Below the pieces are notes generated by a model, which was given only the letters and a program-made list of their open reading frames with translations, was not told where the DNA came from and searched no databases. Shown here one piece after another: positions 1 through 64,000 of a DNA stretch of 64,000 nt. Source of the stretch: Oasisia sp. SBJ-2009 (lineage: Eukaryota > Annelida > Polychaeta > Sabellida > Siboglinidae). Numbering within the stretch: the first letter of the stretch is position 1; each line of letters starts with the position of its first letter. The stretch covers positions 64,501-128,500 of the forward strand of contig OZ024856.1 in the NCBI GenBank assembly GCA_964017155.1, written 5' to 3'. A program made the position numbers and the translations under genes.

Positions 1-391
1 GTCTTGCCAACTTTTGGAAACAAATCGAGGAAAACGACAAAGTCCGATCCGTCTACGGGGGATCAGTTGGGGAAGCGTAAATGTATGTTTACATTCTTTT
101 CTACATAATTCCGTGCCGATCGCTGGGTAAACGGCGGCAGTAATAATGATGAACCACTAACTAGATGAGGTGACGAGGCATTTGGCGACCTTGTCAGGGT
201 GATAGTTGCACGAATCGAGGAAAACGACAAAGTCCGATCCGTCTACGGGGGATCAGTTTTGAGAATCGAGAGAAACGGTCAAGTTCGACGCGCCGGTCGG
301 TCTTCTCGGGCGTGTGCCACGCAAGGGGTGTAACTACGACTCTCTCGACGAAACCAACTGACCGTGCGCGTCGTATTGCCAACTTTTGGAA

Positions 392-440
392 ACAAATCGA
401 GGAAAACGACAACGTCCGATCCGTCTACGGGGGATCAGTT
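392..440 (+). repeat. 49-bp internal direct repeat, second-half copy
   Basis: A 49-bp motif (acaaatcgagg to gatcagtt) is present twice in each full unit. Here it follows ttttgga and precedes ggggaag. It ends in gatcc, 9 bp, ggatc, a short inverted repeat. Exchange between the two copies gives the 182-bp half units. The retrotransposon target ATCAGTT is the last 7 bp of this motif. Confidence 0.9.
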
Positions 441-488
441 GGGGAAGTCTGTTTACATTCTTTTCAACAGAATTCCGTGCCGACCGCT

Positions 489-507
489 GGGTAAACGGCG
501 GGAGTAA
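489..507 (+). other. 28S rRNA-derived segment, sense (per unit)
   Basis: The 19-mer gggtaaacggcgggagtaa is identical to the conserved 28S rRNA stretch just upstream of the R2 insertion site. The next bases, taatgaac, still resemble 28S ctatgact. It is present in nearly every full unit; type C units carry one mismatch (cggcag). The 28S sequence is recalled from established knowledge, not searched. A 19-nt exact match beside two other pieces of the same 28S region is very unlikely by chance. Confidence 0.85.
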
Positions 508-515
508 TAATGAAC

Positions 516-570
516 CACTAACTACATGAGGTGACGAGGCATTTGGCGACCTTAACAGGGTGATAGTTGC
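516..570 (-). other. 28S rRNA-derived segment, antisense (per unit)
   Basis: Read on the minus strand this follows 28S from gtaactatgac through ttaagg and gccaaatgcctcgtca to ctaattagtg. There is a 16-nt exact core (tgacgaggcatttggc on +), a 5-bp insertion next to it, and a few substitutions. It spans the R2 cleavage position (AAGG/TAGCC in 28S), here with one change. It lies head-to-head with the sense piece just upstream. Other units carry derived versions of the core (tgtcaagacattt, tgacgaggcgatt). Confidence 0.85.
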
Positions 571-619
571 ACAAATCGAGGAAAACGACAAAGTCCGATC
601 CGTCTACGGGGGATCAGTT
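571..619 (+). repeat. 49-bp internal direct repeat, first-half copy
   Basis: The other copy of the motif, preceded by gatagttgc and followed by ttgagaatc. The two copies are 179 or 182 bp apart in a 361-bp unit. Some units have gagcaaaac in place of gaggaaaac in this copy only, so the two positions are not fully homogenised with each other. Confidence 0.9.
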
Positions 620-1495
620 TTGAGAATCGAGAGAAACGGCCAAGTTCGACGCGCCGGTCGGTCTTCTCGGGCGTATTCCACGCACGGAGTGTAACTACGA
701 CTCTATCGACGAAACCAACTAACCGTGCGCGTCGTCTTGCCAACTTTTGGAAACAAATCGAGGAAAACGACAAAGTCCGATCCGTCTACGGGGGATCAGT
801 TGGGGTAGTCTGTTTACATTCTTTTCAACAAAATTCCGTGCCGACCGCTGGGTAAACGGCGGGAGTAATAATGAACCACTAACTACATGAGGTGACGAGG
901 CATTTGTCGACCTTAACACGGTGATAGTTGCACAAATCGAGGAAAACGACAAAGTCCGATTCGTCTACGGGGGATCAGTTTTGAGAATCGAGAGAAACGG
1001 CCAAGTTCGACGCGCCGGTCGGTCTTCTCGGGCGTGTGCCACGCAAGGGGTGTAACTACGACTCTCTCGACGAAACCAACTGACCGTGCGCGTCGTCTTG
1101 CAAACTTTTGGAAACAAATCGAGGAAAACGACAAAGTCCGATCCGTCTACGGGGGATCAGTTGGGGAAATCTGTTTACATTCTTTTCAACAGAATTCCGT
1201 GCCGACCGCTGGGTAAACGGCGGGAGTAATAATGGACCACTAACTAGATGAGGTGTCAAGACATTTGGCGACCTTTACAGGGTGATAGTTGCACAAATCG
1301 AGCAAAACGACAAAGTCCGATCCGTCTACGGGGGATCAGTTTTGAGAATCGAGAGAAACGGCCAAGTTGGACGCGCCGGTCGGTCTTCTCGGGCGTATTC
1401 CACGCACGGAGTGTAACTACGACTCTATCGACGAAACCAACTAACCGTGCGCGTCGTCTTGCCAACTTTTGGAAACAAATCGAGGAAAACGACAA

Positions 1496-1864
1496 AGTCC
1501 GATCCGTCTACGGGGGATCAGTTGGGGAAGCGTAAATGTCTGTTTACATTCTTTTCAACAGAATTCCGTGCCGACCGCTGGGTAAACGGCGGGAGTAATA
1601 CTGAACCACTAACTAGATGAGGTGTCAAGACATTTGGCGACCTTAACAGGGTGATAGTTGCACAAATCGAGCAAAACGACAAAGTCCGATCCGTCTAATG
1701 GGGATCAGTTTTGAGAATCGAGAGAAACGGTCAAGTTCGACGCGCCGGTCGGTCTTCTCGGGCGTGTGCCACGCAAGGGGTGTAACTACGACTCTCTCGA
1801 CGAAACCAACTGACCGTGCGCGTCGTATTGCCAACTTTTGGAAACAAATCGAGGAAAACGACAA
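1496..1864 (+). repeat. Representative 369-bp unit (type B)
   Basis: Same unit as type A with eight extra bases, cgtaaatg at 1,531-1,538, between ggggaag and tctgtttac. The 8-bp difference explains the 361 to 369 spacing. Type B units occur at fixed places inside each higher-order repeat, so this is an inherited unit variant and not noise. Confidence 0.9.
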
Positions 1865-2142
1865 CGTCCGATCCGTCTACGGGGGATCAGTTGGGGAAGT
1901 ATGTTTACATTCTTTTCAACAGAATTCCATGCCGACCGCTGGGTAAACGGCGGGAGTAATAATGAACCGCTAACTAGATGAGGTGTCAAGGCATTTGGCG
2001 ACCTCAACAGGGTGATTGTTGCACAAATCGAGCAAAACGACAAAGTCCGATCCGTCTACGGGTGATCAGTTTTGAGAATCGAGAGAAACGGCCACGTTCG
2101 ACGCGCCGGTCGGTCTTCTCGGGCGTGTGCCACGCACGGGTT

Positions 2143-2158
2143 GTAACTATGACTCTCT
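2143..2158 (+). other. Second 28S rRNA-derived sense segment (per unit)
   Basis: gtaactatgactctct matches conserved 28S rRNA for 16 nt immediately upstream of TTAAGG. After it, cgacgaaaccaa is a degraded version of 28S ttaaggtagccaa. Most units have gtaactacgactctct with one change; this variant keeps the 28S state. The segment is in the 182-bp half, so half units also carry it. Confidence 0.8.
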
Positions 2159-2225
2159 CGACGAAACCAATTGACCGTGCGCGTCGTCTTGCCAACTTTT
2201 GGAAACAAATCGAGGAAAACGACAA

Positions 2226-2597
2226 AGTCCGATCCGTCTACGGGGGATCAGTTGGGGAAGCGTAAATGTATGTTTACATTATTTTCTACATAATTCCGTG
2301 CCGATCGCTGGGTAAACGGCGGCAGTAATAATGATGAACCACTAACTAGATGAGGTGACGAGGCATTTGGCGACCTTGTCAGGGTGATAGTTGCACAAAT
2401 CGAGGAAAACGACAAAGTCCGATTCGTCTACGGGGGATCAGTTTTGAGAATCGAGAGAAACGGCCAAGTTCGACGCGCCGGTCGGTCTTCTCGGGCGTGT
2501 GCCACGCAAGGGGTGTAACTACGACTCTCTCGACGAAACCAACTGACCGTGCGCGTCGTCTTGCAAACTTTTGGAAACAAATCGAGGAAAACGACAA
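2226..2597 (+). repeat. Representative 372-bp unit (type C)
   Basis: Carries the 8-bp insertion of type B plus three extra bases (taataatgatgaacc where the others read taataatgaacc). Also diagnostic are cggcagtaa for cgggagtaa, ttttctacataa for ttttcaacagaa, and gccgatcgc for gccgaccgc. In type C, aatgta and tacatt around position 2,270 can form a 6-bp stem. Confidence 0.9.
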
Positions 2598-4049
2598 AGT
2601 CCGATCCGTCTACGGGGGATCAGTTGGGGAAATCTGTTTACATTCTTTTCAACAGAATTCCGTGCCGACCGCTGGGTAAACGGCGGGAGTAATAATGGAC
2701 CACTAACTAGATGAGGTGTCAAGACATTTGGCGACCTTTACAGGGTGATAGTTGCACAAATCGAGCAAAACGACAAAGTCCTATCCGTCTACGGGGGATC
2801 AGTTTTGAGAATCGAGAGAAACGGCCAAGTTCGACGCGCCGGTCGGTCTTGTCGGGCGTGTGCCACGCAAGGGGTGTAACTACGACTCTCTCGACGAAAC
2901 CAACTGACCGTGCGCGTCGTCTTGCCAACTTTTGGAAACAAATCGAGGAAAACGACAAAGTCCGATCCGTCTACGGGGGATCAGTTGAGGAAGTCTGTTT
3001 ACATTCTTTTCAACAGAATTCCGTGCCGACCGCTGGGTAAACTGCGGGAGTAATAATGAACCACTAACTAGATGAGGTGACGAGGCATTTGGCGACCTTA
3101 ACAGGGTGATAGTTGCACAAATCGAGGAAAACGACAAAGTCCGATCCGTCTACGGGGGATCAGTTTTGAGAATCGAGAGAAACGGCCAAGTTCGACGCGC
3201 CGGTCGGTCTTCTCGGGGGTATTCCACGCACGGAGTGGAACTACGACTCTCTCGACGAAACCAGCTGACCGTGCGCGTCGTCTTGCCAACTTTTGGAAAC
3301 AAATCGAGGAAAACGACAAAGTCCGATCCGTCTACGGGGGATCAGTTGGGGAAGTCTGTTTACATTCTTTTCAACAAAATTCCGTGCCGACCGCTGGGTA
3401 AACGGCGGGAGTAATAATGAACCACTAACTAGATGAGGTGACGAGGCATTTGGCGACCTTAACAGGGTGATAGTTGCACAAATCGAGGAAAACGACAAAG
3501 TCCGATCCGTCTACGGGGGATCAGTTTTGAGAATCGAGAGAAACGGCCAAGTTGGACGCGCCGGTCGGTCTTCTCGGGCGTATTCCACGCACGGAGTGTA
3601 ACTACGACTCTATCGACGAAACCAACTAACCGTGCGCGTCGTCTTGCCAACTTTTGGAAACAAATCGAGGAAAACGACAAAGTCCGATCCGTCTACGGGG
3701 GATCAGTTGGGGAAGCGTAAATGTCTGTTTACATTCTTTTCAACAGAATTCCGTGCCGACCGCTGGGTAAACGGCGGGAGTAATACTGAACCACTAACTA
3801 GATGAGGTGTCAAGACATTTGGCGACCTTAACAGGGTGATAGTTGCACAAATCGAGCAAAACGACAAAGTCCGATCCGTCTAATGGGGATCAGTTTTGAG
3901 AATCGAGAGAAACGGTCAAGTTCGACGCGCCGGTCGGTCTTCTCGGGCGTGTGCCACGCAAGGGGTGTAACTACGACTCTCTCGACGAAACCAACTGACC
4001 GTGCGCGTCGTATTGCCAACTTTTGGAAACAAATCGAGGAAAACGACAA

Positions 4050-7000
4050 CGTCCGATCCGTCTACGGGGGATCAGTTGGGGAAGTATGTTTACATTCTTT
4101 TCAACAGAATTCCATGCCGACCGCTGGGTAAACGGCGGGAGTAATAATGAACCGCTAACTAGATGAGGTGTCAAGGCATTTGGCGACCTCAACAGGGTGA
4201 TTGTTGCACAAATCGAGCAAAACGACAAAGTCCGATCCGTCTACGGGTGATCAGTTTTGAGAATCGAGAGAAACGGCCACGTTCGACGCGCCGGTCGGTC
4301 TTCTCGGGCGTGTGCCACGCACGGGTTGTAACTATGACTCTCTCGACGAAACCAATTGACCGTGCGCGTCGTCTTGCCAACTTTTGGAAACAAATCGAGG
4401 AAAACGACAAAGTCCGATCCGTCTACGGGGGATCAGTTGGGGAAGCGTAAATGTATGTTTACATTATTTTCTACATAATTCCGTGCCGATCGCTGGGTAA
4501 ACGGCGGCAGTAATAATGATGAACCACTAACTAGATGAGGTGACGAGGCATTTGGCGACCTTGTCAGGGTGATAGTTGCACAAATCGAGCAAAACGACAA
4601 AGTCCGATCCGTCTACGGGGGATCAGTTTTGAGAATCGAGAGAAACGGCCAAGTTCGACGCGCCGGTCTGTCTTCTCGAGCGTGTGCCACGCAAGGGGTG
4701 TAACTACGTCTCTCTCGAGGAAACCAACTGACCGTGCGCGTCGTCTTGCCAACTTTTCGAAACAAATCGAGGAAAACGTCAAAGTCCGATCCGTCTACGG
4801 GGGATCAGTTTTGAGAATCGAGAGAAACGGCCACGTTCGACGCGCCGGTCGGTCTTCTCGGGCGTGTGCCACGCACGGGTTGTAACTATGACTCTCTCGA
4901 CGAAACCAATTGACCGTGCGCGTCGTCTTGCCAACTTTTGGAAACAAATCGAGGAAAACGACAAAGTCCGATCCGTCTACGGGGGATCAGTTGGGGAAGC
5001 GTAAATGTATGTTTACATTCTTTTCTACATAATTCCGTGCCGATCGCTGGGTAAACGGCGGCAGTAATAATGATGAACCACTAACTAGATGAGGTGACGA
5101 GGCATTTGGCGACCTTGTCAGGGTGATAGTTGCACGAATCGAGGAAAACGACAAAGTCCGAACCGTCTACGGGGGATCAGTTTTGAGAATCGAGAGAAAC
5201 GGCCAAGTTCGACGCGCCGGTCGGTCTTCTCGAGCGTGTGCCACGCAAGGGGTGTAACTACGTCTCTCTCGACGAAACCAACTGACCGTGCGCGTCGTCT
5301 TGCCAACTTTTAGAAACAAATCGAGGAAAACGCCAAAGTCCGATCCGTCTACCGGGGATCAGTTGGGAAAGTCTGTTTACATTCTTTTCAACAGAATTCC
5401 GTGCCGACCGCTGGGTAAACGGCGGGAGTAATAATGAACCACTAACTACATGAGGTGACGAGGCATTTGGCGACCTTAACAGGGTGATAGTTGCACAAAT
5501 CGAGGAAAACGACAAAGTCCGATCCGTCTACGGGGGATCAGTTTTGAGAATCGAGAGAAACGGCCACGTTCGACGCGCCGGTCGGTCTTCTCGGGCGTAT
5601 TCCACGCACGGAGTGTAACTACGACTCTATCGACGAAACCAACTAACCGTGCGCGTCGTCTTGCCAACTTTTGGAAACAAATCGAGGAAAACGACAAAGT
5701 CCGATCCGTCTACGGGGGATCAGTTGGGGAAATCTGTTTACATTCTTTTCAACAGAATTCCGTGCCGACCGCTGGGTAAACGGCGGGAGTAATAATGGAC
5801 CACTAACTAGATGAGGTGTCAAGACATTTGGCGACCTTTACAGGGTGATAGTTGCACAAATCGAGCAAAACGACAAAGTCCTATCCGTCTACGGGGGATC
5901 AGTTTTGAGAATCGAGAGAAACGGCCAAGTTCGACGCGCCGGTCGGTCTTGTCGGGCGTGTGCCACGCAAGGGGTGTAACTACGACTCTCTCGACGAAAC
6001 CAACTGACCGTGCGCGTCGTCTTGCCAACTTTTGGAAACAAATCGAGGAAAACGACAAAGTCCGATCCGTCTACGGGGGATCAGTTGAGGAAGTCTGTTT
6101 ACATTCTTTTCAACAGAATTCCGTGCCGACCGCTGGGTAAACTGCGGGAGTAATAATGAACCACTAACTAGATGAGGTGACGAGGCATTTGGCGACCTTA
6201 ACAGGGTGATAGTTGCACAAATCGAGGAAAACGACAAAGTCCGATCCGTCTACGGGGGATCAGTTTTGAGAATCGAGAGAAACGGCCAAGTTCGACGCGC
6301 CGGTCGGTCTTCTCGGGGGTATTCCACGCACGGAGTGGAACTACGACTCTCTCGACGAAACCAGCTGACCGTGCGCGTCGTCTTGCCAACTTTTGGAAAC
6401 AAATCGAGGAAAACGACAAAGTCCGATCCGTCTACGGGGGATCAGTTGGGGAAGTCTGTTTACATTCTTTTCAACAAAATTCCGTGCCGACCGCTGGGTA
6501 AACGGCGGGAGTAATAATGAACCACTAACTAGATGAGGTGACGAGGCATTTGGCGACCTTAACAGGGTGATAGTTGCACAAATCGAGGAAAACGACAAAG
6601 TCCGATCCGTCTACGGGGGATCAGTTTTGAGAATCGAGAGAAACGGCCAAGTTGGACGCGCCGGTCGGTCTTCTCGGGCGTATTCCACGCACGGAGTGTA
6701 ACTACGACTCTATCGACGAAACCAACTAACCGTGCGCGTCGTCTTGCCAACTTTTGGAAACAAATCGAGGAAAACGACAAAGTCCGATCCGTCTACGGGG
6801 GATCAGTTGGGGAAGCGTAAATGTCTGTTTACATTCTTTTCAACAGAATTCCGTGCCGACCGCTGGGTAAACGGCGGGAGTAATACTGAACCACTAACTA
6901 GATGAGGTGTCAAGACATTTGGCGACCTTAACAGGGTGATAGTTGCACAAATCGAGCAAAACGACAAAGTCCGATCCGTCTAATGGGGATCAGTTTTGAG

Positions 7001-7149
7001 AATCGAGAGAAACGGTCAAGTTCGACGCGCCGGTCGGTCTTCTCGGGCGTGTGCCACGCAAGGGGTGTAACTACGACTCTCTCGACGAAACCAACTGACC
7101 GTGCGCGTCGTATTGCCAACTTTTGGAAACAAATCGAGGAAAACGACAA
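4050..7149. repeat. HOR copy (3,100 bp)
   Basis: Nine units (361, 372, 182, 372, 361 x4, 369); one 361-bp unit fewer than the 3,461-bp form. It contains the half unit at 4,783-4,964. Confidence 0.88.
4783..4964. repeat. 182-bp half unit (one of twelve)
   Basis: Only the ttttgagaatc half, ending in the 49-bp motif, so two such halves follow each other without the ggggaag half. Others end at 9,166, 12,627, 17,901, 21,362, 25,562, 27,212, 31,791, 31,973, 34,348, 41,142 and 47,908. They recur at fixed HOR positions, so a few founder deletions were then amplified. Confidence 0.9.
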
Positions 7150-8251
7150 CGTCCGATCCGTCTACGGGGGATCAGTTGGGGAAGTCTGTTTACATTCTTT
7201 TCAACAGAATTCCATGCCGACCGCTGGGTAAACGGCGGGAGTAATAATGAACCGCTAACTAGATGAGGTGTCAAGGCATTTGGCGACCTCAACAGGGTGA
7301 TTGTTGCACAAATCGAGCAAAACGACAAAGTCCGATCCGTCTACGGGTGATCAGTTTTGAGAATCGAGAGAAACGGCCACGTTCGACGCGCCGGTCGGTC
7401 TTCTCGGGCGTGTGCCACGCACGGGTTGTAACTATGACTCTCTCGACGAAACCAATTGACCGTGCGCGTCGTCTTGCCAACTTTTGGAAACAAATCGAGG
7501 AAAACGACAAAGTCCGATCCGTCTACGGGGGATCAGTTGGGGAAGCGTAAATGTATGTTTACATTATTTTCTACATAATTCCGTGCCGATCGCTGGGTAA
7601 ACGGCGGCAGTAATAATGATGAACCACTAACTAGATGAGGTGACGAGGCATTTGGCGACCTTAACAGGGTGATAGTTGCACAAATCGAGGAAAACGACAA
7701 AGTCCGATCCGTCTACGGGGGATCAGTTTTGAGAATCGAGAGAAACGGCCAAGTTGGACGCGCCGGTCGGTCTTCTCGGGCGTATTCCACGCACGGAGTG
7801 TAACTACGACTCTATCGACGAAACCAACTAACCGTGCGCGTCGTCTTGCCAACTTTTGGAAACAAATCGAGGAAAACGACAAAGTCCGATCCGTCTACGG
7901 GGGATCAGTTGGGGAAGCGTAAATGTCTGTTTACATTCTTTTCAACAGAATTCCGTGCCGACCGCTGGGTAAACGGCGGGAGTAATACTGAACCACTAAC
8001 TAGATGAGGTGTCAAGACATTTGGCGACCTTAACAGGGTGATAGTTGCACAAATCGAGCAAAACGACAAAGTCCGATCCGTCTAATGGGGATCAGTTTTG
8101 AGAATCGAGAGAAACGGTCAAGTTCGACGCGCCGGTCGGTCTTCTCGGGCGTGTGCCACGCAAGGGGTGTAACTACGACTCTCTCGACGAAACCAACTGA
8201 CCGTGCGCGTCGTATTGCCAACTTTTGGAAACAAATCGAGGAAAACGACAA
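7150..8251. repeat. HOR copy, minimal (1,102 bp)
   Basis: Only three units (361, 372, 369) between marker units, consistent with deletion by unequal exchange inside the HOR. Confidence 0.87.
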
Positions 8252-11200
8252 CGTCCGATCCGTCTACGGGGGATCAGTTGGGGAAGTATGTTTACATTCT
8301 TTTCAACAGAATTCCATGCCGACCGCTGGGTAAACGGCGGGAGTAATAATGAACCGCTAACTAGATGAGGTGTCAAGGCATTTGGCGACCTCAACAGGGT
8401 GATTGTTGCACAAATCGAGCAAAACGACAAAGTCCGATCCGTCTACGGGTGATCAGTTTTGAGAATCGAGAGAAACGGCCACGTTCGACGCGCCGGTCGG
8501 TCTTCTCGGGCGTGTGCCACGCACGGGTTGTAACTATGACTCTCTCGACGAAACCAATTGACCGTGCGCGTCGTCTTGCCAACTTTTGGAAACAAATCGA
8601 GGAAAACGACAAAGTCCGATCCGTCTACGGGGGATCAGTTGGGGAAGCGTAAATGTATGTTTACATTATTTTCTACATAATTCCGTGCCGATCGCTGGGT
8701 AAACGGCGGCAGTAATAATGATGAACCACTAACTAGATGAGGTGACGAGGCATTTGGCGACCTTGTCAGGGTGATAGTTGCACAAATCGAGCAAAACGAC
8801 AAAGTCCGATCCGTCTACGGGGGATCAGTTTTGAGAATCGAGAGAAACGGCCAAGCTCGACGCGCCGGTCTGTCTTCTCGAGCGTGTGCCACGCAAGGGG
8901 TGTAACTACGTCTCTCTCGAGGAAACCAACTGACCGTGCGCGTCGTCTTGCCAACTTTTCGAAACAAATCGAGGAAAACGTCAAAGTCCGATCCGTCTAC
9001 GGGGGATCAGTTTTGAGAATCGAGAGAAACGGCCACGTTCGACGCGCCGGTCGGTCTTCTCGGGCGTGTGCCACGCACGGGTTGTAACTATGACTCTCTC
9101 GACGAAACCAATTGACCGTGCGCGTCGTCTTGCCAACTTTTGGAAACAAATCGAGGAAAACGACAAAGTCCGATCCGTCTACGGGGGATCAGTTGGGGAA
9201 GCGTAAATGTATGTTTACATTCTTTTCTACATAATTCCGTGCCGATCGCTGGGTAAACGGCGGCAGTAATAATGATGAACCACTAACTAGATGAGGTGAC
9301 GAGGCATTTGGCGACCTTGTCAGGGTGATAGTTGCACGAATCGAGGAAAACGACAAAGTCCGATCCGTCTACGAGGGATCAGTTTTGAGAATCGAGAGAA
9401 ACGGCCAAGTTCGACGCGCCGGTCGGTCTTCTCGAGCGTGTGCCACGCAAGGGGTGTAACTACGTCTCTCTCGACGAAACCAACTGACCGTGCGCGTCGT
9501 CTTGCCAACTTTTAGAAACAAATCGAGGAAAACGCCAAAGTCCGATCCGTCTACCGGGGATCAGTTGGGAAAGTCTGTTTACATTCTTTTCAACAGAATT
9601 CCGTGCCGACCGCTGGGTAAACGGCGGGAGTAATAATGAACCACTAACTACATGAGGTGACGAGGCATTTGGCGACCTTAACAGGGTGATAGTTGCACAA
9701 ATCGAGGAAAACGACAAAGTCCGATCCGTCTACGGGGGATCAGTTTTGAGAATCGAGAGAAACGGCCAAGTTCGACGCGCCGGTCGGTCTTCTCGGGCGT
9801 ATTCCACGCACGGAGTGTAACTACGACTCTATCGACGAAACCAACTAACCGTGCGCGTCGTCTTGCCAACTTTTGGAAACAAATCGAGGAAAACGACAAA
9901 GTCCGATCCGTCTACGGGGGATCAGTTGGGGTAGTCTGTTTACATTCTTTTCAACAAAATTCCGTGCCGACCGCTGGGTAAACGGCGGGAGTAATAATGA
10001 ACCACTAACTACATGAGGTGACGAGGCATTTGTCGACCTTAACACGGTGATAGTTGCACAAATCGAGGAAAACGACAAAGTCCGATTCGTCTACGGGGGA
10101 TCAGTTTTGAGAATCGAGAGAAACGGCCAAGTTCGACGCGCCGGTCGGTCTTCTCGGGCGTGTGCCACGCAAGGGGTGTAACTACGACTCCCTCGACGAA
10201 ACCAACTGACCGTGCGCGTCGTCTTGCAAACTTTTGGAAACAAATCGAGGAAAACGACAAAGTCCGATCCGTCTACGGGGGATCAGTTGGGGAAATCTGT
10301 TTACATTCTTTTCAACAGAATTCCGTGCCGACCGCTGGGTAAACGGCGGGAGTAATAATGGACCACTAACTAGATGAGGTGTCAAGACATTTGGCGACCT
10401 TTACAGGGTGATAGTTGCACAAATCGAGCAAAACGACAAAGTCCTATCCGTCTACGGGGGATCAGTTTTGAGAATCGAGAGAAACGGCCAAGTTCGACGC
10501 GCCGGTCGGTCTTGTCGGGCGTGTGCCACGCAAGGGGTGTAACTACGACTCTCTCGACGAAACCAACTGACCGTGCGCGTCGTCTTGCCAACTTTTGGAA
10601 ACAAATCGAGGAAAACGACAAAGTCCGATCCGTCTACGGGGGATCAGTTGAGGAAGTCTGTTTACATTCTTTTCAACAGAATTCCGTGCCGACCGCTGGG
10701 TAAGCTGCGGGAGTAATAATGAACCACTAACTAGATGAGGTGACGAGGCATTTGGCGACCTTAACAGGGTGATAGTTGCACAAATCGAGGAAAACGACAA
10801 AGTCCGATCCGTCTACGGGGGATCAGTTTTGAGAATCGAGAGAAACGGCCAAGTTCGACGCGCCGGTCGGTCTTCTCGGGGGTATTCCACGCACGGAGTG
10901 GAACTACGACTCTCTCGACGAAACCAGCTGACCGTGCGCGTCGTCTTGCCAACTTTTGGAAACAAATCGAGGAAAACGACAAAGTCCGATCCGTCTACGG
11001 GGGATCAGTTGGGGAAGTCTGTTTACATTCTTTTCAACAAAATTCCGTGCCGACCGCTGGGTAAACGGCGGGAGTAATAATGAACCACTAACTAGATGAG
11101 GTGACGAGGCATTTGGCGACCTTAACAGGGTGATAGTTGCACAAATCGAGGAAAACGACAAAGTCCGATCCGTCTACGGGGGATCAGTTTTGAGAATCGA

Positions 11201-11712
11201 GAGAAACGGCCAAGTTGGACGCGCCGGTCGGTCTTCTCGGGCGTATTCCACGCACGGAGTGTAACTACGACTATATCGACGAAACCAACTAACCGTGCGC
11301 GTCGTCTTGCCAACTTTTGGAAACAAATCGAGGAAAACGACAAAGTCCGATCCGTCTACGGGGGATCAGTTGGGGAAGCGTAAATGTCTGTTTACATTCT
11401 TTTCAACAGAATTCCGTGCCGACCGCTGGGTAAACGGCGGGAGTAATACTGAACCACTAACTAGATGAGGTGTCAAGACATTTGGCGACCTTAACAGGGT
11501 GATAGTTGCACAAATCGAGCAAAACGACAAAGTCCGATCCGTCTAATGGGGATCAGTTTTGAGAATCGAGAGAAACGGTCAAGTTCGACGCGCCGGTCGG
11601 TCTTCTCGGGCGTGTGCCACGCAAGGGGTGTAACTACGACTCTCTCGACGAAACCAACTGACCGTGCGCGTCGTATTGCCAACTTTTGGAAACAAATCGA
11701 GGAAAACGACAA
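8252..11712. repeat. Full HOR copy 1 (3,461 bp)
   Basis: Ten units: 361, 372, 182, 372, 361 x5, 369. It shares private changes with the next copy, such as ccaagctcgacg (8,853), tacgagggatc (9,371) and gtaagctgcgg (10,701). This shows recent duplication as a block. Confidence 0.92.
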
Positions 11713-14700
11713 CGTCCGATCCGTCTACGGGGGATCAGTTGGGGAAGTATGTTTACATTCTTTTCAACAGAATTCCATGCCGACCGCTGGGTAAACGGCG
11801 GGAGTAATAATGAACCGCTAACTAGATGAGGTGTCAAGGCATTTGGCGACCTCAACAGGGTGATTGTTGCACAAATCGAGCAAAACGACAAAGTCCGATC
11901 CGTCTACGGGTGATCAGTTTTGAGAATCGAGAGAAACGGCCACGTTCGACGCGCCGGTCGGTCTTCTCGGGCGTGTGCCACGCACGGGTTGTAACTATGA
12001 CTCTCTCGACGAAACCAATTGACCGTGCGCGTCGTCTTGCCAACTTTTGGAAACAAATCGAGGAAAACGACAAAGTCCGATCCGTCTACGGGGGATCAGT
12101 TGGGGAAGCGTAAATGTATGTTTACATTATTTTCTACATAATTCCGTGCCGATCGCTGGGTAAACGGCGGCAGTAATAATGATGAACCACTAACTAGATG
12201 AGGTGACGAGGCATTTGGCGACCTTGTCAGGGTGATAGTTGCACAAATCGAGCAAAACGACAAAGTCCGATCCGTCTACGGGGGATCAGTTTTGAGAATC
12301 GAGAGAAACGGCCAAGCTCGACGCGCCGGTCTGTCTTCTCGAGCGTGTGCCACGCAAGGGGTGTAACTACGTCTCTCTCGAGGAAACCAACTGACCGTGC
12401 GCGTCGTCTTGCCAACTTTTCGAAACAAATCGAGGAAAACGTCAAAGTCCGATCCGTCTACGGGGGATCAGTTTTGAGAATCGAGAGAAACGGCCACGTT
12501 CGACGCGCCGGTCGGTCTTCTCGGGCGTGTGCCACGCACGGGTTGTAACTATGACTCTCTCGACGAAACCAATTGACCGTGCGCGTCGTCTTGCCAACTT
12601 TTGGAAACAAATCGAGGAAAACGACAAAGTCCGATCCGTCTACGGGGGATCAGTTGGGGAAGCGTAAATGTATGTTTACATTCTTTTCTACATAATTCCG
12701 TGCCGATCGCTGGGTAAACGGCGGCAGTAATAATGATGAACCACTAACTAGATGAGGTGACGAGGCATTTGGCGACCTTGTCAGGGTGATAGTTGCACGA
12801 ATCGAGGAAAACGACAAAGTCCGATCCGTCTACGAGGGATCAGTTTTGAGAATCGAGAGAAACGGCCAAGTTCGACGCGCCGGTCGGTCTTCTCGAGCGT
12901 GTGCCACGCAAGGGGTGTAACTACGTCTCTCTCGACGAAACCAACTGACCGTGCGCGTCGTCTTGCCAACTTTTAGAAACAAATCGAGGAAAACGCCAAA
13001 GTCCGATCCGTCTACCGGGGATCAGTTGGGAAAGTCTGTTTACATTCTTTTCAACAGAATTCCGTGCCGACCGCTGGGTAAACGGCGGGAGTAATAATGA
13101 ACCACTAACTACATGAGGTGACGAGGCATTTGGCGACCTTAACAGGGTGATAGTTGCACAAATCGAGGAAAACGACAAAGTCCGATCCGTCTACGGGGGA
13201 TCAGTTTTGAGAATCGAGAGAAACGGCCAAGTTCGACGCGCCGGTCGGTCTTCTCGGGCGTATTCCACGCACGGAGTGTAACTACGACTCTATCGACGAA
13301 ACCAACTAACCGTGCGCGTCGTCTTGCCAACTTTTGGAAACAAATCGAGGAAAACGACAAAGTCCGATCCGTCTACGGGGGATCAGTTGGGGTAGTCTGT
13401 TTACATTCTTTTCAACAAAATTCCGTGCCGACCGCTGGGTAAACGGCGGGAGTAATAATGAACCACTAACTACATGAGGTGACGAGGCATTTGTCGACCT
13501 TAACACGGTGATAGTTGCACAAATCGAGGAAAACGACAAAGTCCGATTCGTCTACGGGGGATCAGTTTTGAGAATCGAGAGAAACGGCCAAGTTCGACGC
13601 GCCGGTCGGTCTTCTCGGGCGTGTGCCACGCAAGGGGTGTAACTACGACTCCCTCGACGAAACCAACTGACCGTGCGCGTCGTCTTGCAAACTTTTGGAA
13701 ACAAATCGAGGAAAACGACAAAGTCCGATCCGTCTACGGGGGATCAGTTGGGGAAATCTGTTTACATTCTTTTCAACAGAATTCCGTGCCGACCGCTGGG
13801 TAAACGGCGGGAGTAATAATGGACCACTAACTAGATGAGGTGTCAAGACATTTGGCGACCTTTACAGGGTGATAGTTGCACAAATCGAGCAAAACGACAA
13901 AGTCCTATCCGTCTACGGGGGATCAGTTTTGAGAATCGAGAGAAACGGCCAAGTTCGACGCGCCGGTCGGTCTTGTCGGGCGTGTGCCACGCAAGGGGTG
14001 TAACTACGACTCTCTCGACGAAACCAACTGACCGTGCGCGTCGTCTTGCCAACTTTTGGAAACAAATCGAGGAAAACGACAAAGTCCGATCCGTCTACGG
14101 GGGATCAGTTGAGGAAGTCTGTTTACATTCTTTTCAACAGAATTCCGTGCCGACCGCTGGGTAAGCTGCGGGAGTAATAATGAACCACTAACTAGATGAG
14201 GTGACGAGGCATTTGGCGACCTTAACAGGGTGATAGTTGCACAAATCGAGGAAAACGACAAAGTCCGATCCGTCTACGGGGGATCAGTTTTGAGAATCGA
14301 GAGAAACGGCCAAGTTCGACGCGCCGGTCGGTCTTCTCGGGGGTATTCCACGCACGGAGTGGAACTACGACTCTCTCGACGAAACCAGCTGACCGTGCGC
14401 GTCGTCTTGCCAACTTTTGGAAACAAATCGAGGAAAACGACAAAGTCCGATCCGTCTACGGGGGATCAGTTGGGGAAGTCTGTTTACATTCTTTTCAACA
14501 AAATTCCGTGCCGACCGCTGGGTAAACGGCGGGAGTAATAATGAACCACTAACTAGATGAGGTGACGAGGCATTTGGCGACCTTAACAGGGTGATAGTTG
14601 CACAAATCGAGGAAAACGACAAAGTCCGATCCGTCTACGGGGGATCAGTTTTGAGAATCGAGAGAAACGGCCAAGTTGGACGCGCCGGTCGGTCTTCTCG

Positions 14701-15173
14701 GGCGTATTCCACGCACGGAGTGTAACTACGACTCTATCGACGAAACCAATTAACCGTGCGCGTCGTCTTGCAAACTTTTGGAAACAAATCGAGGAAAACG
14801 ACAAAGTCCGATCTGTCTACGGGGGATCAGTTGGGGAAGCGTAAATGTCTGTTTACATTCTTTTCAACAGAATTCCGTGCCGACCGCTGGGTAAACGGCG
14901 GGAGTAATACTGAACCACTAACTAGATGAGGTGTCAAGACATTTGGCGACCTTAACAGGGTGATAGTTGCACAAATCGAGCAAAACGACAAAGTCCGATC
15001 CGTCTAATGGGGATCAGTTTTGAGAATCGAGAGAAACGGTCAAGTTCGACGCGCCGGTCGGTCTTCTCGGGCGTGTGCCACGCAAGGGGTGTAACTACGA
15101 CTCTCTCGACGAAACCAACTGACCGTGCGCGTCGTATTGCCAACTTTTGGAAACAAATCGAGGAAAACGACAA
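11713..15173. repeat. Full HOR copy 2 (3,461 bp)
   Basis: Same ten-unit order and exact length as the previous copy. It carries ccaagctcgacg, tacgagggatc and gtaagctgcgg at equivalent places. It differs at aattaacc and cttgcaaac near 14,750-14,770. Confidence 0.92.
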
Positions 15174-16986
15174 AGTCCGATCCGTCTACGGGGGATCAGT
15201 TGGGGTAGTCTGTTTACATTCTTTTCAACAAAATTCCGTGCCGACCGCTGGGTAAACGGCGGGAGTAATAATGAACCACTAACTACATGAGGTGACGAGG
15301 CATTTGTCGACCTTAACACGGTGATAGTTGCACAAATCGAGGAAAACGACAAAGTCCGATTCGTCTACGGGGGATCAGTTTTGAGAATCGAGAGAAACGG
15401 CCAAGTTCGACGCGCCGGTCGGTCTTCTCGGGCGTGTGCCACGCAAGGGGTGTAACTACGACTCCCTCGACGAAACCAACTGACCGTGCGCGTCGTCTTG
15501 CAAACTTTTGGAAACAAATCGAGGAAAACGACAAAGTCCGATCCGTCTACGGGGGATCAGTTGGGGAAATCTGTTTACATTCTTTTCAACAGAATTCCGT
15601 GCCGACCGCTGGGTAAACGGCGGGAGTAATAATGGACCACTAACTAGATGAGGTGTCAAGACATTTGGCGACCTTTACAGGGTGATAGTTGCACAAATCG
15701 AGCAAAACGACAAAGTCCTATCCGTCTACGGGGGATCAGTTTTGAGAATCGAGAGAAACGGCCAAGTTCGACGCGCCGGTCGGTCTTGTCGGGCGTGTGC
15801 CACGCAAGGGGTGTAACTACGACTCTCTCGACGAAACCAACTGACCGTGCGCGTCGTCTTGCCAACTTTTGGAAACAAATCGAGGAAAACGACAAAGTCC
15901 GATCCGTCTACGGGGGATCAGTTGAGGAAGTCTGTTTACATTCTTTTCAACAGAATTCCGTGCCGACCGCTGGGTAAGCTGCGGGAGTAATAATGAACCA
16001 CTAACTAGATGAGGTGACGAGGCATTTGGCGACCTTAACAGGGTGATAGTTGCACAAATCGAGGAAAACGACAAAGTCCGATCCGTCTACGGGGGATCAG
16101 TTTTGAGAATCGAGAGAAACGGCCAAGTTCGACGCGCCGGTCGGTCTTCTCGGGGGTATTCCACGCACGGAGTGGAACTACGACTCTCTCGACGAAACCA
16201 GCTGACCGTGCGCGTCGTCTTGCCAACTTTTGGAAACAAATCGAGGAAAACGACAAAGTCCGATCCGTCTACGGGGGATCAGTTGGGGAAGTCTGTTTAC
16301 ATTCTTTTCAACAAAATTCCGTGCCGACCGCTGGGTAAACGGCGGGAGTAATAATGAACCACTAACTAGATGAGGTGACGAGGCATTTGGCGACCTTAAC
16401 AGGGTGATAGTTGCACAAATCGAGGAAAACGACAAAGTCCGATCCGTCTACGGGGGATCAGTTTTGAGAATCGAGAGAAACGGCCAAGTTGGACGCGCCG
16501 GTCGGTCTTCTCGGGCGTATTCCACGCACGGAGTGTAACTACGACTCTATCGACGAAACCAATTAACCGTGCGCGTCGTCTTGCAAACTTTTGGAAACAA
16601 ATCGAGGAAAACGACAAAGTCCGATCTGTCTACGGGGGATCAGTTGGGGAAGCGTAAATGTCTGTTTACATTCTTTTCAACAGAATTCCGTGCCGACCGC
16701 TGGGTAAACGGCGGGAGTAATACTGAACCACTAACTAGATGAGGTGTCAAGACATTTGGCGACCTTAACAGGGTGATAGTTGCACAAATCGAGCAAAACG
16801 ACAAAGTCCGATCCGTCTAATGGGGATCAGTTTTGAGAATCGAGAGAAACGGTCAAGTTCGACGCGCCGGTCGGTCTTCTCGGGCGTGTGCCACGCAAGG
16901 GGTGTAACTACGACTCTCTCGACGAAACCAACTGACCGTGCGCGTCGTATTGCCAACTTTTGGAAACAAATCGAGGAAAACGACAA
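15174..16986. repeat. Recombinant HOR copy (1,813 bp)
   Basis: Five units (361 x4, 369). At about 15,160-15,175 the marker unit joins directly to a unit normally found mid-HOR: aacgacaaagtcc replaces the usual aacgacaacgtcc. The junction falls inside the 49-bp motif, as expected for out-of-register crossover between motif copies. Confidence 0.88.
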
Positions 16987-19900
16987 CGTCCGATCCGTCT
17001 ACGGGGGATCAGTTGGGGAAGTATGTTTACATTCTTTTCAACAGAATTCCATGCCGACCGCTGGGTAAACGGCGGGAGTAATAATGAACCGCTAACTAGA
17101 TGAGGTGTCAAGGCATTTGGCGACCTCAACAGGGTGATTGTTGCACAAATCGAGCAAAACGACAAAGTCCGATCCGTCTACGGGTGATCAGTTTTGAGAA
17201 TCGAGAGAAACGGCCACGTTCGACGCGCCGGTCGGTCTTCTCGGGCGTGTGCCACGCACGGGTTGTAACTATGACTCTCTCGACGAAACCAATTGACCGT
17301 GCGCGTCGTCTTGCCAACTTTTGGAAACAAATCGAGGAAAACGACAAAGTCCGATCCGTCTACGGGGGATCAGTAGGGGAAGCGTAAATGTATGTTTACA
17401 TTATTTTCTACATAATTCCGTGCCGATCGCTGGGTAAACGGCGGCAGTAATAATGATGAACCACTAACTAGATGAGGTGACGAGGCATTTGGCGACCTTG
17501 TCAGGGTGATAGTTGCACAAATCGAGCAAAACGACAAAGTCCGATCCGTCTACGGGGGATCAGTTTTGAGAATCGAGAGAAACGGCCAAGTTCGACGCGC
17601 CGGTCTGTCTTCTCGAGCGTGTGCCACGCAAGGGGTGTAACTACGTCTCTCTCGAGGAAACCAACTGACCGTGCGCGTCGTCTTGCCAACTTTTCGAAAC
17701 AAATCGAGGAAAACGTCAAAGTCCGATCCGTCTACGGGGGATCAGTTTTGAGAATCGAGAGAAACGGCCACGTTCGACGCGCCGGTCGGTCTTCTCGGGC
17801 GTGTGCCACGCACGGGTTGTAACTATGACTCTCTCGACGAAACCAATTGACCGTGCGCGTCGTCTTGCCAACTTTTGGAAACAAATCGAGGAAAACGACA
17901 AAGTCCGATCCGTCTACGGGGGATCAGTTGGGGAAGCGTAAATGTATGTTTACATTCTTTTCTACATAATTCCGTGCCGATCGCTGGGTAAACGGCGGCA
18001 GTAATAATGATGAACCACTAACTAGATGAGGTGACGAGGCATTTGGCGACCTTGTCAGGGTGATAGTTGCACGAATCGAGGAAAACGACAAAGTCCGATC
18101 CGTCTACGGGGGATCAGTTTTGAGAATCGAGAGAAACGGCCAAGTTCGACGCGCCGGTCGGTCTTCTCGAGCGTGTGCCACGCAAGGGGTGTAACTACGT
18201 CTCTCTCGACGAAACCAACTGACCGTGCGCGTCGTCTTGCCAACTTTTAGAAACAAATCGAGGAAAACGCCAAAGTCCGATCCGTCTACCGGGGATCAGT
18301 TGGGAAAGTCTGTTTACATTCTTTTCAACAGAATTCCGTGCCGACCGCTGGGTAAACGGCGGGAGTAATAATGAACCACTAACTACATGAGGTGACGAGG
18401 CATTTGGCGACCTTAACAGGGTGATAGTTGCACAAATCGAGGAAAACGACAAAGTCCGATCCGTCTACGGGGGATCAGTTTTGAGAATCGAGAGAAACGG
18501 CCAAGTTCGACGCGCCGGTCGGTCTTCTCGGGCGTATTCCACGCACGGAGTGTAACTACGACTCTATCGACGAAACCAACTAACCGTGCGCGTCGTCTTG
18601 CCAACTTTTGGAAACAAATCGAGGAAAACGACAAAGTCCGATCCGTCTACGGGGGATCAGTTGGGGTAGTCTGTTTACATTCTTTTCAACAAAATTCCGT
18701 GCCGACCGCTGGGTAAACGGCGGGAGTAATAATGAACCACTAACTACATGAGGTGACGAGGCATTTGTCGACCTTAACACGGTGATAGTTGCACAAATCG
18801 AGGAAAACGACAAAGTCCGATTCGTCTACGGGGGATCAGTTTTGAGAATCGAGAGAAACGGCCAAGTTCGACGCGCCGGTCGGTCTTCTCGGGCGTGTGC
18901 CACGCAAGGGGTGTATCTACGACTCTCTCGACGAAACCAACTGACCGTGCGCGTCGTCTTGCAAACTTTTGGAAACAAATCGAGGAAAACGACAAAGTCC
19001 GATCCGTCTACGGGGGATCAGTTGGGGAAATCTGTTTACATTCTTTTCAACAGAATTCCGTGCCGACCGCTGGGTAAACGGCGGGAGTAATAATGGACCA
19101 CTAACTAGATGAGGTGTCAAGACATTTGGCGACCTTTACAGGGTGATAGTTGCACAAATCGAGCAAAACGACAAAGTCCTATCCGTCTACGGGGGATCAG
19201 TTTTGAGAATCGAGAGAAACGGCCAAGTTCGACGCGCCGGTCGGTCTTGTCGGGCGTGTGCCACGCAAGGGGTGTAACTACGACTCTCTCGACGAAACCA
19301 ACTGACCGTGCGCGTCGTCTTGCCAACTTTTGGAAACAAATCGAGGAAAACGACAAAGTCCGATCCGTCTACGGGGGATCAGTTGAGGAAGTCTGTTTAC
19401 ATTCTTTTCAACAGAATTCCGTGCCGACCGCTGGGTAAACTGCGGGAGTAATAATGAACCACTAACTAGATGAGGTGACGAGGCATTTGGCGACCTTAAC
19501 AGGGTGATAGTTGCACAAATCGAGGAAAACGACAAAGTCCGATCCGTCTACGGGGGATCAGTTTTGAGAATCGAGAGAAACGGCCAAGTTCGACGCGCCG
19601 GTCGGTCTTCTCGGGGGTATTCCACGCACGGAGTGGAACTACGACTCTCTCGACGAAACCAGCTGACCGTGCGCGTCGTCTTGCCAACTTTTGGAAACAA
19701 ATCGAGGAAAACGACAAAGTCCGATCCGTCTACGGGGGATCAGTTGGGGAAGTCTGTTTACATTCTTTTCAACAAAATTCCGTGCCGACCGCTGGGTAAA
19801 CGGCGGGAGTAATAATGAACCACTAACTAGATGAGGTGACGAGGCATTTGGCGACCTTAACAGGGTGATAGTTGCACAAATCGAGGAAAACGACAAAGTC

Positions 19901-20447
19901 CGATCCGTCTACGGGGGATCAGTTTTGAGAATCGAGAGAAACGGCCAAGTTGGACGCGCCGGTCGGTCTTCTCGGGCGTATTCCACGCACGGAGTGTAAC
20001 TACGACTATATCGACGAAACCAACTAACCGTGCGCGTCGTCTTGCCAACTTTTGGAAACAAATCGAGGAAAACGACAAAGTCCGATCCGTCTACGGGGGA
20101 TCAGTTGGGGAAGCGTAAATGTCTGTTTACATTCTTTTCAACAGAATTCCGTGCCGACCGCTGGGTAAACGGCGGGAGTAATACTGAACCACTAACTAGA
20201 TGAGGTGTCAAGACATTTGGCGACCTTAACAGGGTGATAGTTGCACAAATCGAGCAAAACGACAAAGTCCGATCCGTCTAATGGGGATCAGTTTTGAGAA
20301 TCGAGAGAAACGGTCAAGTTCGACGCGCCGGTCGGTCTTCTCGGGCGTGTGCCACGCAAGGGGTGTAACTACGACTCTCTCGACGAAACCAACTGACCGT
20401 GCGCGTCGTATTGCCAACTTTTGGAAACAAATCGAGGAAAACGACAA
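16987..20447. repeat. Full HOR copy 3 (3,461 bp)
   Basis: Ten-unit order as in copies 1 and 2, but a mosaic of variants. It has gtaaactgcgg like the copies at 1,865-7,149, actatatcg (20,006) like copy 1, and its own gtgtatctac at about 18,913. Confidence 0.92.
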
Positions 20448-23400
20448 CGTCCGATCCGTCTACGGGGGATCAGTTGGGGAAGTATGTTTACATTCTTTTC
20501 AACAGAATTCCATGCCGACCGCTGGGTAAACGGCGGGAGTAATAATGAACCGCTAACTAGATGAGGTGTCAAGGCATTTGGCGACCTCAACAGGGTGATT
20601 GTTGCACAAATCGAGCAAAACGACAAAGTCCGATCCGTCTACGGGTGATCAGTTTTGAGAATCGAGAGAAACGGCCACGTTCGACGCGCCGGTCGGTCTT
20701 CTCGGGCGTGTGCCACGCACGGGTTGTAACTATGACTCTCTCGACGAAACCAATTGACCGTGCGCGTCGTCTTGCCAACTTTTGGAAACAAATCGAGGAA
20801 AACGACAAAGTCCGATCCGTCTACGGGGGATCAGTTGGGGAAGCGTAAATGTATGTTTACATTATTTTCTACATAATTCCGTGCCGATCGCTGGGTAAAC
20901 GGCGGCAGTAATAATGATGAACCACTAACTAGATGAGGTGACGAGGCATTTGGCGACCTTGTCAGGGTGATAGTTGCACAAATCGAGCAAAACGACAAAG
21001 TCCGATCCGTCTACGGGGGATCAGTTTTGAGAATCGAGAGAAACGGCCAAGTTCGACGCGCCGGTCTGTCTTCTCGAGCGTGTGCCACGCAAGGGGTGTA
21101 ACTACGTCTCTCTCGAGGAAACCAACTGACCGTGCGCGTCGTCTTGCCAACTTTTCGAAACAAATCGAGGAAAACGTCAAAGTCCGATCCGTCTACGGGG
21201 GATCAGTTTTGAGAATCGAGAGAAACGGCCACGTTCGACGCGCCGGTCGGTCTTCTCGGGCGTGTGCCACGCACGGGTTGTAACTATGACTCTCTCGACG
21301 AAACCAATTGACCGTGCGCGTCGTCTTGCCAACTTTTGGAAACAAATCGAGGAAAACGACAAAGTCCGATCCGTCTACGGGGGATCAGTTGGGGAAGCGT
21401 AAATGTATGTTTACATTCTTTTCTACATAATTCCGTGCCGATCGCTGGGTAAACGGCGGCAGTAATAATGATGAACCACTAACTAGATGAGGTGACGAGG
21501 CATTTGGCGACCTTGTCAGGGTGATAGTTGCACGAATCGAGGAAAACGACAAAGTCCGATCCGTCTACGGGGGATCAGTTTTGAGAATCGAGAGAAACGG
21601 CCAAGTTCGACGCGCCGGTCGGTCTTCTCGAGCGTGTGCCACGCAAGGGGTGTAACTACGTCTCTCTCGACGAAACCAACTGACCGTGCGCGTCGTCTTG
21701 CCAACTTTTAGAAACAAATCGAGGAAAACGCCAAAGTCCGATCCGTCTACCGGGGATCAGTTGGGAAAGTCTGTTTACATTCTTTTCAACAGAATTCCGT
21801 GCCGACCGCTGGGTAAACGGCGGGAGTAATAATGAACCACTAACTACATGAGGTGACGAGGCATTTGGCGACCTTAACAGGGTGATAGTTGCACAAATCG
21901 AGGAAAACGACAAAGTCCGAGCCGTCTACGGGGGATCAGTTTTGAGAATCGAGAGAAACGGCCAAGTTCGACGCGCCGGTCGGTCTTCTCGGGCGTATTC
22001 CACGCACGGAGTGTAACTACGACTCTCTCGACAAAACCAACTGACCGTGCGCGTCGTCTTGCCAACTTTTGGAAACAAATCGAGGAAAACGACAAAGTCC
22101 GATCCGTCTACGGGGGATCAGTTGGGGAAGTCTGTTTACATTCTTTTCAACAGAATTCCGTGCCGACCGCTGGGTAAACGGCGGGAGTAATAATGAACCA
22201 CTAACTAGATGAGGTGACGAGGCATTTGGCGACCTTAACAGGGTGATAGTTGCACAAATCGAGGAAAACGACAAAGTCCTATCCGTCTACGGGGGATCAG
22301 TTTTGAGAATCGAGAGAAACGGCCAAGTTCGACGCGCTGGTCGGTCTTCTCGGCCGTATTCCACGCACGGAGTGTAACTACGACTCTCTCGACGAAACCA
22401 ACTGACCGTGCGCGTCGTCTTGCCAACTTTTGGAAACAAATCGAGGAAAACGACAAAGTCCGATCCGTCTACGGGGGATCAGTTGGGGAAGCGTAAATGT
22501 CTGTTTACATTCTTTTCAACAGAATTCCGTGGCGACCGCTGGGTAAACGGCGGGAGTAATAATGAACCACTAACTAGATGAGGTGTCAAGACATTTGGCG
22601 ACCTTAACAGGGTGATAGTTGCACAAATCGAGCAAAACGACAAAGTCCGATCCGTCTACGGGGGATCAGTTTTGAGAATCGAGAGAAACGGCCAAGTTCG
22701 ACGCGCCGGTCGGTCTTCTCGGGCGTATTCCACGCACGAAGTGGAACTACGACTCTCTCGACGAAACCAAATGACCGTGCGCGTCGTCTTGCCAACTTTT
22801 GGAAACAAATCGAGGAAAACGACAAAGTCCGATCCGTCTACGGGGGATCAGTTGGGGAAGTCTGTTTACATTCTTTTCAACAAAATTCCGTGCCGACCGC
22901 TGGGTAAACGGCGGGAGTAATAATGAACCACTAACTAGATGAGGTGACGAGGCATTTGGCGACCTTAACAGGGTGATAGTTGCACAAATCGAGGAAAACG
23001 ACAAAGTCCGATCCGTCTACGGGGGATCAGTTTTGAGAATCGAGAGAAACGGCCAAGTTCGACGCGCCGGTCGGTCTTCTCGGGCGTGTGCCACGCAAGG
23101 GTTGTAACTACGACTCTCTCGACGAAACCAACTGACCGTGCGCGTCGTCTTGCCAAGTTTTGGAAACAAATCGAGGAAAACGACAAAGTCCGATCCGTCT
23201 ACGGGGGATCAGTAGTGGAAGCGTAAATGTCTGTGTACATTCTTTTCAACATAATTCCGTGCCGACCGCTGGGTAAACGGAGGGAGTAATAATGAACCAC
23301 TAACTAGATGAGGTGACGAGGCGATTGGCGACCTTAACACGGTGATAGTTGCACAAATCGAGGAAAACGACAAAGTCCGATTCGTCTACGGGGGATCAGT

Positions 23401-26400
23401 TTTGAGAATCGAGAGAAACGGCCAAGTTCGACGCGCCGGTCGGTCTTCTCGGGCGTGTGACACGCAAGGGGTGTAACTACGACTCTCTCGACGAAACCAA
23501 CTGACCGTGCGCGTCGTCTTGCAAACTTTTGGAAACAAATCGAGGAAAACGACAAAGTCCGATCCGTCTACGGGGGATCAGTTGGGGAAATCTGTTTACA
23601 TTCTTTTCAACAGAATTCCGTGCCGACCGCTGGGTAAACGGCGGGAGTAATAATGAACCACTAACTAGATGAGGTGTCAAGACATTTGGCGACCTTAACA
23701 GGGTGATAGTTGCACAAATCGAGCAAAACGACAAAGTCCGATCCGTCTACGGGGGATCAGTTTTGAGAATCGAGAGAAACGGCCAAGTTCGACGCGCCGG
23801 TCGGCCTTCTCGGGCGTGTGCCACGCAAGGGGTGTAACTACCACTCTCTCGACGAAACCAACTGACCGTGCGCGTCGTCTTGCCAACTTTTGGAAACAAA
23901 TCGAGGAAAACGACAAAGTCCGATCCGTCTACGGGGGATCAGTTGGGGAAGTCTGTTCACATTCTTTTCAACAAAATTCCGTGCCGACCGCTGGGTAAAC
24001 GGCGGGAGTAGTAATGAACCACTAACTAGATGAGGTGACGAGGCATTTGGCGACCTTAACAGGGTGATAGTTGCACAAATCGAGGAAAACGACAAAGTCC
24101 GATCCGTCTACGGGGTATCAGTTTTGATAATCGAGAGAAACGGCCAAGTTCGACGCGCCGGTCGGTCTTCTCGGGCGTGTGCCACGCAAGGGTTGTAACT
24201 ACGACTCTCTCGACGAAAGCAACTGACCGTGCGCGTCGTCTTGCCAAGTTTTGGAAACAAATCGAGGAAAACGACAAAGTCCGATCCGTCTACGGGGGAT
24301 CAGTAGTGGAAGCGTAAATGTCTGTGTACATTCTTTTCAACAGAATTCCGTGCCGACCGCTGGGTAAACGGAGGGAGTAATAATGAACCACTAACTAGAT
24401 GAGGTGACGAGGCGATTGGCGACCTTAACACGGTGATAGTTGCACAAATCGAGGAAAACGACAAAGTCCGATTCGTCTACGGGGGATCAGTTTTGAGAAT
24501 CGAGAGAAACGGCCAAGTTCGACGCGCCGGTCGGTCTTCTCGGGCGTGTGCCACGCAAGGGGTGTAACTACGACTCTCTCGACGAAACCAACTGACCGTG
24601 CGCGTCGTCTTGCAAACTTTTGGAAACAAATCGAGGAAAACGACAAAGTCCGATCCGTCTACGGGGGGATCAGTTGGGGAAATCTGTTTACATTCTTTTC
24701 AACAGAATTCCGTGCCGACCGCTGGGTAAACGGCGGGAGTAATAATGAACCACTAACTAGATGAGGTGTCAAGACATTTGGCGACCTTAACAGGGTGATA
24801 GTTGCACAAATCGAGCAAAACGACAAAGTCCGATCCGTCTACGGGAGATCAGTTTTGGGAATCGAGAGAAACTGCCAAGTTCGACGCGCCGGTCGGTCTT
24901 CTCGGGCGTGTGCCACGCAAGGGGTGTAACTACGACTCTCTCGACGAAACCAACTGACCGTGCGCGTCGTCTTGCCAACTTTTGGAAACAAATCGAGGAA
25001 AACGACAAAGTCCGATCCGTCTACGGGGGATCAGTTGGGGAAGCGTAAATGTATGTTTACATTATTTTCTACATAATTCCGTGCCGATCGCTGGGTAAAC
25101 GGCGGCAGTAATAATGATGAACCACTAACTAGATGAGGTGACGAGGCATTTGGCGACCTTGTCAGGGTGATAGTTGCACAAATCGAGCAAAACGACAAAG
25201 TCCGATCCGTCTACGGGGGATCAGTTTTGGGAATCGAGAGAAACGGCCAAGTTCGACGCGCCGGTCGGTCTCCTCGGGCGTGTGCCACGCACGGGGTGTA
25301 ACTACGACTCTCTCGACGAAACCAACTGACCGTGCGCGTCGTCTTGCCAACTTTTGGAAACAAATCGAGGAAAACGACAAAGTCCGATCCGTCTACGGGG
25401 GATCAGTTTTGAGAATCGAGAGAAACGGCCACGTTCGACGCGCCGGTCGGTCTTCTCGGGCGTGTGCCACGCACGGGTTGTAACTACGACTCTCTCGACG
25501 AAACCAATTGACCGTGCGCGTCGTCTTGCCAACTTTTGGAAACAAATCGAGGAAAACGACAAAGTCCGATCCGTCTACGGGGGATCAGTTGGGGAAGCGT
25601 AAATGTATGTTTACATTCTTTTCTACATAATTCCGTGCCGACCGCTGGGTAAACGGCGGGAGTAATAATGAACCACTAACTAGATGAGGTGACGAGGCAT
25701 TTGGCGACCTTAACAGGGTGATAGTTGCACAAATCGAGGAAAACGACAAAGTCCTATCCGTCTACGGGGGATCAGTTTTGAGAATCGAGAGAAACGGCCA
25801 AGTTCGACGCGCTGGTCGGTCTTCTCGGCCGTATTCCACGCACGGAGTGTAACTACGACTCTCTCGACGAAACCAACTGACCGTGCGCGTCGTCTTGCCA
25901 ACTTTTGGAAACAAATCGAGGAAAACGACAAAGTCCGATCCGTCTACGGGGGATCAGTTGGGGAAGCGTAAATGTCTGTTTACATTCTTTTCAACAGAAT
26001 TCCGTGGCGACCGCTGGGTAAACGGCGGGAGTAATAATGAACCACTAACTAGATGAGGTGTCAAGACATTTGGCGACCTTAACAGGGTGATAGTTGCACA
26101 AATCGAGCAAAACGACAAAGTCCGATCCGTCTACGGGGGATCAGTTTTGAGAATCGAGAGAAACGGCCAAGTTCGACGCGCCGGTCGGTCTTCTCGGGCG
26201 TGTGCCACGCAAGGGTTGTAACTACGACTCTCTCGACGAAACCAACTGACCGTGCGCGTCGTCTTGCCAAGTTTTGGAAACAAATCGAGGAAAACGACAA
26301 AGTCCGATCCGTCCACGGGGGATCAGTAGTGGAAGCGTAAATGTCTGTGTACATTCTTTTCAACAGAATTCCGTGCCGACCGCTGGGTAAACGGAGGGAG

Positions 26401-27212
26401 TAATAATGAACCACTAACTAGATGAGGTGACGAGGCGATTGGCGACCTTAACACGGTGATAGTTGCACAAATCGAGGAAAACGACAAAGTCCGATCCGTC
26501 TACGGGGGATCAGTTTTGAGAATCGAGAGAAACGGCCAAGTTCGACGCGCCGGTCGGTCTTCTCGGGCGTATTCCACGCACGGAGTGTAACTACGACTCT
26601 CTCGACGAAACCAACTGACCGTGCGCGTCGTCTTGCCAACTTTTGGAAACAAATCGAGGAAAACGACAAAGTCCGATCCGTCTACGGGGGATCAGTTGGG
26701 GAAGTCTGTTTACATTCTTTTCAACATAATTCCGTGCCGACCGCTGGGTAAACGGCGGGAGTAATAATGAACCACTAACTAGATGAGGTGACGAGGCATT
26801 TGGCGACCTTAACAGGGTGATAGTTGCACAAATCGAGGAAAACGACAAAGTCCTATCCGTCTACGGGGGATCAGTTTTGAGAATCGAGAGAAACGGCCAA
26901 GTTCGACGCGCTGGTCGGTCTTCTCGGCCGTATTCCACGCACGGAGTGTAACTACGACTCTCTCGACGAAACCAACTGACCGTGCGCGTCGTCTTGCCAA
27001 CTTTTGGAAACAAATCGAGGAAAACGACAAAGTCCGATCCGTCTACGGGGGATCAGTTTTGAGAATCGAGAGAAACGGCCACGTTCGACGCGCCGGTCGG
27101 TCTTCTCGGGCGTGTGCCACGCACGGGTTGTAACTATGACTCTCTCGACGAAACCAATTGACCGTGCGCGTCGTCTTGCCAACTTTTGGAAACAAATCGA
27201 GGAAAACGACAA

Positions 27213-29405
27213 AGTCCGATCCGTCTACGGGGGATCAGTTGGGGAAGCGTAAATGTATGTTTACATTCTTTTCTACATAATTCCGTGCCGATCGCTGGGT
27301 AAACGGCGGCAGTAATAATGATGAACCACTAACTAGATGAGGTGACGAGGCATTTGGCGACCTTGTCAGGGTGATAGTTGCACAAATCGAGGAAAACGAC
27401 AAAGTCCGATCCGTCTACGGGGGATCAGTTTTGAGAATCGAGAGAAACGGCCAAGTTCGACGCGCCGGTCGGTCTTCTCGAGCGTGTGCCACGCAAGGGG
27501 TGTAACTACGTCTCTCTCGACGAAACCAACTGACCGTGCGCGTCGTCTTGCCAACTTTTGGAAACAATTCGAGGAAAACGACAAAGTCCGATCCGTCTAC
27601 CGGGGATCAGTTGGGAAAGTCTGTTTACATTCTTTTCAACAGAATTCCGTGCCGACCGCTGGGTAAACGGCGGGAGTAATAATGAACCACTAACTAGATG
27701 AGGTGACGAGGCATTTGGCGACCTTAACAGGGTGATAGTTGCACAAATCGAGGAAAACGACAAAGTCCGAGCCGTCTACGGGGGATCAGTTTTGAGAATC
27801 GAGAGAAACGGCCAAGTTCGACGCGCCGGTCGGTCTTCTCGGGCGTATTCCACGCACGGAGTGTAACTACGACTCTCTCGACGAAACCAACTGACCGTGC
27901 GCGTCGTCTTGCCAACTTTTGGAAACAAATCGAGGAAAACGACAAAGTCCGATCCGTCTACGGGGGATCAGTTGGGGAAGTCTGTTTACATTCTTTTCAA
28001 CAGAATTCCGTGCCGACCGCTGGGTAAACGGCGGGAGTAATAATGAACCACTAACTAGATGAGGTGACGAGGCATTTGGCGACCTTAACAGGGTGATAGT
28101 TGCACAAATCGAGGACAACGACAAAGTCCTATCCGTCTACGGGGGATCAGTTTTGAGAATCGAGAGAAACGGCCAAGTTCGACGCGCTGGTCGGTCTTCT
28201 CGGCCGTATTCCACGCACGGAGTGTAACTACGACTCTCTCGACGAAACCAACTGACCGTGCGCGTCGTCTTGCCAACTTTTGGAAACAAATCGAGGAAAA
28301 CGACAAAGTCCGATCCGTCTACGGGGGATCAGTTGGGGAAGCGTAAATGTCTGTTTACATTCTTTTCAACAGAATTCCGTGGCGACCGCTGGGTAAACGG
28401 CGGGAGTAATAATGAACCACTAACTAGATGAGGTGTCAAGACATTTGGCGACCTTAACAGGGTGATAGTTGCACAAATCGAGCAAAACGACAAAGTCCGA
28501 TCCGTCTACGGGGGATCAGTTTTGAGAATCGAGAGAAACGGCCAAGTTCGACGCGCCGGTCGGTCTTCTCGGGCGTGTGCCACGCAAGGGTTGTAACTAC
28601 GACTCTCTCGACGAAACCAACTGACCGTGCGCGTCGTCTTGCCAAGTTTTGGAAACAAATCGAGGAAAACGACAAAGTCCGATCCGTCCACGGGGGATCA
28701 GTAGTGGAAGCGTAAATGTCTGTGTACATTCTTTTCAACAGAATTCCGTGCCGACCGCTGGGTAAACGGAGGGAGTAATAATGAACCACTAACTAGATGA
28801 GGTGACGAGGCGATTGGCGACCTTAACACGGTGATAGTTGCACAAATCGAGGAAAACGACAAAGTCCGATTCGTCTACGGGGGATCAGTTTTGAGAATCG
28901 AGAGAAACGGCCAAGTTCGACGCGCCGGTCGGTCTTCTCGGGCGTGTGCCACGCAAGGGGTGTAACTACGACTCTCTCGACGAAACCAACTGACCGTGCG
29001 CGTCGTCTTGCAAACTTTTGGAAACAAATCGAGGAAAACGACAAAGTCCGATCCGTCTACGGGGGATCAGTTGGGGAAATCTGTTTACATTCTTTTCAAC
29101 AGAATTCCGTGCCGACCGCTGGGTAAACGGCGGGAGTAATAATGAACCACTAACTAGATGAGGTGTCAAGACATTTGGCGACCTTAACAAGGTGATAGTT
29201 GCACAAATCGAGCAAAACGACAAAGTCCGATCCGTCTACGGGGGATCAGTTTTGAGAATCGAGAGAAACGGCCAAGTTCGACGCGCCGGTCGGTCTTCTC
29301 GGGCGTATTCCACGCACGAAGTGAAAATACGACTCTCTCGACGAAACCAACTGACCGTGCGCGTCGTCTTGCCAACTTTTGGAAACAAATCGAGGAAAAC
29401 GACAA
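27213..29405. repeat. Domain 2 block P, copy 1 (2,193 bp)
   Basis: Units 372, 361, 361, 369, 369, 361, preceded by a half unit. The same order with the same private variants occurs at 31,974-34,166 and 34,349-36,541 (gaggacaacgac, gtccacgggg, gaagtgaaaatacg). Confidence 0.88.
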
Positions 29406-31609
29406 AGTCCGATCCGTCTACGGGGGATCAGTTGGGGAAGTCTGTTCACATTCTTTTCAACAAAATTCCGTGCCGACCGCTGGGTAAACGGCGGGAGTAA
29501 TAATGAACCACTAACTAGATGAGGTGACGAGGCATTTGGCGACCTTAACAGGGTGATAGTTGCACAAATCGAGGAAAACGACAAAGTCCGATCCGTCTAC
29601 GGGGGATCAGTTTTGATAATCGAGAGAAACGGCCAAGTTCGACGCGCCGGTCGGTCTTCTCGGGCGTATTCCACGCACGGAGTGTAACTACGACTCTATC
29701 GACGAAACCAACTGACCGTGCGCGTCGTCTTGCCAACTTTTGGAAACAAATCGAGGAAAACGACAAAGTCCGATCCGTCTACGGGGGATCAGTTGGGGAA
29801 GCGTAAATGTCTGTTTACATTCTTTTCAACATAATTCCGTGGCGACCGCTGGGTAAACGGCGGGAGTAATAATGAACCACTAACTAGATGAGGTGTCAAG
29901 ACATTTGGCGACCTTAACAGCGTGATAGTTGCACAAATCGAGCAAAACGACAAAGTCCGATCCGTCTACGGGGGATAAGTTTTGAGAATCGAGAGAAACG
30001 GCCAAGTTCGACGCACTGGTCGGTCTTCTCGGGCGTGTGCCACGCAAGGGTTGTAACTACGACTCTCTCGACGAAAGCAACTGACCGTGCGCGTCGTCTT
30101 GCCAAGTTTTGGAAACAAATCGAGGAAAACGACAAAGTCCGATCTGTCTACGGGGGATCAGTAGTGGAAGCGTAAATGTCTGTGTACATTCTTTTCAACA
30201 TAATTCCGTGCCGACCACTGGGTAAACGGAGGGAGTAATAATGAACCACTAACTAGATGAGGTGACGAGGCGATTGGCGACCTTAACACGGTGATAGTTG
30301 CACAAATCGAGGAAAACGACAAAGTCCGATTCGTCTACGGGGGATCAGTTTTGAGAATCGAGAGAAACGGCCAAGTTCGACGCGCCGGTCGGTCTTCTCG
30401 GGCGTGTGCCACGCAAGGGGTGTAACTACGACTCTCTCGACGAAACCAACTGACCGTGCGCGTCGTCTTGCCAACTTTTGGAAACAAATCGAGGAAAACG
30501 ACAAAGTCCGATCCGTCTACGGGGGATCAGTTGGGGAAGCGTAAATGTATGTTTACATTATTTTCTACATAATTCCGTGCCGATCGCTGGGTAAACGGCG
30601 GCAGTAATAATGATGAACCACTAACTAGATGAGGTGACGAGGCATTTGGCGACCTTGTCAGGGTGATAGTTGCACAAATCGAGCAAAACGACAAAGTCCG
30701 ATCCGTCTACGGGGGATCAGTTTTGGGAATCGAGAGAAACGGCCAAGTTCGACGCGCCGGTCGGTCTTCTCGGGCGTGTGCCACGCACGGGTTGTAACTA
30801 TGACTCTCTCGACGAATCCAATTGACCGTGCGCGTCGTCTTGCCAACTTTTGGAAACAAATCGAGGAAAACGACAAAGTCCGATCCGTCTACGGGGGATC
30901 AGTTGGGGAAGCGTAAATGTATGTTTACATTCTTTTCTACATAATTCCGTGCCGATCGCTGGGTAAACGGCGGCAGTAATAATGATGAACCACTAACTAG
31001 ATGAGGTGACGAGGCATTTGGCGACCTTGTCAGGGTGATAGTTGCACAAATCGAGCAAAACGACAAAGTCCGATCCGTCTACGGGGGATCAGTTTTGAGA
31101 ATCGAGAGAAACGGCCAAGTTCGACGCGCCGGTCGGTCTTCTCGGGCGTATTCCACGCACGAAGTGAAAATACGACTCTCTCGACGAAACCAACTGACCG
31201 TGCGCGTCGTCTTGCCAACTTTTGGAAACAAATCGAGGAAAACGACAAAGTCCGATCCGTCTACGGGGGATCAGTTGGGGAAGTCTGTTCACATTCTTTT
31301 CAACAAAATTCCGTGCCGACCGCTGGGTAAACGGCGGGAGTAATAATGAACCACTAACTAGATGAGGTGACGAGGCATTTGGCGACCTTAACAGGGTGAT
31401 AGTTGCACAAATCGAGGAAAACGACAAAGTCCGATCCGTCTACGGGGGATCAGTTTTGATAATCGAGAGAAACGGCCAAGTTCGACGCGCCGGTCGGTCT
31501 TCTCGGGCGTATTCCACGCACGGAGTGTAACTACGACTCTCTCGACGAAACCAACTGACCGTGCGCGTCGTCTTGCCAACTTTTGGAAACAAATCGAGGA
31601 AAACGACAA

Positions 31610-31973
31610 AGTCCGATCCGTCTACGGGGGATCAGTTTTGAGAATCGAGAGAAACGGCCACGTTCGACGCGCCGGTCTGTCTTCTCGAGCGTGTGCCACG
31701 CAAGGGGTGTAACTACGTCTCTCTCGAGGAAACCAACTGACCGTGCGCGTCGTCTTGCCAACTTTTCGAAACAAATCGAGGAAAACGTCAAAGTCCGATC
31801 CGTCTACGGGGGATCAGTTTTGAGAATCGAGAGAAACGGCCACGTTCGACGCGCCGGTCGGTCTTCTCGGGCGTGTGCCACGCACGGGTTGTAACTATGA
31901 CTCTCTCGACGAAACCAATTGACCGTGCGCGTCGTCTTGCCAACTTTTGGAAACAAATCGAGGAAAACGACAA
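31610..31973. repeat. Two consecutive 182-bp half units
   Basis: The only place where two half units lie in a row (31,610-31,791 and 31,792-31,973). The first carries ggtctgtcttctcgagcg, a domain 1 variant (compare 4,666 and 21,065), inside domain 2. This suggests exchange between the domains. Confidence 0.85.
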
Positions 31974-34166
31974 AGTCCGATCCGTCTACGGGGGATCAGT
32001 TGGGGAAGCGTAAATGTATGTTTACATTCTTTTCTACATAATTCCGTGCCGATCGCTGGGTAAACGGCGGCAGTAATAATGATGAACCACTAACTAGATG
32101 AGGTGACGAGGCATTTGGCGACCTTGTCAGGGTGATAGTTGCACAAATCGAGGAAAACGACAAAGTCCGATCCGTCTACGGGGGATCAGTTTTGAGAATC
32201 GAGAGAAACGGCCAAGTTCGACGCGCCGGTCGGTCTTCTCGAGCGTGTGCCACGCAAGGGGTGTAACTACGTCTCTCTCGACGAAACCAACTGACCGTGC
32301 GCGTCGTCTTGCCAACTTTTGGAAACAATTCGAGGAAAACGACAAAGTCCGATCCGTCTACCGGGGATCAGTTGGGAAAGTCTGTTTACATTCTTTTCAA
32401 CAGAATTCCGTGCCGACCGCTGGGTAAACGGCGGGAGTAATAATGAACCACTAACTAGATGAGGTGACGAGGCATTTGGCGACCTTAACAGGGTGATAGT
32501 TGCACAAATCGAGGAAAACGACAAAGTCCGAGCCGTCTACGGGGGATCAGTTTTGAGAATCGAGAGAAACGGCCAAGTTCGACGCGCCGGTCGGTCTTCT
32601 CGGGCGTATTCCACGCACGGAGTGTAACTACGACTCTCTCGACGAAACCAACTGACCGTGCGCGTCGTCTTGCCAACTTTTGGAAACAAATCGAGGAAAA
32701 CGACAAAGTCCGATCCGTCTACGGGGGATCAGTTGGGGAAGTCTGTTTACATTCTTTTCAACAGAATTCCGTGCCGACCGCTGGGTAAACGGCGGGAGTA
32801 ATAATGAACCACTAACTAGATGAGGTGACGAGGCATTTGGCGACCTTAACAGGGTGATAGTTGCACAAATCGAGGACAACGACAAAGTCCTATCCGTCTA
32901 CGGGGGATCAGTTTTGAGAATCGAGAGAAACGGCCAAGTTCGACGCGCTGGTCGGTCTTCTCGGCCGTATTCCACGCACGGAGTGTAACTACGACTCTCT
33001 CGACGAAACCAACTGACCGTGCGCGTCGTCTTGCCAACTTTTGGAAACAAATCGAGGAAAACGACAAAGTCCGATCCGTCTACGGGGGATCAGTTGGGGA
33101 AGCGTAAATGTCTGTTTACATTCTTTTCAACAGAATTCCGTGGCGACCGCTGGGTAAACGGCGGGAGTAATAATGAACCACTAACTAGATGAGGTGTCAA
33201 GACATTTGGCGACCTTAACAGGGTGATAGTTGCACAAATCGAGCAAAACGACAAAGTCCGATCCGTCTACGGGGGATCAGTTTTGAGAATCGAGAGAAAC
33301 GGCCAAGTTCGACGCGCCGGTCGGTCTTCTCGGGCGTGTGCCACGCAAGGGTTGTAACTACGACTCTCTCGACGAAACCAACTGACCGTGCGCGTCGTCT
33401 TGCCAAGTTTTGGAAACAAATCGAGGAAAACGACAAAGTCCGATCCGTCCACGGGGGATCAGTAGTGGAAGCGTAAATGTCTGTGTACATTCTTTTCAAC
33501 AGAATTCCGTGCCGACCGCTGGGTAAACGGAGGGAGTAATAATGAACCACTAACTAGATGAGGTGACGAGGCGATTGGCGACCTTAACACGGTGATAGTT
33601 GCACAAATCGAGGAAAACGACAAAGTCCGATTCGTCTACGGGGGATCAGTTTTGAGAATCGAGAGAAACGGCCAAGTTCGACGCGCCGGTCGGTCTTCTC
33701 GGGCGTGTGCCACGCAAGGGGTGTAACTACGACTCTCTCGACGAAACCAACTGACCGTGCGCGTCGTCTTGCAAACTTTTGGAAACAAATCGAGGAAAAC
33801 GACAAAGTCCGATCCGTCTACGGGGGATCAGTTGGGGAAATCTGTTTACATTCTTTTCAACAGAATTCCGTGCCGACCGCTGGGTAAACGGCGGGAGTAA
33901 TAATGAACCACTAACTAGATGAGGTGTCAAGACATTTGGCGACCTTAACAAGGTGATAGTTGCACAAATCGAGCAAAACGACAAAGTCCGATCCGTCTAC
34001 GGGGGATCAGTTTTGAGAATCGAGAGAAACGGCCAAGTTCGACGCGCCGGTCGGTCTTCTCGGGCGTATTCCACGCACGAAGTGAAAATACGACTCTCTC
34101 GACGAAACCAACTGACCGTGCGCGTCGTCTTGCCAACTTTTGGAAACAAATCGAGGAAAACGACAA
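31974..34166. repeat. Domain 2 block P, copy 2 (2,193 bp)
   Basis: Same six-unit order as copy 1, 4,761 bp away. It is followed by a 182-bp half unit (34,167-34,348), so copies 2 and 3 form a 2,375-bp tandem period. Confidence 0.88.
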
Positions 34167-34348
34167 AGTCCGATCCGTCTACGGGGGATCAGTTTTGAGA
34201 ATCGAGAGAAACGGCCACGTTCGACGCGCCGGTCGGTCTTCTCGGGCGTGTGCCACGCACGGGTTGTAACTATGACTCTCTCGACGAAACCAATTGACCG
34301 TGCGCGTCGTCTTGCCAACTTTTGGAAACAAATCGAGGAAAACGACAA

Positions 34349-36541
34349 AGTCCGATCCGTCTACGGGGGATCAGTTGGGGAAGCGTAAATGTATGTTTAC
34401 ATTCTTTTCTACATAATTCCGTGCCGATCGCTGGGTAAACGGCGGCAGTAATAATGATGAACCACTAACTAGATGAGGTGACGAGGCATTTGGCGACCTT
34501 GTCAGGGTGATAGTTGCACAAATCGAGGAAAACGACAAAGTCCGATCCGTCTACGGGGGATCAGTTTTGAGAATCGAGAGAAACGGCCAAGTTCGACGCG
34601 CCGGTCGGTCTTCTCGAGCGTGTGCCACGCAAGGGGTGTAACTACGTCTCTCTCGACGAAACCAACTGACCGTGCGCGTCGTCTTGCCAACTTTTGGAAA
34701 CAATTCGAGGAAAACGACAAAGTCCGATCCGTCTACCGGGGATCAGTTGGGAAAGTCTGTTTACATTCTTTTCAACAGAATTCCGTGCCGACCGCTGGGT
34801 AAACGGCGGGAGTAATAATGAACCACTAACTAGATGAGGTGACGAGGCATTTGGCGACCTTAACAGGGTGATAGTTGCACAAATCGAGGAAAACGACAAA
34901 GTCCGAGCCGTCTACGGGGGATCAGTTTTGAGAATCGAGAGAAACGGCCAAGTTCGACGCGCCGGTCGGTCTTCTCGGGCGTATTCCACGCACGGAGTGT
35001 AACTACGACTCTCTCGACGAAACCAACTGACCGTGCGCGTCGTCTTGCCAACTTTTGGAAACAAATCGAGGAAAACGACAAAGTCCGATCCGTCTACGGG
35101 GGATCAGTTGGGGAAGTCTGTTTACATTCTTTTCAACAGAATTCCGTGCCGACCGCTGGGTAAACGGCGGGAGTAATAATGAACCACTAACTAGATGAGG
35201 TGACGAGGCATTTGGCGACCTTAACAGGGTGATAGTTGCACAAATCGAGGACAACGACAAAGTCCTATCCGTCTACGGGGGATCAGTTTTGAGAATCGAG
35301 AGAAACGGCCAAGTTCGACGCGCTGGTCGGTCTTCTCGGCCGTATTCCACGCACGGAGTGTAACTACGACTCTCTCGACGAAACCAACTGACCGTGCGCG
35401 TCGTCTTGCCAACTTTTGGAAACAAATCGAGGAAAACGACAAAGTCCGATCCGTCTACGGGGGATCAGTTGGGGAAGCGTAAATGTCTGTTTACATTCTT
35501 TTCAACAGAATTCCGTGGCGACCGCTGGGTAAACGGCGGGAGTAATAATGAACCACTAACTAGATGAGGTGTCAAGACATTTGGCGACCTTAACAGGGTG
35601 ATAGTTGCACAAATCGAGCAAAACGACAAAGTCCGATCCGTCTACGGGGGATCAGTTTTGAGAATCGAGAGAAACGGCCAAGTTCGACGCGCCGGTCGGT
35701 CTTCTCGGGCGTGTGCCACGCAAGGGTTGTAACTACGACTCTCTCGACGAAACCAACTGACCGTGCGCGTCGTCTTGCCAAGTTTTGGAAACAAATCGAG
35801 GAAAACGACAAAGTCCGATCCGTCCACGGGGGATCAGTAGTGGAAGCGTAAATGTCTGTGTACATTCTTTTCAACAGAATTCCGTGCCGACCGCTGGGTA
35901 AACGGAGGGAGTAATAATGAACCACTAACTAGATGAGGTGACGAGGCGATTGGCGACCTTAACACGGTGATAGTTGCACAAATCGAGGAAAACGACAAAG
36001 TCCGATTCGTCTACGGGGGATCAGTTTTGAGAATCGAGAGAAACGGCCAAGTTCGACGCGCCGGTCGGTCTTCTCGGGCGTGTGCCACGCAAGGGGTGTA
36101 ACTACGACTCTCTCGACGAAACCAACTGACCGTGCGCGTCGTCTTGCAAACTTTTGGAAACAAATCGAGGAAAACGACAAAGTCCGATCCGTCTACGGGG
36201 GATCAGTTGGGGAAATCTGTTTACATTCTTTTCAACAGAATTCCGTGCCGACCGCTGGGTAAACGGCGGGAGTAATAATGAACCACTAACTAGATGAGGT
36301 GTCAAGACATTTGGCGACCTTAACAAGGTGATAGTTGCACAAATCGAGCAAAACGACAAAGTCCGATCCGTCTACGGGGGATCAGTTTTGAGAATCGAGA
36401 GAAACGGCCAAGTTCGACGCGCCGGTCGGTCTTCTCGGGCGTATTCCACGCACGAAGTGAAAATACGACTCTCTCGACGAAACCAACTGACCGTGCGCGT
36501 CGTCTTGCCAACTTTTGGAAACAAATCGAGGAAAACGACAA
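34349..36541. repeat. Domain 2 block P, copy 3 (2,193 bp)
   Basis: Third copy of block P, directly after the half unit that closes copy 2. The next unit is a 361-bp unit and not a half unit, so the tandem period ends here. Confidence 0.88.
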
Positions 36542-36902
36542 AGTCCGATCCGTCTACGGGGGATCAGTTGGGGAAGTCTGTTCACATTCTTTTCAACAAA
36601 ATTCCGTGCCGACCGCTGGGTAAACGGCGGGAGTAATAATGAACCACTAACTAGATGAGGTGACGAGGCATTTGGCGACCTTAACAGGGTGATAGTTGCA
36701 CAAATCGAGGAAAACGACAAAGTCCGATCCGTCTACGGGGGATCAGTTTTGATAATCGAGAGAAACGGCCAAGTTCGACGCGCCGGTCGGTCTTCTCGGG
36801 CGTATTCCACGCACGGAGTGTAACTACGACTCTATCGACGAAACCAACTGACCGTGCGCGTCGTCTTGCCAAGTTTTGGAAACAAATCGAGGAAAACGAC
36901 AA

Positions 36903-38376
36903 AGTCCGATCCGTCTACGGGGGATCAGTAGTGGAAGCGTAAATGTCTGTGTACATTCTTTTCAACATAATTCCGTGCCGACCACTGGGTAAACGGAGGG
37001 AGTAATAATGAACCACTAACTAGATGAGGTGACGAGGCGATTGGCGACCTTAACACGGTGATAGTTGCACAAATCGAGGAAAACGACAAAGTCCGATTCG
37101 TCTACGGGGGATCAGTTTTGAGAATCGAGAGAAACGGCCAAGTTCGACGCGCCGGTCGGTCTTCTCGGGCGTGTGCCACGCAAGGGGTGTAACTACGACT
37201 CTCTCGACGAAACCAACTGACCGTGCGCGTCGTCTTGCCAACTTTTGGAAACAAATCGAGGAAAACGACAAAGTCCGATCCGTCTACGGGGGATCAGTTG
37301 GGGAAGCGTAAATGTATGTTTACATTATTTTCTACATAATTCCGTGCCGATCGCTGGGTAAACGGCGGCAGTAATAATGATGAACCACTAACTAGATGAG
37401 GTGACGAGGCATTTGGCGACCTTGTCAGGGTGATAGTTGCACAAATCGAGCAAAACGACAAAGTCCGATCCGTCTACGGGGGATCAGTTTTGGGAATCGA
37501 GAGAAACGGCCAAGTTCGACGCGCCGGTCGGTCTTCTCGGGCGTGTGCCACGCACGGGTTGTAACTATGACTCTCTCGACGAATCCAATTGACCGTGCGC
37601 GTCGTCTTGCCAACTTTTGGAAACAAATCGAGGAAAACGACAAAGTCCGATCCGTCTACGGGGGATCAGTTGGGGAAGCGTAAATGTATGTTTACATTCT
37701 TTTCTACATAATTCCGTGCCGATCGCTGGGTAAACGGCGGCAGTAATAATGATGAACCACTAACTAGATGAGGTGACGAGGCATTTGGCGACCTTGTCAG
37801 GGTGATAGTTGCACAAATCGAGCAAAACGACAAAGTCCGATCCGTCTACGGGGGATCAGTTTTGAGAATCGAGAGAAACGGCCAAGTTCGACGCGCCGGT
37901 CGGTCTTCTCGGGCGTATTCCACGCACGAAGTGAAAATACGACTCTCTCGACGAAACCAACTGACCGTGCGCGTCGTCTTGCCAACTTTTGGAAACAAAT
38001 CGAGGAAAACGACAAAGTCCGATCCGTCTACGGGGGATCAGTTGGGGAAGTCTGTTCACATTCTTTTCAACAAAATTCCGTGCCGACCGCTGGGTAAACG
38101 GCGGGAGTAATAATGAACCACTAACTAGATGAGGTGACGAGGCATTTGGCGACCTTAACAGGGTGATAGTTGCACAAATCGAGGAAAACGACAAAGTCCG
38201 ATCCGTCTACGGGGGATCAGTTTTGATAATCGAGAGAAACGGCCAAGTTCGACGCGCCGGTCGGTCTTCTCGGGCGTATTCCACGCACGGAGTGTAACTA
38301 CGACTCTATCGACGAAACCAACTGACCGTGCGCGTCGTCTTGCCAAGTTTTGGAAACAAATCGAGGAAAACGACAA
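36903..38376. repeat. Domain 2 block Q, copy 1 (1,474 bp)
   Basis: Units 369, 372, 372, 361 repeated at once at 38,377-39,850. Shared markers include gaccactgggtaaacggagg and gacgaatccaattg. A longer relative with one more 369-bp unit lies at about 29,767-31,609. Confidence 0.9.
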
Positions 38377-39850
38377 AGTCCGATCCGTCTACGGGGGATC
38401 AGTAGTGGAAGCGTAAATGTCTGTGTACATTCTTTTCAACATAATTCCGTGCCGACCACTGGGTAAACGGAGGGAGTAATAATGAACCACTAACTAGATG
38501 AGGTGACGAGGCGATTGGCGACCTTAACACGGTGATAGTTGCACAAATCGAGGAAAACGACAAAGTCCGATTCGTCTACGGGGGATCAGTTTTGAGAATC
38601 GAGAGAAACGGCCAAGTTCGACGCGCCGGTCGGTCTTCTCGGGCGTGTGCCACGCAAGGGGTGTAACTACGACTCTCTCGACGAAACCAACTGACCGTGC
38701 GCGTCGTCTTGCCAACTTTTGGAAACAAATCGAGGAAAACGACAAAGTCCGATCCGTCTACGGGGGATCAGTTGGGGAAGCGTAAATGTATGTTTACATT
38801 ATTTTCTACATAATTCCGTGCCGATCGCTGGGTAAACGGCGGCAGTAATAATGATGAACCACTAACTAGATGAGGTGACGAGGCATTTGGCGACCTTGTC
38901 AGGGTGATAGTTGCACAAATCGAGCAAAACGACAAAGTCCGATCCGTCTACGGGGGATCAGTTTTGGGAATCGAGAGAAACGGCCAAGTTCGACGCGCCG
39001 GTCGGTCTTCTCGGGCGTGTGCCACGCACGGGTTGTAACTATGACTCTCTCGACGAATCCAATTGACCGTGCGCGTCGTCTTGCCAACTTTTGGAAACAA
39101 ATCGAGGAAAACGACAAAGTCCGATCCGTCTACGGGGGATCAGTTGGGGAAGCGTAAATGTATGTTTACATTCTTTTCTACATAATTCCGTGCCGATCGC
39201 TGGGTAAACGGCGGCAGTAATAATGATGAACCACTAACTAGATGAGGTGACGAGGCATTTGGCGACCTTGTCAGGGTGATAGTTGCACAAATCGAGCAAA
39301 ACGACAAAGTCCGATCCGTCTACGGGGGATCAGTTTTGAGAATCGAGAGAAACGGCCAAGTTCGACGCGCCGGTCGGTCTTCTCGGGCGTATTCCACGCA
39401 CGAAGTGAAAATACGACTCTCTCGACGAAACCAACTGACCGTGCGCGTCGTCTTGCCAACTTTTGGAAACAAATCGAGGAAAACGACAAAGTCCGATCCG
39501 TCTACGGGGGATCAGTTGGGGAAGTCTGTTCACATTCTTTTCAACAAAATTCCGTGCCGACCGCTGGGTAAACGGCGGGAGTAATAATGAACCACTAACT
39601 AGATGAGGTGACGAGGCATTTGGCGACCTTAACAGGGTGATAGTTGCACAAATCGAGGAAAACGACAAAGTCCGATCCGTCTACGGGGGATCAGTTTTGA
39701 TAATCGAGAGAAACGGCCAAGTTCGACGCGCCGGTCGGTCTTCTCGGGCGTATTCCACGCACGGAGTGTAACTACGACTCTATCGACGAAACCAACTGAC
39801 CGTGCGCGTCGTCTTGCCAACTTTTGGAAACAAATCGAGGAAAACGACAA
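38377..39850. repeat. Domain 2 block Q, copy 2 (1,474 bp)
   Basis: Direct tandem copy of 36,903-38,376 with the same order. I noticed only one clear difference by eye: its closing 361-bp unit reads ttgccaactttt where copy 1 has ttgccaagtttt. Confidence 0.9.
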
Positions 39851-40960
39851 AGTCCGATCCGTCTACGGGGGATCAGTTGGGGAAGCGTAAATGTCTGTTT
39901 ACATTCTTTTCAACATAATTCCGTGGCGACCGCTGGGTAAACGGCGGGAGTAATAATGAACCACTAACTAGATGAGGTGTCAAGACATTTGGCGACCTTA
40001 ACAGCGTGATAGTTGCACAAATCGAGCAAAACGACAAAGTCCGATCCGTCTACGGGGGATAAGTTTTGAGAATCGAGAGAAACGGCCAAGTTCGACGCGC
40101 TGGTCGGTCTTCTCGGGCGTGTGCCACGCAAGGGTTGTAACTACGACTCTCTCGACGAAAGCAACTGACCGTGCGCGTCGTCTTGCCAAGTTTTGGAAAC
40201 AAATCGAGGAAAACGACAAAGTCCGATCCGTCTACGGGGGATCAGTAGTGGAAGCGTAAATGTCTGTGTACATTCTTTTCAACATAATTCCGTGCCGACC
40301 ACTGGGTAAACGGAGGGAGTAATAATGAACCACTAACTAGATGAGGTGACGAGGCGATTGGCGACCTTAACACGGTGATAGTTGCACAAATCGAGGAAAA
40401 CGACAAAGTCCGATTCGTCTACGGGGGATCAGTTTTGAGAATCGAGAGAAACGGCCAAGTTCGACGCGCCGGTCGGTCTTCTCGGGCGTGTGCCACGCAA
40501 GGGGTGTAACTACGACTCTCTCGACGAAACCAACTGACCGTGCGCGTCGTCTTGCCAACTTTTGGAAACAAATCGAGGAAAACGACAAAGTCCGATCCGT
40601 CTACGGGGGATCAGTTGGGGAAGCGTAAATGTATGTTTACATTATTTTCTACATAATTCCGTGCCGATCGCTGGGTAAACGGCGGCAGTAATAATGATGA
40701 ACCACTAACTAGATGAGGTGACGAGGCATTTGGCGACCTTGTCAGGGTGATAGTTGCACAAATCGAGCAAAACGACAAAGTCCGATCCGTCTACGGGGGA
40801 TCAGTTTTGGGAATCGAGAGAAAGGGCCAAGTTCGACGCGCCGGTCGGTCTCCTCGGGCGTGTGCCACGCACGGGGTGTAACTACGACTCTCTCGACGAA
40901 ACCAACTGACCGTGCGCGTCGTCTTGCCAACTTTTGGAAACAAATCGAGGAAAACGACAA

Positions 40961-42969
40961 AGTCCGATCCGTCTACGGGGGATCAGTTTTGAGAATCGAG
41001 AGAAACGGCCACGTTCGACGCGCCGGTCGGTCTTCTCGGGCGTGTGCCACGCACGGGTTGTAACTATGACTCTCTCGACGAATCCAATTGACCGTGCGCG
41101 TCGTCTTGCCAACTTTTGGAAACAAATCGAGGAAAACGACAAAGTCCGATCCGTCTACGGGGGATCAGTTGGGGAAGCGTAAATGTATGTTTACATTCTT
41201 TTCTACATAATTCCGTGCCGATCGCTGGGTAAACGGCGGCAGTAATAATGATGAACCACTAACTAGATGAGGTGACGAGGCATTTGGCGACCTTGTCAGG
41301 GTGATAGTTGCACAAATCGAGGAAAACGACAAAGTCCGATCCGTCTACGGGGGATCAGTTTTGAGAATCGAGAGAAACGGCCAAGTTCGACGCGCCGGTC
41401 GGTCTTCTCGAGCGTGTGCCACGCAAGGGGTGTAACTACGTCTCTCTCGACGAAACCAACTGACCGTGCGCGTCGTCTTGCCAACTTTTGGAAACAATTC
41501 GAGGAAAACGACAAAGTCCGATCCGTCTACCGGGGATCAGTTGGGAAAGTATGTTTACATTCTTTTCAACAGAATTCCGTGCCGACCGCTGGGTAAACGG
41601 CGGGAGTAATAATGAACCACTAACTAGATGAGGTGACGAGGCATTTGGCGACCTTAACAGGGTGATAGTTGCACAAATCGAGGAAAACGACAAAGTCCGA
41701 GCCGTCTACGGGGGATCAGTTTTGAGAATCGAGAGAAACGGCCAAGTTCGACGCGCCGGTCGGTCTTCTCGAGCGTATTCCACGCACGGAGTGTAACTAC
41801 GACTCTCTCGACGAAACCAACTGACCGTGCGCGTCGTCTTGCCAACTTTTGGAAACAAATCGAGGAAAACGACAAAGTCCGATCCGTCTACGGGGGATCA
41901 GTTGGGGAAGCGTAAATGTATGTTTACATTCTTTTCTACATAATTCCGTGCCGATCGCTGGGTAAACGGCGGCAGTAATAATGATGAACCACTAACTAGA
42001 TGAGGTGACGAGGCATTTGGCGACCTTGTCAGGGTGATAGTTGCACAAATCGAGGAAAACGACAAAGTCCGATCCGTCTACGGGGGATCAATTTTGAGAA
42101 TCGAGAGAAACGGCCAAGTTCGACGCGCCGATCGGTCTTCTCGAGCGTGTGCCACGCAAGGGGTGTAACTACGTCTCTCTCGACGAAACCAACTGACCGT
42201 GCGCGTCGTCTTGCCAACTTTTGGAAACAATTCGAGGAAAACGACAAAGTCCGATCCGTCTACCGGGGATCAGTTGGGAAAGTCTGTTTACATTCTTTTC
42301 AACAGAATTCCGTGCCGACCGCTGGGTAAACGGCGGGAGTAATAATGAACCACTAACTAGATGAGGTGACGAGGCATTTGGCGACCTTAACAGGGTGATA
42401 GTTGCACAAATCGAGGAAAACGACAAAGTCCGAGCCGTCTACGGGGGATCAGTTTTGAGAATCGAGAGAAACGGCCAAGTTCGACGCGCCGGTCGGTCTT
42501 CTCGGGCGTATTCCACGCACGGAGTGTAACTACGACTCTCTCGACGAAACCAACTGACCGTGCGCGTCGTCTTGCCAACTTTTGGAAACAAATCGAGGAA
42601 AACGACAAAGTCCGATCCGTCTACGGGGGATCAGTTGGGGAAGTCTGTTTACATTCTTTTCAACAGAATTCCGTGCCGACCGCTGGGTAAACGGCGGGAG
42701 TAATAATGAACCACTAACTAGATGAGGTGACGAGGCATTTGGCGACCTTAACAGGGTGATAGTTGCACAAATCGAGGAAAACGACAAAGTCCTATCCGTC
42801 TACGGGGGATCAGTTTTGAGAATCGAGAGAAACGGCCAAGTTCGACGCGCTGGTCGGTCTTCTCGGCCGTATTCCACGCACGGAGTGTAACTACGACTCT
42901 CTCGACGAAACCAACTGACCGTGCGCGTCGTCTTGCCAACTTTTGGAAACAAATCGAGGAAAACGACAA
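40961..42969. repeat. Domain 2 block R, copy 1 (2,009 bp)
   Basis: Units 182, 372, 361, 372, 361, 361. The same spacing recurs at 47,727-49,735, 6,766 bp away. The private pair gatcaattttgag and gcgccgatcggtc (42,088-42,133) is found again at about 48,853-48,901. Confidence 0.88.
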
Positions 42970-45900
42970 AGTCCGATCCGTCTACGGGGGATCAGTTGGG
43001 GAAGCGTAAATGTCTGTTTACATTCTTTTCAACAGAATTCCGTGCCGACCGCTGGGTAAACGGCGGGAGTAATAATGAACCACTAACTAGATGAGGTGTC
43101 AAGACATTTGGCGACCTTAACAAGGTGATAGTTGCACAAATCGAGCAAAACGACAAAGTCCGATCCGTCTACGGGGGATCAGTTTTGAGAATCGAGAGAA
43201 ACGGCCAAGTTCGACGCGCCGGTCGGTCTTCTCGGGCGTGTGCCACGCAAGGGGTGTAACTACGACTCTCTCGACGAAACCAACTGACCGTGCGCGTCGT
43301 CTTGCCAACTTTTGGAAACAAATCGAGGAAAACGACAAAGTCCGATCCGTCTACGGGGGATCAGTTGGGGAAGTCTGTTTACATTCTTTTCAACAGAATT
43401 CCGTGCCGACCGCTGGGTAAACGGCGGGAGTAATAATGAACCACTAACTAGATGAGGTGACGAGGCATTTGGCGACCTTAACAGGGTGATAGTTGCACAA
43501 ATCGAGGAAAACGACAAAGTCCGATCCGTCTACGGGGGATCAGTTTTGAGAATCGAGAGAAACGGCCAAGTTCGACGCGCCGGTCGGTCTTCTCGGGCGT
43601 ATTCCACGCACGGAGTGTAACTACGACTCTCTCGACGAAACCAACTGACCGTGCGCGTCGTCTTGCCAACTTTTGGAAACAAATCGAGGAAAACGACAAA
43701 GTCCGATCCGTCTACGGGGGATCAGTTGGGGAAGTCTGTTTACATTCTTTTCAACAGAATTCCGTGCCGACCGCTGGGTAAACGGCGGGAGTAATAATGA
43801 ACCACTAACTAGATGAGGTGACGAGGCATTTGGCGACCTTAACAGGGTGATAGTTGCACAAATCGAGGAAAACGACAAAGTCCTATCCGTCTACGGGGGA
43901 TCAGTTTTGAGAATCGAGAGAAACGGCCAAGTTCGACGCGCTGGTCGGTCTTCTCGGCCGTATTCCACGCACGGAGTGTAACTACGACTCTCTCGACGAA
44001 ACCAACTGACCGTGCGCGTCGTCTTGCCAACTTTTGGAAACAAATCGAGGAAAACGACAAAGTCCGATCCGTCTACGGGGGATCAGTTGGGGAAGCGTAA
44101 ATGTCTGTTTACATTCTTTTCAACAGAATTCCGTGACGACCGCTGGGTAAACGGCGGGAGTAATAATGAACCACTAACTAGATGAGGTGTCAAGACATTT
44201 GGCGACCTTAACAGGGTGATAGTTGCACAAATCGAGCAAAACGACAAAGTCCGATCCGTCTACGGGGGATCAGTTTTGAGAATCGAGAGAAACGGCCAAG
44301 TTCGACGCGCCGGTCGGTCTTCTCGGGCGTGTGCCACGCAAGGGTTGTAACTACGACTCTCTCGACGAAACCAACTGACCGTGCGCGTCGTCTTGCCAAG
44401 TTTTGGAAACAAATCGAGGAAAACGACAAAGTCCGATCCGTCCACGGGGGATCAGTAGTGGAAGCGTAAATGTCTGTGTACATTCTTTTCAACAGAATTC
44501 CGTGCCGACCGCTGGGTAAACGGAGGGAGTAATAATGAACCACTAACTAGATGAGGTGACGAGGCGATTGGCGACCTTAACACGGTGATAGTTGCACAAA
44601 TCGAGGAAAACGACAAAGTCCGATTCGTCTACGGGGGATCAGTTTTGAGAATCGAGAGAAACGGCCAAGTTCGACGCGCCGGTCGGTCTTCTCGGGCGTG
44701 TGCCACGCAAGGGGTGTAACTACGACTCTCTCGACGAAACCAACTGACCGTGCGCGTCGTCTTGCAAACTTTTGGAAACAAATCGAGGAAAACGACAAAG
44801 TCCGATCCGTCTACGGGGGATCAGTTGGGGAAATCTGTTTACATTCTTTTCAACAGAATTCCGTGCCGACCGCTGGGTAAACGGCGGGAGTAATAATGAA
44901 CCACTAACTAGATGAGGTGTCAAGACATTTGGCGACCTTAACAAGGTGATAGTTGCACAAATCGAGCAAAACGACAAAGTCCGATCCGTCTACGGGGGAT
45001 CAGTTTTGAGAATCGAGAGAAACGGCCAAATTCGACGCGCCGGTCGGTCTTCTCGGGCGTATTCCACGCACGAAGTGAAAATACGACTCTCTCGACGAAA
45101 CCAACTGACCGTGCGCGTCGTCTTGCCAACTTTTGGAAACAAATCGAGGAAAACGACAAAGTCCGATCCGTCTACGGGGGATCAGTTGGGGAAGTCTGTT
45201 CACATTCTTTTCAACAAAATTCCGTGCCGACCGCTGGGTAAACGGCGGGAGTAATAATGAACCACTAACTAGATGAGGTGACGAGGCATTTGGCGACCTT
45301 AACAGGGTGATAGTTGCACAAATCGAGGAAAACGACAAAGTCCGATCCGTCTACGGGGGATCAGTTTTGATAATCGAGAGAAACGGCCAAGTTCGACGCG
45401 CCGGTCGGTCTTCTCGGGCGTATTCCACGCACGGAGTGTAACTACGACTCTATCGACGAAACCAACTGACCGTGCGCGTCGTCTTGCCAACTTTTGGAAA
45501 CAAATCGAGGAAAACGACAAAGTCCGATCCGTCTACGGGGGATCAGTTGGGGAAGCGTAAATGTCTGTTTACATTCTTTTCAACATAATTCCGTGGCGAC
45601 CGCTGGGTAAACGGCGGGAGTAATAATGAACCACTAACTAGATGAGGTGTCAAGACATTTGGCGACCTTAACAGCGTGATAGTTGCACAAATCGAGCAAA
45701 ACGACAAAGTCCGATCCGTCTACGGGGGATAAGTTTTGAGAATCGAGAGAAACGGCCAAGTTCGACGCGCTGGTCGGTCTTCTCGGGCGTGTGCCACGCA
45801 AGGGTTGTAACTACGACTCTCTCGACGAAAGCAACTGACCGTGCGCGTCGTCTTGCCAAGTTTTGGAAACAAATCGAGGAAAACGACAAAGTCCGATCCG

Positions 45901-46258
45901 TCTACGGGGGATCAGTAGTGGAAGCGTAAATGTCTGTGTACATTCTTTTCAACATAATTCCGTGCCGACCACTGGGTAAACGGAGGGAGTAATAATGAAC
46001 CACTAACTAGATGAGGTGACGAGGCGATTGGCGACCTTAACACGGTGATAGTTGCACAAATCGAGGAAAACGACAAAGTCCGATTCGTCTACGGGGGATC
46101 AGTTTTGAGAATCGAGAGAAACGGCCAAGTTCGACGCGCCGGTCGGTCTTCTCGGGCGTGTGCCACGCAAGGGGTGTAACTACGACTCTCTCGACGAAAC
46201 CAACTGACCGGGCGCGTCGTCTTGCAAACTTTTGGAAACAAATCGAGGAAAACGACAA

Positions 46259-46992
46259 AGTCCGATCCGTCTACGGGGGGATCAGTTGGGGAAATCTGTT
46301 TACATTCTTTTCAACAGAATTCCGTGCCGACCGCTGGGTAAACGGCGGGAGTAATAATGAACCACTAACTAGATGAGGTGTCAAGACATTTGGCGACCTT
46401 AACAGGGTGATAGTTGCACAAATCGAGCAAAACGACAAAGTCCGATCCGTCTACGGGAGATCAGTTTTGAGAATCGAGAGAAACTGCCAAGTTCGACGCG
46501 CCGGTCGGTCTTCTCGGGCGTGTGCCACGCAAGGGGTGTAACTACGACTCTCTCGACGAAACCAACTGACCGTGCGCGTCGTCTTGCCAACTTTTGGAAA
46601 CAAATCGAGGAAAACGACAAAGTCCGATCCGTCTACGGGGGATCAGTTGGGGAAGCGTAAATGTATGTTTACATTATTTTCTACATAATTCCGTGCCGAT
46701 CGCTGGGTAAACGGCGGCAGTAATAATGATGAACCACTAACTAGATGAGGTGACGAGGCATTTGGCGACCTTGTCAGGGTGATAGTTGCACAAATCGAGC
46801 AAAACGACAAAGTCCGATTCGTCTACGGGGGATCAGTTTTGAGAATCGAGAGAAACGGCCAAGTTCGACGCGCCGGTCGGTCTTCTCGGGCGTGTGCCAC
46901 GCAAGGGGTGTAACTACGACTCTCTCGACGAAACCAACTGACCGGGCGCGTCGTCTTGCAAACTTTTGGAAACAAATCGAGGAAAACGACAA
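46259..46992. repeat. 734-bp tandem duplication, copy 1
   Basis: Two units (362 and 372 bp). The extra base is a sixth g in tacggggggatc. It also carries gggagatc and aaactgcc. The next 734 bp (46,993-47,726) is nearly identical, including the rare accgggcgcg. An older relative is at about 24,647-25,380. Confidence 0.88.
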
Positions 46993-47726
46993 AGTCCGAT
47001 CCGTCTACGGGGGGATCAGTTGGGGAAATCTGTTTACATTCTTTTCAACAGAATTCCGTGCCGACCGCTGGGTAAACGGCGGGAGTAATAATGAACCACT
47101 AACTAGATGAGGTGTCAAGACATTTGGCGACCTTAACAGGGTGATAGTTGCACAAATCGAGCAAAACGACAAAGTCCGATCCGTCTACGGGAGATCAGTT
47201 TTGAGAATCGAGAGAAACTGCCAAGTTCGACGCGCCGGTCGGTCTTCTCGGGCGTGTGCCACGCAAGGGGTGTAACTACGACTCTCTCGACGAAACCAAC
47301 TGACCGTGCGCGTCGTCTTGCCAACTTTTGGAAACAAATCGAGGAAAACGACAAAGTCCGATCCGTCTACGGGGGATCAGTTGGGGAAGCGTAAATGTAT
47401 GTTTACATTATTTTCTACATAATTCCGTGCCGATCGCTGGGTAAACGGCGGCAGTAATAATGATGAACCACTAACTAGATGAGGTGACGAGGCATTTGGC
47501 GACCTTGTCAGGGTGATAGTTGCACAAATCGAGCAAAACGACAAAGTCCGATCCGTCTACGGGGGATCAGTTTTGGGAATCGAGAGAAACGGCCAAGTTC
47601 GACGCGCCGGTCGGTCTCCTCGGGCGTGTGCCACGCACGGGGTGTAACTACGACTCTCTCGACGAAACCAACTGACCGTGCGCGTCGTCTTGCCAACTTT
47701 TGGAAACAAATCGAGGAAAACGACAA
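46993..47726. repeat. 734-bp tandem duplication, copy 2
   Basis: Direct repeat of 46,259-46,992. It diverges near its right end, where it changes to the gatcagttttggg variant leading into block R. Confidence 0.85.
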
Positions 47727-49735
47727 AGTCCGATCCGTCTACGGGGGATCAGTTTTGAGAATCGAGAGAAACGGCCACGTTCGACGCGCCGGTCGGTCTT
47801 CTCGGGCGTGTGCCACGCACGGGTTGTAACTATGACTCTCTCGACGAATCCAATTGACCGTGCGCGTCGTCTTGCCAACTTTTGGAAACAAATCGAGGAA
47901 AACGACAAAGTCCGATCCGTCTACGGGGGATCAGTTGGGGAAGCATAAATGTATGTTTACATTCTTTTCTACATAATTCCGTGCCGATCGCTGGGTAAAC
48001 GGCGGCAGTAATAATGATGAACCACTAACTAGATGAGGTGACGAGGCATTTGGCGACCTTGTCAGGGTGATAGTTGCACAAATCGAGGAAAACGACAAAG
48101 TCCGATCCGTCTACGGGGGATCAGTTTTGAGAATCGAGAGAAACGGCCAAGTTCGACGCGCCGGTCGGTCTTCTCGAGCGTGTGCCACGCAAGGGGTGTA
48201 ACTACGTCTCTCTCGACGAAACCAACTGACCGTGCGCGTCGTCTTGCCAACTTTTGGAAACAATTCGAGGAAAACGACAAAGTCCGATCCGTCTACCGGG
48301 GATCAGTTGGGAAAGTCTGTTTACATTCTTTTCAACAGAATTCCGTGCCGACCGCTGGGTAAACGGCGGGAGTAATAATGAACCACTAACTAGATGAGGT
48401 GACGAGGCATTTGGCGACCTTAACAGGGTGATAGTTGCACAAATCGAGGAAAACGACAAAGTCCGAGCCGTCTACGGGGGATCAGTTTTGAGAATCGAGA
48501 GAAACGGCCAAGTTCGACGCGCCGGTCGGTCTTCTCGGGCGTATTCCACGCACGGAGTGTAACTACGACTCTCTCGACGAAACCAACTGACCGTGCGCGT
48601 CGTCTTGCCAACTTTTGGAAACAAATCGAGGAAAACGACAAAGTCCGATCCGTCTACGGGGGATCAGTTGGGGAAGCGTAAATGTATGTTTACATTCTTT
48701 TCTACATAATTCCGTGCCGATCGCTGGGTAAACGGCGGCAGTAATAATGATGAACCACTAACTAGATGAGGTGACGAGGCATTTGGCGACCTTGTCAGGG
48801 TGATAGTTGCACAAATCGAGGAAAACGACAAAGTCCGATCCGTCTACGGGGGATCAATTTTGAGAATCGAGAGAAACGGCCAAGTTCGACGCGCCGATCG
48901 GTCTTCTCGAGCGTGTGCCACGCAAGGGGTGTAACTACGTCTCTCTCGACGAAACCAACTGACCGTGCGCGTCGTCTTGCCAACTTTTGGAAACAATTCG
49001 AGGAAAACGACAAAGTCCGATCCGTCTACCGGGGATCAGTTGGGAAAGTCTGTTTACATTCTTTTCAACAGAATTCCGTGCCGACCGCTGGGTAAACGGC
49101 GGGAGTAATAATGAACCACTAACTAGATGAGGTGACGAGGCATTTGGCGACCTTAACAGGGTGATAGTTGCACAAATCGAGGAAAACGACAAAGTCCGAG
49201 CCGTCTACGGGGGATCAGTTTTGAGAATCGAGAGAAACGGCCAAGTTCGACGCGCCGGTCGGTCTTCTCGGGCGTATTCCACGCACGGAGTGTAACTACG
49301 ACTCTCTCGACGAAACCAACTGACCGTGCGCGTCGTCTTGCCAACTTTTGGAAACAAATCGAGGAAAACGACAAAGTCCGATCCGTCTACGGGGGATCAG
49401 TTGGGGAAGTCTGTTTACATTCTTTTCAACAGAATTCCGTGCCGACCGCTGGGTAAACGGCGGGAGTAATAATGAACCACTAACTAGATGAGGTGACGAG
49501 GCATTTGGCGACCTTAACAGGGTGATAGTTGCACAAATCGAGGAAAACGACAAAGTCCTATCCGTCTACGGGGGATCAGTTTTGAGAATCGAGAGAAACG
49601 GCCAAGTTCGACGCGCTGGTCGGTCTTCTCGGCCGTATTCCACGCACGGAGTGTAACTACGACTCTCTCGACGAAACCAACTGACCGTGCGCGTCGTCTT
49701 GCCAACTTTTGGAAACAAATCGAGGAAAACGACAA
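47727..49735. repeat. Domain 2 block R, copy 2 (2,009 bp)
   Basis: Second copy of block R. After it the next unit is the gtccacgggg type at once. After copy 1 there are three additional units (1,091 bp) first, so the two neighbourhoods differ by a three-unit indel. Confidence 0.88.
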
Positions 49736-50500
49736 AGTCCGATCCGTCTACGGGGGATCAGTTGGGGAAGCGTAAATGTCTGTTTACATTCTTTTCAACA
49801 GAATTCCGTGGCGACCGCTGGGTAAACGGCGGGAGTAATAATGAACCACTAACTAGATGAGGTGTCAAGACATTTGGCGACCTTAACAGGGTGATAGTTG
49901 CACAAATCGAGCAAAACGACAAAGTCCGATCCGTCTACGGGGGATCAGTTTTGAGAATCGAGAGAAACGGCCAAGTTCGACGCGCCGGTCGGTCTTCTCG
50001 GGCGTGTGCCACGCAAGGGTTGTAACTACGACTCTCTCGACGAAACCAACTGACCGTGCGCGTCGTCTTGCCAAGTTTTGGAAACAAATCGAGGAAAACG
50101 ACAAAGTCCGATCCGTCCACGGGGGATCAGTAGTGGAAGCGTAAATGTCTGTGTACATTCTTTTCAACAGAATTCCGTGCCGACCGCTGGGTAAACGGAG
50201 GGAGTAATAATGAACCACTAACTAGATGAGGTGACGAGGCGATTGGCGACCTTAACACGGTGATAGTTGCACAAATCGAGGAAAACGACAAAGTCCGATT
50301 CGTCTACGGGGGATCAGTTTTGAGAATCGAGAGAAACGGCCAAGTTCGACGCGCCGGTCGGTCTTCTCGGGCGTGTGCCACGCAAGGGGTGTAACTACGA
50401 CTCTCTCGACGAAACCAACTGACCGTGCGCGTCGTCTTGCAAACTTTTGGAAAAAGTCCGATCCGTCTACGGGGGATCAGTTGGGGAAATCTGTTTACAT

Positions 50501-50700
50501 NNNNNNNNNNNNNNNNNNNNNNNNNNNNNNNNNNNNNNNNNNNNNNNNNNNNNNNNNNNNNNNNNNNNNNNNNNNNNNNNNNNNNNNNNNNNNNNNNNNN
50601 NNNNNNNNNNNNNNNNNNNNNNNNNNNNNNNNNNNNNNNNNNNNNNNNNNNNNNNNNNNNNNNNNNNNNNNNNNNNNNNNNNNNNNNNNNNNNNNNNNNN
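50501..50700. other. Assembly gap (200 N)
   Basis: Exactly 200 N. The flanks, ctgtttacat on the left and tcttttcaac on the right, are adjacent in the normal satellite unit, so the sequence is in register if the Ns are removed. The fixed length suggests a scaffolding placeholder, not a measured gap. Confidence 0.99.
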
Positions 50701-52126
50701 TCTTTTCAACAGAATTCCGTGCCGACCGCTGGGTAAACGGCGGGAGTAATAATGAACCACTAACTAGATGAGGTGTCAAGACATTTGGCGACCTTAACAA
50801 GGTGATAGTTGCACAAATCGAGCAAAACGACAAAGTCCGATCCGTCTACGGGGGATCAGTTTTGAGAATCGAGAGAAACGGCCAAGTTCGACGCGCCGGT
50901 CGGTCTTCTCGGGCGTGTGCCACGCAAGGGGTGTAACTACGACTCTCTCGACGAAACCAACTGACCGTGCGCGTCGTCTTGCCAACTTTTGGAAACAAAT
51001 CGAGGAAAACGACAAAGTCCGATCCGTCTACGGGGGATCAGTTGGGGAAGTCTGTTTACATTCTTTTCAACAGAATTCCGTGCCGACCGCTGGGTAAACG
51101 GCGGGAGTAATAATGAACCACTAACTAGATGAGGTGACGAGGCATTTGGCGACCTTAACAGGGTGATAGTTGCACAAATCGAGGAAAACGACAAAGTCCG
51201 ATCCGTCTACGGGGGATCAGTTTTGAGAATCGAGAGAAACGGCCAAGTTCGACGCGCCGGTCGGTCTTCTCGGGCGTATTCCACGCACGAAGTGGAACTA
51301 CGACTCTCTCGACGAAACCAAATGACCGTGCGCGTCGTCTTGCCAACTTTTGGAAACAAATCGAGGAAAACGACAAAGTCCGATCCGTCTACGGGGGATC
51401 AGTTGGGGAAGTCTGTTTACATTCTTTTCAACAAAATTCCGTGCCGACCGCTGGGTAAACGGCGGGAGTAATAATGAACCACTAACTAGATGAGGTGACG
51501 AGGCATTTGGCGACCTTAACAGGGTGATAGTTGCACAAATCGAGGAAAACGACAAAGTCCGAGCCGTCTACGGGGGATCAGTTTTGAGAATCGAGAGAAA
51601 CGGCCAAGTTCGACGCGCCGGTCGGTCTTCTCGGGCGTATTCCACGCACGGAGTGTAACTACGACTCTCTCGACGAAACCAACTGACCGTGCGCGTCGTC
51701 TTGCCAACTTTTGGAAACAAATCGAGGAAAACGACAAAGTCCGATCCGTCTACGGGGGATCAGTTGGGGAAGTCTGTTTACATTCTTTTCAACAGAATTC
51801 CTTGCCGACCGCTGGGTAAACGGCGGGAGTAATAATGAACCACTAACTAGATGAGGTGACGAGGCATTTGGCGACCTTAACAGGGTGATAGTTGCACAAA
51901 TCGAGGAAAACGACAAAGTCCTATCCGTCTACGGGGGATCAGTCTTGAGAATCGAGAGAAACGGCCAAGTTCGACGCGCTGGTCGGTCTTCTCGGCCGTA
52001 TTCCACGCACGGAGTGTAACTACGACTCTCTCGACGAAACCAACTGACCGTGCGCGTCGTCTTGCCAACTTTTGGAAACAAATCGAGGAAAACGACAAAG
52101 TCCGATCCGTCTACGGGGGATCAGTT
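50701..52126. repeat. Satellite array between gap and retrotransposon
   Basis: About four units of domain 2 type ending in the 49-bp motif, where the LINE is inserted. The units at 51,016-52,098 have close counterparts to the right of the LINE at about 57,290-58,375, so the LINE sits in a duplicated block of about 1,460 bp. Confidence 0.95.
52120..52126. repeat. Target-site duplication, left (ATCAGTT)
   Basis: Last 7 bp of the satellite before the element. The identical 7 bp is at 56,937-56,943, and the satellite then continues with ggggaagcg exactly as in uninterrupted units. Confidence 0.9.
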
Positions 52127-52328
52127 TGGACAAGCGAGGCGAGGAAACTTGGTGGATGCAGATGTTTGAATTTGGTGGTGTATAAAAGTTGAAAAACAAG
52201 CGGAAGTATTGATTGATAAGTATTATTTTTGTGCTAAGGTTATTCATAAGGGTGTACTAGACATATATTGAGTGGCAGTTTTGGTTAAATTTAGTTAGTA
52301 AACAGTATTTTTGAACAAATTAGTATAC

Positions 52329-52533
52329 GTGGGTGATAATAGGGTAATCTAACCTTCGACAAATTGTAAACAAGACTGAGCAAAATCTGTTTATTTGATA
52401 TCGTATATAAGAGACAAAGCAATAAGCGTAACAACTATATGTGTAAGGTAACACTCTGAATAGGTATCATTGTTATTAAAAATAAACAAGCTTTTTAGTA
52501 GGAATCCTTAGTTTGTGCAGACTATTATTTATA
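52329..52533 (+). repeat. 5' UTR tandem repeat, copy 1
   Basis: About 205 bp starting gtgggtgataatagggtaat. Aligned landmarks shared with copy 2 are agggtaatcta, attgtaaacaa, cattgttattaaaaataa and the cctagt/ccttagt near the end. By eye the copies are clearly related but diverged. Confidence 0.85.
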
Positions 52534-52729
52534 GTGGGTGAAATAGGGTAATCTAGCTTTCAACAAGATTGTAAACAAAACTTAGCAAATCTGATAAATT
52601 GATATGATATATAACAGATAAAGTGGTAAGCAAAACAGCTGCATACATAGGATAATTCTTTGATTCGGTGCCATTGTTATTAAAAATAAGCAAGTGTTTT
52701 AGCAGAAAGCCCTAGTCTGTTTATATAGG
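52534..52729 (+). repeat. 5' UTR tandem repeat, copy 2
   Basis: About 196 bp starting gtgggtgaaatagggtaat, directly after copy 1. It shares the same ordered landmarks with small indels. Repeated 5' UTR monomers serve as promoter units in some LINEs (mouse L1 is the known case); that role here is inference. Confidence 0.85.
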
Positions 52730-52908
52730 TAGTGTCCAAAGTATCCGCTAGGGAACGGTACCAGTACAGAATAAAATTATTGTTCATGGTAGCATAGGTA
52801 GTAAGTTGTTAATAACACGTAGTGTGCTGCAGTTGCTGTACACAATAAACAAACAGTCTTTCTAAAGACTAAGTTGGTATAAACTAAGTTGATTTGATCA
52901 ATCGTATT

Positions 52909-53964
52909 ATGGCACCTTCCAAGCGGCAAGTGAAGGCAAGGAGGCACTTGCTGTGTGATCACTGCCACAGCTTGGTGGATTTTGCCTTATCGGGGTGCGG
53001 AAAGTCTTGGTCAGAGACAACGGAGGAAGGGTTTACTTTCCAATGTTTAGGGTGTTGGAAAGTGGACTGTCTGACGGCAGAGCTAGCTAAGCTAACGGAT
53101 CTTGTGAAGGGGATGGAGAGAGGAGGGAGGATGATAGCAAGGAAAACAAATGGAGAAAGAACAACAGAAAACATGCCATGCATGAAGGAGACAGTGGAGA
53201 AAGTGACAGTAGAGAAGGAGGGAGGGACAAGGGGACAGGAGGTGATAGAAGTAGATGCGACAGGAGGAAAGACGAAGGGAAGAAAGGAACTGAGAGTAGA
53301 TATGACCAAACGGAAGATGTCAGGAAGAAAAGAGACAGGAAAGAAAGGAACAGAGAAAGCGGCAGGGGGAAAAGTCAGCAACCAGGGAGATGCAAAACGG
53401 AGGAGCTACTCTGAAGCAGTGATCGAGGGTGCATTGAGAACAGAAAGGGTTTTTATGGGCGACTCAATTTTGCGAAAGACGGACAAGACGTTAAACAAAG
53501 GAGAAGATGTTGTTGTTTGTCTTCCGGGCGCTCGGATTGAGCATGTGACAGACAGGGTAGAGAACGTGTTGGGGCATGGCCAGGGAGGATCGATATTAGT
53601 ACATGTAGGGACGAACAATGCAGACAGGGAGGGGACAACTAGAATAGTGCAAAGATACAGACAGTTGGTAGGGAAACTGAAGAAGACAAGAGTTGAACAG
53701 ATCATTATCTCAGGAATCTTACCAGTAATCGGAGGAAGGGGAGCAACCTATAGAAACTGTAAGAGGATGGCAATCAATGCTCTGGTGGAGCAGATGTGTG
53801 AAGGAGAAGGAGTTGGATTTGTAGATTTGTGGGGATACTTTGTTGGGAAGGAAGATATGTACGTGAGAGATGGCCTCCATCTAAGCGGAAAGGGCGCAGC
53901 AGTGTTCTCCGAGAACCTGCTTCAATCTATGGACAGAGGAACAGGTTGCAATTTTTTAAACTAG
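52909..53964 (+). CDS. LINE ORF1: zinc-binding, SGNH-esterase protein
   Basis: 351 residues from the ATG at 52,909, which has A at -3 and G at +4. An upstream in-frame TTG at 52,894 is not needed. Residues 16-54 hold CxxC (16, 19) and CxxC (46, 49), with further Cys at 30 and 54, a likely zinc-binding fold. Residues about 70-175 are a Lys/Arg/Glu/Gly/Thr-rich linker. From about 180 comes an SGNH/GDSL hydrolase domain: GDS at 184-186, GTNN at 234-237 and DGLH at 321-324, giving a probable triad of Ser186, Asp321 and His324. Esterase ORF1 proteins of CR1/L2 elements are thought to act in the retrotransposition RNP; the substrate is unknown. The stop TAG is at 53,962, two codons after a slippery heptamer. 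Confidence 0.9.
   Translation: MAPSKRQVKARRHLLCDHCHSLVDFALSGCGKSWSETTEEGFTFQCLGCWKVDCLTAELAKLTDLVKGMERGGRMIARKTNGERTTENMPCMKETVEKVTVEKEGGTRGQEVIEVDATGGKTKGRKELRVDMTKRKMSGRKETGKKGTEKAAGGKVSNQGDAKRRSYSEAVIEGALRTERVFMGDSILRKTDKTLNKGEDVVVCLPGARIEHVTDRVENVLGHGQGGSILVHVGTNNADREGTTRIVQRYRQLVGKLKKTRVEQIIISGILPVIGGRGATYRNCKRMAINALVEQMCEGEGVGFVDLWGYFVGKEDMYVRDGLHLSGKGAAVFSENLLQSMDRGTGCNFLN
53952..53958 (+). promoter_or_regulatory. Candidate -1 frameshift site (T TTT TTA)
   Basis: In the ORF1 frame the codons are AAT TTT TTA AAC TAG, so the heptamer is T TTT TTA in the X XXY YYZ phase required for -1 slippage. Slipping leads to AAA CTA GTT, which is the ORF2 frame. Positions 53,963-53,974 can pair with 54,053-54,064 (ten Watson-Crick pairs, one G-U, one C-A mismatch, long loop) and could be the stimulating stem. 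Confidence 0.5.
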
Positions 53965-56663
53965 TTTCGCAGGGGGGATACACAGAGAAGCCAAATACTA
54001 GAGGCATAGCTAAAGACAGCAAAAAGAAATCAGCAAAAAACAGCCTGGAAAGCCCTACGAAATTTGGTTATAAATGTGTTTGTTTAAATGCAAGGAGCAT
54101 AGTAAACAAAAGAAATGAACTAAACATTATGGTAGAAGATATTGACCCTCACATAATAGGTATAACTGAATCTTGGGCCACCCCCGATATATCAGATGCC
54201 GAATTAGGAATGACAGGATATGTAATGTTTAGGAAAGATAGATTAGGAAGAAGGGGAGGCGGAGTTATTTTATATATTAAAGAATCCATCCAGGCTTATG
54301 AAATAAAATTAGAAAAAGAAGCAGAATGTGAAGCTGTCTGGTGTAACATAGTTACAGGAAACTCAACATTAACTGTTGGGTTAGTTTATCGTAGTCCAAA
54401 CATAAGCATAGAAGAGAATGAAAAAATGCACAACGCTATAAAAGAAGTGAGTAAACGGGACTGTATTATTATGGGGGATTTTAACCATGGGCATATAAAG
54501 TGGACATCTCTACAGAGTCCTGGGAGAGAGGATCAAGAGTTTTTAAATTTAGTACAAGATAGTTTCCTTTTTCAACATGTGTTAGAACCAACCAGGGACA
54601 AGAACGTGTTGGACATAGTTTTGAGCTCACAGAAGGAATTTGTTGATAATGTCAATATATGTGAGCCACTGGGATGTAGTGATCATAACCAGATACATTT
54701 TATCATCAAAGTAAAAGGAGAACGGAACAGTAAAATACGGTACAGGAAAAATTTTCACAAAGGAAGATATAAGGACATGAGGGAATATTTAGCGAAGATA
54801 GACTGGAATAACACACTGAAGAATAAGACAGCAACAGAATGCTGGAATATCTTAAAGAGGGAAATTGACTGCGTCGTTGACAAATTTGTCCCCTTGAAAA
54901 AACAAGGGAAAAGGTCAAAGAAGAAACACTTATCGAAGGACGCCATTAGAAAAATCAAGTACAAGCAAATGATGTGGAAGACATATAGACATACTGGAAG
55001 TGAAGAAGACTATGCCATTTATAAAGAAGCACTTAATCAAGCTACAGCTGAAATTAGAAATTCGAAGAGAAGCTATGAACAAAAAATAGCTTTCAACATA
55101 AAACATGACAGCAAGAGTTTTTATGCGTATGTTCGAAGTAAACAGAAAGTTCAAGATAAGGTCGGGCCACTAGAAGGTAGTGATGGAAACATAATAACGG
55201 AGGGATTCTTAATGGCAGAAAACCTAAATGAATACTTTAGTTCGGTGTTTACCAGGGAAGATATTAGTACATTACCAGTACTAGAGACTAAGTTCGAAGG
55301 GAGAGAGTGTGACTATTTACGACAACTAACTGTAACCCCAAAAATGGTAGCTATGAAAATAAGAGATATGAAGGATAATAAATCACCAGGAGTGGATGGG
55401 ATTCCTCCCAAATTACTACTGGAAATTGTAGAACAAATTAGCATACCACTTGCAACAGTGTTTAATTTGGCATTAGAGGAAGGAGTGGTTCCGGTAGAAT
55501 GGAAAGAAGCAAACATCATACCATTATTTAAAAAAGGATCAAGAAGCAAGTCAGAGAACTATAGGCCAGTGAGTTTAACATCGGTGATTTGTAAACTATT
55601 AGAAAGACTAATTAAAGATCACTTGGTTGATTTTCTTGTTAAAAATAAATTGATAAACACATCTCAACATGGGTTTTTAAAAGCGAGGTCATGCTTAACA
55701 AATATGTTATGTTTTTTGGAAGATGTCACAAAGTGGGTAGATGAGGGATCACCAGTAGATATAATCTATTTAGATTTTAAAAAAGCCTTTGACAAAGTGC
55801 CACACCAAAGATTACTACTTAAACTAAAGGCCCATGGCATAGGAAATAGTATGATTAACTGGATAGAAAAATGGCTTATTGATAGAAGACAAAGAGTAGT
55901 AGTTGATGGGGAGGTTTCAAATTGGAAATCTGTTTTGAGTGGAGTACCGCAAGGATCAGTATTGGGACCTATTTTATTCTTAATATATATCAATGATTTG
56001 GATGATGACGTAACAAGCAAGGTGTTGAAGTTTGCGGACGACACAAAAGTGTTTAGGAAAATAAAAAGTGATGCAGATAGACAGCATTTACAAGATGATC
56101 TAAATAAGTTGATAGAATGGTCTGAGAAATGGCAAATGCTGTTTAACTTTGGAAAGTGTAAGTGCCTCCACACAGGACATGGGAATGAAAATGCACAATA
56201 TACAATGGGTGGTACTGTACTAAATACTACTGTAAAGGAAAAGGACTTAGGTTTAACCATTAGTGCTGACATGAAGGTATCAGAGCAGTGTGGAATTGCA
56301 GCAGCGAAGGCAAACCAAATTCTTGGATTAATTAGGCGAAATATAGTATACAAAGAAAAAGAACTAATAATACCGCTTTATAAAACAATAGTTAGGCCTC
56401 ATTTAGAATATTGTATACAAGCATGGAGGCCATATCGCAAGAAGGATATTGATATGCTAGAAAGAGTACAAAGGAGAGCAACAAAAATGATACCAAAACT
56501 CAGGAATATTAGTTATGAAATGCGTCTAAAAGAATGTGGTCTAACAACACTCGAAACCAGAAGATTGAGAGGAGATCAGATTGAGGTTTTTAAAATATTG
56601 AATGGGTATGAAAATATTGACAGAAATATTTTTTTTCACGGTCAAGGAAGAGAGAAGGACTAG
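53958..56663 (+). CDS. LINE ORF2: APE endonuclease and reverse transcriptase
   Basis: Frame open from 53,802 and overlapping ORF1. There is no ATG until 54,129, so I start it at the proposed frameshift codon; that gives 901 residues to the stop. The endonuclease has Asn in LNARS (54,087), Glu in ITESW (54,168), GDFN (54,474-54,485) and SDH (54,678-54,686), the usual APE catalytic set. The reverse transcriptase has NKSPGVDGIP (about 55,380), the ENYRPVSL region, LDFKKAFD with catalytic Asp at 55,773, SGVPQGSVLGP (about 55,937-55,970) and FADD (56,031-56,042). The C-terminal VRPHLEY region follows. The product would nick target DNA and copy element RNA at the nick. The frame ends early at 56,661-56,663 because of one extra T at 56,629-56,636. 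Confidence 0.92.
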   Translation, partial: KLVSQGGYTEKPNTRGIAKDSKKKSAKNSLESPTKFGYKCVCLNARSIVNKRNELNIMVEDIDPHIIGITESWATPDISDAELGMTGYVMFRKDRLGRRGGGVILYIKESIQAYEIKLEKEAECEAVWCNIVTGNSTLTVGLVYRSPNISIEENEKMHNAIKEVSKRDCIIMGDFNHGHIKWTSLQSPGREDQEFLNLVQDSFLFQHVLEPTRDKNVLDIVLSSQKEFVDNVNICEPLGCSDHNQIHFIIKVKGERNSKIRYRKNFHKGRYKDMREYLAKIDWNNTLKNKTATECWNILKREIDCVVDKFVPLKKQGKRSKKKHLSKDAIRKIKYKQMMWKTYRHTGSEEDYAIYKEALNQATAEIRNSKRSYEQKIAFNIKHDSKSFYAYVRSKQKVQDKVGPLEGSDGNIITEGFLMAENLNEYFSSVFTREDISTLPVLETKFEGRECDYLRQLTVTPKMVAMKIRDMKDNKSPGVDGIPPKLLLEIVEQISIPLATVFNLALEEGVVPVEWKEANIIPLFKKGSRSKSENYRPVSLTSVICKLLERLIKDHLVDFLVKNKLINTSQHGFLKARSCLTNMLCFLEDVTKWVDEGSPVDIIYLDFKKAFDKVPHQRLLLKLKAHGIGNSMINWIEKWLIDRRQRVVVDGEVSNWKSVLSGVPQGSVLGPILFLIYINDLDDDVTSKVLKFADDTKVFRKIKSDADRQHLQDDLNKLIEWSEKWQMLFNFGKCKCLHTGHGNENAQYTMGGTVLNTTVKEKDLGLTISADMKVSEQCGIAAAKANQILGLIRRNIVYKEKELIIPLYKTIVRPHLEYCIQAWRPYRKKDIDMLERVQRRATKMIPKLRNISYEMRLKECGLTTLETRRLRGDQIEVFKILNGYENIDRNIFFHGQGREKD

Positions 56664-56841
56664 AGGACATGGAGTTGCATTAGCAAAGAAGCAGTGTAGA
56701 CTAGATATTAGAAAATTTTCATTTTCCCAAAGAATAGTAAACGAATGGAACAAATTATCAGCTGATTGTGTAGGTGCTAGAAGTGTTAATATGTTTAAAA
56801 ATAAAATTGACATATACCTAAGACGGGCAGGGTATACTTAG
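56637..56841 (+). pseudogene. Displaced C-terminal part of ORF2
   Basis: In the +1 frame after the eight-T run, about 68 more residues continue to TAG at 56,839-56,841. They include TRGHGVAL, FSFSQRIVNEWNKLS and a closing MFKNKID segment, which look like the usual C-terminal end of CR1/L2 ORF2. Seven Ts would keep the frame. Either a true mutation or a homopolymer sequencing error would explain this. Confidence 0.8.
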
Positions 56842-56889
56842 ATAGATAGGTTGGACTCTCGATAAGCCAAACGGCTTCCTTGTCCACCT

Positions 56890-56917
56890 GCCATCTAGAG
56901 TTGATTCTCTAGGTGGC
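56890..56917 (+). other. 3' hairpin, probable RT recognition structure
   Basis: Arms gccatctagag and ctctaggtggc form an 11-bp stem with one G-U pair and a 6-nt loop, ttgatt. Stem-loops just before the 3' end are recognised by the RT in L2-type elements; that role here is by analogy. Confidence 0.75.
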
Positions 56918-56919
56918 AA

Positions 56920-56935
56920 TCTTGTTATCTTGTTA
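56920..56935 (+). repeat. 3' octamer tail (TCTTGTTA x2)
   Basis: Two perfect tandem octamers at the very 3' end, followed by one a and the target-site duplication. Short tandem tail repeats in place of poly(A) are typical of CR1/L2 LINEs. Confidence 0.85.
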
Positions 56936-56936
56936 A

Positions 56937-56943
56937 ATCAGTT
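56937..56943. repeat. Target-site duplication, right (ATCAGTT)
   Basis: Identical to 52,120-52,126. The satellite resumes with ggggaagcgtaaatg, a type B unit. Confidence 0.9.
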
Positions 56944-58396
56944 GGGGAAGCGTAAATGTCTGTTTACATTCTTTTCAACAGAATTCCGTGGCGACCGCTG
57001 GGTAAACGGCGGGAGTAATAATGAACCACTAACTAGATGAGGTGTCAAGACATTTGGCGACCTTAACAGGGTGATAGTTGCACAAATCGAGCAAAACGAC
57101 AAAGTCCGATCCGTCTACGGGGGATCAGTTTTGAGAATCGAGAGAAACGGCCAAGTTCGACGCGCCGGTCGGTCTTCTCGGGCGTGTGCCACGCAAGGGT
57201 TGTAACTACGACTCTCTCGACGAAACCAACTGACCGTGCGCGTCGTCTTGCCAAGTTTTGGAAACAAATCGAGGAAAACGACAAAGTCCGATCCGTCCAC
57301 GGGGGATCAGTAGTGGAAGCGTAAATGTCTGTGTACATTCTTTTCAACAGAATTCCGTACCGACCGCTGGGTAAACGGAGGGAGTAATAATGAACCACTA
57401 ACTAGATGAGGTGACGAGGCGATTGGCGACCTTAACAGGGTGATAGTTGCACAAATCGAGGAAAACGACAAAGTCCGATCCGTCTACGGGGGATCAGTTT
57501 TGAGAATCGAGAGAAACGGCCAAGTTCGACGCGCCGGTCGGTCTTCTCGGGCGTATTCCACGCACGAAGTGGAACTACGACTCTCTCGACGAAACCAAAT
57601 GACCGTGCGCGTCGTCTTGCCAACTTTTGGAAACAAATCGAGGAAAACGACAAAGTCCGATCCGTCTACGGGGGATCAGTTGGGGAAGTCTGTTTACATT
57701 CTTTTCAACAAAATTCCGTGCCGACCGCTGGGTAAACGGCGGGAGTAATAATGAACCACTAACTAGATGAGGTGACGAGGCATTTGGCGACCTTAACAGG
57801 GTGATAGTTGCACAAATCGAGGAAAACGACAAAGTCCGAGCCGTCTACGGGGGATCAGTTTTGAGAATCGAGAGAAACGGCCAAGTTCGACGCGCCGGTC
57901 GGTCTTCTCGGGCGTATTCCACGCACGGAGTGTAACTACGACTCTCTCGACGAAACCAACTGACCGTGCGCGTCGTCTTGCCAACTTTTGGAAACAAATC
58001 GAGGAAAACGACAAAGTCCGATCCGTCTACGGGGGATCAGTTGGGGAAGTCTGTTTACATTCTTTTCAACAGAATTCCGTGCCGACCGCTGGGTAAACGG
58101 CGGGAGTAATAATGAACCACTAACTAGATGAGGTGACGAGGCATTTGGCGACCTTAACAGGGTGATAGTTGCACAAATCGAGGAAAACGACAAAGTCCTA
58201 TCCGTCTACGGGGGATCAGTTTTGAGAATCGAGAGAAACGGCCAAGTTCGACGCGCTGGTCGGTCTTCTCGGCCGTATTCCACGCACGGAGTGTAACTAC
58301 GACTCTCTCGACGAAACCAACTGACCGTGCGCGTCGTCTTGCCAACTTTTGGAAACAAATCGAGGAAAACGACAAAGTCCGATCCGTCTACGGGGG

Positions 58397-58403
58397 ATCA
58401 GTT
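58397..58403. other. Paralogous empty LINE target site
   Basis: atcagtt followed by ggggaagcgtaaatg, in the duplicated counterpart of the unit that holds the LINE. It is uninterrupted, with no tail or scar, so it shows the state before insertion. Confidence 0.75.
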
Positions 58404-61400
58404 GGGGAAGCGTAAATGTCTGTTTACATTCTTTTCAACAGAATTCCGTGGCGACCGCTGGGTAAACGGCGGGAGTAATAATGAACCACTAACTAGATGA
58501 GGTGTCAAGACATTTGGCGACCTTAACAGGGTGATAGTTGCACAAATCGAGCAAAACGACAAAGTCCGATCCGTCTACGGGGGATCAGTTTTGAGAATCG
58601 AGAGAAACGGCCAAGTTCGACGCGCCGGTCGGTCTTCTCGGGCGTGTGCCACGCAAGGGTTGTAACTACGACTCTCTCGACGAAACCAACTGACCGTGCG
58701 CGTCGTCTTGCCAAGTTTTGGAAACAAATCGAGGAAAACGACAAAGTCCGATCCGTCCACGGGGGATCAGTAGTGGAAGCGTAAATGTCTGTGTACATTC
58801 TTTTCAACAGAATTCCGTGCCGACCGCTGGGTAAACGGAGGGAGTAATAATGATCCACTAACTAGATGAGGTGACGAGGCGATTGGCGACCTTAACACGG
58901 TGATAGTTGCACAAATCGAGGAAAACGACAAAGTCCGATTCGTCTACGGGGGATCAGTTTTGAGAATCGAGAGAAACGGCCAAGTTCGACGCGCCGGTCG
59001 GTCTTCTCGGGCGTGTGCCACGCAAGGGGTGTAACTACGACTCTCTCGACGAAACCAACTGACCGTGCGCGTCGTCTTGCAAACTTTTGGAAAAAGTCCG
59101 ATCCGTCTACGGGGGATCAGTTGGGGAAATCTGTTTACATTCTTTTCAACAGAATTCCGTGCCGACCGCTGGGTAAACGGCGGGAGTAATAATGAACCAC
59201 TAACTAGATGAGGTGTCAAGACATATGGCGACCTTAACAAGGTGATAGTTGCACAAATCGAGCAAAACGACAAAGTCCGATCCGTCTACGGGGGATCAGT
59301 TTTGAGAATCGAGAGAAACGGCCAAGTTCGACGCGCCGGTCGGTCTTCTCGGGCGTATTCCACGCACGAAGTGGAACTACGACTCTCTCGACGAAACCAA
59401 ATGACCGTGCGCGTCGTCTTGCCAACTTTTGGAAACAAATCGAGGAAAACGACAAAGTCCGATCCGTCTACGGGGGATCAGTTGGGGAAGTCTGTTTACA
59501 TTCTTTTCAACAAAATTCCGTGCCGACCGCTGGGTAAACGGCGGGAGTAATAATGAACCACTAACTAGATGAGGTGACGAGGCATTTGGCGACCTTAACA
59601 GGGTGATAGTTGCACAAATCGAGGAAAACGACAAAGTCCGATCCGTCTACGGGGGATCAGTTTTGAGAATCGAGAGAAACGGCCAAGTTCGACGCGCCGG
59701 TTGGTCTTCTCGGGCGTGTGCCACGCAAGGGTTGTAACTACGACTCTCTCGACGAAACCAACTGACCGTGCGCGTCGTCTTGCCAAGTTTTGGAAACAAA
59801 TCGAGGAAAACGACAAAGTCCGATCCGTCTACGGGGGATCAGTTGGGGAAGTCTGTTTACATTCTTTTCAACAGAATTCCGTGCCGACCGCTGGGTAAAC
59901 GGCGGGAGTAATAATGAACCACTAACTAGATGAGGTGACGAGGCATTTGGCGACCTTAACAGGGTGATAGTTGCACAAATCGAGGAAAACGACAAAGTCC
60001 GATTCGTCTACGGGGGATCAGTTTTGAGAATCGAGAGAAACGGCCAAGTTCGACGCGCCGGTCGGTCTTCTCGGGCGTGTGCCACGCAAGGGGTGTAACT
60101 ACGACTCTCTCGACGAAACCAACTGACCGTGCGCGTCGTCTTGCAAACTTTTGAAAACAAATCGAGGAAAACGAGAAAGTCCGATCCGTCTACGGGGGGA
60201 TCAGTTGGGGAAATCTGTTTACATTCTTTTCAACAGAATTCCGTGCCGACCGCTGGGTAAACGGCGGGAGTAATAATGAACCACTAACTAGATGAGGTGT
60301 CAAGACATTTGGCGACCTTAACAGGGTGATAGTTGCACAAATCGAGCAAAACGACAAAGTCCGATCCGTCTACGGGAGATCAGTTTTGAGAATCGAGAGA
60401 AACGGCCAAGTTCGACGCGCCGGTCGGTCTTCTCGGGCGTGTGCCACGCAAGGGGTGTAACTACGACTCTCTCGACGAAACCAACTGACCGTGCGCGTCG
60501 TCTTGCCAACTTTTGGAAACAAATCGAGGAAAACGACAAAGTCCGATCCGTCTACGGGGGATCAGTTGGGGAAGCGTAAATGTATGTTTACATTATTTTC
60601 TACATAATTCCGTGCCGATCGCTGGGTAAACGGCGGCAGTAATAATGATGAACCACTAACTAGATGAGGTGACGAGGCATTTGGCGACCTTGTCAGGGTG
60701 ATAGTTGCACAAATCGGGCAAAACGACAAAGTCCGATCCGTCTACGGGGGATCAGTTTTGGGAATCGAGAGAAACGGCCAAGTTCGACGCGCCGGTCGGT
60801 CTCCTCGGGCGTGTGCCACGCACGGGGTGTAACTACGACTCTCTCGACGAAACCAACTGACCGTGCGCGTCGTCTTGCCAACTTTTGGAAACAAATCGAG
60901 GAAAACGACAAAGTCCGATCCGTCTACGGGGGATCAGTTGGGGAAGTCTGTTTACATTCTTTTCAACAGAATTCCGTGCCGACCGCTGGGTAAACGGCGG
61001 GAGTAATAATGAACCACTAACTAGATGAGGTGACGAGGCATTTGGCGACCTTAACAGGGTGATAGTTGCACAAATCGAGGAAAACGACAAAGTCCTATCC
61101 GTCTACGGGGGATCAGTTTTGAGAATCGAGAGAAACGGCCAAGTTCGACGCGCTGGTCGGTCTTCTCGGCAGTATTCCACGCACGGAGTGTAACTACGAC
61201 TCTCTCGACGAAACCAACTGACCGTGCGCGTCGTCTTGCCAACTTTTGGAAACAAATCGAGGAAAACGACAAAGTCCGATCCGTCTACGGGGGATCAGTT
61301 GGGGAAGCGTAAATGTCTGTTTACATTCTTTTCAACAGAATTCCGTGGCGACCGCTGGGTAAACGGCGGGAGTAATAATGAACCACTAACTAGATGAGGT

Positions 61401-61449
61401 GTCAAGACATTTGGCGACCTTAACAGGGTGATAGTTGCACAAATCGAGC

Positions 61450-62190
61450 AAAACGACAAAGTCCGATCCGTCTACGGGGGATCAGTTTTGAGAATCGAGA
61501 GAAACGGCCAAGTTCGACGCGCCGGTCGGTCTTCTCGGGCGTGTGCCACGCAAGGGTTGTAACTACGACTCTCTCGACGAAACCAACTGACCGTGCGCGT
61601 CGTCTTGCCAAGTTTTGGAAACAAATCGAGGAAAACGACAAAGTCCGATCCGTCCACGGGGGATCAGTAGTGGAAGCGTAAATGTCTGTGTACATTCTTT
61701 TCAACAGAATTCCGTGCCGACCGCTGGGTAAACGGAGGGAGTAATAATGAACCACTAACTAGATGAGGTGACGAGGCGATTGGCGACCTTAACACGGTGA
61801 TAGTTGCACAAATCGAGGAAAACGACAAAGTCCGATTCGTCTACGGGGGATCAGTTTTGAGAATCGAGAGAAACGGCCAAGTTCGACGCGCCGGTCGGTC
61901 TTCTCGGGCGTGTGCCACGCAAGGGTTGTAACTACGACTCTCTCGACGAAACCAACTGACCGTGCGCGTCGTCTTGCCAAGTTTTGGAAACAAATCGAGG
62001 AAAACGACAAAGTCCGATCCGTCCACGGGGGATCAGTAGTGGAAGCGTAAATGTCTGTGTACATTCTTTTCAACAGAATTCCGTGCCGACCGCTGGGTAA
62101 ACGGAGGGAGTAATAATGAACCACTAACTAGATGAGGTGACGAGGCGATTGGCGACCTTAACACGGTGATAGTTGCACAAATCGAGGAAA
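61450..62190. repeat. Local tandem duplication of a 369-bp unit
   Basis: The gtccacgggggatcagtagtgg unit, elsewhere single, occurs twice in a row with 369-bp spacing (61,641 and 62,010). The two copies differ at few places, for example gagcaaaac against gaggaaaac and gatccgtc against gattcgtc at their left ends. Confidence 0.85.
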
Positions 62191-64000
62191 ACGACAAAGT
62201 CCGATTCGTCTACGGGGGATCAGTTTTGAGAATCGAGAGAAACGGCCAAGTTCGACGCGCCGGTCGGTCTTCTCGGGCGTGTGCCACGCAAGGGGTGTAA
62301 CTACGACTCTCTCGACGAAACCAACTGACCGTGCGCGTCGTCTTGCAAACTTTTGGAAACAAATCGAGGAAAACGACAAAGTCCGATCCGTCTACGGGGG
62401 ATCAGTTGGGGAAATCTGTTTACATTCTTTTCAACAGAATTCCGTGCCGACCGCTGGGTAAGCGGCGGGAGTAATAATGAACCACTAACTAGATGAGGTG
62501 TCAAGACATTTGGCGACCTTAACAGGGTGATAGTTGCACAAATCGAGCAAAACGACAAAGTCCGATCCGTCTACGGGGGATCAGTTTTGAGAATCGAGAG
62601 AAACGGCCAAGTTCGACGCGCCGGTCGGTCTTCTCGGGCGTGTGCCACGCAAGGGGTGTAACTACGACTCTCTCGACGAAACCAACTGACCGTGCGCGTC
62701 GTCTTGCCAACTTTTGGAAACAAATCGAGGAAAACGACAAAGTCCGATCCGTCTACGGGGGATCAGTTGGGGAAGTCTGTTTACATTCTTTTCAACAGAA
62801 TTCCGTGCCGACCGCTGGGTAAACGGCGGGAGTAATAATGAACCACTAACTAGATGAGGTGACGAGGCATTTGGCGACCTTAACAGGGTGATAGTTGCAC
62901 AAATCGAGGAAAACGACAAAGTCCGATCCGTCTACGGGGGATCAGTTTTGAGAATCGAGAGAAACGGCCAAGTTCGACGCGCCGGTCGGTCTTCTCGGGC
63001 GTATTCCACGCACGAAGTGGAACTACGACTCTCTCGACGAAACCAAATGACCGTGCGCGTCGTCTTGCCAACTTTTGGAAACAAATCGAGGAAAACGACA
63101 AAGTCCGATCCGTCTACGGGGGATCAGTTGGGGAAGTCTGTTTACATTCTTTTCAACAAAATTCCGTGCCGACCGCTGGGTAAACGGCGGGAGTAATAAT
63201 GAACCACTAACTAGATGAGGTGACGAGGCATTTGGCGACCTTAACAGGGTGATAGTTGCACAAATCGAGCAAAACGACAAAGTCCCATCCGTCTACGGGG
63301 GATCAGTTTTGAGAATCGAGAGAAACGGCCAAGTTGGACGCGCCGGTCGGCCTTCTCGGGCGTGTGCCACGCAAGGGGTGTAACTACCACTCTCTCGACG
63401 AAACCAACTGACCGTGCGCGTCGTCTTGCCAACTTTTGGAAACAAATCGAGGAAAACGACAAAGTCCGATCCGTCTACGGGGGATCAGTTGGGGAAGTCT
63501 GTTTACATTCTTTTCAACAGAATTCCGTGCCGACCGCTGGGTAAACGGCGGGAGTAATAATGAACCACTAACTAGATGAGGTGACGAGGCATTTGGCGAC
63601 CTTAACAGGGTGATAGTTGCACAAATCGAGGAAAACGACAAAGTCCGATTCGTCTACGGGGGATCAGTTTTGAGAATCGAGAGAAACGGCCAAGTTCGAC
63701 GCGCCGGTCGGTCTTCTCGGGCGTGTGCCACGCAAGGGGTGTAACTACCACTCTCTCGACGAAACCAACTGACCGTGCGCGTCGTCTTGCAAACTTTTGG
63801 AAACAAATCGAGGAAAACGACAAAGTCCGATCCGTCTACGGGGGATCAGTAGTGGAAGCGTAAATGTCTGTGTACATTCTTTTCAACAGAATTCCGTGCC
63901 GACCGCTGGGTAAACGGAGGGAGTAATAATGAACCACTAACTAGATGAGGTGACGAGGCGATTGGCGACCTTAACACGGTGATAGTTGCACAAATCGAGG

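Follow-up and report, generated by a model that had tools for sequence, protein, structure and literature searches.

We identified a satellite array that fills almost the whole stretch of DNA analysed here, a window of 64,000 nucleotides, and whose 361-bp unit carries three rearranged pieces of the 28S rRNA gene. All three come from within ~65 nt of 28S (-36 to +29), around the target site of the R2 retrotransposon. Judging from the sequence comparisons, the origin of this part of the satellite from the 28S gene is nearly certain, and the inverted arrangement of the pieces is well supported. R2 itself probably had a role in the origin of the satellite.

The window corresponds to C3:64501-128500, in a genome of 764 Mb assembled in 33 contigs, and starts ~64 kb into the chromosome-sized contig C3 (58.3 Mb). 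Coverage analysis detected satellite in the entire window, except for an assembly gap (N run, 50501-50700) and a CR1-like insertion. On the forward strand, the array extends over positions 1-50500, continues after the gap (50701-52126) and again after the insertion (56937-64000), as indicated by TRF and coverage for all three segments and also by unit detection and autocorrelation for the first. The window contained 153 units of 330-400 bp, with a mean identity to their consensus of 95.9%. The 361-bp TRF period is that of a dimer, made of half A (~179 bp) and half B (~182 bp), and occasional spacings of 181-183 bp in the array represent extra half-units. Autocorrelation gave higher-order periods of ~3461 and ~8735 bp at positions 1-22000, and of ~1460 and ~7136 bp further right.

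By fetching the stretches at 10-30 kb and 140-160 kb, and from matches in between, we delimited the array on C3 to ~11360 to ~157953, its last segment continuing beyond the window through C3:140001-157953. To its left there were ~3.4 kb of mixed sequence and then a 115-bp minisatellite containing CCCTAACCCTAACCC (47 copies in L017 2501-7939, after a 2.5-kb N run). We saw no plain telomere array left of the satellite on C3, and its presumably subtelomeric place is deduced from the contig end. The 361-bp unit was also found on C1 (~0.57 and ~1.03 Mb), C2 (~0.42 Mb) and C4 (from ~28 kb). It qualifies as satellite DNA by its near-identical units, which are repeated head to tail in long arrays at several loci.

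On C1, the orientation of the satellite switched within a 10-kb stretch with a 200-base gap (L022 7212-7411), reflecting either an array inverted on itself or a misjoin. A different repeat-like sequence was common, by eye, to the starts of C1 and C2 and to the right flank of the C3 array (L026, L027 and the right end of L021). The insertion in the window (52127-56936) was a CR1-like non-LTR element with a 7-bp target duplication (ATCAGTT). It encoded a GDSL-type ORF1 and an ORF2 with endonuclease and RT, whose frame was broken near the 3' end, and it had 577 relatives in the protein search.

The arrangement of the 28S pieces can be followed in the unit at 441-801. Half A carries a sense piece (489-507, plus strand), identical at 19/19 positions to 28S -36 to -18 relative to the R2 site, then eight other bases, and then an antisense piece (516-568, minus strand), corresponding to 28S +29 to -19. 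Half B carries a second sense piece (686-725, plus strand), corresponding to about -25 to +16. The order of 28S is direct in half B, and in half A it forms an inverted adjacent arrangement. All three pieces were recognized by strict alignment and in the host 28S, the first one also by exact counts and the antisense one by nhmmer. The antisense piece passes the R2 site uninterrupted (TTAAGGTCGCC for TTAAGGTAGCC) and shares 43/48 positions with the host 28S, with a 5-nt insertion in its distal part. The second sense piece shares 31/41 positions with the host 28S; it is degraded after CTCTCT and clearer in the sister family described below. Both halves open with the same 47-nt core, and by half-unit alignment the copy opening half B lies at 573-619 and the copy opening the next half A at 755-801, both on the plus strand.

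The preliminary description of this DNA had reported three short exact matches to 28S, within about 70 nt at the R2 site. All three stretches proved to be exact and repeated, and their spread is ~65 nt. The unit at 441-801 has exact copies of the sense 19-mer (489-507) and of the antisense 16-mer (532-547), and the third 16-mer, exact only in other units, is represented by GTAACTACGACTCTAT at 691-706, with 2 mismatches. The antisense match is real, but it is ~53 nt long and not 16 nt. Exact copies in the window numbered 99 for the sense 19-mer, 85 for the antisense 16-mer and 20 for the third 16-mer, against an expectation of 0.00 from 100 dinucleotide shuffles. Near-copies of the same three numbered 156 (≤3 substitutions), 156 (≤4) and 167 (≤3).

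For the alignment tests, a consensus built from the 153 units was compared with eight eukaryotic LSU genes (L001-L008), fetched by pattern as contaminants of prokaryote assemblies and confirmed with RF02543. Under strict scoring, each of the eight genes gave exactly three local matches with a score of at least 26, the same three every time (40, 30 and 57 against L003). In 1000 mononucleotide shuffles the score had a mean of 22.2 (sd 2.1) and a maximum of 34, and 65 shuffles reached 26. The Gumbel p was 5e-10 at score 56 and 3e-5 at score 38; the antisense piece alone had ~5e-10, and the third match (score 30) alone was not significant. The same three matches were recovered by nhmmer with an LSU profile (E 1.2e-8, 6e-4 and 0.05). 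The host 28S reference, made by joining the flanks of an R2-occupied fragment on contig C9 (L028), contained the same pieces. Alignment to rRNA genes is thereby significant and includes the host's own, as in rDNA-derived satellites. An origin from 28S at the R2 site, proposed in the preliminary description, is well supported; neither of the outcomes named there as speaking against it, the lack of a significant alignment to 28S and equally frequent matches in shuffled units, was obtained.

Extension of the pieces along unrelated LSU genes was weak. The score of the downstream extension of the second sense piece was reached by 10-23 of 200 shuffles, that of the distal extension of the antisense piece by 6-55 of 200, and those of the other extensions by more. 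Both of the named extensions became clearer against the host's own 28S and in the sister family. Loose scoring also gave the core a second match to 28S, ~335 nt upstream, which was absent under strict scoring and was discarded. The eight LSU references are eukaryotic rDNA contigs filed in bacterial assemblies, and in one of them (L006) a group I intron match starts ~4 nt into the searched 28S pattern.

A sister satellite family was found on C1 (0.90 Mb), C3 (0.86 Mb), C4 (57.6 Mb of 58.2) and C8 (52.8 Mb of 54.0), and among the matches listed its typical pattern continued at C1 1.52-1.60 Mb. The B piece of the sister family at C4 57.6 Mb was identical to the host 28S (-25 to +16) at 34/41 positions (GGGAGTAACTACGACTCTCTCGAGGAAGCCCAATGGC-CGT), compared with 31/41 in the window. 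Some sister-family matches, among those listed, were spaced 178-182 bp, and L050 had a TRF period of 179 bp over 2.4 copies, pointing to B-type monomers that can exist by themselves. Beyond the core, halves A and B aligned no better than shuffles, so that a common ~180-bp ancestor would be suggested only by the core they share, their length and their common region of 28S. Because the two pieces of half A, sense and antisense, overlap by 2 nt of 28S, the simplest account is a contiguous fragment from -36 to +29, with its distal part inverted. As an ancestral relative of the satellite, L032 was rejected: the non-28S matches of its segments, picked by eye, were weak and were reached by 8, 5 and 35 of 500 shuffles, and the relation is kept as a lead. 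A profile match of the unit to the L028 flank (E 0.05) and an 18-nt match to L060 were at chance level.

Variation among the units gives some direction to their history. The 28S-like stretches had 30 polymorphic positions across the 153 units, and at 27 of these the 28S base was the majority base; the unit consensus differed from 28S at 14 of 97 compared positions. The polymorphism TGACGAGGC vs TGTCAAGAC was common to C1, C2 and C3, the 28S base being the commoner in each at the three changed positions. The idea of the preliminary description that the 28S-like variants came first has only partial support. It agrees with the majority bases and with the more 28S-like B piece of the sister family, but the variant cited for it, GTAACTATGACTCTCT / CTATGACTC, is rare and represents a CpG to TpG change from the common form. 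It occurred in 10/153 full units of the window, each of which also had a non-28S base nine positions upstream, and in the sampled arrays in 12/240 units on C3, 0/44 on C1 and 0/49 on C2. In the sister family the same T stands beside a more 28S-like AAGCC, and by this comparison the variant could be old. Mean diversity was 0.059 in the 28S-like stretches vs 0.037 elsewhere, a difference reached by 33 of 361 circular shifts, which argues against conservation of the 28S part in the array. The satellite now evolves in an ordinary way, by drift, with no sign of conservation in its 28S part.

Outside the satellites, we read nine 28S loci, of which six were fused to R2 (L028, L029, L031, L061, L062 and L075) and three were solo 28S fragments running through an empty R2 site (L030, L032 and L060). 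Five were obtained with a 28-mer at the R2 site, three with a second, less biased pattern (taken from the best 100 of its 2462 places) and one with a control 28-mer from the +140 region, so that the genome has at least nine in all. In L028, R2 lies at its canonical position between upstream and downstream 28S. The upstream part reaches -98 by alignment with L003 and about -117 by similarity to L031; the downstream part spans +1 to at least +79, and blastn follows it for ~566 nt. This R2 is internally deleted, and its C-terminal product matched chain 8gh6_A ("reverse transcriptase-like protein", E 6e-13) and solved chains named R2 retrotransposon protein (E 3e-10).

The other R2 loci were related to L028 and to each other. 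L031 matched L028 over 799 bp. In L031 and L041 (C7:5051408-5056400) short R2 copies were arranged head to tail, i.e., as tandem R2; in L031 the 3' poly-T end of one R2 was directly followed by the 5' end of another, and there was one 28S match in the L031/L041 stretch. L029 was a 5'-truncated copy with a LAFADD reverse-transcriptase motif, 73% identical over 1127 bp to L075. The latter also matched L028, and consisted of an R2 3' end running into 28S from +1 to about +158 and then out of 28S. On C13, L061 and L062 had R2 5' ends matching L031, behind a fused block that ran from 28S +1 to +75 into upstream 28S (by eye, at about -140); the block of L062 was split by an unrelated insert.

Upstream 28S started at -36 in the satellite and in L030, at -37 in L029 and at -40, -36 and -35 in the copies of L032. 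The R2-site 28-mer itself began at -36, and a universal R2 RNA end at this position was not upheld by the less biased pattern: in L060 28S starts at -32, and in L028, L031, L061 and L062 it runs far upstream. By eye, the ribozyme at the R2 5' ends of L028 and L031 looks set to cut at the R2 junction, not at -36. In the unit, compared with the six R2-bearing loci, we found no R2 ORF, 5' ribozyme or 3' UTR, and only the 28S pieces of these loci matched it above chance. The unit is not itself an R2 retrotransposon, and a match of R2 to its non-rDNA part, which the preliminary description proposed to look for, was not found above chance in these loci.

We also compared regions of 28S by searching the genome with 28-mers at ≤2 mismatches, one at the R2 site and three controls elsewhere in the gene. 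The R2-site 28-mer gave 133 places, at least five of them non-satellite among the best 100 of 133. The controls gave 0 places for the peptidyl-transferase region, 0 for the upstream region (with a 28-mer exact in only 1/8 LSU references) and 2 for the +140 region. At both +140 places an R2 3' end was followed by 28S from +1 onwards, and one of the two was L028 itself. Like for like, the non-satellite comparison is only at least five against 2, 0 and 0. A 25-mer across the empty R2 site had 0 exact copies in the assembly; the assembly therefore seems to lack ordinary rDNA arrays, and these counts are not raised by them. Together, the 28-mer counts and the R2 fusions indicate that the stray 28S seen in the assembly is concentrated at the R2 site.

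The fusion of most of the stray 28S copies read with R2 points to a contribution of this element to the seeding of the satellite. We lean towards a satellite seeded from a 28S target mobilised by R2, then dimerised, inverted and amplified, and now drifting. The founder, perhaps a ~180-bp monomer, would have held a ~65-nt 28S fragment spanning the R2 site (-36 to +29), moved out of the rDNA by R2 retrotransposition or by its RNA processing. The monomer would then have become a dimer, with the distal part (-18 to +29) inverted in one half, and unequal exchange would have amplified the 361-bp dimer. According to excerpts of PMC3774820, R2 ribozymes in other animals cut 28S RNA 9 to 36 nt upstream of the site, and transcripts cut in this way within 28S would offer a route to RNA carrying target sequence. 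With L060 at -32, the four far-upstream loci, the solo fragments and the lack of R2 in the unit speaking against it, however, the step from R2 to the satellite is an inference. An unlikely, more far-reaching version is that R2 exports its own 28S target via RNAs with a 5' end out to -36, and that one such export founded a major satellite, seen close to the ends of several chromosome-sized contigs; if true, a site-specific retrotransposon has turned its landing site into satellite DNA.

Against seeding by R2 stand the unit without R2 sequence, 28S crossing the R2 site uninterrupted in both halves, and L030, L032 and L060, which cross the site without R2 and are not explained by simple R2 retrotransposition. 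The same observations favour a passive capture, in which a random 28S fragment, derived through DNA repair or from an extrachromosomal rDNA circle, was amplified near a chromosome end and overlaps the R2 site by coincidence; rDNA fragments amplified as satellites are already known (excerpts of PMC10257491). We regard such a capture as possible, if somewhat improbable, since two controls gave 0 places and the third gave 2, both of which lay at R2 junctions, against at least five non-satellite places plus the satellite at the R2 site, and about 2% of random 65-nt pieces would be expected to include the site (own estimate, for a 3.3-kb gene). That the satellite is kept as an R2 landing platform or sink, sparing the working rDNA, would fit the many target-like sites (2462 places) and the R2 elements in the genome. 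It is very unlikely, with the R2 site mutated in both orientations, 28S-like stretches that are if anything more variable than the rest, and a CR1-like element as the only insert in the window. Chance similarity or convergence, finally, has a negligible probability. Looser scoring, which we set aside, did not separate the unit from shuffles, and an Rfam search of the satellite gave no LSU match, but chance is refuted by the strict p of the antisense piece, by the three matches falling in the same stretch of 8/8 LSU genes and by the alignment to the host's own 28S.

The satellite is ordinary in its behaviour and unusual in its origin. The source of a satellite can rarely be traced. This one has a component from a slowly evolving gene with a known ancestral sequence, so that the succession of fragment, dimer, inversion, amplification and spread becomes legible at the level of single bases, and the part played by a site-specific retrotransposon in the making of satellite DNA can be tested. 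Our literature search, covering titles and abstract openings, found no satellite with such rearranged R2-site 28S pieces. The array resembles rDNA- or IGS-derived satellites, as described in excerpts of PMC10257491, in that an rDNA fragment was amplified in tandem, and differs from them in having an internal 65-nt piece of coding 28S, at the target of a mobile element and rearranged. In Drosophila, excerpts of PMC2718515 report that the intergenic spacer of D. ananassae contains 22 bp of the R1 target site, and that in D. simulans an R1-R2 fusion forms a tandem array outside the rDNA; unlike such R1/R2 copies outside the rDNA, the satellite unit has no R element sequence. Lamprey Germ1, a germline-restricted repeat present on several chromosomes, is similar in combining a non-rDNA part with 28S truncated in the R2 region (excerpts of PMC9734144, citing Strange and Moore 2019). 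In Germ1, however, the two parts meet at the R2 3' junction, and the non-rDNA one is described in the same excerpts as R2-derived, whereas our satellite has no such junction, its 28S passing through the site with part of it inverted.
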